Shown: positions 1 through 64,000 of the stretch, in pieces
Numbering within the stretch: position 1 is the first letter of the stretch
Layout of the letters: each line of letters begins with the position of its first letter
Assembly (NCBI GenBank): GCA_911728435.2
Contig: OU452216.1
Coordinates: 9,560,342 to 9,624,341, forward strand
Source: Apoderus coryli
Lineage: Eukaryota > Arthropoda > Insecta > Coleoptera > Attelabidae
Direction of reading: 5' to 3'
DNA: 64,000 nucleotides
Notes under the pieces: generated by a model
Told to the model about the DNA's origin: nothing
Database searches by the model: none
Seen by the model: the letters and a program-made list of their open reading frames with translations, nothing else
Made by a program: the position numbers and the translations under genes

Positions 1-3000
1 AAGTTCCCTTCACGTAAGTGAGAAACAATTAGTGTAAACCTTCGCGCTGTGTTCACTCTCCAATATTTTGTTCCAGATGTTGTTCCTATTCTGACATCAA
101 CTGTAATTGAGTGCCATAGAGCTGGATTGAGATTTGCAGCCTTCAATTATGCTACGATGCTGATGAATCCGGAGTATAGGAAACAGATCGATCCGAAATA
201 CGCAAAGAAAATTGAGGCAGTTGTGAGAAAACCTCCAAAGAGTACTTCGAAAGATGGTGAGGCTGGTAGTGATTCACCTGAAGATCTAACTCCTTGTCCT
301 TATTGTGAGAAGTTGTTGCCTGAGAGTGAGGTTTCATGCGGAGGATGTAAGAATAATCTACCGTTTTGTATTGTGACGGTAAGTAAACTACTATTGTTTA
401 GGTAATTTACTGTTTTTGCTTTTGCAGCTTGCCATCATCTTAGAAATCTTGGAAAAATGTGCTCAATTTTAAATTAAACAAATTCCAGCAGCAAATTAAT
501 TTTGTTGTTGACTTTCTTTAATTTTTCCCTGCTTACCTCGACTTTACCACGGTTTTTAGAAACTGGCGTACATCGCTGGGGTAATTCTGAACTGGTTCTA
601 GTTTTCTATGCTGCGGTTCTGAAGCAGAGGTCACTATAGAGAGGTAATAGATGCGGCAATAACATACTCAAAGCTCACGACCCATGAACGCCCCCCAAAA
701 TTCCACTGCAGCCTCAAAGTAGCCTTAAGTGTGTCCCCGTGCAGTCCTCCACAAAACCGTCGCTAGCAGGAAATTCCACACCGACCCAACAATGGGAGAG
801 GTCCCTATAGAGAGGTAATAGATGCGGCCATAACATACTCAAAGCTCACGACCTATGAAGGGCCCAAAAATTCCACTGCAGCCTCAAAGTAGCCTTAAGT
901 GTGTCCCCGTGCAGTCCTCCACAAAACCGTCGCTAGCAGGCAATTCCACACCGACCCAACAATGGGAGAGGTCCCTATAGAAAGGTAATAGATGCGGCAA
1001 TAACATACTCAAAGCTCACGACCCATGAACGCCCCCAAAAATTCCACTGCAGCCTCAAAGTAGCCTTAAGTGTGTCCCCGTGCAGTCTTCCACAAAACAG
1101 TCGCTAGCAGGCAATTCCATTACCGAGCCAACTATGGGAGAGGTCCCTATAGAGAGGTAATAGATGCGGCCATAACATACTCAAAGCTCACGACCTATGA
1201 ACGCCCCCAAAAATTCCACTGCAGCCTCAAAGTAGCCTTAAGTGTGTCCCCGTGCAGTCCTCCACAAAACCGTCGCTAGCAGGCAATTCCACACCAACCC
1301 AACAATGGGAGAGGTCCCTATAGAGAGGTAATAGATGCGGCCATAACATACTCAAAGCTCACGACCTATGAACGCCCCCAAAAATTCCACTGCAGCCTCA
1401 CAGTAGCCTTAAGTGTGTCCCCGTGCAGTCCTCCACAAAACCGTCGCTAGCAGGCAATTCCACACCGACCCAACAATGGGAGAGGTCCCTATAGAGAGGT
1501 AATAGATGCGGCCATAACATACTCAAAGCTCACGACCTATGAACGCCCCCAAAAATTCCACTGCAGCCTCACAGTAGCCTTAAGTGTGTCCCTGTGCAGT
1601 CCTTCACAAAACCGTCGCTAGCAGGCAATTCCATTACCGAGCCAACTATGGGGGAGGTCACTATAGAGAGGTAATAGATGCAGCAACAACATACTAAAAT
1701 CCCACGACCCATGTGCGCCCCAAAAAAAATCCACTGCAGCCTCAAAGTAGCGTTAAGTGTGGCCCCGTGTAGTCCTCCACAAAACCGTCGCTAGCAGGCA
1801 ATTCGACACCGACCCAACTATGGGAGAAGTCCCTATAGAGAGGTAATAGATGCAGCCATAACATACTCAAAGCTCACGACCTATGAACGCCCCCAAAAAT
1901 TCCACTGCAGCCTCACAGTAGCCTTAAGTGTGTCCCTGTGCAGTCCTTCACAAAACCGTCGCTAGCAGGCAATTCCATTACCGAGCCAACTATGGGGGAG
2001 GTCACTATAGAAAGGTAATAGATGAAGCAACAACATACTCAAAGCTCACGACCCATGAACTCCCCCAAAAATTTCACTGCGGCCTCAAAGTAGCCTTAAG
2101 TGTGTCCCTGTGCAGTCCTTCACAAAACCTTCGCTAGCAGACAATTCCACAGTGACCCAGCTATGAGGGAGGTCACTATAGATAGGTAATAGATGCAGCA
2201 ACAACATACTAAAAGCCCACGACCCAGGTGTGCCCCCAAAAATTCCACTGCAGCATCAAAGTAGCTCGTGCAGTCCTCCACAAAACCTTCGCTAGCAGGA
2301 AATTCCACACCGATCCAGCTTTGGGGGAGGTCACTATAGAGAGGTAATAGATGCAGCAAGTTACAGAATACCCCCTTCTGGCGCGTTTTGTACCCACGTA
2401 GTTACCATATTATGCCCTTTGTACCGCTATATTTAAATTATGCACGTTGCTCTCTGCTTCTCTACGTTTTAAGTTTTGTACGGTATACCCCACGAGGATG
2501 TCAAGCTCGTGACCTTAAAAAGCAGCATTTTTGGCGTTTTTGGACCTTAGCAATTCCCCATGTATAGATTTTTCTAAACTTAAACCGTTACCGTATGAAA
2601 TTGTAAGCACGAAATTTTTTATTGTTGTGTAAATTTCTTTATTTATTTTTAGGGTCGCCATATTGTTGTAAATGATCTAACAGCTTGCCCAGAATGTGAT
2701 TTCCCAGCTCAATTGACTGAATTTCTTGAGTAAGTTTCAAAAAGAGTATTGTATTTGTATTTTATCGAAAAATATTTTTACAAACCACAATTGCAAGTAT
2801 ATAATTTTCCTACACTAGTGAAAATTATCTTGTGTTAACACAACATAAACCTTAAGGTTTATGTTGTCCAATAAGTAAAATCGTCTCTCGTTTCACCTAA
2901 AATGACTCAATTAACTCATATTGAATCGAAATATGCAAGACTTCGTCTTTGAAGCCTGTAACTATAGTATATTAAGTATAAAGGGCGGTAAAGCATTCGT

Positions 3001-3819
3001 TGCAGCCCGCCGCTGTATAGACGCACGAGTGAGCGAAGCGAGCGAGGGCAGCTATACAGCGAAGGGCTGCAGCGGCTTTACCGCCAGTGGTGCTTACAAC
3101 TGTTTTTCGCCTGCCTCTTCATACTACAATATTAAACAAAAAGAACTTTATTTTAATAATTAATTATTACTGTTATGAACTGACAGTTTTTGACAGTAAT
3201 TAATGGGAGTATTTTTTGACGTACATAATAATAGGCGTTATCCTTTGACAAACTCAGATCAGATAAACTTATGTGACAGGCTCACATGTCAGTGTTGAGT
3301 ATTTTAAATGTAGAGAGAAACTGTCAAATTATTATCTGAGCGTGTACGCTATAGAAATTTGATTTTAGAATCTTAGGTATATTTAGGTACTACAATACTA
3401 ATCAAAAAGTGATTACTAATTAATAATGGAATGGCAGACGACTACCTAAGTGAACTTTCTCAATTAATTGTCAACTTATCCTCTAGATGGAATGCACATT
3501 AAGTTAAGTGAGTGAAAACTACTGATGTTTACGTTATTATTGGAAATCTTACAGCAGCGCCATCTATGAAAAAAAATTAAAATGAGCGGGCGCTAACTGG
3601 TCATTTACCGCCCGCATATGCGGGCGGTAAAACGCTGTTTAAGTGCAGGCAGGCGAAAAAATTAATTACCTCATTTATATGCCTCAAATGTAACAAGTCT
3701 TGATGTTTTACAGGGTTTTACAAGATGAGGATTCCTCTTGTCCAATGTGTTCTGAGAAAGTGGATGCTAGACGATTGGAGAAAATTGAGAATTTTAAGAA
3801 TTACCTAAATATTGAATAG
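1..3819 (+). CDS. WDR19: WDR19/IFT144, C-terminal exons (5' part outside window)
   Basis: This is the 3' end of the gene for WDR19 (IFT144; Oseg6 in Drosophila), an IFT-A subunit that works in retrograde transport in cilia. Four coding exons are visible: 1-13 (partial), 77-378, 2653-2729 and 3714-3819, joined by GT-AG introns with consistent phases; they give 165 residues and a TAG stop. The joined protein begins [20 protein letters not shown], matching my memory of the conserved end of WDR19. The tail has the family's zinc-binding cysteine pairs in order: CPYC, CGGC, CPECD and CPMCSEK. The first 13 bases end in a good donor (GTAAGTG), and the 63-base intron behind it ends TTCCAG. The third intron in view holds foldback DNA and the second holds a satellite array. 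The WD40 and TPR parts lie left of the window. The family call is secure; the exon limits come from splice consensus and similarity. Confidence 0.93.
624..2362. repeat. ~171-bp tandem satellite array inside a WDR19 intron
   Basis: About eleven head-to-tail units run through this stretch. The landmark GGTCACTATAG or GGTCCCTATAG recurs near 631, 802, 972, 1144, 1315, 1486, 1659, 1830, 2002, 2173 and 2331, giving steps of 170-173 bases and a last step of 158. Each unit contains GAGGTAATAGATG, CCACTGCAGCCTCAAAGTAG and CGCTAGCAGGCAATTCCA. Small open frames here repeat the same peptide and are by-products of the periodicity, not genes. Confidence 0.95.
2983..3660. mobile_element. Foldback-rich element in a WDR19 intron
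   Basis: Two strong dyads sit 520 bases apart. At 2984-3085 the arms GGCGGTAAAGC/GCTTTACCGCC, GCAGCCC/GGGCTGC and GCTGTATAG/CTATACAGC fold around a ~30-base loop rich in GAGCGA. At 3604-3631 there is a perfect 28-base palindrome centred on GCATATGC and bounded by TTTACCGCC/GGCGGTAAA. TTTTTCGCCTGCCT at 3103-3116 is the reverse complement of 3647-3660. The shared ACCGCC ends suggest one non-autonomous foldback element of about 0.65 kb; its exact limits and class are not clear. Confidence 0.5.
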
Positions 3820-4063
3820 TTATTATGTCATTGTATTGTGATTTCGTGTTAGTTTTAGCTGTTATATTTTTTGATCCGTCCAGTTTTCATTTATTGTGAT
3901 GTGTATAATAATTGTAGTGATAATAATTTGCCATCCATTTTCATTAAATGTTATACTATGATTAATGCAATTATTATAATTATTAGAGTATTAAAATCAA
4001 GGTCAAGTTGTTTCAGGGAAATTATTTTTATTGAGTAATTAATTTGCAGTAGGTATCTTCAAA

Positions 4064-5622
4064 GACTCAGCTATGGGGGAGGTTACTAGAGAGAGGTAAT
4101 AGATGCAGCAACAACATACTAAAAGACCACGACCCATGTGTGCCCCAAAAAATTCCACTGCAGCCTCAAAGTAGCCTTAAGTGTGGCCCCGTGCAGGCCT
4201 CCACAAAACCACCGCTATCAGGCAATTCCACACCGACCCAGCTATGGGGGAGGTCAATATAGAGAGGTAGTAGATGCGACAATAACATACTCAAAGCTCA
4301 CGACCCATGAACTCCCCCAATAATGCCACTGCAGCCTCAAAGTAGCCTTAAGTGTGTCCCCGTGCAGTGCTCCACTAAACCGTCGCTAGCAGGCAATTCC
4401 ATTACCGAGCCAACTATGGGGGAGGTCACTATAGACAGGTAATAGATGCAGCAACAACATACTAAAACCCCACGACCCATGTGCGCCCCAAGAAATTCCA
4501 CTGCAGTCTCAAAGTAGCCTTAAGTGTGGCTCCGTGCAGTCCTCCACTAGCAGGCAATTCCACACCGATCCAGCTATGGAAGAGATCACTATAGAAAGGT
4601 AATAGATGCAGCAACAACATACTAAAACCCCACGACCCATGTGCGCCCCAAGAAATTCCTCTGCAGTCTCAAAGTAGCCTTAAGTGTGGTTCCGTGCATT
4701 CCTCCACAAAACCGTCGCTAGCAGGCAATTCCATTACAGAGCCAACTATGGGGGAGGTCACTATAGACAGGTAATAGATGCAGCAACAACATACTAAAAG
4801 CCCAGGACCCATGAACGTCCTTAAAAATTCCACTGCAGCCTCAAAGTAGCCTTAAGTGTGTCCCCGTGCAGTCCTCCACAAAACCGTCGCTAGCAGGCAA
4901 TTCCACACCGACCCAGGTATTTGTAGGTCAGTATAGAGAGGTAATAGATTTGACAATAACATACTCGAAGCTCACGACCCATGGACACCCCCAAAAATTC
5001 CACTGCAGCCTCAAAGTAGCCTTAAGTGTGTCCCCGTGCAGTCCTCCACAAACCCTTCGCTAGCAGGCACTTCCACACCGACCCGGCTATAGGGCAGGTC
5101 ACTATAGAGAGGTAATAGATGCAGCAACAACATACTAAAAGCCCAGGACCCATGAACGTCCTTAAAAATTCCACTGCAGCCTCAAAGTACCCTTAAGTGT
5201 GTCCCCGTGCAGTCCTCCACAAAACCGTCGCTAGCAGGCAATTGCACACCGACCCAGGTATTTGTAGGTCAGTATAGAGAGGTAATAGATTTGACAATAA
5301 CATACTCGAAGCTCACGACCCATGGACACCCCCAAAAATTCCACTGCAGCCTCAAAGTAGCCTTAAGTGTCCCCGTGCAGTTCTCCACAAACCTTCGCCA
5401 GCAGGCAATTCCACACAGACCCAGCTATGGGGGAGGTCACTATAGAGAGGTAATAGATGCGGCAATAACATACTCAAATCTCACGACACATGAACGCCAC
5501 CAAAAATTCCACTGCAGCCTAAAAGTAGCCTTAAGTTCGGCCGCATGCAGTCCTCCACAAAACCGTCGCTAGCAGGCAATTCCACACCGACCCAGTTATG
5601 GGGGACGTTACTATAGAGAGGT
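4064..5622. repeat. Second array of the WDR19-intron satellite
   Basis: This is the same ~171-bp repeat as the array at 624-2362, in the same orientation, starting about 245 bases after the WDR19 stop. Ten landmarks occur near 4083, 4254, 4426, 4586, 4758, 4928, 5099, 5269, 5438 and 5608. The two-unit block 4758-5098 is nearly repeated at 5099-5438, including the variant GTATTTGTAGGTCAGTATAG, so a dimeric higher-order repeat has begun to form. The array stops abruptly at the inverted-repeat element beginning at 5624. Confidence 0.95.
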
Positions 5623-5623
5623 A

Positions 5624-5885
5624 GGTTTAGAAGCCGAGAAGTTGCGTCAAAAAATCTAGAAATATCAGGTACTTAAATGGGAGTTAGAATTTTGAAGTTT
5701 AAGGTTATTCTGAACTATTAAGACCTGAACTTCATTATTTGCTTCATCTTCTACTAGATTGATTTGTAACAAACTTCATTATTTAAAATAAATAATGAAA
5801 TTCCGGTCTTAACAGTTCAGCATTGTAAACTCCCATTTACCTGATATTTCTAGATTTTTTGTCGTAACTTCTCGGCTTCTAAACC
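5624..5885. mobile_element. Foldback MITE with ~60-bp inverted ends
   Basis: The left end GGTTTAGAAGCCGAGAAGTT and the right end AACTTCTCGGCTTCTAAACC are inverted repeats, and the match continues inward through TCTAGAAATATCAGGTA and AAATGGGAGTT. There is no coding capacity. A damaged second copy of one end lies at about 5945-6040, so the family is repeated locally. I saw no convincing target duplication because the left side lies in satellite. Confidence 0.8.
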
Positions 5886-6700
5886 TTTTTGTCGTCTGAA
5901 GGTAATTCCAAGCAGTCAGCATAAAGTAGTAAATTACGAAGAAAGGTTTAGAAGCAGAGAAGTTACGTCAAAATCTTGAAATGTCAGGTAAATAGGTGTT
6001 AGAATTTTGAACTTCAGCTCTTAACAGTTCGACATCAATAGAATCATCCCATCCTATTCCTCTACGCCATATATCCTGTATAAATACATATAAAGTGTTC
6101 ATCCTCAGATATAATAGTTGCACAAAGACAACTTAACTTTCAAATTAAAGATATTATTGTGATCCGTCATAATAGCCATTATAAAAAAGTTGTACCAACC
6201 TGGGCTTAGAATCGATAAAGATATTATATAGTCAACATGATATGTTAAATAAAGGACAACATTATTTTTTAAATACATACTTTATTTACACACAAAAATG
6301 TTATTATTCTGATAAAACAATAATTTGTTATTTTATATAAATTAATAGTTAAAAATGTTAGCTCTATATGTAAAATTTCATTTTACAAAAATCACATTAC
6401 ACAAATAATAATAATAATTAACAAGTTTAACAGAGAGATATGTTGTTTTGTATAATAAAATAAAATTTGTTTTTGTTTTGTGTTACTTTTTCAAATTATT
6501 TTCATCATAACATACCAATTAACTAATATATTTGTTATTTACAATGTATTAGTTGACTGCCAAAACTATTACGCCCGCATGTATTATTTCCAGTGATCCT
6601 TAAGTTGCTTACACATTTATCACGTGTTTGTAAGCTTTAGGTCAATGTAAATAGAAGTTTCGTTTTGAATTTCCCGCTATTTTACTACACCTGTCATTCT
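5886..6700. other. AT-rich spacer with a partial MITE copy
   Basis: Apart from the truncated inverted-repeat end at about 5945-6040, I see only AT-rich DNA with no supported gene, RNA or regulatory site. Confidence 0.5.
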
Positions 6701-6707
6701 TTGACAG

Positions 6708-7495
6708 ATGACAAGTAAAGACTACGTTATGGAACGATACACGCTAGATCAACGCATAGAAATTGTTAAAATTCTCTGCAAAAGTGGTGAAAATTTTGCT
6801 GAAACAGTTCGAATAGTTAAATATGCTTTGGGTCGTCATAAAACACATCCTCGATCAGCTATCGTTAAATCGGTTAAAGAATTAGAGCTGTTGGAGCAAG
6901 CTGTTGGAGAATATTTGTTTCTGTTGCTGAAAGTATGGCTAGGTTTGGCCATTACGTGGAATTAGGCATTTTACAAACAACATTACACGGAATTTCGCAT
7001 AAAGATTTGAGTTTTAAGCCAGCCTACCGTCAACAGCGTCTTGTCTTTGCCAATTGGGTGTTGAAAATGCAAGAAAATGATCCAGAATTCCACAAGAAAA
7101 TCATTATGAACGATGACGCACATTTTTCTCTTGGTTGGGTTGGGGTTTTTTCGAAAATGAAGGTGGTGCGGCCGTTTTGGTTAATGGTTGTACTATCGGA
7201 CCATGATTAATAAATGAATTTGTATTGCCAGAATTGTAAGGTATGGATGTGGACAATGTTTATTTCCCACGTGCCACTGAAGTGGCGAAACCATTGCTCT
7301 TTTGCGCGAAAATTCTCCTGACAGAGTAATTTCTCAAAATGGTGAAAGACAAGGGTTTATGCCAAAGCTCTCCAGTCAATTGAAACACTCAAAGACAATA
7401 TTCATGCTTTTATTGATGAAATAGAGCCGCAAATGTGATGAAAAAAAAGAGTATGATCGTGGTCATCTGCCTGATATTGTTTGTCATTATTAATG
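6708..7495 (+). pseudogene. Dead mariner-like transposase
   Basis: A degenerate IS630/Tc1-mariner transposase can be read through several frames. It starts MERYTLDQRIEIVKIL with GENFAETVR, continues LGILQTTLHGISHKDLSF and NWVLKMQENDPEFHKKI, and reaches a decayed catalytic block NDDAHFSLGW. Further on are INEFVLP, MDVDNVYF, RVISQNGE, QSIETLKDNI and RGHLPDIV. Several frameshifts and a missing stretch (the second aspartate block is lost) make it inactive. The order of the blocks matches a full-length element. Confidence 0.85.
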
Positions 7496-8019
7496 GCAAA
7501 AATCAAAGGATATTTTACAAAAAATGCGTGTTTTATAATTGGAAAGCCCTTCATTATGTTACCATGTATTCCGTCAATCCAGTGCATTGATTCAAAGTGG
7601 CTTAAACGATGCATGGGATTAATCTGTATTTTTGGCTAATGCATAACTACTTGCTTTCAACAATATCGGCGTGTGCTTAAAGCTGAATCCTAAACCAAAG
7701 ATTTTTTTGGTCTCCGACTAAAGATTATCTTCTTACACTCGTAGTGCAAAGACAGCTTTATGGTTACTTATTCTCGGATCAGATACTTGAAAAGATGCAG
7801 ATTGATTTCACACTAAAATGACACGATTAAACTTCAACGGACCAGTTCTTTTTGCCATAGCTTCAGAGGTAATTCAGACCTAACCATGAATCATATAAAA
7901 AGTCACCTCAATACTCCGGTATTTATTTTTTGAACATGCTGCCGTGCCGCTTGAGGGAATCTCAATCGGAGAAAATATTTTTAAGCGCAAATTGAAAGAT
8001 TTTTTTTATGATTTTTCAA

Positions 8020-11000
8020 AGTGAGATTTTAGTACAAATGCAAGGTTTTGACTACCTTTGAGGGTGCATACTGCTCTAAATATTAGTGCTACCCCCCATA
8101 TTATATATATATTTGGAATCAGCGCATCAAACTCTATAATCGTACAAGTTTTCAGGGAAATCTATTTTCCATCCAAAATCTTCAATTTTTCCATACATTT
8201 GCCTTGAAATTTTTTAAATTTTCCTCAAAAAAATTTTGTTTCTGGATTTCAACCAAACTCACTATGTTTGTTCATATGAACATATTGACGAAGAATAAGT
8301 GTTTTTTTGTTGAGAAAATATTCTCAGTGTAGCAGGAATTAGCTCCCCAGTATATTCCCATAGAGCTATATGCAGACCCTTACTTGATGACCTACCCTGC
8401 GGTAACCAGAAGACCTCTCGATTTCTTATATACCCTGATAAATTCAGAAGAGATGTCCGACGGACATATCCAAAGCTCAGTCGCGCAGCAGGACTTTTTA
8501 TTTTTTTATGATTTTTCAAAGTTGAACTATATTTGGTGGGGTGTAGACTTTTACTTGATGACCTACCCTAAGGTTATTAGAACCCCTCTCGATATCATAC
8601 ATACCCTGATAGGTTCAGAATAGATGTCCGATGAACATATCCAAAGCTCAGGTGTACAGCAGGATTGGTTATTTTTTTATGATTTTTCAAAGTGAGATTT
8701 TAGTACAAATGCAAGGTTTTGACTACCTTTGAGGGTGCATACTGCTCTAAATATTAGTGCTACCCCCCACATTATATATATATTTGGAATCAGCGCATCA
8801 AACTCTATAATCGTACAAGTTTTCAGGGAAATCTATTTTCCATCCAAAATCTTCAATTTTTCCATACATTTGCCTTGAAATTTTTTAAATTTTCCTCAAA
8901 AAATTTTTGTTTCTCGATTTCAACCAAACTCACTATGTTTGTTCATATGAACATATTGATGGAGAATAAGTGTTTTTTTGTTGAGAAAATGTTCTCAGTG
9001 TAGCAGGAATTAGCTCCCCAGTATATTCTCACAGGGCTATATGCAGACCCTTACTTCATAACCTACCCTGGGGTAACCAGAAGCCCTCTCGATTTCTTAT
9101 ATACCCTGATAAATTCAGAAGAGATGTCCGACGGACATATCCAAAGCTCAGTCGCGCAGCAGGACTTTTTATTTTTTTATGATTTTTCAAAGTTGAACTA
9201 TATTTGGTGGGGTGTAGACGTTTACTTGATGACCTACCCTAAGGTTATTAGAACCCCTCTCGATATCATACATACCCTGATAGGTTCAGAATAGATGTCC
9301 GATGGACATATCCAAAGCTCAGACGCGCAACAGGACTTTTTATTTTTTTATGATTTTTCAAAGTTGAACTATATTTGGTGGGGTGTAGACTTTTACTTGA
9401 TGACCTACCCTGGGGATACTAGAACCCCTCTCGATTTCTTTTATACCCTGGTATGTTCAGAATAGATGTCCGATGGACGTATGCAAAGCTCAGGTGTACA
9501 GCAGGATTGGTTATTTTTTTATGATTTTTCTAAGTGAGATTTTAGTACAAATGCAAGGTTTTGACTACCTTTGAGGGTGCATACTGCTCTAAATATTAGT
9601 GCTACCCCCCATATTATATATATATTTGGAATCAGCGCATCAAACTCTATAATCGTACAAGTTTTCAGGGAAATCTATTTTCCATCCAAAATCTTCAATT
9701 TTTCCATACATTTGCCTTGAAATTTTTTAAATTTTCCTCAAAAAAATTTTGTTTCTGGATTTCAACCAAACTCACTATGTTTGTTCATATGAACATATTG
9801 ACGAAGAATAAGTGTTTTTTTGTTGAGAAAATATTCTCAGTGTAGCAGGAATTAGCTCCCCAGTATATTCCCATAGAGCTATATGCAGACCCTTACTTGA
9901 TGACCTACCCTGCGGTAACCAGAAGACCTCTCGATTTCTTATATACCCTGATAAATTCAGAAGAGATGTCCGACGGACATATCCAAAGCTCAGTCGCGCA
10001 GCAGGACTTTTTATTTTTTTATGATTTTTCAAAGTTGAACTATATTTGGTGGGGTGTAGACTTTTACTTGATGACCTACCCTAAGGTTATTAGAACCCCT
10101 CTCGATATCATACATACCCTGATAGGTTCAGAATAGATGTCCGATGAACATATCCAAAGCTCAGGTGTACAGCAGGATTGGTTATTTTTTTATGATTTTT
10201 CAAAGTGAGATTTTAGTACAAATGCAAGGTTTTGACTACCTTTGAGGGTGCATACTGCTCTAAATATTAGTGCTACCCCCCACATTATATATATATTTGG
10301 AATCAGCGCATCAAACTCTATAATCGTACAAGTTTTCAGGGAAATCTATTTTCCATCCAAAATCTTCAATTTTTCCATACAATTTGCCTTGAAATTTTTT
10401 AAATTTTCCTCAAAAAATTTTTGTTTCTCGATTTCAACCAAACTCACTATGTTTGTTCATATGAACATATTGATGGAGAATAAGTGTTTTTTTGTTGAGA
10501 AAATGTTCTCAGTGTAGCAGGAATTAGCTCCCCAGTATATTCTCACAGGGCTATATGCAGACCCTTACTTCATAACCTACCCTGGGGTAACCAGAAGCCC
10601 TCTCGATTTCTTATATACCCTGATAAATTCAGAAGAGATGTCCGACGGACATATCCAAAGCTCAGTCGCGCAGCAGGACTTTTTATTTTTTTATGATTTT
10701 TCAAAGTTGAACTATATTTGGTGGGGTGTAGACGTTTACTTGATGACCTACCCTAAGGTTATTAGAACCCCTCTCGATATCATACATACCCTGATAGGTT
10801 CAGAATAGATGTCCGATGGACATATCCAAAGCTCAGACGCGCAACAGGACTTTTTATTTTTTTATGATTTTTCAAAGTTGAACTATATTTGGTGGGGTGT
10901 AGACTTTTACTTGATGACCTACCCTGGGGATACTAGAACCCCTCTCGATTTCTTTTATACCCTGGTATGTTCAGAATAGATGTCCGATGGACGTATGCAA

Positions 11001-11128
11001 AGCTCAGGTGTACAGCAGGATTGGTTATTTTTTTATGATTTTTCTAAGTGAGATTTTAGTACAAATGCAAGGTTTTGACTACCTTTGAGGGTGCATACTG
11101 CTCTAAATATTAGTGCTACCCCCCACAA
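8020..11128. repeat. 1513-bp higher-order satellite repeat, two near-identical copies plus a third start
   Basis: The sequence from 8020 to 9532 is repeated almost perfectly at 9533-11046 and begins again at 11047. One of the few differences seen is an extra base near 10381. Within each copy the junction TTTTTCAAAGTTGAACTATA or TTTTTCAAAGTGAGATTTTA recurs with spacings 500, 171, 500, 171 and 171. The monomer is therefore about 171 bp, and each 500-bp block is a 329-bp divergent segment plus one monomer. Typical monomer text is CCTCTCGAT, GATGTCCGA.GGACATATCC and CAAAGCTCAG. It is unrelated to the satellite at 624-5622. The matching open frames at 8384-8623 and 9897-10136 are artefacts of the duplication. 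Confidence 0.93.
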
Positions 11129-11134
11129 TATATA

Positions 11135-11360
11135 TATAACATTCTACACGCTGCAGGAATTTACCGAGTCATGTGTGATATCTATGTAATTTTTTAAATT
11201 TGTTTATTTATTTATTGTTTTTTTTTTAATTTATTGAATATTTTTTAGATGTACCTATGTGTTGCTTTTGTCTGTATTTTTTGTTCATTTGTATATATCT
11301 TTTGCCTTTTGACTTGCCAATTGTACAATATTTGTATTTGTGATGGCTGAATAAAGAATT
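11135..11360 (+). mobile_element. 3' end of a non-LTR retrotransposon
   Basis: The translation TFYTLQEFTESC resembles the last residues of the reverse-transcriptase ORFs elsewhere in this window ([17 protein letters not shown]). It is followed by an AT-rich 3' UTR and an AATAAA at about 11350. Only the 3' tail survives; it abuts the end of the higher-order satellite. Confidence 0.5.
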
Positions 11361-11659
11361 TGAAGTTTCACTACAGTGAATTTCTCACAAATAAATGAAC
11401 GAATGAAATGATCATAAATAGGAAGAAGACAGAATGATAATCTGCTAGTTGAGGGGATGAAAGTGATAAGTACCAATAGGTACATTAGTAATTAAACATT
11501 ATCTTTATTAAACCCTGTGAATTATGATTAGGGCAGGGCGATAAATAAATGCTTGCACTATCCCGTTTTATCAAAGTAGAACATACTAGTTGGTTCTATC
11601 TAAACATTTTTTTGAAAACTATTCTTTATGCAGACCGAAAAAGCAAAAATCCCAAGTGA

Positions 11660-11960
11660 AATTTAAGAATTTTTATGAGTGATGATGCTCAGATAACGTT
11701 ACTAGAATTTAAGTCCAATGATTAGGTAGTCGCTGAAACTGAGGCCTATTTTGACGAGAGAAATAGAAATCGTACTAAAGTGGTATCTAAAAACTGTTGT
11801 TATCGTCATCGGTCAAACATGTCACGTAGACGTTGTCTAAAAAATCTGAAGTTACCGCTCCAAAATTCATCAGATATTCGAAAATTCACGCTATGTATCC
11901 CGGAATATTGTGACCAAAAGACGTAACCTCAAAAGGTTTCACTTGTTGGATGTGTGAGGG
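11660..11960 (+). pseudogene. Mariner transposase C-terminal relic
   Basis: The reading VVAETEAYFDERNRNRT is the usual mariner C-terminal block (IAETEAYF). It is followed by decayed sequence. The same block with a different preceding segment occurs at 39655-39740. Confidence 0.6.
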
Positions 11961-12486
11961 TCTATTATGGGTACTTGTTTTCAAATTATACAGGGTGTCC
12001 CCCAAGCTCTAGTGTCTGTTTTAATAACTAGTAGTAGTATTTCGTTAATCAAAAACTGGAAATCGACACAAGTTGAGATTGAAAGAAAACGGTAAGTACA
12101 GTATCTATTTTGTATGAATTTGTGCGGATTCTTAAATGTTATCGGTACTACTTTAACAATTTTTGGCTTAAATAAATCAATTTACATAAAGAATATTCTA
12201 ATATTACTAAAATAATTTAAAAACAAGCAATTTACCTTTCACAGAAATATAATTTAACAGTATTGTACATTAATTTAAATAATTTAAAATATTATTTATA
12301 ATTATTAAATATTTTACAAGGGATAATTTACATTGTAAAAAATCTTAAAAATTAATTGTAAGTTTATCGTCATAATGTGACAAATTAATTATAATAATTG
12401 TGTTTGTGTTTTTTTTTTGTTTGTTTGTTCTTTGAAATAATTTATGCAGGATGTAACAGCCGATTTTCATTTCAATTCCACCAAGG

Positions 12487-12572
12487 TCACTGTATTCGTG
12501 GCCAATACTGGGACGTCATATCTGTTTGACCTGGGACTGCTATTGGCACTGATACCCCGGGAGATATTAAAC
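12487..12572 (-). CDS. toy: toy last coding exon
   Basis: After the acceptor ATTTTAG, the split Gly codon is followed by [18 protein letters not shown] and then TSQYWPRIQ with a TGA stop at 12489-12487. This is the conserved Pax6/toy C-terminus. It is too short to stand out as an open frame and was found by its match and splice phase. I did not find a clear polyadenylation signal just downstream (below 12487). Confidence 0.93.
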
Positions 12573-15500
12573 CTAAAATCAAACAGTAACATTTAGTATG
12601 TACTTAAACGTGGTTTTTGTTTTATAAACTTTTGATAGTGATATTGTTTATTTTGAAATGCAAACAAGCAGAGGCGGAATGATGTGTGCTGCGAAGAATT
12701 GCATGAATAAATATTATAACTGCAATTTATCATTCTTTAGTTTCCCGATGGATAGTAAAAGGTAAGATATTTATGTAGTATTTAAATTAGATGCATATAA
12801 AATTAGATTAAAATAATATCACATAGGTACATTAAATCAAATTACCAGTTGGTATTTTGATAAACAAATATTTCTAAACAAACTGTTTAAAAGATTGAGC
12901 TTACTTGCCTAAAAAATCACACAATTTTTTTAAAAAACATGAATAACTTCGCTTAATTTCGCAGCACAATGGCCCTTATCTTTTATAACTTGGTTCAGTC
13001 TATTTACCCATAAAAGTCCAATACATCTTAAGCATTCTAAAAAGAGAGCTTAAAAATCTTACTAGATGAGTGCAAAAATTCTATTAAATTCTGACAGTGT
13101 TTATTAAATTTGAATTACATATTTTAACTATTATAGATATTAGCAGGTAGTAAATTCACGTCTCAGGTTTTATTGCCCATTTATTGGGGGTGATTTTAGC
13201 ATGATTTGTAGGTATATAATGGGAAATTCCCAACATGTGTGCTTGCGTTGTTTTTCTGAAGGCCATAAACAGGTAAAATATTATACATTCTCAATTATAC
13301 TTAAGGAATTGAAAATCGGTAGACCTATTGTATAAATTAGAACAATTTTATTTTACTCTATCTAAAATTAATACATTTATATTTGCCCGTAATCAATTAC
13401 ACTTTTTTTTTCTTTAGAGCTGAACTATGGTTATAATTGCTAGTTCAATATTATTAATAATTTTATTAATTTAAGAAAAAATGTAAAGTTTGAATATCCA
13501 TGTTCTAATTTCGCAAAAAAATATGTTACGAAATTATATTTTAGGTTAAGGTTATTTTATACATTAAAATTAATCAATAGAAATTTTAAAAAGATAAATA
13601 AAATGATTATATGGAAACATGAATAAAAGTAAAAAAGTATTTGTTTGTTTTTATAATTAATAAAGATGTAATTCTATTATAAAATCATTCTATTACTCCC
13701 CTGTTCTTTACCTATCCTGTAATTTCAAAAAACGTAAATACGGATCTGTCGAGTATATTAAAAAATGGCTACGCACAGGACAATAGAAAGTGGTGGGAGT
13801 TCTTATTCTCTGTTGTTCTCTGGTAACCGCTTACTCAATATACAGGGTGTGTTTTTAAGGCGACATATAAAAAACCCTGCATAATATTACCTGTAGATGA
13901 TGTCCCATTAGCATTATACTGATGTCCATTCATTTGATATGGTTGACTAGGACTACAAGGTGATGGTCGTGACCCATAACCTATACCCAAATCATAACTG
14001 GGTGGCCGACTCATACAGTATCCGCCCATGGCTCCGCCCATGCCGGGGCTTTCCCTCTGTTGCAAACAGGCACCTGGTGAGGGGCCCATAGGTGATGACA
14101 ACCCTCCGTGACTAAAGCTGCCCATCGATGACATTGTACTGGGGAATGAATGATTAATGAATGATCTTCAATACAATTATTAATACTCGTAGTAATTTCT
14201 TTGGAAATTAATTTATTTTTACCTATAAGTATCTGCGATAGACATCGGTGGCGCGATTGGTGAGTACATTGAAGTTCCATTGTTGAATCCTTGTAATCTT
14301 GGAGATGATACTGATGGTGGATGTTCATTAGGTGGTGGTGCTCCACGACGTTGATTCCTTAGTTTCTCTTCACGTCGCCATTTTGCACGTCTATTTGAAA
14401 ACCATACTTGAATACGAGCCTCAGGAAGTCCAATTTTTGCTGCCAGTCGTTCTCTTGCAAACACATCTGGATAATGTGTGCGTTCAAACTCTAATAAAAA
14501 TAATTATTCAAGTTTATTTAGTATAATTTAAAAAAAAAAAAAACTGTGCACATGATTTTCCGGGCAGAAATTGTTTGCTTAAACTTCACTCTTTTGGGTG
14601 ATGATGAAAGTCGCCATTCCATGGATTGTTGTTTCGATTCTGGTGTGGCGTAGGCCACCCATGTTTCGTCACCAGTAACAATTTGGTCTAAAAAATCTTC
14701 ACCTTCATTGTGGTACCGCTCAAGGAAAGTCAATGCACTGCCTAAACGTTGGGTTTTGTGATAACGAAGTCAAAACATTTGTGATATAGTGGTTAACAAG
14801 TCAGGCGGCAGAATTTTATGAGGAGGGTATTCAAAAACCCGTGCCACGTTATGACAAGTGCCTCAATATTCACGGAAATTATGTAGAAAAGTAGATTAAG
14901 GTACAGGCTTTCATGTAAAAATAAAATTATTGCGATATCTTTGCACGTCTTTTTTTAATTCCAAAACGGTACTATATATCCGGGAAAATATACAGGTTAT
15001 CGTTTTAGCTGATCCTCTGCGACAATTTTGGTTGACCCTTGCGCAGATTTCACTAGTTTAACGCTTAATCAATTACTCCACTGGCTAATAACACAAATGC
15101 CGTCGTACTACCATCACAAGTTTTCAAGATGATAATTTTATTTAGATTATTCGCATCAATTTAGGGAACAAACTTACAAAAGAAAATCAAATAAATCATT
15201 GAAAGTGAAGAACAAACATAATATTTTCCATTGTGGGGTGTTGTAAAAACTAGTTAAGAAAAGATAAATAATTTGCTTAATACAAAACAATAAGAAGAAT
15301 TAAAAGAAATAAAATATCGGGAATACCAAAACAGATATCCAAAGAAGATTAGGATAAAACACGCACCTCCCTAAGATCTACAACACGAACGATTTTATGT
15401 ACAGGCTGTCCCAATTTTGATAATTTTGCAGGGTATATCGAGCGAAAATCAGACGAGATCGAAAAGATATTTTTAAACAAAACTAACGATAGTAGTTAAA

Positions 15501-18500
15501 ATCTGTTTACCATAGTTACCAAAAAATATTTAAGGAACTTTTATATTATACTATTAGGTCATTCAAAAAGTCCATAGATGGCGTTACTAGAATTTTTTCC
15601 ATATGATTTTCATTTAGTACTAACCTTCAACCGATACGTGTATAAATTTGACAGCAATCTGACTTTTGATTGTTATTAAAAAAATATGGAAAAAGTGAAT
15701 TTCGAGAAAATCGCTATACTCGTCGTATTGCGCTCGAAGGCAACTATGTTGTATAATAAAATCGAGTTTTGTCAAAATCTTGTTAATAAATTATATATAT
15801 TTTCATTACATTTCAATGATTTATTTGGTTTTTTGTTGTACATATATATTGAGTTAATTTGTTGCGAGAAAGCGAAATAAAATGTTCATTTTGGTATTTA
15901 TTTAGAATACTTGTGATTGTAATTCAATGCCAGTCATGGTATTAGCCAGTGGAGTAGTTCATTTTCTTGAAATTAAACGGCATGAATAGATTATGGAACT
16001 AATTTCTTAACGAAAAGATATAGAGAAAACAAAAACGTGGTTTCATTATTTTTATAACCTTACTTCTTCTACTTCATAACTATATCTAACAGAGTTACCA
16101 ACAATAGCATTGTATGATACACTGTTGCCAACTGAGGTGAGTATATTAAATATTCTTAACACATTTGTCTTGTTCTCTAAATTTTTACATAGCATTTTTG
16201 ATAGTGAGCACGGACAGATGGTGTCACATAGAAAAAACCAAAATTCACCGTGTTAATTTCCACGTATATTTTTTAATAACAATAAAATATATAACCTCAC
16301 ATTTTTTATACAGTTTCCAACAAATAACTCCACTCATTTCCTTTGTTTCTATTTTTTACATAATATTATCCACTTTAGTACTAGGAGATCCCAACAGTCA
16401 ATCAGACGACGAACCTTGCATATGGGTACTGTTAACATTAACATTAAAAGCACATACCTAGAACGGAATTCTTACCTCGAAAATTTGTGTGGCGTCACAG
16501 CTCAAATGAGCAAACTCATTTTGTGTTATAATAATGTACCCCGGCTCCCCTCTATGCCGCCAGGTACTTATTATTCTCTAAATAGGTCCCGAAAAATGGG
16601 TTCATGTCCACGGCGTTGTCTGTTCATGAAATATTTCTCATATAAAGCAACGAATATAAATTCTAATATTCTCGCGCAGATCAACTGCGACTTAAATTCA
16701 TTTAGGCAGTTTGCTGAGAGTCATTGTCTTAGGTTAAATGCAGGAAAGTCTGTTGCAATATTGTTTGGCCGCAAGGCCGATAAGCTTTCATTTTTGAATA
16801 TGTACAGCAACTCTTTAAGGATAGATAATACAGTCATTAATTTTCAGAACAAGGTCAGAAACCTTGGCCTTGTAATGGACGATGAATTGCGCTTCTCGGG
16901 GCACATTAGTTGTGCTTTGCAGAGAGTATACTTGAATCTGAAAGTTTTAATCCACAATCGCCAGGTGTACACTAGTATTATCGCATTTGAATTACTGCGA
17001 TACAATTTATGACTCCTGTTTGACAGTAATTGATAGAAATCGTATCCAAAAGCTCCAGAATTCCTGTCTTCGACTTGTCTTTGGTATCAGGAAATTTGAC
17101 AGAGTTAGCCACACATTTTCAAAGGCGCACTGGATTAACATACAACAGAGACAACATTTACACCTGTCTGTGAGATATTTCTCGATTATTCGGTATAAAA
17201 CAGACATTCATAATATAAATATAAGTTTTCCAAATAACTTAAATATAACAGCTCATTCTACCGAAGTGTTTAAGAGGTCTTTTTCCTATAACGTTACGAA
17301 ATGCATAAATTCCTGGCCAAAAGAAATTAGGGAAGCTAAAACGAAGAATGTGTTTAAAAGAAAATTTTTGAGACTGATTGCCTAAACCAGGAGTGGTTTT
17401 TGTTGAGGCTTGCTGTGTATTATGTGGGGCTGCTTGTTCATTATTGTTTTTTTTATTATTGTTCTTTTTTCTTAGTTGTAATTTGTATACGTATTTTTTT
17501 TTCAACATTTTACTAGCATTAGCTAAACAAAACATTCTGCAACTAATTACAATAAAAAAGAAATTTATCAAGACACCTACCTTTTTCTAAACTATCTATT
17601 TGGTCGTTCGTAAATGATGTCCGATTCCTTTGTAACTTCCGCTTCAACCTTAATCTTGCTTGGTCATCATCAGTACCAATGCTTGACCCTGCGTTTGAAT
17701 TATCGCCCGAATTTGTTTCGTCCGAATGGAGACAATCCAAATCTACAACTAAGAGACAAAATTATTGCAGTTATGTTTAGTTAATTATCAATTTTCCTTT
17801 AATGATGCATGATAGGAAGGCTAAAACTATTTAATTAATTGATAATATTTATTGATTTAAGCTTTATTATAGGCAAGAGCACGGTGCTTGTTCTGTTGGA
17901 TTATTCTAAGGCATTTGCCACAATTGATCATGAGACGCTTTTATCCGTTTTGAAATTTGTTGGGTTTTCTGAACAGTCATTCAGATTCTTTCACAGCTAT
18001 TTGCAAAACAGGTTTCAATTTGTTCAAACAAGTAATGGGGAATCTTCAAGGGAAAGACTGACATGTGGAGTTCCACAAGGCTCAATACTTCCACCCATGC
18101 TACATAGGGTCAAGTCTAAAGCATTGCAAGGAGCATATATATGCGGATGACCGGCAAATTTACTACAGCTTTACTTATGACGACTATTATCTAGCTAATC
18201 AAGATATTAACGAGGATATTAACAGAATTGTGGAGCTCTCTCAAAAGCACAGTCTCATGATCAATGCCTCTAAGTCTGACGTTCTTGTCTTTGGTAAAAA
18301 CAGGCGCTTATTGGAGTTGCAACTGAATATCAAAGTAAATAACTCAAGTTTGACGTTCTCAACTTCAACAAGAAATCTTGGCTTGGAATTGGATGTCGAA
18401 TTGCGGTTTAAGAAGCATGTGAGCATCAATATCCATAGAGCATATTCGTCATTAAAGATTTTATATCCCCATAGGCACAACCTTTGAAAAAAAAATTACC

Positions 18501-21500
18501 GATAGTTTAGTCTGAAGCTACTTTAACTTCTGTGATGTTGTGTATGGACCGTGCCTAGATTGTTCTGATAAAGACAGAATTCAGAAAGTTCAGAAATCAT
18601 GCCTTAGATTCGTGTATGGAATTAGAAAATTTGAGCCCGTTTCGCACAAATTGAGAAGAGAGAAGAAAGTTACATTCGCTAGTTTTATTTCATAATATAA
18701 TAAATAACCATTGTTCATACGTTGAACTTGAACGTTTTCGCGGACTTATTTCGCCCCCGCCTCACAAAACTTCATTATTCAAGAGATCATTTACTTACCA
18801 AATTTTGGGGTTGAACTTAGACCTTTTTTTAATTGTTTTCAGCTCCTTTTTGCATATCAATTCATTATTATGTTATGTATTTATGATATTCTGACTTCAT
18901 CTGTACGTTGTTATGATTTGAATGCAAATAAATGTAAGTTTCATTGTAAAAAGAGTTGTGCCTAGCTACAATTTTGAAATATCTGCAAATGTGATATCCA
19001 CCCTGTACTACTAGTATATTCTGCTTTCGGGGTGGGAAATCATCCTCCCTACCCTATCATAAGATAAGACACACACCGGGATCGGCGTTACGACGGAGGC
19101 AACCAACCAGAAACTAATGATAAGGGCCGAGAAAGGAAAGTCTGCCATAGGCGGAGATTTTTATTATTTATTATTATTATTTAATCATCCTTTTAAGGTA
19201 CATGGCATATTTATGGTCCTATTTAACATATTTTATTATTTAGTTTATATTTGGATTGATGTCGTATGCAATTTAAGTTGGTTGTATGAATATTACGGGT
19301 AGTAGTAAGCTGTATCCAAATTTTTAGTACAGATATAATCATAATCTATCCAAAAGTATCATAATAGCAAGAAAAATGGGTGAGGAACTCCAGAAGAAAC
19401 CACTATATGCCTATAATGAAACTTACAGATGATAAGACGGCGATTACAAAGGTCTACGTCGGGCCTATTTGTAGGATTATTTCTCAATCTTTTTTGGATT
19501 TTATTTTACAATTCTATAGATGAAAGATATCGACATGTTCGTAGCGATTTAGTTTCTCAAGTTTCAAAATTGTAACGGAATAAATCTCATTTGAAAAACA
19601 CATATTTTTAACAATAAATATTATACACAATTTGACACTTACCAAAAAGTTATTGCTATAGGAACATGGTACCAAGCTTTGCCTATAAACTCGAGCAAGA
19701 CCCTTGTATTTTATACTCGGGATAACACCCTTAACGCGATTGAATGCCTTGAACAAATCAGGATATATGAACCTGGTAACGAACCTCTAAAGCCCGAGAT
19801 AACCAAAAGGAGGCTCTAAAAATATTAATATACGAATCTTTTACCTTAGTATCAACTAAAATTATTTCAATTCAACCATAAAATTACATTACAATCAAGT
19901 TCAGTGTTTGCAATAGTATGTTATGTACACGAATCCATTTAAATCTGTGTTGGTTTGTTTAAATTACAAATGTTTACCCAGGAAGAGACTTTAGCCGCCC
20001 CCATATATACAAACACATACCGTTTTCAAGCGATCAAAGAGCACAACCGGCTTTGTGGTGGTATGGCACGGCAGCCAGCTAATCCGCCCCTCGGGGAAAG
20101 CATGCGGTTCGTTACAGTATCAATTCGGGGCGGCTGAAAGTGACACATTTGTTAAAAAATGTGTATGTATGCTTGCCGCCGAGGGAGACAAGCGGCTAAT
20201 TGGAAATTTTAAACTTTGTATATAAAGGCTTTTATGGTTAAAATGCCGAATAATTTGTTATATTTTAATGTTCTGATCTTTGCGTAAAGACTAAAGCTTA
20301 AAAGTTAATTGTTGCAGTAACTTTAGGAGTTTTATGATTTATTGTTGTTAGTTTTTCCAATGAAATTTGAACAAAAATACAGAAATATCAATTATTGTAT
20401 GTTGTATTAGGCCTTTCAATAATTCCGATGACACATAGTTGGCGTTTCTAGGATTTTTATTTAGTACTAAAGCTTCAGATGGAATTCTATCGTCGATGTG
20501 TTACAATGGATGATGAAACATGGCTTCACTATTACACACAAGAATTCAAAAGACAGTCAGCTGAGTGGACAGCAATCGAGGACCTTTGTTAGTGTAGTTG
20601 CCCATCAAATCAAACTTCCAGTTCCTCAAACTAAATAATTTCTAAAGGCTTACAAGTTAATAACATGTTTTCCGGTATTTAACCTTTATTAAACCCATCT
20701 GTAATATTTCTATACTTACAACAATATAAGGAAATGTATATCCTACTTAGATATTAGTAAATGTAACATATTTTAGACTAATCACGGTTGAGTAAACATC
20801 TTAATCCACTTATTGCTGCGTAGATATATACAGTATCCTGTGGAGATATTGTTGACTAATTTCATAATAGGAAGTATATTATGGAATTCTATTTAGATAT
20901 ACGGTAAGTTATTATATTATATATACAAAAGCGCGGGTGTTCTCTCTCACATTTCGGAGAAATCTCTATTTTGTGTACAATATGTTCCAATAGCCTTATC
21001 AAATTTCAAAATTTGAGGAAGTTCCAGTGGCACCTTTGTACCAATTATTTTATTATTATAACGCAGTAGCATAGATCAAATTAACAACTATTTTTTAAAT
21101 GTTGTCGGTCAGTCAGAGGCGAGTAATGAAGTTTTAAATTTTTTTAATAATAATCAATTTCGGAACGGCTTAGCTTTTCAGATTAAGGAGATCGACTGTC
21201 AGAATATTATGAGATGTGTTAGCAGAATTAAATCTGAGTGTTATGGTGTTGATGGTATTAACATAAAAATGATACGCTTAGTTATACCACATTGTGCGGA
21301 TGTAATTTGCAATATTTTCAATGACTCTGTCAGTTCAGGGACATTTCCTAATGTTTGGAAGATGGCGGATGTGATTCCACTACCTAAAGTTCGGTCTCCT
21401 GTAACTTGTAATGATTTGCGACCAATTAGCATACTTCCCGCAATGTCGAAGATATTTGAGCGAATAATTGGTGGTCAAGTTTTAAACTATATACGTGAGA

Positions 21501-24500
21501 ATAGCATTTTGCCGTCTATTCAATCAGGCTTTCGGGAGAAGCACAACACAACCACCGCGCTTCTGAGCGTCATGAGTGACCTTGCTACCACCATGGACAG
21601 ATCCATGTTAACGATACTTGTTCTGCTGGATCAAAGTAAAGCTTTCGATCGTGTTAATTTTGAATTATTGCTTGCCAAGCTTAAATACCTTGGATTTGAT
21701 GGTGTGTCGCTGACATGGTTCAGAAGTTATCTGTGTGGTCGAAGACAGCGGGTGAAATTGCATGGCAAATGTTCAGATTTTTTGGTGACCAATAGTGGTG
21801 TTCCACAAGGGAGTATTCTTGGACCATTGTTGTTTTCTGTTTATGTATTTGACATTGTGGGATCATTCCAGCTCTCTACCATACACCTCTATGCGGACGA
21901 TATCCAGGTACATTTGTCTTTTCCCCTAGCCAGTGAATTTTTTTGACAGTCAAATGTTTATGCAATATTGAATGTATGCTGGTCCCACTAATGCCTCAGG
22001 TTGTCTCAATCTCTTGATAGGTCACATGACAATCTTGCAATATCAGTTCGCGCACAGCATCAATGGTTTTCGTAACAACAACTATCAATCCTTTGTAATT
22101 TCTCCAAGGTCTTTGAGATTGTTCTCTACGATAAAATATATCCTGCTGTGAGAGGTGTCCTGTCGGTTGACCAGCATGGTTTTATGAGTGGTCGCTCGTG
22201 TGCATCTAATCTGGCTGTGCTCTCTGAACAGATCTGTTCCGCTATTGATGGTTGCCGCCAGCTGGACGTGATCTACACTGATTTTCAAAAGGCGTTTGAT
22301 CGCATTGATCATTGTATTTTACTCAGAAAACTTGACAATTTTGGTTTCTCAGAAGGGCTGGTTAAACTTTTTCGATCGTACCTTCTTGATCGTGCTCAGT
22401 TTGTTGAACATGAGGGCTTCAAGTCCTCGACATTTTTGGCAACTTCTGGAGTTCCACAAGGCTCTAACCTTGGTCCACTATTGTTCAACATTTTCATAAA
22501 TGACCTTCTACAATTGTTCACCTGTAGCGGGCTTGCCTATGCAGATGATTTAAAGATTTTCAAAACGATTATTGATGTGGATGATTGCACTTCTCTTCAG
22601 CGTGACTTGATCAGCTTGTCTGATTGGTGTAGCCTTAATAGATTGCAACTTAATGTTTCTAAATGTAAAGTGGTGTCATATGCAAGACTGAAGAATGTGT
22701 TTTTGTTTGATTATCGCCTGAATGAGACATTTCTGGAGAGGGAGGGTGAGATCAAGGATTTGGGTGTATTATTTGATTCCAAACTCACCTTTATTCGTCA
22801 TGTTGACACAATTGTCGCGAGTGCTAGTAAGATGTTGGGGTTTATCATTAGAAACTGTCAACAGTTCAATGATATTTATACCATGAAATTGCTATACTAC
22901 GCCTTTGTCAGGTCAAAGTTGGAGTTTGTCTCATTTATTTGGAATCCTTTGTACAATGTTCATGTATGTTCTGTGTTTATCCTCCGAGGGGTGTTGATCA
23001 CGGAATCTTATTGTCGCGATTTGGGGAGCCGTCTCTTGCGCTTAGAAGAAACGTGTTAGCTGTAAATTTCTTATATAAACTGTTGCACAATGTTATCGAC
23101 TGTCCTCATTTACTGAGTAGAGTCAGGCTCCGTGTACCGCGTATCGGGGCTAGACGAGGTGTTCCCTTCGCTCTTGGTACAGCGAGAACTAATATATTCG
23201 GGGAGGATTAGCCATTTTTTAACTAATATGTTTTTAAAAATACTTGCACACATTTCGAAATATAATTCCAAGAAAAATATAAACGAAATTAAAACTTCCA
23301 CAATGAAATTGAACACGTATCTAAAATATTGAAATTTCCTCCTGTATATGTAAATTCTCACCTTGATCAAATATTCATTTAGATTTAATTTGCCAAAGTT
23401 TCCAATCAATTAAAATATGATAATGTGCGTTATTACAGTGCGAGCAATGATCAGATGGAAATGGCTGGTTGCGCCCACACATGCATATAGAGGTAGCTCA
23501 GCAAACACAAAGCATAACTGAACAAATTGAATAAATTTTAATTAATGCGCTATAATTTCATTAGTGGCCGTTTGTGGCAAATTTCAATTGAAATAGAATT
23601 GTTGGTCAAAATGGTGCATATTATGAGTTTCCCATCTAGTCGTTCATATTTGTGGCATTTGAAATTTCAATTAGCCCCGTTTATGTACATAACACGCCCT
23701 CTAACTCTTTATTGTACGCCATCTATCTCACTGATTATTTTTGGAATTTTTCATGTGTCATTTGCACAACTGTATGTATGAAAGTTTCCATTTTAACCCT
23801 ACAGAACTCGCGATAAGAAAATTACGGCAGAACTCGCGTGTGAGCATTTCTCTCACTATTTATTATTGTGTATTTTTTTATTGTGACGAGACAACATTAC
23901 ACTCAAATAATTACGCATAATTTTTAATGAAGTCCTGCATCTTTTTTTGGATTTCCGGTTTTTTCTTCTTGGGCAAAATCCACAAAATCCAGCTTGATCT
24001 TCTGCCGTTACACGTTCGGGTTCAGGAATGCCTACCAGTTCTCTACTTCGTTGTCTCCTGTTGAATGGCATACATATTACTGAAACTCGGTATACTAAGT
24101 GTGGTTTCCTCAACTGGTTTGATCCTCAGAAACATTCGACGATCTTCAATAATTTCTGTATTGTCTATATATATTTGGAAAATACAAACGCCTGAACTCG
24201 CGCAATGAGAGAATCACTCACAAACCTGCACTTGATAAACAAACTTCATATCATATCGCAGAAGAAACTGGACTGAATTTTGAATTTAACTAATCAGGGG
24301 GTGCAAAGTGAACACAAAGTCAGCTAGAGAGCGAGGTAGGCTCATCCAGTGTCTATATCGTGAAATCTTGCGATTTTAGGAGAAGCGTGAGAGAAATACT
24401 CATAGCGCGAGTGCTGCAGGGTTAAACAAAAGTAATTTTATATGTTTTATAATGTCGAGTTAAAACAAGTTTTCGTACCGGTCTTCTTGGTTCCCGTACC

Positions 24501-27500
24501 CTGTTTCTAACAGTCTCGTCAGAAATGGCCATCCTAAGTATACTTTGAAGGTCTTTTGCTGTCGCTATTCGTTTTCCCAAAGAAGAAACTACTGCTAAAT
24601 ATCAGTTCCGACTTTGTGTAGTTTACATTGTAATACAGTCGAAGCTCTATATAATGAAATACCAAAATGTCGACCGAAATTGCACTATAGAGATTTTTTC
24701 ACTCTATAAAGAAATCGTGCCAACATCATTGTCGATTTTTATAGATTCTGTATAGATTGTATCGACCTGAAGACCCTTGCCCATTATAGGATACAATGGT
24801 TGTAGGAAAGCGACAAGATTTGTGACAGTTGATCCCTTGTGGAAAAACCCGTGCTGCTGAGGTATTATACGATTCTTTATTTGGTTAAAGATCTTGTCAT
24901 AAATAATCGATTCAAACACCTTTGAGAAATTTGATAAAATTGAAATGGGTCGATAGTTTTCTATCCTATTAATGTCCCCGGATTTATGCACAAGACATAC
25001 ACGTGCCGTCTTCCAGAGGTCTGGAAACGTTTGACCTTGTAGGGATATATTAAAAATAATGTGTAAAGGCTGTGCCAAAACATACGCACAGTCGCGGGGA
25101 TTCTATCGACACCAGATGTCATTTTCGGTTTTAGTTTTTGAAGTGCTCGTCTAACCTCGTCCTCACTAATCAATCCAAGAGACACCAAGTCACCACCATC
25201 CTGTGATTCTATAGTGACGTCAGCATTTGATGGCATATAAACACTTTCGAAAAAAGTTGCAAAAGCATTGACTATTTCTTGTGGCTCAGAAATGTAAGCC
25301 TACGTTGCAACCCTCATTGAACCCGGTATTCTGGACTTGCGTTTTTTGTTTTGAATGTACTTCCACAGAATTTTAATCTTGCTATAAATAACGGGTAGAG
25401 AAGTCGCGAAATCTTGGTTTGATTATGGATAATAATTTAAAGTTCAGCGATCATTGTAATGTCGTCTATCGGAATTCTTTCTTTAAGCTTAAGTGCCTTT
25501 ATCATTTGAAAAATTTACTTGACGAGTCTACGAAATTGAGGCTGATCAAGGCGCTTATTTATCCAAATATAGATTATTTCTCGCAGGTCTACTGATGCAG
25601 TACAATAAAAACAAAATAGAGAGGGTGCAGAATGCCTGTGTTAGGTTTATTTGTGACGTCCCATACAGACACCATATTACTCCATTTTTGGAACGGTTGC
25701 ACGAACCTAAGATACATTTCCGTTTAGAATATATGTTCCTAGTTTTACTTCATAAAATTTCTAATAGTCATACACCTTTATATTTGTATAATTTGCTAAG
25801 TAGAAGGTCAGCTGTACACAGTGTTAATGTTCGTACAGATTCATTTAACATACCTCAACATCCCACTGTTAAATTCGAGGGATCTGCTTCAGTTTTTGAT
25901 AGTTTTCTGAGCAACATTTTCACTCCATATTTTAACGACTTCCGTTATACAGTTTTTAAGGGTAATCAATTTTTGGACTATGGAAGGTTGTTATCATCAA
26001 TCGCGTTAATAATTTCGTTTCACGATAAACAGTGTCGACTCTGTATTTAGCCATAAATATCAATCAAATGAAATTATCTACAAGAAGAATTTGTTATTTC
26101 CAAAACATATCCTTTACGTCGTTCATATTGTTTCCTATTATACTTTTTTCTGCTGTTTCATTCCATTTCATCTCTTCATATGTTTTTGTGGTTGTCACAA
26201 TTCGTCAAATCGTCAAATCTCATCCGGATTCCGAAATTTATTCGGTCGTATGTATATATGTACACTTGTACAGCATCCCCCAACTCCATATTACATATTC
26301 CTATGGGGGGATGGAGTAACTGTATGAAGATGTAACGGAAATGTTGCTGCATCCGGACAAAAACCTCACAGCCAAACAGATCTGGATTCAGTTCATGTTG
26401 TGCATAAATTGGTTGACTGAAATACTTTTTTATTCTTTAATTAAACGAAGGTTTTGTTATGAACCTGAATTAAATCATCCTGCTTTTAAAATTGTGTTTA
26501 TTGAGTGATTTGTTCTTTAATATAAAACTGCTGGACAAATATCATTAATAATAATAATAATAATTTCTTTAATGTCTAATAGGTATTGCTACCCAATAAC
26601 AAGACAAAATCTTACATTAACAAAAACAATTGCCTAGCATTATCATACAAAAATACCCAACTTAGAACTAACTTAAAACTAACTAAAAAATAGAAAAATA
26701 CAAAAAAGGAAATACACGCATCAAAACGAAAGAAAATTGAGAGGATTACAAGAACAATTAATAATAACAACAAATAATTAACACATGAACATAATTCATC
26801 AAAACAAATACAAATCAGTAGCCCGCAAACATGTCTCTTAACTTTTCTTAAAAGAATCAAGCGATACATTAAAAAAATCAACGTTTTCATTAATAACTAA
26901 TCGGTTGCTGTATTTACAAGCCCGAAATAGCGGTGCTTTAGATTCATAATTAGAACGAATCTGTGGCACCTAAAATAAACTAGCGCTTCTAGAGTGAACC
27001 CTAGGGACACGAAACCATAGCTGCTGAAGCAACCGAGGACAATCCAACATATTGTTAATCGCGAAGATGCGTCTTTCGGCTAACGACCGAAATCCAAACA
27101 TTGCCAGTAACAGGCCGTGATCACACCCACGAGGAGAAAAAAATCCATCAATTTTAAATGACAAATATTTTAAAAACTTACGTTGAATACTCTCCAATCT
27201 CTGTATATGAACACGGTAGATGGGCGACCAAATGATTGTAGCGAATTCCAAAATAGACACAACAAAGGCGAAATAGAGACTTTTTCAGGCAGTCCATGTT
27301 GTTGAATTCTCTGGTCTGTCTAAAAATAAATCCTAACATTCGCAAAGCATTAGCAGAAACTTGCTCAATGTGGTAGTTGAAAGATAAATCACCATCCAAG
27401 TATACACCAAGATCTTTGATTAAAGCGCAGCGTTCCAAATTTGAATTAACGATGGTGTAGTTTCGCAAAAACGGATCTTGACGTCTTGTAAATGTCACCG

Positions 27501-30500
27501 ACTTACATTTGTTCAGATTTAGAGGAAGTCTATTTAGATCACACCATTCTGAGAGCCGACACAGATCTGTTTGAAGCTGTGCGCAATCGTTCTCACAAAC
27601 AACAGTGCGATACAATATCGTTTACGAATATTGCAAAGATAAGAGGAGCCAACATACTGCCCTGCGGAGTTCCACTTGAGGCTGTGAATGAAATATCATT
27701 TCGAAACTAAACTGCTACAGTATATTTTAATAAGTAGTTCGAATCTACTTTTAAAATACATTTTACTAGAGTAAGATCGAGCACAGCCAACGATGCACTA
27801 ATAAATAAATAAATCCATACAAAATCAATAATTATTAATTCCAAAATATAAACAATAGATCGAAATTAGACTCTTGTTGAACTTCTGAAGTAGCACAATG
27901 AACATGAGATTTGAAGCTGTTGGAAAAGACATAATGCTAACGGTTTTGTAAATAAGAATCAGACAAAGCTATCAAGTTCGACTTCAATACAAACGTATGG
28001 AGCTTACTCAGCGATACACGGTGATCCAGGGTATCGAAAGCTTTTGTAAAATCAGTGTACACAATACCTCCACTGTCCAGAGTTTCAGAGATACATTGAG
28101 AAATGATTGACAGGTTAGTATAGAGTAGTATCTCAAGAGAAATTTGGATGAAAAAATGCACCCCGAAAATATGATCTGATTGCAAAGCATTGCCGTTTGT
28201 AATTTTCTTTTCTGATGAATTCTGTAGGATCCGCACCTGATTATTAAAAGCCTTGATTCCTATTTTTCTGTCCAAACACTTCCAATCAAAGTGTCAACAA
28301 ACCGTCTTTTAGATGTGTGTATATATAGGGATAGAGCACAAGGGATTTCCCGTGGGAATCAATCAATAAATCTAGACACCATCGGCGCTGTGGGCAATAC
28401 ACGTAAGTATGCAGAAATGACTTTTGATTTATTAACAAAATAAATATTAGAAATTAATTATTTTAATATGTTTAAAACATTGATACAATTAATTGTAATT
28501 CTGTAATTAAGTCAATTTAAATCACATTATATCGATTCATCTCTAGAATATTGTTTGATACGAGGGTTGCCTTTTATATTTCGGGATTTGGCAACCCTGT
28601 GTTTTGACATACGAGCGCTATTTGTGTTGTTTACAGTAGGGGAGACCGGGGACAATTGAACCATTTTTTACAAATAATTTTTTTCTGGCTAGAAACTGAA
28701 TAGAAATTTATGTTCACGTATAGCTGGGAGTTTGATATACTTAACGTAGCAGTTAAATTAGACTATTGATAAACAGGAAAGGAATATGCAAAAGAAATAA
28801 GAGATGGTGCATAATGTTACAAACGACCCCGGTCAAGGGTCAATTGAAACAATGGTAATGGGAACAATATATTGTTTATTTTCATTTTTTAGTCAACAAA
28901 AAATATTCAAAACCAAGTAGGAACTATAACAAAATTGCCTCATAACTTCATAACAACAACAAAAATTAACACAATATTCTGCTTATGAGGTATTCTGGTG
29001 TACCAGTTTGGACTTTCTTTTTTTCTTTCCTTTTGCTGCCACCTTTCGTGGTGGATCTTTTCCAAAACACCTAACAGCTTCTGGTGAAAAAGTCTCATTT
29101 TGGGTGGTTGATTTGTCTAAAGTATTTTCGGAAATTTAAAAATTTTCTAGTCCCCGAGAAGTTGATGGAGTAGGGTTTTGAAATTCATTGGTTTCTGGAC
29201 TGCACTAAGTTCATATGCTTGCTTTAACGGCCCGCGGAGTACTGCCGGAAGAAGCTCGCCGATATTTCTATATGTTATGAGCACAGTTTGGTTATACAAT
29301 CTTTACCAGAAAGAAGTTTTGATCACTGTTTCAATTGACCCGTGTTACAATTGGCCCCGGTCTCCCCTAACTTAAAAGATTCATCTCGGCCCAAAAATGG
29401 AACATAAAAGGCAACCCTGGTACAAAGCTAGTTTTATCACCGATGCCTCTAATGTTTGTCGAAAAAATATTAAAAAATATTTTTCTATTATCAGGTACAG
29501 TTAATTAATTCCAAAATAGATTGACTTAACCCCTAATGAACAGCTTAGCGATATTATTACATTTACAATACTTCGTTGTCGACCTGAACCCCTATACAAT
29601 ACTAATTGGGTAATAACTACATGCCATCTCGGGTGGGGAGTATTGTGCGTGGGTTTTAAGTAGCCCCACGGGTCTGTTAAGGGTTGATAGCTATGCTCAA
29701 TAAGCCTTGACCCGCGCTCGCTTAACAAATCAGCTGGTGTATTTAAGGTGGCGTAGCTATATTGCAACTCATACGTTTTAATCGAAGGACCAGAATATGA
29801 TATTTATTATTTTCATTATAAATCTAACACATAAGCAAAAGTTTTTTCTATTATGAAACACAAGTGAAATTATATAGCTCTACAACTTTTATTGCTTGTC
29901 TAAAAATTAAAAACGAACTATAATAATAATATAGGATTGAGTTAGTTGATCTATGTCTCAAGTTCAACTCTCCATCTTGATGGAGACCCTGACAAGATAC
30001 TGGAGTTCATAGAGCTTTTGTTGCTTTAGAAAGAGGTTCGCTATATATTTAGCAGTTTCCTCTCTCGAGCGAATGCTATAATTGCAGTTTTTGCTGCATT
30101 TATGCTCCGCCCCACATATACTCGTATACAGCAATGCTCGTTATCCGCAGACCCTTTTCTTCATTCTTTGCCTTGATCTGTCAGTATATGTATATTATTA
30201 CGAACGATCATTTTTTAAAATCTTGAAAATTTTATTTTGCATTTCCTATCGATGAGGAACGTGCAAAACTATTTTCTCAACATGACATACGTTGAGGTAC
30301 ATATTTTAGACAGAAAACTTCCACATGCAACTGAATTTAAATGACCAAAATGACTTGCATTATCATTTTTTGACAATAACGTGAAACGTGAGTTAATATT
30401 TCTAACATTGCCAGGGCTACATGGGATATTATCAACCATAAAAGGAATAGTTCTGCTACCCAACAATCATTAACAAATCTTACTGCTGATGATTTCAATA

Positions 30501-33500
30501 CATATTTTACCAGTATTGCGGAAACTTTAACCCATGACTTATCCTCAAATATCATTCCACTGGATTTGTTGTCTATTGACATTCCTGGCAATTTTGAGTT
30601 TAATGAAATATCTTTTATTGAGATGAGAGATATAATAAACTCTCTTAAAAATAAAAGCTCGAAAGACATTTTTGATTTGAATATCGTAATCATTAAATAT
30701 ATTAAGGATATAATAATTATACCATTGACAATATTGATTAATTTGGCGATCTCATCCGAGTTGTCTGAAATTTAGCAAAATTATACCGTTATTCAAAAAA
30801 GGATCTCCAGATGAATTGAACAACTATCGGCCTATTTCTATAGTGCCTGTTCTAGGCAAAATTTTTGAAAAGATACTCTTTAAACAATTAGCCAACTATT
30901 TTGAAAGAAATAATTTATTTTCTCCGAAACAATTTGGATTTAGACCGAAACTTAACACCGTTTCAGCTATAGAAAACTTTATAAATAGCGTTATAACCGC
31001 TTTTGAGAGTAGAAGGCTTGTGGGGGCTTCTTTTCTTGATTTAACAAAGGCGTTTGATAGCGTCTCACACGATATCTTGTTGGGTAAACTGGAGCGATAC
31101 GGTATGAGTGCGAATTCGATTCGTTTGCTGAGTTCCTATCTCACTGGTAGAAATGTTGTAACGATGTTTGAGTCAAAGTCTTCTCAGCCCTTTTTGAGCT
31201 CTTGTGGAGTCCCACAGGGCTCGGTGCTCGGACCTCTATTGTTTATGATTTTCATTAATGATTTACCGCTACATCTGCCATGCTCTGACCTGACATTGTT
31301 TGCAGACGATTCAACTATTGTCGATGTTGAACTGTCGAGTGATATTCTGGCCTCAAGTATGATTAATTCACAGTCGAGGGCTGCTGACTGGTTTGCAGCT
31401 AACAAACTCTGTATGAATGCCAATAAAACAGCTACTAAAATGTTTACATTACGTGAGACGGATGTTGCTGTTTCTGATGGTCTGGTAAAGTTTTTGGGTG
31501 TCACTTTGGACCAAAAGCAAACCTGGGCGGGTCATGTCGAGGTTACCATTGCCAAGTTGTCTAAGGTTGTGGTCATGTTGCGAAGTTTGAAGGGTGAAGT
31601 CTCTTTTAATGTTTTGAAATCCATAATATGGCCTTTTTCACAGTGTGGGTTCATATGCTTTGTCAATTTGGGGACACTCTCGTCATGCTAGTCGGGTATT
31701 CGCAATCCAAAGACGAGTGGTTCGAATAATGACAGATTTAAAGTTTAGAGAGGATATCAGATCTAAATTTAAATAATGTAAAATAATTACACTCCCGTGT
31801 CTCTATATCTACAATTCAATTATGTATGTGAAAAATAATTACAATCTGTACATAAAGCATGATGAAGTTCACAACCACAATACAAGAAACAAAAATCGCA
31901 TTCTTCCTGAATATATGAGGTTGGGTAGAAGCAGAAATTCTGTAAATTATTATGGTCCCACATGCTATAATTATTTGCCAGATAGTTTGCCTGCAATGTT
32001 CAAAAATAGATTAAAAAACTACTTAATTGACCAGGCTTTTTACTCCATTGATGAATTCCTCAGCACTGACTTTCGGTTTTGATTAAGTTATATACATTTC
32101 TATGTTTTTATGTTGTTTTATGTAATATTTTAATATTTAATATGACTTGTGTACACCTTTTTTGGTAATGACATGTAATGACAATAAATAAATAAATAAA
32201 ACCTGAATTGAGGAAAAACTGGAATGCTGCAATTTTAGCATTTGTATGCGTTAAGTTTAACGACTGCTTCGCAATTTGGCTACGCCTTGAAGCAAAACAC
32301 ACATATTATCTAGCCTTATACATAAAACGCAAGAAAACGTGATAGAATTTGAATTCTAAACAGGTGTTCAAGTGACAAATTGTTTTGATTGTAATTTGTA
32401 AGCAATTACATTCGTGAATTATCAAGCAGTTTATATAATTATCATTCAATTAATATATTTTAATTAAATGGACAAATATTTCGTTGATATATTTGTCGAT
32501 AAAAAAAATTGACATGGAAAATATCGCGGGGTACCACAGGGTAGCATCTTAAGCTAATTGCTATAATAATAATAATAATAATAATGCTTTATTTGCCTAT
32601 AGTATAACAATAGTTATTGGCATCGTCACATTCCGTATGTACATAAATAAAAATACAATATAAACAAACAAAATACCCAAACAACAAATACGTGTGTAAA
32701 TAGTACAACTACAAAACAGTAAAACAAAGTACATAAAAATCACTTAAAACTTCAATAAATAGTCTAGAGGGGCACAATTCAAATATTACAACAACAATCA
32801 ACAGACTATAATATAAATTAAGATTAACAAAGCACTAGAGTGTACAAAATTCACTCAAAATTTGTAGGTGAGATAGTCAGCATAGTCATATGGGACAATC
32901 TCAAGAAGTTGTTTTTTCACTTCAACTTTAAATTTACTGTTGTTCGCAATATCTTTTATCTGACGAGGAAGGTGATTATAGAACCTAACGGCCATAACCT
33001 GAAACTGTCGATCTGTCAAAGCTAATCTGTACCGGGGCAGACACAGGTTTTCCTTATGCCGCGTTTCATAACAGTGTAGATCCTCATGACTTATTAAAGT
33101 ATTGAGATTTTCCCTAATATAAAAAATGCACTGCCAAATACACAGAGCAGGAACTGTTAGAATATTTAATTTTTTAAAGAAGGGTTTGCATGGCTCTGTA
33201 TATCCAGCTTTAACCATTACGCGTACAGCCGCCTTTTCAATTTTAAAGATAATTTGCCATTGCGGTGCCTTGCCCCAAAACAGAACGCTATAATTGAGTT
33301 GACATATATAATAAATAAAAGTGGACCAAGAATTGAGCCCTGGGGTACTCCGGTTGTCACAGGACTTACTTCAGACCTCTCTCCCATATAGTCAACTAAC
33401 TGATGTCGATCACTCAAGTAATATCTTATGAAATTAAGAGCATTTGCTTTAATGCCATATAGGAGAAGTTTCTTTAAGAGAATCGCATGAGAAACACAGT

Positions 33501-36500
33501 AAAATGCTCTAGAAAGATCGCAAAATACAGCCGTCAGAATGTGTCTTTGTTCCATTGCACCCACTATAGACTGCACTAACCTCATCAATGCCTGCTTGGT
33601 AGATCTTTGCTTACTGCACTAATGTGGACGATATCCAATTATATTATTCATTAATATTGGTGATTTACATGAATTAACTTTGACATAAATAGGTTGATTA
33701 TCGTTTGATAACGTATAACTCAAGCCCAATTATTTCTACAATATATAATATTTATATTATTATGCATTGTTATACTTCTTGATATTCTAAAATATAATTC
33801 CTGTCAGACATTCTGTCAGTTCTAGTTATTTTTCTATAAAGTTTTTATAGTCAACTCGTTCTATTATTCTATTATTGTTCTTATACATTTTGGTCCTACG
33901 AGCAGGATTTTTTGTTGAAGTTCTTGACTTCATCAAATTATTAAGTGACCTGTTGTGCGCCGAAAAGTTTTTGTTCTGTTGTGGTATGTAATACTAGTAG
34001 AAAAGTATCTCTCACCGAATCAGATGGAACTGCTTGTCGTACTTTGCTGACTGAGTAGTTGAAAACTGAATTTTTCGTCTCTTCTGTTCGTTGACTCCCT
34101 GAATCCGGCGCAAATTCGACCAAAATGTCTAAGAATAAATGAAACAAAGACAGATCTTTCACTGTTCGAGTCACAGAGAGAGATTAATGAATCACCTGTT
34201 TTTAATACTTCCAATATCACAGGTCCTCCTTCTAAAAAAAGCTCAGCTGCTTTGTTGTTTTTAATACATTTTTCTATTGAATTCATATACTTCATACCTA
34301 TTTAAAAAGGTTAGTTAGTTATTTGATAAACATATGTGATGAACCTTCTACATATCCAAAATACGACCCTCAAGTCCTTTAAATCTAAAAATACTATTTT
34401 ATTAAGTGACATCGTGACCGCACGATTTCCAGGTCAATGTCACCGACTTTCCTGCATACTAAAAATTTAAAAAAGTACTCTTCAATTCAAATACCTTACC
34501 AAATAGACATTTTTTTTAAACAAAACCAATTTTATGTTAAAAATCCAATCACGTCTCCCATACCATGTGCGTATATAGAATCATATGTGCATATAAAAAC
34601 CGAAAGACCCATCAGATAGTTATCAGTTAATACTTTGATATTGTCCGTTCAACCAAATCAACCAGCACCACAGAAAATAATAAAAATAACATCAAAAAAA
34701 AGATCATTATGAAGGTACGTACCTATATGTATGTGTGTGATGTAGAGTCGGTATATTTTATAATCTAAGTTTTATAAATGAAAGCTGACTAGGTGCAACA
34801 TACCATGAAAATTTTGTGATGATGTCGAAAAAACATACGACAGTTGACGCTGATAAGTGGGATATGTGTACCATAATTGACGTACGTACAAATATAGGGA
34901 AATGCTTTATAATCTGAATTCTTTATATATACTGACTGATCTAGTATTTTTGTCTTATTTGTCATTAACATCTCCTTTTGGTCTTCGTCTTTACTATTAT
35001 ATTTTGCTTCTTTTGTATAGTTTATTTGTTTATTTATTGTCATTACCAAAAAAGGTTTACACAAGTCATATTAAATATTAAAATATTACATAACACAACA
35101 GAAAAACATAGAAATGTATATAACTTAATCAAAACAGAAAGTCAGTGCTCAGGAATTCATCAATGGAGTAAAAAGCCTGGTCAATTAAGTAGTTTTTCAA
35201 TCTATTTTTGAACATTGCAAGGCTCAGTGTTTTCAAACTATCTGGCAAATGATTATAGCATGTGGGACCATAATTATTCACAGAATTTCTGCTTCTACCC
35301 AACCTCATATATTCAGGAAGAATGTCATTTTTGTTTCTGGTATTGTGGTTGTGAACTTCATCATGCCTTATGTACAGATTGTAATTATTTTTCACATACA
35401 TAATTGAATTGTAGATATAGATACACGGGAGTGTAATTATTTTACATTCGTTAAATTTAGGTCTGACATCCTCTCTAAACTTTAAATCTGTCATTATTCG
35501 AACCACTCGTCTTTGGATTGCGAATACCCGACTAGCATGACAAGAGTCTCCCCAAATTGACAAAGCATATGAAGCCACACTGTGAAAAAGGCCATAATAT
35601 GCTGATTTCAAAACATTAAAAGAGACTTCACGCTTCAAGCTTCGCAACATGAACACAACCTTAGACAACTTGGCAATGGTAACCTCGACATGACCCGCCC
35701 AGGTTAGCTTTTGGTCCAAAGTGACATCCAAAAACTTTACCAGACCATCAGAAACAGCAACATCCGTCTCACGTAATGTAAATATTTTAGTAGCTGTTTT
35801 ATTGGCATTCATACAAAGTTTGTTAGCTGCAAACCAGTCCGCAGCCCTCGACTGTGAATTAATCATACTTGAGGCCAGAACATCACTCGACAGTTCAACA
35901 TCGACAATAGTTGAATCGTCTGCAAACAATGTCAGGTCAGAGCATGGCAGATGTAGCGGTAAATCATTAATGAAAATCAAAAACAATAGAGGTCCGAGCA
36001 CCGAGCCCTGTGGGACTCCAGAAGAGCTCAACAAGGGCTGAGAAGACTTTGACTCAAACCTCGTTACGACATTCCTACCAGTTAGATAGGAACTCAGCAA
36101 ACGAATCGAATTCGCACTCATATCGTACCGCTCCAGTTTACCCAACAAGATATCGTGTGAAACGCAATCAAACGCCTTTGTTAAATCAAGAAAAGAAGCC
36201 CCACAAGCCTTCTACTCTCAAAAACGGTTATAACGCTATTTATAAAGTTTTCTATAGCTGAAACGGTGTTAAGTTTCGGTCTAAATCCAAATTGTTTCGG
36301 AGAAAATAAATGATTTCTTTCAAAATAGTTGGCTAATTGTTTAAAGAGTTTCTTTTCAAAAATTTTGCCTAGAACAGGCACTATAGAAATAGGGCGATAG
36401 TTGTTCAATTCATCTGGAGATCCTTTTTTGAATAACGGTATAATTTTGCTAAATTTCAGACAACTCGGAAACATACCGGATGAGATCGCCAAATTAATCA

Positions 36501-39500
36501 ATATTGTCAATGGTATAATTATTATATCCTTAATATATTTGATAATTACGATATTCACATCAAAAATGTCTTTCGAGCTTTTATTTTTTAAAGAGTTTAT
36601 TATATCTCTCATCTCAATAAAAGAAATTTCATTAAACTCAAAATTGCCAGGAATGTCAATAGACAACAAATCCAGTGGACTGATATTTGAGGATAAGTCA
36701 TGGGTTAAAGTTACCGCAATACTGGTAAAATATGTATTGAAATCATCAGCAGTAAGATTTGTTAATGATTGTTGGGTAGCAGAACTATTCCTTTTATGGT
36801 TGATAATATCCCATGTAGCCCTACCAATATTAGAACCATCTGCAATATACGTATCGTTCGCATTTTTTTTTTGCCATTTTAATGAGATCTATACGAGTTA
36901 CGATAAGAGCGAACCATGTCTTTTATACCTTCGATTTGTGGAAACTGTGTAGTGTAGTTGAGAAGAACTAGCGCATTCAGAAAACTCGATTTTCTATGGG
37001 TCAGGAAAGTAATGGTGTGTTAAGTGAAAACTTTAATTAATTTGTTAAAGATATGCAAGAAAATATGAGACATACTGTACTTGGAATTTTTCCTACCGCC
37101 TGTTTACTTTACCAACTAATATAGCATAAATTTACATGCTTAATATTGCGGTATATTTTTTAAGTAAAAGTAAAACTTTTGCATTTAATTATGCATGGAA
37201 ATGAGGCATTGATTTTTGTTGTAATTCATTAAATAAATAATTCTAACAAGCGGTGAAGTATGTCTCTTCATCATTTTTCGTAAATAATTATTCCTCACGA
37301 ATTGCAAAATCTCTTTCATTCTAACTTCTAGGGATCCTTATGTGAAATTCGGTCCCTGATTTATATCCAATTCAATTCAAGCTCTAAAGACGTATTTGTT
37401 AGAAAAAGCTAATAATTGATTTATTTATTTATTTATTTGACGATGTACCTGTATGTATTAATTATTATTCTTATATTTATATGTTTTGTTTACCTATCTA
37501 CAAATTATTTTTAATTTTTTGACAAATATATATTTATTTTATTTTTTATAAGAATTTTTTCAAGAAAATTTTTTTTTAGATTAATCTGAGAAAATAACAC
37601 GTTGCCAAATATTATTTGGCAACTTTTTCCAGTCACTGTAGTTATTTTTATTACTGTCGGTATCCTTTGGCAGGCATGATTTATTCTACGCCTTATATAC
37701 GAGGGAGAAATAAATCAAAAAACGCTGCATTCAATGCCCATCTATTTTAACATGATACCCTTATTAATTTTAGTGCACAATAGCCTTTGTCCTTGTGATT
37801 GCCACCATAGTCGCAAGTGAACCACCACGTCCCAGGCAATACCTCTCAAGACAAACTGCAACTGCCGGTAATCCTCCGTATCCAGCTGCTGGCTGGAGAC
37901 CGTCGGGAGCGGCATTTAATCTTCCGATAAGATCGCAAAGGCAACAACAGTTGCCTGTTCCTGCTGCATCTTATGGACCCCCACCGCAGGAATATGGTCC
38001 TCCACCAGAAGTCACAACTGAAGAAGAAACTACAGCAACTGAAGTCACTACCGAAACCACCACATTGACTCCAGAAGTAAGTAAACCAGATTCTTCTAGT
38101 ACGATAATTGTTATACAATTAAACTTTTAGGTTGAAAATCTTCAATTGCCAGCAAAGAGCGAAAAAATTCTAGCCAGTCAACAAGTTAACCCAGCTCAAA
38201 TCTATGTTGTTGTCCCACAAGCCCAGAAACTAGTTTATGCTTCGTCAGCCTATACATCTGCAGCGCCTAGTTTGTTACCAGTACAAGCCGTTCCAGCATT
38301 TGCTAAAATTCAAGAAGCTCCTGTTTATGCACAGTTGCAAATACCCAATGGTGTTGGAAGCAGATATGGATCATCCTCTTCGGTATTTACCCCTTATAGT
38401 GCCCAATTTGTGCAGATATACCAATGAATAATATAAAATTGTATGAACTGTAATATATGCTTATTAGATTAGTATAATAAATTAAATTATGATAAAATAA
38501 ATAATACAAATATTTTATTCAACAAACAAACATAATTTAATTAATAATTGGAGCCCTGTGGAACCCCCGAGCTAGAAGGAAAAACAAAAGACTTAAAGCC
38601 TTCATATTCTACAAATTGTAATCGTTCGAATAGATATGATCGGAAGAAGTTGACAAAACGATAAGAGAAACCAAAATTCTGTAATTTATACAACAATATG
38701 TAGTGATCTATACGGTCAAATGCTTTGCAAAAATCGGTATAAATCACTTCCACCTGCCGGAGATCATCGATAGCTGAACATGTGTTCTCAGAAAACATAG
38801 CCAAATTAGAAACACATGAACGACCACTCAAGAACCCATGTTGATGTTCAGAGAATCTATCTCAAGAACTTTAGAGAAATTACATAGAAGGGAAATTGGC
38901 CTGTAGTTGCTAATCACATCAGACTTTCCTGATTTTAGGATAGGCGTAACTCTTGCTGTTTTCCAGCAAACAGGAAACGTGGAAGACTCAAGAATTTGCT
39001 TAAAAATATGTTGCAATGGTGCAGAGAGCACACTGATGCAGTCTTTCACGAGGAAACTTGGGAGACCATCTGTGTCACAAGTAAGCTTGTTGTTTTCTTC
39101 TCCTAATTATATATAAAAGATATTTCTCAATAACAACATTGAAGTGTGAATAATGACAACTGAACAAAGGCGGTAAAACCAACTAAATCTTTAAAACTCT
39201 CGCATTGCTACTGGTATACCATTTCAATAAGTGTGTTATTCTTTTGTATTCCCTTTGTAACAACAACCGACAGTTATTCAATTTGCATTGATTACACACA
39301 GATTATATGGTAACACAAAAAAAACCAACAAATTGCTTGTATTGATATTTATACTTTGATTTTCTATAAGTTGAAGCGGCATTTTACAAATACTACAGTT
39401 AGAAATTGGACATAAAGGAAAAAAAGGGTGTAGGTACTTGCGGTCTCTTTGATCTTAGAGGCATATATTTCCGGTATATATTAGTCCATTCAAAAAGGCC

Positions 39501-42500
39501 ATAGATGGCGTTACTAGAATTTTTTCCATATGATTTTTATTTAGTGCTAACCTTCAAACGATATGTGTATAAATTTGACAGCAATCTGACTTTTGATTCG
39601 TGAGTTTAGCATTTTATGTGAAGCAACTTTTGTTATTGCTTGCTGGAAGGAAATTTAAGTCCACTGATTAGGTAATCGCTGAAACTGAGGTCTGCTTTGA
39701 CGAGAAAGAAAAATCGTACTATAAAAGTAGTATTGAAAAGTTCGAAAATCTTTAATTTATAAAACAGGATTAAAAATCGGAAAATATAATAAAAACAAGA
39801 AATCCCTTGCGGGATTTCCCAGTCGTCTTATCTATGACAAAAGTCATTGAGGGTTGTAAAAAAAAATTAAAAAAAAAAATTTAAAACAAAATTTTGAATA
39901 TTGAAAATAAATAGAGACATTTTTGAATTACCCCGTAGATCACCTCTAGGAGCTTATAGTTTAACTTTCAAAGAAATCTTGAATTGAAATCTTAAGAAAT
40001 CAAAAAATTATTCAAAATATTACTTTTTTCTCCTTAACAAAATAAAGAAATACATTTTTGACTCACCCCGTATATAAATTTAAAGTTTATGCTAAAAATT
40101 GACTACCGTATCTTTCTATTGAAATTGAAATTCGTTGGTTTAACCAGATTTGGAATTCGTTGGTTTAACCAGATGTTAAAATAACGTTAACGTTAATAGT
40201 TGTGGACGTTATTTTTTAGACCTACCATATCTCTCTATTTTGAGATTCGTTGGTTGCAGTTATTATTCTACCATATCTCTCTAATTTGAAATTTGTTGGT
40301 TGCAGTTATGATTCTACCATATTTGAAATTCGTTGGTTTGTCATAATTTGGAAATATTTTTTTCTAACGTTGGTGTCACTTATTTTACTAATAATTTGCT
40401 TGACAGTTACCTTTTGTGTGCGGTAGCTGTCACAGTTTATATGACATTTGGAATAGTGATATTTATAAAAGGAACATAGTATGTGTGGCGTGAGTCATAT
40501 TTTTAAAGATTAATACTTTTTCAATAGAATTTACGAATGGGTACGTTATTCTTACATACGATTGTGACTAAAAATATACGAAATATCTTTTGCTAAGAAT
40601 ATAATCATGAAAATGGTTTTCAAAAAAAATCGACAAATTCCAATATAGTTGACACCTCTAGTTTCACGTCATAATTTGGTTTTGGTAATATGTTTTTACT
40701 AACACGACAGACAAATTGCTTGTGTCAAATAGTTTATTATTATTTTCTTTGTTTACATTAATAGTCTAAAAGTTTTCGGCATTATTTTCATGTTTAAGTT
40801 TAATTTCTATCAACATGTTGTATATTGTAGTGTTATAAAATGGTTATTCCATATAGTTGTAGTAAATTTAGAAGTTGTCATTGTGTATTTGAATATTACT
40901 GAAAAAGTGCTAATAACCTAAAGTGACAGTGTCATGAGAGCCGTCAGATGGATGGATGTGATCATACCTATGTTTGTCAATAACCTAAGTCAGATGTATG
41001 GGAAATAGTTGATATCTCCCTCTGCGTCGCACACCACAAAATGAACTTTTGTAGATGTAAATAAATTAATTAATAAAATAGTGTGGCCGCATTAAATCCC
41101 CTTGAAAAGTACCCGTTGGGATGCAGCAAAAAAACAAATTTTCTATATAGACAGACCTGCGGCTCTACCTTCGGTACTGCTTTAATTAAGTCTCATAGAT
41201 CGGTCCTTTTTTTGCAGATTTTTGACGACAAAGACAGCACTATCAGATTTATAAAGAGTAAACGAGATATATACAACTTTAGAAAGATCATTTTTGAAGT
41301 TCCCCATAAAACTTCAGGGAGTCTTTACAACTCCCACTTTAATTTCACACCGACATTTTTGAACAATGTATCAATGAAATATTTGTAGTAAAAAACAAGA
41401 TCCAAAATAAACTTTAAACATTAGAAAATACACTTACACTTTCACCGCCTAAACCCTTATATACCCTTTCTTGTATCGTGCGGCTATAAAGCCAAAAATA
41501 TAATATTAATATTGATATATCAATATACACTGTTGAAAAAGTAAGTGGCAGCGGCAGGGTGGCGACCTACCCAACAATATTTCATCCCCCTTTTCACCAC
41601 TTACGTAATAATGTACACAACAGCCAAAAATGTATCGTGTAATTCCGGCTATAGAAAAAAAAATAGTGGCATAAGTATATAGGTTATGAAATATGGCAAC
41701 CCTCAGTATAATAATAGATTGCATTTCTCTTCTTCAAAATATAATACCAAATTAGTATTGTTGCAACCAACTGACTGTGAACAGTTCAACTAATAAAGCA
41801 GCACTAAACGTTTTGCTATTTTTCTTTTTCCTACCGAGGGGGACATAAATTCATATATAATCAGAATAATAATCATAATGACACTAGAAATATACTACAG
41901 GTAATGTTGGAGTATGTGGCTTATTGTTTTTTGAGGGAACTTCAGGAAAGAAAGCCGTTTGAATCACTTTGAAATTGAAACTCATAGAAGTTTTATAACC
42001 AGGTGTTTATGGTTACTTTGTCTTTGATCAAATTAAACATAATCGATATATTATAATGCTCCAAGTATTTCAATTTTCTTAGTCAATGATCATTACGAGC
42101 GAGGTGCTAGGCGCGTGTACAGTTTACAAAAGTATTCTTCCGTTGGAAATATTTAATTTAATCGCACCAAATTCAAGCAGGAAACCTTAAAAACGTTCAT
42201 TTTGAATGGTTTTGTAGTCTCAAATAAATAAATATATATTTGTCAAAAAATTAAAAATAATTTGTAGACAGGTAAACAAAACATATAAAACATAAGAATA
42301 ATAATTAATACATACAGGTACATCGTCAAATAAATAAATCAATTAAGATACAGTTCAATATATATACATATATATACAAACTACTAACTGCTATCCAGTG
42401 TGTGAATCGCTCAAAAATTAAGGCACATTAAAAAAGTCACATACTGTATAAAAAGCTTTTTCTAACAAATACGTCTTTAGAGCTTTACGGGATCGAGGAA

Positions 42501-45500
42501 GGGATGATAGCAAATTGATTTCCATTGGCAGATGGTTGTGCATTTTTTCTGCATTGTATATAATCGAGCTTTTGATTAATTGGGAGGATGGGGCTGGCAG
42601 ATAAAGATCATGTTCGGAGTTTCTAAGAAGATAGTTATGGAATGGTCTTTCAGAGACATCTGACAGGTGTTTGCGGATGAAGCAAACCGATTCCAATATG
42701 AATAAGGAGGGTAGTGTTAGTATTTTAAATTTTCTGAAGAATTCCTGGCAATGGGCTCTATAGTGCAACCTCAGAGAGTATCGAATAGCTCTTTTTTGTA
42801 ATCTAAAAATACGCCCAAATTGCGTTGCACAGCATGTACCCCAGAATGGGAGCGTGTATCGAAGATGGGATTCGAAGAGTGAAAAGTAGACTGTTATGGA
42901 AGTTGACAAGTTAAGTTTTCTGGAAACTGATCTTAACGCAAAACAGGCAGAGCTTAATTTTTTTGATAACGCATCAATGTGCAACTTCCACTTCAGGGAG
43001 CTGTCAACAACAAGGCCCAGAAACTTCACAGAAGAAACGACGTGAATAGTGGAATTATTAAGTTCAAAAGACTGCAGCGCACCTTTATATGACACAGATT
43101 TAGTTTTCGCAGTGTTCAAGCACAACAGGTTAGAGTCACACCATGATTTGGTGGTGATTAAGTCTTTGGATATGGTACTATGAAGAGCCACACTATCCGG
43201 GCCGCACCAAGTGAAACTATCATCAGCAAAGAGACATACTTTACCGCTGATGTCTAGGCACGTAATGTCGTTGATAAATAGCAAAAACAAAATAGGACCC
43301 AACACCGAATCCTGTGGAACTCCACAATCCATCGGCTTGCAAGAAGACACAGCCGCATTGACCCTCACACACTGACTTCTGTTGCTAAGGTACGACTTAA
43401 ACCATACCAGTGGAACCCCCCGAATTCCGTAGTGCTGTATCTTGTTAATTAGGATGTTATGACTTACACAGTCGAATGCTTTGGAGAAATCACAGAAAAT
43501 TGATGCTCTAAAGTGGAGATTGTTCAACTTGGAGTAAACATTGTTGAAGACGGAGAATATAGCATCATTAGTGCATTTGTTAGCTAAAAATCCAAATTGG
43601 TGGCTAGTTAATACTTAATATTTGTGCAGAAATGATAGAAGTCTCCTTTTAACCAGTTTTTCAATGATCTTGGATAGAGTAGATAGAAAGAGGAATAATT
43701 ATAGATGTTTTAAGGCATTGTGGAAAAATTCCATTTTGGAATGACTTGTTAATTAAATCTGTGAAAACGATTAATGTACATTCCGGTAGATTAGACAACA
43801 TTTTCAAAGTGATTCCATCAGTTCCAGATGACACCTTGTTTTTAATGTCTTTAATTGTACTGCAAAGCTCTGGAGTTGCAACGGGTGTTAGGAAGAAACT
43901 ATGTATATTCCCAATGGTATTTGAAACCATAACTTCCTTAATAAGTAAGTTTTCAGAGTGAAATTGCTCAGAAAAACTCAATCTTTAGTGTTCCATTATC
44001 GAATAATTTCTACCGTCATTCATTCAGTCCAGAGATTGCTCCAAAAATGAATTAATAGATGTTAAACTAAACTCAATTTTGACCGTTATGTGTCTTTTAG
44101 TTTAAGCTTTGTTGTCTGGTTGTAGAATTATTGTATAGTTTTTTTTATTGTTAATTATTATTAGATTTTAACGATGTATTGTATTTGTGTTGATATCGCA
44201 ATAGAAGCCGTTATTAAATATTTTATCAAAATACATTACTTTATATCCAAAGACTGTAAAAGCTTTAATAGCTCTACCATGACTCTCTTTCAATCTGCAC
44301 CCATGCCCGTGGTATTATGTATTATAACACCGCATATACCTATTGAAATTTTCAACTTATACTCATTGGTATGTTCGCGAATATAACTTAAACAGCGAAT
44401 ATTTATCACAAACTTTCTAATCCATCATCCTGTTTACAACTTAAGATACGAAACCATCGCATCCTCGTCTCTCTCGCCTCTCGTGTCGTGATAACATTAA
44501 TATCATCCTCTGCGTTATGTAAGTGAAGACTCGCTAATAGCTCAATGCCTAAATGAGGGGGTAAATGGGTGGTATGCGAATAATAATACAGTAGCGCGCA
44601 GTCTAAATTCAGTGTCATAATTTCTTACGATTCTCAAAATGGTCTGTCTGTCTCTGAAATAATGTAATTGAGCTGCTCTGTTTTTGTTGAACGATAGAAT
44701 TCCATTTTATTGCTACGAATGTTGAATAATCAACTCGAGCAAATTTTATTCTGTGTAATTCTGGATCAAATCTTGAAGGCAGCAGTTGAATAAACAGTGA
44801 AGGTATCGTTAGCTCTACAAATAAATAGAAACCAATAATACAATAGTAGCCCACTATACTCTGACTTTTACCCAATCAAGAGGTGACTCGTAGATATTTC
44901 ATGGAGTTTCAGAAAACCAGTACTTAAAGTTTTGTTAATTAAATGAGCTTTACTACTTATTATAAGCTGCTATTTGAAATATCGTACAAAATATCATCCT
45001 TTTTCGTAAATAATTATTGCTCCCGAATTGCATTGTAACTTCTAGGGATCCTTATGTAAAATTCGGTCCCTGATTTATATCCAATTCAATTGCATGACTT
45101 CGGGTCGTGAAGGACTTCTTCAGTGGTTCTTACAGTTATTTGGGGACGTTAGACATCTATAATAATTCCTCTGCACAAGGGCGGCGATAAGGATCAAGCT
45201 TCAAACTATCGTCCAATTGCACTTCTATCTACTCTATCCAAGATCATTGAAAGACTGGTTAAAAGGAGACTTCTATCATTTCTGCACGAGTATTAACTAG
45301 CCACCAATTTGGATTTTTAGCTAACAAATGCATTAATGATGTTATATTATCCGTCTTCAACAATGTTTATTCCAACTTGAACAATCTCCCATTTTACAGC
45401 AACAATTTTCTGTGATTTCTCCAAAGCATTCGACTGTGTAAGTCATAACATCCTAATTAACAAGATACAGCACTACGGAATTCGGGGGGTTCCACTTGGA

Positions 45501-48500
45501 TGGTTTAAGTCGTACCTTAGCAACAGAAGTCAGTGTGTGAAGGTCAATGCGGCTGTGCCTTCTTGCAGGCCGATGGATTGTGGAGTTCCACAGGGTTCGG
45601 TGTTGGATCCTATTTTGTTTTTGCTATTTATCAACGACATTACGTGCCTAGACATCAGCGGTAAAGTATGTCTATTTGCTGATGATACTAGTTTCACTTG
45701 GTGCGGCCCGGATAGTGTGGCTCTTCATAGTACCATATCCAAAGACTTAATCACCATCAAATCATGGTGTGACTCTAACCTGTTGTGCCTGAACACTGCG
45801 AAAACTAAATCTGTGTCATATAAAAGTGCGCTGCAGTCTTTTGAACTTAATTTGACGTCGTTTCTTCTGTGAAGTTGCAACGCAATGTGGGCGTATTTTT
45901 AGATTACAAAAAAGAGCTATTCGATACTCTCTGAGATTGCACTATAGAGCCCATTGCCAGGACTTCTTCAGAAAATTTAAAATACTAACACTACCTTCCT
46001 TATTCATATTGGAATCGGTCTGCTTCATCCGCAAACACCTGTCAAATGTCTCTGAAAGACCATTCCATAACTATCTCCTTAGAAACTCCGAACATGATCT
46101 TTATCTGCCAGCCCCATCCTCCCAATTAATCAAAAGCTCGATTAAATACAATGCAGAAAAAATGCACAACCATCTGCCAATGGAAATCAAATTGCTATCA
46201 TCCCTTCCTTGATTCCGTAAAGCTCTAAAGACGTATTTGTTAGAAAAAGCTGCTTATACAGTAGGTGACTTTTTTAATATGCATTATTTTTTGAGCGATT
46301 CACACACTGGATAGTAGTTAGTAGTTTGTATTGTGTGTTTTGTATATATATTGAACTGTAGAATATTTACTTCATTAATTTACTTTAAGTATCTTAATTG
46401 ATTTATTTATTTATTTATTTGACAATGTACCTGTATGTATTAATTATTATTTTTATGTTTTATATTATAAATATATATTTATTTATTTTATTTATGACTT
46501 TGTTGACCTACCTGAAAATCGTGTTGGAAGACGGAACAGCTCTCCGTCTGCCAAAGTTAAAGTTGCTGACATATCCCAAGAATACAAAGGTAGGAACGTT
46601 GCATTTATCCTATTTCAACCGCTTTAAGCGTTTGATTATTAATTTATTATTAGTCCTAACTGGCCTTTCACTTCAACAGTGTGATAATATGTTTAGAATA
46701 AATTTTAGGTGAGACGCTAATGGTTAATACATGATGCAGATGAAGCAGTAGCGCAGAAGGCGCAGCAGGAGGGTACCCATACACGAGCAAAGCAAATTAT
46801 TTCCACCTAAACGAATCCATTTCAATATCGGTACAAAAGAAAAAGGGCTCCCGTGAATTCTACACACAGTAACGTGTATGTATCTGATACAACACAACAA
46901 CATAAAATATGAAATATGTGTGTTATGTATACTTCATTTCTGTACAGTTTGTAGATTTAGGTATGATGCCTTTTGATAGTAAAACTATGCGAGAGTTTGT
47001 TCATCATCCCGGTCCAAAAGACAATTTGACAATATATTCATATGAAATTCATTAATATTAGCCTTACAAATATACCAAATAAAACTATTAAATAAACACC
47101 TGACCGGAAATTGGGAGATGTGGGTTCAAATCCTTGTGTCAGGGAATTTTTTTTTAATTCGTACTAGTTAGTTTATTTTATTTCTTTGTATATCCATCAT
47201 ACGCTGTCAACTTAGTTGTTTGTTTATTCATATTAAATAATTAAAATATACATACAACAATAATAATCAGTGGCGGCTTGTCCTATGAAGGATATTTGTA
47301 CCCAAGTTACCGTGGTGGAGGGCTATCAAGGTCCCTCAATGAAACTTGTTTACTAGGCTGATGCAAGCAATGTTACAGCGTTGTTTAGCCCAGATTTATT
47401 TTAGAACAATTAAAAAGAATCATCAACCGATGGTTTAAACTAATAAAGATAATTTTGTAGTTGGGTTTTGATTTAATCAACTGAAATATTATAACGATTA
47501 TAATAAAGCATATATATATACACGTTAACAAGCATTTAGGGAATTTACTTTGGTGTGTCGAGCACAGATTACGCGTGTTCCTTTCTATTCAATTTGGAGT
47601 GGGATTTAGTCCGGGCCGCAAAATTCCGCAAATTTAATATCCCACGCTCCTTTCCTCTTTCCTTATAGGGGCACAACTGGGAAACCAACTGCTTTTCCAA
47701 ACCAAAGCCCGTGTATATGGTGTATACACCAATTCAGATATATCCTTTTGAGTTAGGAAATATATAAACATGTATCTTTCCATTTAATGGGTATTATTTA
47801 TTAAATTTTTTTAAATAAAACAGTTTTAAAACTTTAATAATGAATAAAATGGTAAACAAGAACACGATATCTACTCGAAATACATTATTATGAGTAATTT
47901 ACTAGCGTACAGCCTGCAGCCGTGGGCTATTATCAAGCAACACGCTTTCAGCATTCTCTATGACAAAATTATCTCGGAATTATCAAGACCCTAGGGGTAT
48001 TACTACTGATAATTCTAGCTTGTGAAAAGGTTCAAAAATTAAATTGCTCCCAGCACCGATCGACAAATCCAAGGTATAGCTAACCCTAGGAGGACACCAT
48101 TATTTCATCCTGGCAGCATCACCCAAGATTTGGGGCATCATTCAAAATGTTTTAAATATGATTTGTTGATAGAAAATTGTGCAATAGGCAGGCCTCTGTT
48201 TGCTGTCGTCTAGAAAAATTAATTTTTCAGTTGCTGTTTGATTAATTGCCATTAAACTATATAAGAATCATTGGTGACAATGTGTTGTGTTTTCATTTCT
48301 CTTTCCGGATTTTAATTCTCCTGTTAATATGAGCTTTTGAGTAATCAAGCTGCGTTCCAAGATGCCCGAGTAGACGTTGAAGATAATTTACGGTTTAGTC
48401 GGCCTTCAAGGTGAAAAACGGATGAAAATATCAATAATCTAATTCATTTAACCGAAGCTGAAGCAGTATTAATTCAGAAAAAAAATCATACCAGTATTAT

Positions 48501-51500
48501 AGAGTTCTACAAAACACATACATACAATATGATAGCAGATGTTTCTTGTTGCCTATTGTTAACTTCTGACCATCGCACACTTTCAAATCTCAAAATTGTG
48601 TTTTCATATTTACTAAATAAAGCTTTTTTTCAACAGCCATTCTACATGTAAACATGCTTAAAATCTTCATAGAAAAGAAATCAATTATAAGAGTAGACAC
48701 TACACAGAGCTGGACTCAACATCATCGAACGGAAACCTACAGGATAGACTTCGCCAAATGTATTCAAATAGTAGGAGATATATATTTAACTGGTATTGCA
48801 ACCGAACCCTTGGGTTGTCGTCCTTGAAGGCACCAAAAAAAAATGTAAATTAAAAATTTTTGCTATTTTTGAGTTGGTTTTGACCATTTTAATGACACGT
48901 CTATGTTTTTTTTCGTCACTATAACTATAATTCAAAAAATATAATTTCTTCAATGTTCTAGTCAGCGGCAGATATCCTAATACATTCGTTACAGTAACCT
49001 ACTGTTGGAGTACCGCAAGGCTCCTACATTACCCTTTGAAGGTAATTTTCAAATTTTGGTTAAGTGACTGAGGCGCACTGGAAGTTTTAGGGAAGACCGT
49101 AAAGGGAACTGCGGTCGACCCCGTATAATTCAACCCGAAAAAGAGGAGAGTATTTTAACAAGCATCGAGGAGACACCAAAGATTAGTACCAGAGTTCTTC
49201 TCCGATAGGTTGAAAACATTGGGAAATCTGAAGTACACCAGATTTTAAAAAGACAGCAGCTTTACGCCTACCACATTCAAGAAGTACAATCTCTGATGCC
49301 TCAAGACTTTGAGCTGAGATCTAGACTATGACTATGACTATGACATCATCAAAAATATTTTGTTTACGGACGAAGCTACCTGTACTAGAAACGGGGTCTC
49401 AAATATTCATAATACACATATCTGGGCAGAAGAAAATCCTCATGCCGTAGTAGAGACACATCATCAAGTATAAACTTTAAAGTCAACGTGTGGATTGGTG
49501 TCGTGGATACATTTTTTTGGGTCCTGTAATTTTACCAGGGAATTTGATGGATAAGATTTAAAGACATTTTTTGATTGATTATGATCAGTAAAATTGTATT
49601 TTTGTTTATTGAATAGTAAAATGTAACTCTAACGCTGGTTTAGCCGCTAGGCGGTACGCAGAAAAGTTCCCTAATCGAAATCATCCAAAACGAAGGTATT
49701 TTTCAAATTTGGTTAGGCGACTAAGGCACAGTGGAAGTTTTAGGGAAGACCGTAGACACATCATAAAGTAAACTTTAAAGTCAACGTGTGGGTTGATGTC
49801 GTGGATAATTTCTTTTTGGGTCCTGTAATTTTACCAGGGAATTTGACTGGTGATTCATTTTTAGCATTTCTTCAAAACATACTGCCCGATTTACTTGACG
49901 ATTTGCCTCTCTTAATCAGACAAAACATTTGGTTTCAACTTGATGAGATACTTATATGGAAACTTTCCCCAACGCTGGATTGGGCAAGGCCAAGATGCTC
50001 CTGTTAAATAGCCACCCCGATCCCCAGATCTTACTCCCTTGGACTATTCAGTCTGGTGTTGTATGAAAGATTTTGTTTATAAGGTTCTGATTTTGAGTTA
50101 CTAAAAAGAGCTCGCATATGCATTGAAAAAAAATGGGGGTCATATCGAGCAATTTCTTTAGACTGGTAGTTTTTCTAATGTTTATTTAGTTACTTTTTCT
50201 TTTGACTATGATGCTTCAAATTAAGTTAAAAATAATAAACAATTTCGTGTTCGTAGTGTTTAGTTGTATTAGCTGTACTGTACTTAATTTGATGCACGGT
50301 AATGGTAATTTGAGTTAAATATGCTTGATTTAGTACTGAAAAGACTGTGAGCCGCGTAGACAACAAGGGCCAATACTTTTCAAAATATCTCAAAAACAAA
50401 TGATTTGATCGAAATTTTAGAAGAGTTAAAAAATAATCAAAAACACATAGTAACCTATAAAAACTTAGTTTAAAAGTCATTGGCGTACGTAATAAAAACT
50501 TGGGTGGTCAATGGGTACTGAACAACCCGTATTTTGGCTATTAAAAAATTGTTTTTTGTGTTGTAGCTCTTTATGCTGAAGCAACACACTAAATTTGAAT
50601 CCAATATCCCAATAAATACTAGAATTATTTAAAAATATTGGTTTTAAATTTTCAACTTTGACGCCCTGTATATCGAACATGGAGGGCTAAAATGAAAAAT
50701 GACATCTTAAAACTCATATTATTTTTGCTCAAGGAATCTGTGATTAACGGGATGACCCTGTACATTACGAATTGCTTGTTACATAAAGTAACAGGACTTT
50801 TAGTTATGTTGGATTATATATTAGTTGAATCACTATAATCCGGTCCTGGTTTTATACAAGAGCGCCACAAAAAAGTGTGTAAAATGTTAACACATGTCCT
50901 TTTAAATCAGCAGAAAAACTGTTTTGGATTTGGGCACTGAAGCGAAAGTGGCTAGATTGTGAATGTAATTGAAAAAGGTGGCTATTTAATAGGGGAATTT
51001 TCATATAAATAATTGTTCATTGACGTGAACCGAAACTAAAAAAAATGCACATAATGTAAATATACCTACACCCAATACTAATGGAACCGTTTAGCTTTAA
51101 TATTTCTTGTATAGAATGGAGTCCTACTCTTTGGAATACAATCATAATATGAATTCGAACTGTTGATAAGAAATGTAATTTCTGGCCCCGATCTTACAGA
51201 AAATCAACGATAGAACCTCGAAAATCACTGAAATTCCTGTTTAAACTGTTTTTTTACAGGAATTCGTAATCTTAAAAGGCAGCATTTGTGTTTAATTCGT
51301 ATTGGATTGTACTAAGAGTTCAATTTTGGCATTGAAATATAAAAAAAAAATCAGCAAACTTCCTACCTTTTTTGCTTGAAATATCATCGGGTAATATCGT
51401 TGGAGGCGGGCTTAAAGGTTGTAGTGGAAATGTATTGGTAGGCGAATACCATGGTGTCGGTCTCCAACTAGACTGGTTTCCATTTAATAGCCTCAGTTTA

Positions 51501-51601
51501 TCATAGACGGTGTCGTTAGCGCTAGATGATGGTGGCGGGTTCTGTGATGATTGTTCTTTTTGTGATACTAGATTGCGTAAAACTCTATTTATTGATGATA
51601 C
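12487..51601 (-). CDS. toy: twin of eyeless (Pax6 family): five 3' coding exons, 5' part outside window
   Basis: The exons on the minus strand are 51601-51367, 17742-17581, 14490-14223, 14138-13891 and 12572-12487. They total 999 bases, join in frame at every junction, and encode 332 residues plus TGA. The protein is a nuclear transcription factor at the top of the eye-specification network. In order it shows the last helix of the paired domain ([17 protein letters not shown]), a linker with [12 protein letters not shown], an acidic stretch ([15 protein letters not shown]), a full Pax6-type homeodomain with serine at position 50 ([16 protein letters not shown]), and a Pro/Ser/Gly-rich tail ending [15 protein letters not shown]...QYWPRIQ. 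The tail blocks CLQQRE and GVSVP...YWPR point to toy rather than eyeless, whose tail differs. Exons for most of the paired domain were not found up to 64000. The first intron in view is 33,624 bases, filled with transposons and hosting another gene. Confidence 0.95.
12658..12761 (+). CDS. Orphan THAP-domain first exon
   Basis: From the ATG at 12658 the reading contains [20 protein letters not shown] followed by PMDSKR. This is the start of a THAP zinc finger (C-x4-C, then the FxFPxD motif), a DNA-binding fold of P-element-type transposases and their domesticated relatives. The exon ends at AAG/GTAAG, where THAP genes often splice. It lies in the last toy intron on the opposite strand. I found no following THAP exon (W, CxxHF, AVP) before 16000, so it is either a gene remnant or a relic of a P-like element. 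Confidence 0.5.
13891..14138 (-). CDS. toy: toy exon: C-terminal activation region
   Basis: After the acceptor ATTCCCCAG the exon reads [26 protein letters not shown], a Gly/Met-rich run, [18 protein letters not shown] and [14 protein letters not shown]. It ends at donor GTAATA in phase 1. CLQQR(D/E) is characteristic of toy. Confidence 0.93.
14223..14490 (-). CDS. toy: toy exon: rest of homeodomain and start of C-terminal tail
   Basis: After the acceptor TTATTAG the exon reads [20 protein letters not shown], then the recognition helix [20 protein letters not shown], then [19 protein letters not shown] and MSIADTY. The last two match the toy tail region as I remember it. A dead mariner begins about 40 bases upstream of the acceptor. 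Confidence 0.96.
14530..14900 (-). pseudogene. Mariner transposase fragment
   Basis: Read on the minus strand, it shows [20 protein letters not shown] and [17 protein letters not shown], the mariner block around the first catalytic aspartate, then [17 protein letters not shown]. The rest is missing or decayed. It belongs to a different mariner lineage from the one at 6708. Confidence 0.8.
15556..15810 (+). mobile_element. Internally deleted mariner copy
   Basis: The left end TTAGGTCATTCAAAAAGTCC is a mariner-type terminal repeat. It is followed by a 5' UTR shared almost base for base with 39478-39600 (ATAGATGGCGTTACTAGAAT, TTTGACAGCAATCTGACTTT). The sequence then jumps directly to a transposase C-terminus ([13 protein letters not shown]), so nearly the whole ORF is deleted. 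Confidence 0.7.
16630..17390 (+). pseudogene. Non-LTR retrotransposon, C-terminal part of the RT ORF
   Basis: The reading contains [35 protein letters not shown] and, after a frameshift near 16995, [36 protein letters not shown] and [20 protein letters not shown], with a stop at 17385. These are the thumb and C-terminal regions of a Jockey/CR1-type RT. The catalytic palm is absent (5' truncated). It lies in a toy intron in antisense. It shares blocks (NLGL-D-ELRF, CLR-V-GIRKF) with the fragment at 17850-18960. Confidence 0.85.
17581..17742 (-). CDS. toy: toy exon: acidic linker and N-terminal half of homeodomain
   Basis: The acceptor TTGTAG is followed by [18 protein letters not shown], then [20 protein letters not shown] and [10 protein letters not shown], the first homeodomain helix. 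The donor is GTAGGT. A plus-strand LINE ends within 200 bases on one side (stop codon at 17385) and another begins about 100 bases beyond the other side. Confidence 0.96.
17850..18960 (+). pseudogene. Non-LTR retrotransposon RT fragment
   Basis: The RT palm begins at [19 protein letters not shown] and runs through CGVPQGSIL. After a frameshift near 18110 it continues [13 protein letters not shown] with the YADD active site, then [16 protein letters not shown] and [17 protein letters not shown] stop interrupts at 18487, but [19 protein letters not shown] can still be read near 18570-18630. An AATAAA lies near 18928. The 5' truncation, frameshift and stop make it dead. Confidence 0.87.
19975..20200. 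other. GC-richer island in the toy intron, function unknown
   Basis: This ~200-base stretch contains AATCCGCCCCTCGGGGAAAG, CGGGGCGGCTG and TTGCCGCCGAGGGAGACAAG and is markedly richer in G+C than its AT-rich surroundings. No transposon or protein similarity is visible. It could be a conserved regulatory element of toy or an unrecognised repeat. Confidence 0.3.
20406..20600 (+). mobile_element. Internally deleted mariner copy
   Basis: A degenerate terminal repeat (TTAGGCCTTTCAATAATTCC) and leader (GTTGGCGTTTCTAGGATTTT) are joined to the transposase fragment [20 protein letters not shown], which covers the first catalytic aspartate. Everything else is gone. Confidence 0.65.
21070..21946 (+). 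pseudogene. Non-LTR retrotransposon RT, palm region
   Basis: A long uninterrupted reading carries the RT blocks in order: [104 protein letters not shown] and [10 protein letters not shown]. It then breaks off, so the thumb and C-terminus are missing, as are the endonuclease and 5' end. The frame is in good condition, suggesting a fairly recent insertion. Confidence 0.9.
22100..23215 (+). pseudogene. Non-LTR retrotransposon RT, palm to C-terminus
   Basis: A 300-residue frame includes [90 protein letters not shown] and [20 protein letters not shown] deletion or frameshift near 22970 moves the C-terminal block ([35 protein letters not shown]) into another frame. The same family recurs on the minus strand at 26547-28280 and 38541-39049. 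Confidence 0.9.
23797..24421 (-). mobile_element. Degenerate piggyBac-like element with TTAA target sites
   Basis: The ends CCCTACAGAACTCGCG and (reverse complement) CCCTGCAGCACTCGCG are inverted repeats, each immediately flanked by TTAA (23793-23796 and 24422-24425), the hallmark of piggyBac insertion. The minus-strand reading [20 protein letters not shown] followed by SKKRC fits the piggyBac C-terminal cysteine-rich domain. Most of the transposase is deleted, leaving 625 bases. Confidence 0.88.
24704..25395 (-). pseudogene. Non-LTR retrotransposon, 5' part of the RT domain
   Basis: Minus-strand readings give [68 protein letters not shown] and [19 protein letters not shown], ending just before the first catalytic aspartate at QVDTIYTE. 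A frameshift lies near 25070. It meets a plus-strand C-terminal RT fragment head to head at about 25396. Confidence 0.85.
25398..26050 (+). pseudogene. Non-LTR retrotransposon RT C-terminus
   Basis: [18 protein letters not shown] is followed by [20 protein letters not shown] and then [20 protein letters not shown] and [20 protein letters not shown]. These are the thumb and C-terminal regions of a Jockey/CR1-type RT. The upstream catalytic part is absent on this strand. See the neighbouring minus-strand fragment ending at 25395. Confidence 0.8.
26547..28280 (-). pseudogene. Non-LTR retrotransposon with (ATT)n tail
   Basis: Read on the minus strand from 28275: [20 protein letters not shown] and SDSYLQNR, then after a ~200-base gap [78 protein letters not shown] and [20 protein letters not shown]. 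Its 3' UTR runs to an (ATT)n microsatellite at 26547-26562. Several frameshifts and the disrupted YADD region make it inactive. It is related to the element at 22100-23215. Confidence 0.85.
28639..29367. mobile_element. 729-bp TA-flanked element, pogo-like remnant
   Basis: The ends GGGGAGACCGGGGACAATTG and (reverse complement) GGGGAGACCGGGGCCAATTG are inverted repeats flanked by TA on both sides (28637-28638 and 29368-29369). This is the target duplication of Tc1/mariner/pogo elements. A minus-strand run [16 protein letters not shown] near 29030 resembles the basic tail of pogo-type transposases. No intact ORF remains. Confidence 0.8.
29370..30399. other. Gene-free stretch of the toy intron
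   Basis: I see no coding or RNA gene here. A moderately GC-rich block at about 29570-29770 (GCCATCTCGGGTGGGGAG, AAGTAGCCCCACGGGTCTG) is unexplained; the rest is AT-rich spacer up to the LINE starting near 30400. Confidence 0.4.
30400..32200 (+). pseudogene. CR1/Jockey-type LINE, sense copy of an inverted pair
   Basis: The RT ORF reads [113 protein letters not shown] and [16 protein letters not shown] short deletion near 30765 and a frameshift near 31640 break it. The C-terminus ([29 protein letters not shown]) resumes at 31822. An (AATA)n tail ends at about 32200. A closely similar copy lies inverted at 35025-36835. Confidence 0.9.
32562..33640 (-). pseudogene. LINE with deletion removing the YADD block
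   Basis: On the minus strand, [40 protein letters not shown] and [20 protein letters not shown] are followed directly by non-catalytic sequence ([12 protein letters not shown]). The C-terminal part [20 protein letters not shown] and [13 protein letters not shown] comes next. The FADD/YADD-containing half of the palm has been deleted. The 3' end is an (ATT)n tail at 32562-32586. A small separate RT relic (RGVPQGSIL, about 32525-32555, plus strand) abuts it. Confidence 0.85.
33950..34295 (-). pseudogene. Unidentified frameshifted coding fragment
   Basis: On the minus strand, [20 protein letters not shown] then [20 protein letters not shown] is readable, and after a one-frame shift near 34150 the sense-like text continues [40 protein letters not shown] and [20 protein letters not shown]. 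The composition looks like real protein rather than random AT-rich translation. I do not recognise the family. It could be a gene remnant or an ORF of an unrecognised element. Confidence 0.35.
34592..34630 (+). promoter_or_regulatory. TATA box and initiator of the nested secreted-protein gene
   Basis: TATAAAA at 34592-34598 is followed about 33 bases later by TATCAGTTA (34621-34629), a good arthropod initiator (TCAGT). This predicts transcription starting near 34625, giving a 5' UTR of about 85 bases before the ATG at 34709. Confidence 0.75.
34709..38427 (+). CDS. Secreted cuticle-type protein (DUF4794-like), nested in toy intron
   Basis: The coding exons are 34709-34714, 37774-38076 and 38131-38427, giving 201 residues. 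Exon 1 encodes only Met-Lys before the donor GTACGT; exon 2 continues [15 protein letters not shown], so the signal peptide ([17 protein letters not shown]) is split after codon 2, as is common in insect cuticle genes. The mature protein has [13 protein letters not shown], a Thr/Glu run ([20 protein letters not shown]), then ENLQLP and a hydrophobic Ala/Tyr/Val/Gln-rich C-terminus ending AQFVQIYQ. The PPP-T/E-ENL arrangement recalls insect DUF4794 proteins; this is from memory. A TATA box and initiator lie upstream, and AATAAA is at 38476-38481. The 3.06-kb intron holds two LINE insertions. The gene runs opposite to toy, within toy's largest intron. Confidence 0.82.
35025..36835 (-). pseudogene. 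CR1/Jockey-type LINE, antisense copy of an inverted pair
   Basis: This is the inverted partner of 30400-32200. A 339-residue minus-strand frame (36148-35129) runs from [20 protein letters not shown] through [33 protein letters not shown] and [20 protein letters not shown] to [10 protein letters not shown] 5' segment (36669-36181) carries [21 protein letters not shown] frameshift near 36170-36185 separates the two halves, inside the [10 protein letters not shown] block. The 3' tail (AATA)n is at about 35028-35040. It lies inside the intron of the secreted-protein gene, in antisense. Confidence 0.9.
37250..37560 (+). mobile_element. SINE-like LINE derivative: 5' end joined to 3' end
   Basis: CTTCTAGGGATCCTTATGTG and TTCGGTCCCTGATTTATATC match the start of the LINE at 44985-46510. 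They are followed after CAATTCAATTCAA directly by GCTCTAAAGACGTATTTGTT, which is that element's C-terminus and 3' tail. All of the RT is missing. Confidence 0.75.
38541..39110 (-). pseudogene. LINE RT fragment just downstream of the secreted-protein gene
   Basis: Minus-strand readings [76 protein letters not shown] and SSGVPQGSN are RT blocks. There is a frameshift near 38840, and the element is truncated just after the PQG motif. It belongs to the family at 22100-23215. Its truncated end starts only ~60 bases after the poly(A) signal of the neighbouring gene. Confidence 0.87.
39478..39770 (+). mobile_element. Internally deleted mariner copy
   Basis: The left end TTAGTCCATTCAAAAAGGCC and its leader match 15556-15670. 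It then contains transposase C-terminal text ([26 protein letters not shown]) with almost all of the ORF deleted. The deletion endpoint differs from that of the 15556 copy. Confidence 0.7.
40110..40350. repeat. Short degenerate tandem repeat
   Basis: The phrases TACCATATCTCTCTA and GAAATTCGTTGGTT recur four to five times with variable spacers (near 40107, 40127, 40148, 40245, 40290 and 40325), giving a local minisatellite. Confidence 0.6.
40351..42229. other. Gene-free stretch of the toy intron
   Basis: No supported gene, RNA or recognisable transposon is visible. An open frame at 41083-41388 lacks a recognisable domain or splice context. A short GC-richer patch near 41540-41600 is unexplained. 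Confidence 0.4.
42230..43990 (-). pseudogene. LINE with long intact RT frame, antisense partner of 44985-46510
   Basis: A 369-residue minus-strand frame (43527-42418) runs [89 protein letters not shown] and [20 protein letters not shown] to [12 protein letters not shown]. Both catalytic positions (CDFSKAF and FADD) are present. The 5' part at 43981-43661 ([20 protein letters not shown]) is in another frame. The 3' UTR and AAAT-type tail lie at 42230-42417. Confidence 0.9.
43991..44984. other. Gene-free spacer between two inverted LINEs
   Basis: This is AT-rich sequence with no recognisable gene. It forms the ~1-kb loop between the two inverted LINE copies. Confidence 0.4.
44985..46510 (+). 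pseudogene. LINE, sense partner of the 42.2-44.0 kb copy, with internal deletion
   Basis: It starts with the 5' block also seen at 37250 (TTCTAGGGATCCTTATG). RT text follows: [40 protein letters not shown] and [20 protein letters not shown]. About 280 bases present in the antisense copy are deleted at about 45880, so the frame jumps to [20 protein letters not shown] and [21 protein letters not shown] stop at about 46210 precedes [14 protein letters not shown]. The tail is at 46400-46510. Confidence 0.88.
46511..48330. other. Gene-free stretch of the toy intron
   Basis: No gene is supported. A short hydrophilic reading at about 46505-46590 ([20 protein letters not shown]) ending at a GTAGG is unexplained. 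At 47265 TCAGTGGCGGCTTGTCCTAT looks like one end of a hAT-type element, but I found no matching other end. Confidence 0.35.
48331..48480 (+). pseudogene. Mariner transposase N-terminal relic
   Basis: The reading [18 protein letters not shown] followed in another frame by [20 protein letters not shown] is the mariner linker region (usually REDVEDDPRSGRPS...TDENI). It is decayed, and nothing else of the element is nearby. Confidence 0.6.
49060..50170 (+). pseudogene. Two decayed copies of a mariner-related (DUF4817-type) transposase
   Basis: Copy 1 (49060-49560) reads [53 protein letters not shown] and [12 protein letters not shown], then a catalytic-region trace with TDEAT and [11 protein letters not shown]. 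Copy 2 (49626-50170) reads [33 protein letters not shown], then jumps to [48 protein letters not shown] and [16 protein letters not shown]. Both have stops and deletions, and together they cover most of one transposase. I match them by memory to a common arthropod family. Confidence 0.8.
51367..51601 (-). CDS. toy: toy exon: end of paired domain and linker
   Basis: The acceptor TTGTTTCAG precedes the codon for V of [11 protein letters not shown], a known Pax6 exon boundary (phase 0). The exon holds 78 codons plus one base and ends ...DDISSKKG before the donor GTAGGA. After the paired domain come the conserved [12 protein letters not shown] and a Pro-rich linker ([17 protein letters not shown]). 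The next exon supplies two bases to complete an Asp codon. Confidence 0.95.
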
Positions 51602-52027
51602 CTGAAACAAAATGCATTCGATAGAGCTGCCATATTTAAAACTATTTTGTCGTTCGCCTTACAGTATTTATGCGATATATCTGTTTTATAAATAAATCCA
51701 TATGTTGCGTCATACGAAACTGCTTGACAAAATCAAATAATTAAATGTTATCGGTAAAATTGCATACTGTTTAGTTTTCAGCAATATGAACGAAACATTT
51801 TTTTGCAAATCTTATTAAATTTAGGAGATTTCGCAATAGCGTCTGTTTTCGCAAATGACGTTTCTCGTAGTGGGAATATCTGTCAGAGTCGGCTTCACAA
51901 CAATTCAGATAGGTTTTATAATTGAGTTATGGTTTTATTCGTGGTATATTTTAATTGTTGATAGATATACCTATTTGTGATTAAAATTGTTTTTAATATT
52001 TGTTATTTTGGTTTTATTTAACAAACA

Positions 52028-52365
52028 ATGAGGTGTATAGTGTTGTGGTGTAAAAATGAAGGTCTCATTCCTGGTATTAAATATTTTCAGTAAGTTATTG
52101 TTTCGGGTTTCTAACTGTCTGAGTTTGAGTCAATATGATACTATTTACATTTTTAGCTTGACAAAAAAAAGACATGATGTTTGGATGCGGGCATTGGGAT
52201 CCTAGTACAGAAAATGTATGTGATGGGAATGTCATATGCAGTAAGCATTTCGCTGCAGTAGATATCATTTGTAGAGAAGACGGCAAGAGGATCACCTTCG
52301 TACCCGATGCAGTTCCCAAACTTCTGTTGAAAAGAAGAGATTATGTAAATGAGAGTGGAAGTTAA
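52028..52365 (+). pseudogene. THAP-domain coding fragment with a frameshift
   Basis: Exon 1 (52028-52089) reads MRCIVLWCKNEGLIPGIKYF with the first THAP cysteines. After a short intron (AG at 52155-52156), LTKKRHDVWMRALGS gives the invariant Trp. The frame is then lost by one base near 52200 and resumes at VCDGNVICSKHFAAVDIICR, FVPDAVPKLLLKRRDYV, with the C-x2-H pair (CSKHF) and the AVP motif, ending in TAA at 52365. All THAP landmarks are present, but the shift suggests a dead copy or an assembly error. It lies upstream of the toy exon at 51367-51601, in the opposite orientation. Confidence 0.6.
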
Positions 52366-52369
52366 ATTC

Positions 52370-54450
52370 TTAATCGTTTGATATCAAGACACTGTTTACT
52401 TAAAAGCAGTCTGTCAAAAATGCATGATATGTATGTCAAGAATATATATTTCCTACGTTGTGTAGGTATACAAAGTTCGTTTGAATTCTGTTGTTAAACT
52501 GGAATATACTTAATTATAGAATCCTCCATGAAATTGCTGAGAATACAAGTTCTACCAACCATGTTTTGTCACAAAATACTATTGCGAGTAGTGGTTTACA
52601 TGGACACGGAAAATATTTGTGAAGTTACTGTTTCTTGCACCCCTTCTTTGAAGGCTGTAGAGAGGTAAGACGCCTAAGGTGGTTGTATAAACAAACAAAT
52701 ATTATATAACAATAAAATAAATCATTAGAATGCTCATGTCCTTAAGATATTTTCCAATATTAGAATTTTTACTTATTTCTCGTTTCTGCTTAGATTTATT
52801 ATTATTGGGTTGTACCTGTTAGACAATAAAGTATTTAGATATATAATGTAATTTTTTATTTCTTAAATTCCTTTATTCCATTTTTTTATTTGAATGTTAC
52901 CAAATGGTAAAATTTAATTTTAAATATAAGTACCTATAACATAACAGTAATATTACATTTAATCAAAGCCGGTCCTGTTGAAAAATAAGATACTGGTGAT
53001 CATGCGCATTATGTACAGCTCTACACTTTTGGTTACATTTTTGTACTACGGGATTATCATTCTAGTGTATATATATATATAATATAAGATTTCTGTGGTT
53101 AAGACAAAACACCAATTATATTAATTATCATTGTCTACTTCTCTCAAAAACAGTCAGAGATCAGTTCTTGCCCAATAACAGGGATCGATTGTGACGGTTC
53201 TAGAGCCGTTCTTGAACTTTTTTATTTCAAACCCCAACAGCAAACTGCCGGTTCTAGAACTGTTTTAAATCAGTTCAAGAAAACCCGAACATGTAAATTT
53301 GAACTGCGCACACTCCTGACAGTTCTAGAACAGTTCTTGTACGAACCCGAATAAAGCTAACAACTTAGACTTACGCCAAAAAAAATGTAAAATGTGTTTT
53401 ATGCTTTGATAATATAAAAGTTTAACCAAAAACCTTTATGTAACGTTGATGTATAGTGTATATGTATATATCTCGCTCCCCCTTATACCGTAGTAATGCA
53501 ATTAAAAGCTGTTATCAGTGGAGCTTTACCCAATGTCTGTGTATTTTGGGGGATACGCGAGGGTTGCCGCGACGGCACAGAGGGATGAAATGCCCGTTTT
53601 AAAGTTGATTTCTCTCGCTTCACTGGCTGAGAGACGCTCCAATCAATGAACGACTACCGAATTTATATTATATTATGTGTATAAGCGGAGTTGTGTTGTG
53701 TGGATATCTACCTACACTTAGTGTGAGGGTATAAAGCTTCGTGGTAATGGTATAACAGATAACATAATGTGATATTTGCGTGCATAGTGTTCCCATTGGT
53801 TTTTATCTTCCGTGGATTAAAAAACACTAAAAGTATTCAAAAACTTTTGAAAAAACTAACAGCATTACCAATTACCAGAAATGACTTCACTCTACAATAA
53901 ACTACTTAAAATCTTCATTTTTTTATCAATGAATAAATAGGTACGAGGTACGGTTTTGCTAAATTAAATATTCATAAAAACTGATCGTAGTTATCTTAAT
54001 CAAGCGTTTTATCAGTAGAAAATAATGGTTTATATACCAAGTGGCCCATTTAAACGTGGTCCTTAGGAATTTCTTACGTAAAATTTGCATATATTCTATA
54101 TAAAATCATCCCCGAACAAAATGTAGATACCCCTTTGTCTTTAATGGCACACGGGGGTGTTGATCAGATATATGTATAGGTGATCAAGTAGTTGCTTAAT
54201 CACAATGAGTATTTTAAACGTGCCACATTATGCAATCTGGGCGTATTACCATTTTTATTATCCCGTCTTATATTTCATGAAATTGAATATACAATAAAAT
54301 TATTTTTGCCGGGCTTTTTTGTATAAATTTGTATACATTTATTGAGATCCCATTTACATTTTTATATCACATTCTATTGAAAATGTTCTTAACGCGTTCA
54401 TAACGTTTCAAGTGGCGCGTACGCATCAAAACGTACCTATATCCGGAAAT
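52370..54450. other. Gene-free stretch upstream of the first visible toy exon
   Basis: No coding or RNA gene is supported, and no paired-domain exon of toy is visible on the minus strand. The palindrome-rich block at 53160-53350 (GGTTCTAGAACTG, ACAGTTCTAGAACAGTTC) and a GC-richer block at 53520-53720 may be regulatory or repeat-derived. Confidence 0.4.
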
Positions 54451-54454
54451 TTAA

Positions 54455-54720
54455 TAAAGCAAAAGCTCGACAATTTGCTAAAGAATTTAACTGCGTTAAT
54501 TTTCAAGCTAGTGAAGCCTGGTTGAGTTCATGAAAGACTCGCAATGCGATTGTTTTCGAAACGGCTCTGGCGTTAGTCAGGAGAACTGTGACATTTGGAC
54601 TGAAACTGTTTTAAAAAAAGTATCCACTGAATTAATAGAAGAGGTACCATTGCGTGGTCTCCAAGATCACCAGATTTAACATGTTTAGACCTTATAGCAA
54701 TGACTCTATGTGGATAACAA
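54455..54720 (+). pseudogene. pogo-like element relic (CENP-B helix-turn-helix)
   Basis: KARQFAKEFNCVNFQASEAW followed by LSS matches the CENP-B/pogo DNA-binding helix-turn-helix (A-x-x-F-x-ASxxWL). The reading then continues in another frame as SGVSQENCDIWTETVLKKVS. A few bases later IAWSPRSPDLTCLD looks like the Tc1/mariner SPDLTPLD block, so two relics may be fused here. Confidence 0.6.
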
Positions 54721-55209
54721 CATCAACAAACAATATTAGCCTAAATACTAAATATTATCCACACTTTATATGTTTGTTCGCAATATAAAAAGCGAGATGA
54801 GATAAATCATGGAAAGCATTATGCAAATTTCCATAGCAACCCCGTGCCATAGTCGTTATATTCTTCTGTCTTCCCCAAAACAAAAAAAAACGATATGGAT
54901 TTTTCAGCAAAATGCGCAAGAATTTTCTTTTTAACATGGTATATTCACTGTTCCTCCCTATATATATCAGTTTTTGTTCTGTCTTCCACTTTCTATAAAT
55001 GGTGATACGTTTAACATAGGCGTAACAACCACCACTTTTAGTAAAGAGCTGATTTATTGCAGTTTATAGAGTGCTCTAAAGTTATATCAATAATTAATTA
55101 CCGCCCCATCCCTCTATGTACGTACAGGGTATCCACAATGTAACAGAATTAAAATAGTACATTTTTGAAAGAAAAGCAGAGATAAGTCAGTTTTAATTTA
55201 TGTTTCACA

Positions 55210-55640
55210 ATTTTGTTGCTCGATTTCTCTAAGGCTTTTGATACTATTAATCATAATCTGCTCCTATCAAAGCTAAAATTTTATGGATTCTGTGATCATT
55301 CATTGCAACTTGTCAATTGTTACTTGAGCGGAAGATCCCAAAGAGTTCAAGTTGGTGATCGGGTCTCAACTTCTGAGAATATTGTTTCTGGTGTGCCTCA
55401 GGGCTCTGTGCTTGGTCCCTTGTTTTTCATTATATATACAACGGACATTCTGAAGGCTGTTAGGCATGGTAAAATTGCTGCTTACGCTGACGACATTCAG
55501 ATTATCTATAACATCGATTTGATCTTTTATTTACAATGCTATTAGCCTTTACAACAGTCTACCTGATGAATTTAAACTGATTAATATTAATAAATTTAAA
55601 TATAAATATAAAACACATCTATTTCAATTGCAGTAGTGGC
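55210..55640 (+). pseudogene. LINE RT fragment with internal deletion
   Basis: [40 protein letters not shown] and IAAYADDIQIIYNID include both catalytic positions. Immediately after, the frame passes to a far C-terminal reading (LYNSLPDEFKLININKFKYK), so the thumb is deleted. Confidence 0.85.
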
Positions 55641-55870
55641 GTGTGGGAGTTCGTGCGGTTTTGAGCTCTAGATTAGCTCTATATTCTCCACCCCAACCCA
55701 CAATTCCATAGGATAATAGAGACTGTACTAAACTATAATACAGAGAGAGATTTTCTTTTGCTGTTAAATTTTTTTTTGTATTTTTGAAGATGTACAAAAA
55801 CGAACGAATCTTTTTGACCAGAGCTTGAACATGGATATCCCATCTTAGATGCCGATCGAGTTATGTCTGT
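55641..55870 (-). pseudogene. LINE RT thumb fragment, antisense
   Basis: Read on the minus strand from 55866: LRWDIHVQALVKKIRSF, LTAKENLSLYYSLVQSLLSY and GIVGWGGEYR, the thumb-region text of a CR1/Jockey-type RT. It abuts the plus-strand RT fragment ending at 55640. Confidence 0.65.
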
Positions 55871-55969
55871 TCCAAATTTGCATCCCCTATTGTTTAGGGC
55901 ACTTTTGAGGCTGGCGTCGAAGAATAATTACAATACATTTGGTGAAAAACTAACTCATCAGGGACATAC

Positions 55970-56170
55970 AAAAATTGGGGCATGTATTGGGGAGGACATG
56001 CCCATGGACTGCATACGGACACTCAGAGGGATAACCTCTGGTTTACAGACGGATCAAAGACTGAAAGTGGAAGTAATGCAGGAATATATAGTGTGACAAG
56101 GAAGTCGAAACTAAGATTCTCACTGGGTAAAACAAATCTGTGTTTCCAAGTCGTTTCTATATTACATGAG
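55970..56170 (+). pseudogene. RNase H domain fragment of a non-LTR retrotransposon
   Basis: The reading DNLWFTDGSKTESGSNAGIY followed by SVTRKSKLRFSLGKTNLCFQ is the first part of the RNase H domain (catalytic Asp in FTDGSKT) found downstream of RT in some LINEs. It is cut off after about 40 residues. Confidence 0.75.
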
Positions 56171-56329
56171 ATATAAAACTCAAAACTCCACACACAAATA
56201 GTTTAGTACATTACTTTTTGAGTTTGCTTAAAGACGACCAAACATGTTTCGAAGCTATCAGTGATTAACCAATCAAAACAATGTACCATTTCACAAATCG
56301 ATGAAAACGATGGCAAAATTCAATAAATT

Positions 56330-56500
56330 GGGCTTACCCACATACGGTATTCTTCAGATTTAGCCCCCAACGACTTTTTCCGGTTTTCAGATCTCAAAAA
56401 ATTAAGTTCAATGATGAAACTGTGGCCTATTTTGGCGACAAAGGGAAAAAGTGGTATCGAAAAGCAATTATGTTGAATAATAAAATTTTGTCTTAACGAA
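56330..56500 (+). pseudogene. Mariner transposase C-terminal relic
   Basis: YSSDLAPNDFF (the mariner PYSPDLAPxDFF block) is followed in other frames by KIKFNDETVAYF and KWYRKAIM. The Tc1/mariner order is preserved but the frame is not. Confidence 0.65.
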
Positions 56501-56509
56501 TGACCTTAT

Positions 56510-58055
56510 TGAAGTCTGTTTTAGACGAACTTTCGTAGAGTTTTGACTTTTATTTCTCATGTTAAATATTCCCTCGACTTCAGTACGGACTTATTTCTTT
56601 AAATTTATAATATAGTTAGTGTTTTGGAAAGTTCTCACATTTTTGTTTGTCTAAATAACATTGTTCAGGTACATAAATAAATAAATACTTACCCCCGAAT
56701 AGTCGGTTGTGCTACATAAGCTGTTTACGTCTATGAAAACGAGTTCATGTTCTAATAAATACTATGCTAATGGTATTTAACAGGAGCCTGTAATATACAC
56801 AGCTTAAATATATACCATTTCCCCTTTTTATTGCATCCCCAAGTTCTGAAACAGATGGGTTATAAACACCAATCGATAAACGACATTTATATACCGGCGA
56901 AAATCTTAAATTCATTTTGAAGAAGCAATGCTTTCACTTTTTTCATTATTATGCAGATTCATCCCTTAATCGATTTGACTACGAAATTCTGCGAGATATA
57001 CTTTTAATAATTTTTACAGAATTTGTAAAACTGGAATGTTTCTTTTATTTTTCGTCATGTACATACAACGTTTCGGCGGCACATTCGCCTTCTCCAGGTA
57101 CATTTTTTCAGCATCGTATTTTTACTTGGAATGATCTTTGTGATTACTTTTAATTTCTAATTCATTTAGTGAATGGAATTATTTCTAAGATTTTCTATAT
57201 TAAAACTGATTATGTTTTTATCATGCATATTAAATAGCATAATATCAAATAAACTCCTATTTCATATAAAGCAAAAAATAAAATAAAAAATAATCTGATA
57301 TTTGAGACACGCAGTGTGATGGATCCGGTTCAGTTTTCCACGTCACCAACCGCAGAGGACTCATGTAATGTTAGCCTGACTAACCCACTAAACGTCTACA
57401 TGTATTACTCACGCTCTACAGATATCATCCCGCCTAAAATTGAGTATATACAGTGTGGAGTTAGAAAATATTCACAACAACTATACAACACTAAAGAAGC
57501 TGTGTAGTTCCCTTAAATAACTTGCTCTAATCTCTAGATTGTTAACGTAAGTGTCTATGATCTTTTTCTACAGCAGAGGGAGCCTAAGTATTGTCAATCA
57601 AATTACTTTTATGCTACCTGTTAGCAAATCATAATACGTCGCATACCATGCATTATTAAAAGCTCTGGTTTTATGCATTTGCCTTTATTTATATTTATCA
57701 AACATTTATTTAAATCACACAACAGGTGTGTCTCTATATTTTTAACAAGATTTTTCTGTTCTTAAAAGCAGTTTTGATTAAAAAAACATAACTTTAGTTA
57801 AAATTAAAAAATAAACTAGGTATCATATTTCATAATAACTGCGCTTACCTGATGTCAGCGCAAATATAATTTACGCTGCTGATGTGTACTACTTCCACTT
57901 GCATTTTTTAAACAAAAATTCGAGATATTTATTAAAGCAAGCAAGTTAGATAGTGAAACAGACATAAATAAAGGTTTTATTCTCTTAAATCGGATCGGGG
58001 ATAAAGCACTTCGCATATACAATGTCAAGAAACAGAATCACATCTTTGTTTAATA
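56510..58055. other. Gene-free stretch
   Basis: Open frames at 56917-57153 and 57316-57507 have no recognisable domain. I see no paired-domain exon, RNA gene or intact transposon here. Confidence 0.4.
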
Positions 58056-58493
58056 AGTGATAATTTTCCGATGACTCATTCTAAATTAACAGACGTTCAA
58101 AAAGAAACTTCTGGTGATGCACATCTGATGAAATTAAAAAATATTATAGAAAATGGATTTCCTAAAAATAAAAATAATTTAGACAATGAATTTAAAATTT
58201 ATTAGAAATCAAAGATGAGTTAAATACACATAAAGCTTTGATATATAAAGATCATTGTCTAGATATAACTCAAAGGAGCCTATGATTTCTCAGGATGTAC
58301 CGTTGGGAGCTTGGAGGAAGGTTGGATCTGATTTATTTTTCTTTAATAATAAAGTTTTCCTTCTAGTAGTTGATTACTATTCCAAATTTGTTGAAATTTC
58401 AGAACTATCGTCTCAAAGCAGTATGCAAGTAATTAATTCTTTAAAAAGAATATTTTCTGTCCATGGAATTGTTGAAACTCTTATAACTGATAA

Positions 58494-60906
58494 CACAGGC
58501 CAACACACATTTTGGTGCCTGCGATTTTTTAACTGTTCCTGAGTAATTTTTGGATGCAGAATGTAAAAAGGTTCTCAGATTTTGTCTATCAGATCTAGTT
58601 TTTGAGATTTTTTAAAAAATTGTGTATATAATTTACGTTATAACTGTTATAATATATAATATTACTATTGACAGTTAAAAAAAACAAAGACACATGGATT
58701 TAAGTATTTATTGCAAAAACTTAATTTACATAATTACATTAGTCACTAATCACATAAAAATTTTCTTTTATACGATTTTCTAGAATCGAGTTTACTAGGG
58801 CAGTCTCGCTGAAGGCTCCAGCAGTAGTCCGCCATCATGTGGCTATCCCATCGTCCTTGATAACGATCTTCCATAGTTTTAATATCCTGGTGGAATCTTT
58901 CCCCCTGTTCTTCACTACAATCACCTAAGTTTTCTGGAAAACGATCTAGGTGGCTGTGGAGGTAGTGAACTTTTATACTCATGTTACAGCCGAGAATATT
59001 AAAATTTGAAAGCATAGTTTCCACTAATTCTACGTAATTGTCTGCTTTATGATTGCCAAGAAAATTTTGTACTACTTGAACAAATGAACTCCAAGCGTTA
59101 GATTCAGTCTCGTTCATTGATGTGGTGAATTGTGGATCTTTAACAAGTTGCCTTATTTGAGGACCATCAAATATACCAGCTTTTAGTTTTTCCGTGCTAA
59201 TGCCAGGAAATTTACGTGACAAATACCCAAAACAATTTCCATCTCGATTTAAGGCCTTCACAAATTGCTTCATTAGGCCTAGCTTGATATGCAAGGGCGG
59301 AAGTAAGATTTTTTCTCTTGAAACCAAAGGTTCGTTGATCACGCTTTGTATTCCTTGAATCATGACATCTCTTGAAGGCCAATTTTTGTTAACCCAGTGC
59401 TCATTTTTAGCTCTGCTGTCCCAAAGGCACAAAAAACAAGGATATTTTGTATAACCACTCTGCTGTCCAAGGAGGAAGTTAATCATTTTTAAATCAACAC
59501 AAATTGACCACTGATGTTCTTCGTATTTAATTTTTCTCAAAACTAATGCTATTGTTTCATATTCTTCCTTCATGGTAGTAGAATGACCAATAGGAATTGA
59601 GCCATATTTGTTACCGTTATGTAAAAGAACACATTTTAAACTACGTTTTGAACTGTCAATAAAAAGGCGCCAATCATCTGGAGTGTATTCAGGCAAACCC
59701 ATTTTTTCTAAGAGCCCTTTTATATTGTTACAGAATACCAAGTCATTTTCCTGAGTGAAAAAAGGCAGCAGATCCTTATCTCTTTTACGATAAAATGTAA
59801 TATTAGTACCTCGACAAAGTAGATTTTTTTCTTTTAATCTGGATGCAAGTAATTCAGCGGATTCCTTTGAGAGATTCAGGTCTCTTATAAGATCGTTTAG
59901 TTCTTCTTGATTGAAACACTGCGGAGTTGCTAAATCTGCTTCAAAATCGCTGTCGTTTTCTGATTGAATTCTTTTAACTTCGTCAGACGGTGATGTTTCT
60001 GTATCATCTTCTGTCAGTTTGGGTAGACTGCTGAATGATGGAACGGGTATTTCTTCCGAATGCACTACAGGCCTTCTTGCAGAATCTAGATCAGGATATG
60101 TCCATTTGTGTCTATTGTTTCTATTTATGCCTTTAATATTAACGAGACAAAAATAGCAGTCGTCATGATGGTTCCGCGGTTCTCTCCAAACCATTGGTAC
60201 ACCAAACTTTAGGCACTTCCTCTTTCCAGTTGTCCACTGTCGCAAATGTTCAACACATGTTTTACATATGAAATGTGGGGCCCAAGATTTATCTTGATCT
60301 CCTAAATGAACGCCAAAATAGGCAAGATAAGCTCTTTTCACAAAGTCAGAAATCCTTTTTCTGCTCTCTTTCAAAGTGTATTCACCACACACATAACAAA
60401 AAACATCGGGATGATTTACACAGGTACGTCTGCTTGTGGATGCCATTGTTTCAGTTTAGTGTCTTGATACTACAAAACGACCAAAATTTACACAAAATGA
60501 TAGCACAACTTTACTTGGGAAAACTCAGTAATATACTAAATCAAGTACAGCCAAGCAGGTATAGAAGGATCGGGTCATAGGCAATTACAGGTATAAAAGT
60601 AAGTAAGAGCATTGTATTGAGTAGTTCCTAGTATAGGAACATTGGGTCAGGGACAATTACAGGTATCCATTTGGCTAATTAGATTCTGGGAAATTCCTAT
60701 TTTGACGATTAAGTACATATTTATCTCTTTATTTGTTGTCCTTTATCAGAAAAAAATATATCATTTAACCTGTAACGTGTATCTCAAAAACTAGAGCTGA
60801 TAGAAAAAATCTGTTGGCATTTTTGGAATCAGCACATTAAAAACATCTAAAATCAGATGTTAGATTTCTGGCACCAAATTTTTTTTTTCATTTTGTTGGC
60901 CTGTGT
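58494..60906. mobile_element. 2413-bp inverted-repeat element of unrecognised superfamily, TAA target duplication
   Basis: Both ends begin CACAGGCCAACA (left 58494-58505; right as reverse complement 60895-60906) and are directly flanked by TAA (58491-58493 and 60907-60909). Inside the ends TTTGGTGCC is also shared, and about 90 bases in the block CTATCAG.TCTAGTTTTTGAG occurs on both sides in inverted orientation (about 58587-58606 and 60782-60802), so the terminal repeats are long and imperfect. The only ORF is the 566-residue one on the minus strand. A 75-80-bp direct repeat (CAATTACAGGTAT) lies between the ORF start and the right end. Confidence 0.87.
58746..60446 (-). CDS. 566-residue candidate transposase of the 58.5-60.9 kb element
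   Basis: This is an intact, intronless minus-strand ORF with AATAAA just downstream (58712-58707). Visible parts are an N-terminal zinc module with C17-x2-C20 and C61-x2-C64 (ZAD-like spacing), a further pair C97-x2-C100, an acidic linker (about 140-175), and a conserved-looking core. The core has FIDSSKRSLK (D264), WSICVDLKMINFLLGQQ (D318), YPCFLCLWDS (C337, C340), LPPLHIKLGLMKQFVK (H385), LHSHLDRFPEN (about 496-500) and SEEQGERFHQDI (E516). D264, D318 and E516 with an intervening Cys/His-rich insertion would fit an RNase H-fold transposase, but this is inference. I recall many similar unnamed multi-copy proteins in insects, Hydra and other animals, with no assigned function. The lack of frameshifts suggests recent activity. 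Confidence 0.85.
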   Translation of the reverse strand: MASTSRRTCVNHPDVFCYVCGEYTLKESRKRISDFVKRAYLAYFGVHLGDQDKSWAPHFICKTCVEHLRQWTTGKRKCLKFGVPMVWREPRNHHDDCYFCLVNIKGINRNNRHKWTYPDLDSARRPVVHSEEIPVPSFSSLPKLTEDDTETSPSDEVKRIQSENDSDFEADLATPQCFNQEELNDLIRDLNLSKESAELLASRLKEKNLLCRGTNITFYRKRDKDLLPFFTQENDLVFCNNIKGLLEKMGLPEYTPDDWRLFIDSSKRSLKCVLLHNGNKYGSIPIGHSTTMKEEYETIALVLRKIKYEEHQWSICVDLKMINFLLGQQSGYTKYPCFLCLWDSRAKNEHWVNKNWPSRDVMIQGIQSVINEPLVSREKILLPPLHIKLGLMKQFVKALNRDGNCFGYLSRKFPGISTEKLKAGIFDGPQIRQLVKDPQFTTSMNETESNAWSSFVQVVQNFLGNHKADNYVELVETMLSNFNILGCNMSIKVHYLHSHLDRFPENLGDCSEEQGERFHQDIKTMEDRYQGRWDSHMMADYCWSLQRDCPSKLDSRKSYKRKFLCD

Positions 60907-61412
60907 AATCAATCTTGTTTTACATCAGACGAATTTAAAAACTTTTCAAAGAATTGGCAATTTAGTCACATTACTTCGAGTCCGCATTATCCTCAAAGCA
61001 ATGGACAAGTAGAAAGATATGTACAAACTGTTAAGAATCTTTTAAAAAAATGCGAACTTTCTAAAACAGATTTTCATTTAGCATTGTTAGATTTAAGAAA
61101 TACTCCCATTTCTTCCAACATATCAAGTCCAGCACAGTTAATTTTTAGTCGAAGATTACGAACAACCATTCCGATAAAAGAAAATTTATTGAAACCTAAA
61201 GTCCAACCTGTTTCCAAGACTCGAAACAATTTAGAAAAGAGAAAAAAATCTCAAAAATTCTATTACGATAAAGGAACCTGGAGATTTTGTTAATATTACG
61301 CTAGCCCAGAAAAACAACAGGTACCCCAAGTTACCAGAGTTGGTAGAACAATCAGGCAACCTATGAGGTATAGTCCTTAGTTATATTTTAATTTTCATAG
61401 ATAGGTGTTTAA

Positions 61413-62469
61413 TGCCCGTTTGCACCACATACCGTTTAAGTCACGATTTGTTCTAAGAGGCGCTTAGCATCTATTTTTTATTGCACCGCGTTAAAACGTC
61501 ACTTTAAATTTGCCTAAGTGTCACTTAAGTGAAGTGTTGAAGAATATTTTAAGTCACGATTTGTTCTAAGAGTCGCTTAGCATCTATTTTTTATTGCACC
61601 ACGTTAAAACGTCACTTTAAATTTGCCTAAGTGTTCCTTAAGTTAAGACTCGAAAATTCTCTTCTTAAATGGAATTCTAACCTCAATATTGCTTTTATAT
61701 TTTTCATTATTGGGTTGTTTACATTGTGTGGCGATTAAAAATATGGGATTATTGGATGATCTTGATGTTTTCGAATTAATTGAACATGGATTTCCAAGGA
61801 GGGTGTATGAAAGGCCGAATTATTTTTAAGATATGGAAAGTTTTTTTCAAAGATTTCGACTGACGAAGCCTACGATTCGGCCTATCCTAGACCAAATTGA
61901 GCATTTTTACTAGAATTTGATGAGATATGACAGCTTTCATTAGAAGATAAAGACCAGAAAGGGTCTTTGTGCTTAACATACCTATTACTATTATATAGAG
62001 GTATAAATTATTGAGCTAGGGTATCAACAACAATAAATTAAAACCATAACAACTATTCGCAACTATACTTATAAATTATTATTTTATATGTAGCAATAAA
62101 AATTATTGCTGTTATAAACGAGTTTGTTTTTGCTTTTTATCTAGTAACAGATTCAGTTGTTTATACTATTCAGAGCACTAGCTTATGGCGCCAAAATATT
62201 CAAACAGCAAAAACAAACACACGGAAACACGACCCAAGGGCGAACATTCCCATTGGCTCGGTATAAAAGGAAATTAACGTATGCTTACCTACTGCCTGAC
62301 CAAAAACTCTTCTTCATTGTCGGCTACCTTAAATTTGCTATGTTGACAAATTTACCCGATACTTAACTAAGTGCTATCTACTCATGATTCGGTGCAATCA
62401 ATTCCGTTCTTAAAATTTAGGTGACCCTTAACTATTCTCTACTTAAACTGTATGTGGTGCCAACGGGCA
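61413..62469 (+). mobile_element. PIF/Harbinger remnant with TAA target sites
   Basis: The ends TGCCCGTTTGCACCACATAC and (reverse complement) TGCCCGTTGGCACCACATAC are flanked by TAA (61410-61412 and 62470-62472), the usual PIF/Harbinger target. Inside, a reading from 61743 gives MGLLDDLDVFELIEHGFPRR then VYERPNYF, the N-terminus of a HARBI1-like transposase, followed by FKDFD-like and RPILDQIEHFY traces. Two copies of a ~117-base subterminal repeat (AAGTCACGATTTGTTCTAAG) lie at 61438-61640. Confidence 0.85.
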
Positions 62470-62472
62470 TAA

Positions 62473-63821
62473 GTTAAGACTCGAGAAATCTCTTCTTAAA
62501 TGGAATTCTAACCTCAATATTGCTTTTATATTTTTCATTATTGGGTTGTTTACTGTGTGTGGCGATTAAAAAATTAAAAATATGGAATTATTTGATGAGG
62601 ATCTTGATGTTTTCGAATTAATTGAACATGGATTTGCAAGGAGGGTTTATGAAAGGCCGAATTATTTTTAGATATGGACAATTTAAATTTTTTTCAAAGA
62701 TTTCGACTGACGAAGACTACGATTCGGCCTATCCTAGACCAAATTGAGCATTTTTACTAGAATTTGATGAGCTATGACAGCTTTCAATAGAAGATATTTT
62801 AGTAGGAAAGACCGAAAAGCGTCTTTGTGCTTAACATACCTATTATATCTATATATATAGAGGTACTGAGGAAATAGTCGATATTAAAAAATAATAATAG
62901 AGGTATATACCTATGTATTAAAACCATAACAACTTCACGTTTACAGTTTATTTAATTATTAATCCACAAAAGAATAAATAAGCTAACAACTCTACTTATG
63001 TTCCCAGGTAAATAATAAACTAAAACTATTTTTGAATATAAATCATAAAATATGTAAGTAGTAGTAGCACTCATCTAGCTAAATCTTATAATAGAAACAG
63101 ATCAAATACTATGTATATGTAATAAATACATTTCAAATATATAACAATAAGAATAGATAAATTTAACAATGGAAAATAATAACAAAAAGTTAATTTTATT
63201 AATTTGAATGATGCCACAATAACTATGATCCAACACTATCGATAGAAGAACTTCTTTCTCGTTGGAAGTGTAGTTTGGAGGTCTTCTCTTTTTTTATGTA
63301 TCACTAACTTCCATCGTATTATATGTTATATTAAAAAAATGTATTAAATAATAAAATGAAAATAATTTTGTGGCATAGCGGACAAAATGACTGGTTTTTC
63401 CTACACAAGGGACTTTTGTGTAATTTAGCAGGGCCTCAGTCTAAACAAAGTCCCTTGTGTAGGTAAACCCAGTCATTTTGTCCGCTATGCCACAAAATAA
63501 TTTTGTTTCTATTATATTTACGGACACAATTTAACTCTAGTATTTAATAATTTTCGTTCACATTCACAATCAAAATTAATGTTTACATTATGAATTATTA
63601 TGAAAACAAAACTGAAGAGGTTAAAAGTTAAAATATTACCTACTGCCCGACCAAAAAACTCCTCTTCATTGTCGGCTACCTTAAATTTGCTATGTTGACA
63701 AATTTACCCGATACTTAACTAAGTGCTATCTACTCATGATTCGGTGCAATCAATTCCGTTCTTAAAATTTAGATGACCCTTAACTATTCTCTACTTAAAG
63801 TGTATGTGGTGCAAACGGGCA
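62473..63821 (+). mobile_element. Second PIF/Harbinger remnant, lacking its left end
   Basis: It repeats the first copy from the internal point GTTAAGACTCGA (61641) onward, including the transposase start MELFDEDLDVFELIEHGFAR (ATG at 62582) and FFQRFRLTK. It ends with the same 3' sequence and inverted end at 63821, followed by TAA. The left inverted end is missing, so the pair looks like a tandem duplication. Its interior contains a long hairpin (63359-63506). Confidence 0.8.
63359..63506. repeat. Near-perfect long hairpin inside the Harbinger remnant
   Basis: GTGGCATAGCGGACAAAATG is followed by ACTGGTTTTTCCTACACAAG and then appears as its reverse complement after a ~30-base loop (TAATTTAGCAGGGCCTCAGT). 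The arms are about 55-60 bases with very few mismatches (for example GGTTTTTCC against GGTTTACC). Confidence 0.9.
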
Positions 63822-64000
63822 TAAATTAAATGTAGTTAAGGAAAGAGTATTTTATTTTTCTTTTAAATACTGTAAATATGTTAATAACTTTATAGTAAAT
63901 TGCGATGCTTTAAGTATATCAGTAATATATTATCGGGAGATTCCTACCCAACATTACCACTGGTCATAATGGGCTTCAACATGTTAATTGACTGAATAGA

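Follow-up and report, generated by a model that had tools for sequence, protein, structure and literature searches.

The 2412-bp insert at positions 58494 to 60905 of the window (the 64,000-nucleotide stretch of the Apoderus coryli genome analysed in this work) is best explained, with a probability that we place at roughly 94%, as a Chapaev3-group DNA transposon that moves autonomously by cut-and-paste, multiplied recently and may be active to this day. The assignment is made by hallmarks, not by alignment or tree, and autonomy is probable. The initial annotation had proposed a DNA transposon encoding one transposase, a proposal now supported by the precise ends, TWA duplications, at least 77 copies and unoccupied sites described below. 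It had also regarded the element as a candidate undescribed transposon and its protein as matching no transposase superfamily that could be named. Neither of these two statements is supported: the hallmarks of Chapaev3 have been published and all of those that could be tested are found here, so the element is not undescribed as a kind (the level at which we judged the claim), and its superfamily can be named as that of Chapaev3 (Chapaev/CMC, or CMCT together with Transib and RAG1).

The insert and its host site

The element, which we orient by its open reading frame (minus strand), is bounded by exact 12-bp terminal inverted repeats, CACAGGCCAACA, lying at 58494-58505 (plus strand, 3' of the frame) and at 60894-60905 (minus strand, 5' of the frame), the right one being the exact complement of the left. 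These are the only two exact matches to CACAGGCCAACA in the whole window; when up to two mismatches are allowed, four sites are found and 3.1 are expected by chance, the two sites other than the ends carrying two mismatches each. The target site duplication TAA can be read directly from the sequence at 58491-58493 and 60906-60908, and the three base pairs duplicated at other copies are present once in their unoccupied paralogous sites. Thus, of the span initially proposed (58494 to 60906), the left boundary is correct and the right one lies one base too far, the true end being 60905. The first reading had overlooked two further symmetrical features, that is, the inner part of the terminal repeats, TTTGGTGCC, at 58511-58519 (plus strand) and 60870-60878 (minus strand), and a 33-bp subterminal inverted repeat (58576-58608, plus strand, and 60781-60813, minus strand) matched at 31 of 33 positions, which might play a role in transposase binding.

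The insertion interrupts a gypsy-type integrase frame on the plus strand, whose 5' part (58249-58493) matches positions 24-78 of the Pfam rve model (E 8.9e-5) and whose 3' part (60906-61293) matches positions 74-102 weakly (E 0.17), both matches scoring under the curated Pfam cut-off. Arithmetic on the coordinates of the two flanking frames reveals that both TAA copies stand in an identical codon phase. The inverted ends, the TAA duplication and the location inside a gypsy integrase, as originally described, are all borne out. Beside the gypsy remnant, inspection by eye (window 61420-61660) revealed a block around GTCACGATTTGTTCTAAGAG(G/T)CGCTTAGCATC that is present twice, at about 61440 and about 61550. 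The window as a whole appears repeat-rich, and many frames at 16257-46212 and 55186-55545 resemble, again by eye, non-LTR retrotransposon reverse transcriptases (YADD and SGVPQGS motifs).

Genomic copies, target sites and age

The same genome (428 Mb in 129 contigs) harbors at least 77 near-identical copies, a lower bound obtained by scoring out of 490 first-look candidates, and all 77 retain an open, stop-free frame of 569 aa. Seventy of them, together with roughly 0.4-1.25 kb of sequence to either side, were used for the analysis of ends and duplications. Both 12-bp ends are present in 69 of these 70 loci, at a spacing of 2411-2414 bp, the first bases of one end being missing in the remaining one (L025). 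Identical 3-bp TWA duplications flank 64 of the 69 loci with both ends (35 TAA and 29 TTA), the context being ATWAT at all 64 matched sites, with a weaker symmetric A/T preference six bases either side of the target centre (51 and 45 of 64). A search of the 69 loci against the 70 loci plus the window for unoccupied sites yielded four pairs. One of the unoccupied paralogues lies in the window itself (2964-3430, minus strand), where the same repeat that received copy L013 is found with no transposon and a single TAA; that of L027 lies in L023 (around 4590), also with a single TAA. L003 shares its repeat position with L027, in the other orientation, and its unoccupied site has a single TTA; the more diverged pair of L015 (paralogue in L007) has a single TAT. 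Two of the checks proposed with the initial annotation, namely related copies with the same ends and TAA-type duplications and empty sites in related loci, gave positive outcomes within the same genome. That L003 and L027, facing opposite ways, occupy one and the same position within a dispersed repeat points to a possible insertion hot spot.

The duplications are mismatched at five of the 69 loci (L006, L019, L029, L032 and L062), whose elements show 0-6 differences from the majority sequence; in L006, L019 and L062 the central W alone differs between the two duplications. If point mutations arose in the duplications as often as in the element, 0.26 mismatched positions would be expected versus the five loci seen (P about 7e-6, each locus being counted once). 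Either flank exchange between copies or the carrying along of donor bases at excision would suffice to explain these mismatches, and assembly error may be an alternative source. We also considered the idea that a mismatch marks a composite of two neighbouring copies. An end of another copy does lie near two of the 70 loci, about 1.0 kb from L006 (L006 4-15) and 0.84 kb from L029 (L029 4296-4698); the composite idea was nevertheless dropped for these two loci because the neighbours, whose outer ends lie 2412 bp further on, carry matched duplications of their own (their ends were examined, and their interiors in part). The existence of these neighbours fits local insertion, so that hopping over short distances is possible.

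The copies differ pairwise by 0.10% on average and by 0.37% at most, so the burst that generated them is recent. Eighteen of the 69 copies are identical to the majority sequence, the mean departure from it being 1.49 differences per copy. At an insect mutation rate near 3e-9 per site and generation, this departure corresponds, as an order of magnitude, to some 0.2 million generations. The window protein and that of copy L005 differ at residues 153, 368 and 554; L005 in turn was identical to the majority sequence of the first 29 copies.

The transposase and its assignment

The 566-aa frame (58746-60446, minus strand; ATG at 60446, stop at 58746-58748) is, as had been noticed, the only long one in the element. 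Residues 1-143 (60018-60446, minus strand) form an N-terminal zinc-type domain (C17, C20, C61 and C64; H93, C97, C100 and H129) that is ZAD-like in the structure model. Residues 178-553 (58788-59915, minus strand) are predicted to form a RAG1/Transib-like DDE core with D264, D318 and E516, in which three motifs can be recognized: C(2)C (C337/C340) and H(4)H (H494/H499), which together supply zinc-type residues, and LH (L385-H386). The triad and the three motifs, expressed as four patterns, are all present in 114 of the 120 best homologues listed, and the remaining six miss one pattern each (in five of them, that leading from H(4)H to E).

The confidence of the structure model is middling (mean pLDDT 79.6, pTM 0.58); by ten-residue blocks, pLDDT is 80-96 within residues 221-500 but only 72 for residues 511-520, the block that includes E516. 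This predicted model contains an RNase H core of the type found in RAG1, the recombinase that assembles antibody genes, interrupted by a Cys/His insertion, with low Foldseek TM-scores to RAG1 (0.39 and 0.35). It is thus in agreement with the suggestion of the initial annotation that D264, D318 and E516 flank a Cys/His insertion in an RNase H fold, and we consider the protein a predicted enzyme of this kind. Sequence searches of the PDB revealed no convincing relative, the hits being to a protein related to polyketide synthases, to an alpha-glucosidase and to a FYVE domain, with E values of 0.036 or worse, and a viral structure library gave no match at E <= 0.001.

Chapaev3 was named in Repbase Reports in 2008 (reference list of PMC4411706). 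As described in PMC4079192, Chapaev elements invariably end in CAC/GTG and duplicate 3-4 bp of the target, all Chapaev3 elements examined in that work insert between A and T with duplication of TWA, and Garfield_BM (2289 bp) encodes a 556-aa transposase with C(2)C, LH and H(4)H. Chapaev3, Transib and RAG1 have been placed in one superfamily, and RAG1, Chapaev and Chapaev3 are reported to carry Chapa, a zinc region at the N-terminus (PMC4411706); EnSpm, Mirage, Chapaev and Transib have been united as CMCT via C(2)C and H(3-4)H (PMC12730594). All these features have their counterpart here: inverted repeats of the form 5'-CAC ... GTG-3' (69 of 70 fetched loci), TWA between A and T (64 of 69), a target present once in unoccupied paralogous sites, the three motifs in the window protein, and a 566-aa transposase whose N-terminal region has conserved Cys/His residues and can be likened to Chapa by position and description.

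According to the descriptions in PMC4079192, the element shares with the Chapaev3 elements Garfield, Merrow and Conan the CAC/GTG termini, the TWA target between A and T, a length of about 2.3-2.4 kb, a transposase of about 560 aa with C(2)C/LH/H(4)H, the insert-free paralogous sites and the scattered animal hosts. It differs from them in its host and, from Garfield and Merrow, in having one exon (as most Chapaev3 elements do) instead of two; moreover, its copies diverge by about 0.1%, compared with identities of 80-90% for lizard Conan MITEs and above 91% for silkworm Garfield MITEs. The end sequence CACAGGCC did not appear among the papers listed by a broad any-term literature search, a kind of search that cannot show absence. 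With Transib and RAG1 (PMC4411706; PDB 6pqx, 6cik) the element shares the predicted catalytic-core fold, the DDE triad and C(2)C...H(4)H, and the N-terminal Chapa region of RAG1 is the one reported also in Chapaev3. Transib, however, duplicates 5 bp, whereas the duplications here are of 3 bp; the two aspartates are separated by 54 residues here and by 108 in RAG1; and the element has neither a RAG2-like second frame nor a RING match in Pfam.

It might be argued that the element represents a new superfamily that merely converged with Chapaev3 in its ends and duplication. The window protein has indeed no Pfam match to a transposase domain, and none of the 120 best homologues listed carries a precomputed Pfam domain; but the ends, the A-TWA-T target, the protein size, the three motifs and the predicted RAG1/Transib fold are all those of Chapaev3 in its published descriptions, and we regard this possibility as improbable. 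A CACTA/EnSpm element would account for the CAC ends and the 3-bp duplication, and is slightly more improbable still: the strict A-TWA-T target, the short element, the one transposase of about 560 aa and the N-terminal zinc region fit Chapaev3 instead, and no EnSpm transposase appears among the Pfam matches listed up to E 10. PIF/Harbinger elements make TWA duplications, the feature that they have in common with the element studied here, and they encode a DDE domain of their own along with another protein, which is Myb-like. Compared with these general features, the ends and the protein differ, since the element has CAC ends, C(2)C...H(4)H residues, a RAG1/Transib-like model and one long frame, and no Harbinger-type DDE domain is among the Pfam matches listed up to E 10; an origin of this type is very improbable. 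Lastly, a domesticated host gene or a segmental duplication, rather than a mobile element, would explain why the long frame stays open, but is hardly credible in the face of 69 scattered copies with identical precise ends, a short duplication matched at 64 of 69 sites and the existence of insert-free sites.

From the observed ends, duplications, target preference, copy number (a lower bound) and intact frames, we infer a scheme for the catalysis, DNA contacts, dimerisation, excision chemistry and present activity of the Chapaev3 transposon. As a dimer, the 566-aa transposase would engage both the terminal and the subterminal repeats with the help of its N-terminal zinc domain; the predicted RAG1/Transib-like RNase H centre (D264, D318 and E516) would cut at the CAC/GTG ends; and the 3' ends would be joined to the two strands of the A-TWA-T target at points 3 bp apart, leaving gaps whose repair would yield the TAA or TTA duplications.

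The N-terminal domain and the distribution of relatives

The initial annotation had called the zinc pairs of the protein ZAD-like. ZAD chains are the top structural matches of this domain (window 60018-60446), with modest scores, and zf-AD is the commonest weak Pfam match, being found in 29 of 69 members (best E 1.7e-4). The window protein scores 17.4-17.5 bits versus a curated cut-off of 28, and the Pfam-level assignment was rejected; the likeness thus holds weakly. Insect ZAD-ZNF factors (PDB 7po9, 1pzw) have in common with the transposase an N-terminal cysteine-pair zinc domain, which in those factors is followed by C2H2 fingers and here by a second zinc-type motif joined to the transposase. 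A common origin of the two is possible. We can tentatively speculate, at somewhat under even odds, that ZAD is a piece of a RAG1-clan transposase adopted by hosts, or the reverse, the N-terminus of RAG1 being of the same ancestry. A comparable case is THAP, which is common to host proteins and the P element transposase. If confirmed, the link would be relevant to how a major family of insect transcription factors arose.

Homologues of the 566-aa protein number 2283 at E up to 1e-3, in agreement with the earlier remark that such proteins are widespread but unnamed. The few with a named source among the best 120 listed come from the beetles Pyrocoelia (a firefly), Callosobruchus and Onthophagus, from Hydra and from the worm lizard Rhineura and, in another search (again among the best 120 listed), from the bat Saccopteryx, the frog Ranitomeya and the snake Erythrolamprus. 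A large set of unnamed animal proteins gains a name and a mechanism, and the genome studied here, in which no fewer than 77 copies are intact and near-identical, is a good source for testing a Chapaev3 transposase, a compact relative of RAG1. In a midpoint-rooted FastTree phylogeny of 35 sequences (34 of 154 homologues plus the window protein), read without support values, the worm lizard groups with Hydra, adjoining the beetle Onthophagus, and the bat, frog and snake fall elsewhere. This grouping agrees with the published horizontal transfer of Chapaev3 elements (PMC4079192) but does not amount to a test of it. Searches with a few peptide patterns gave, in viral contigs, no match in one case and 23 matching stretches in another, and, in bacterial and archaeal genomes, 32 matching stretches, none of all these encoding a relative. 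One homologue (P0133) is filed under a bacterial metagenome-assembled genome (Pseudomonadota), for which animal contamination is our guess.
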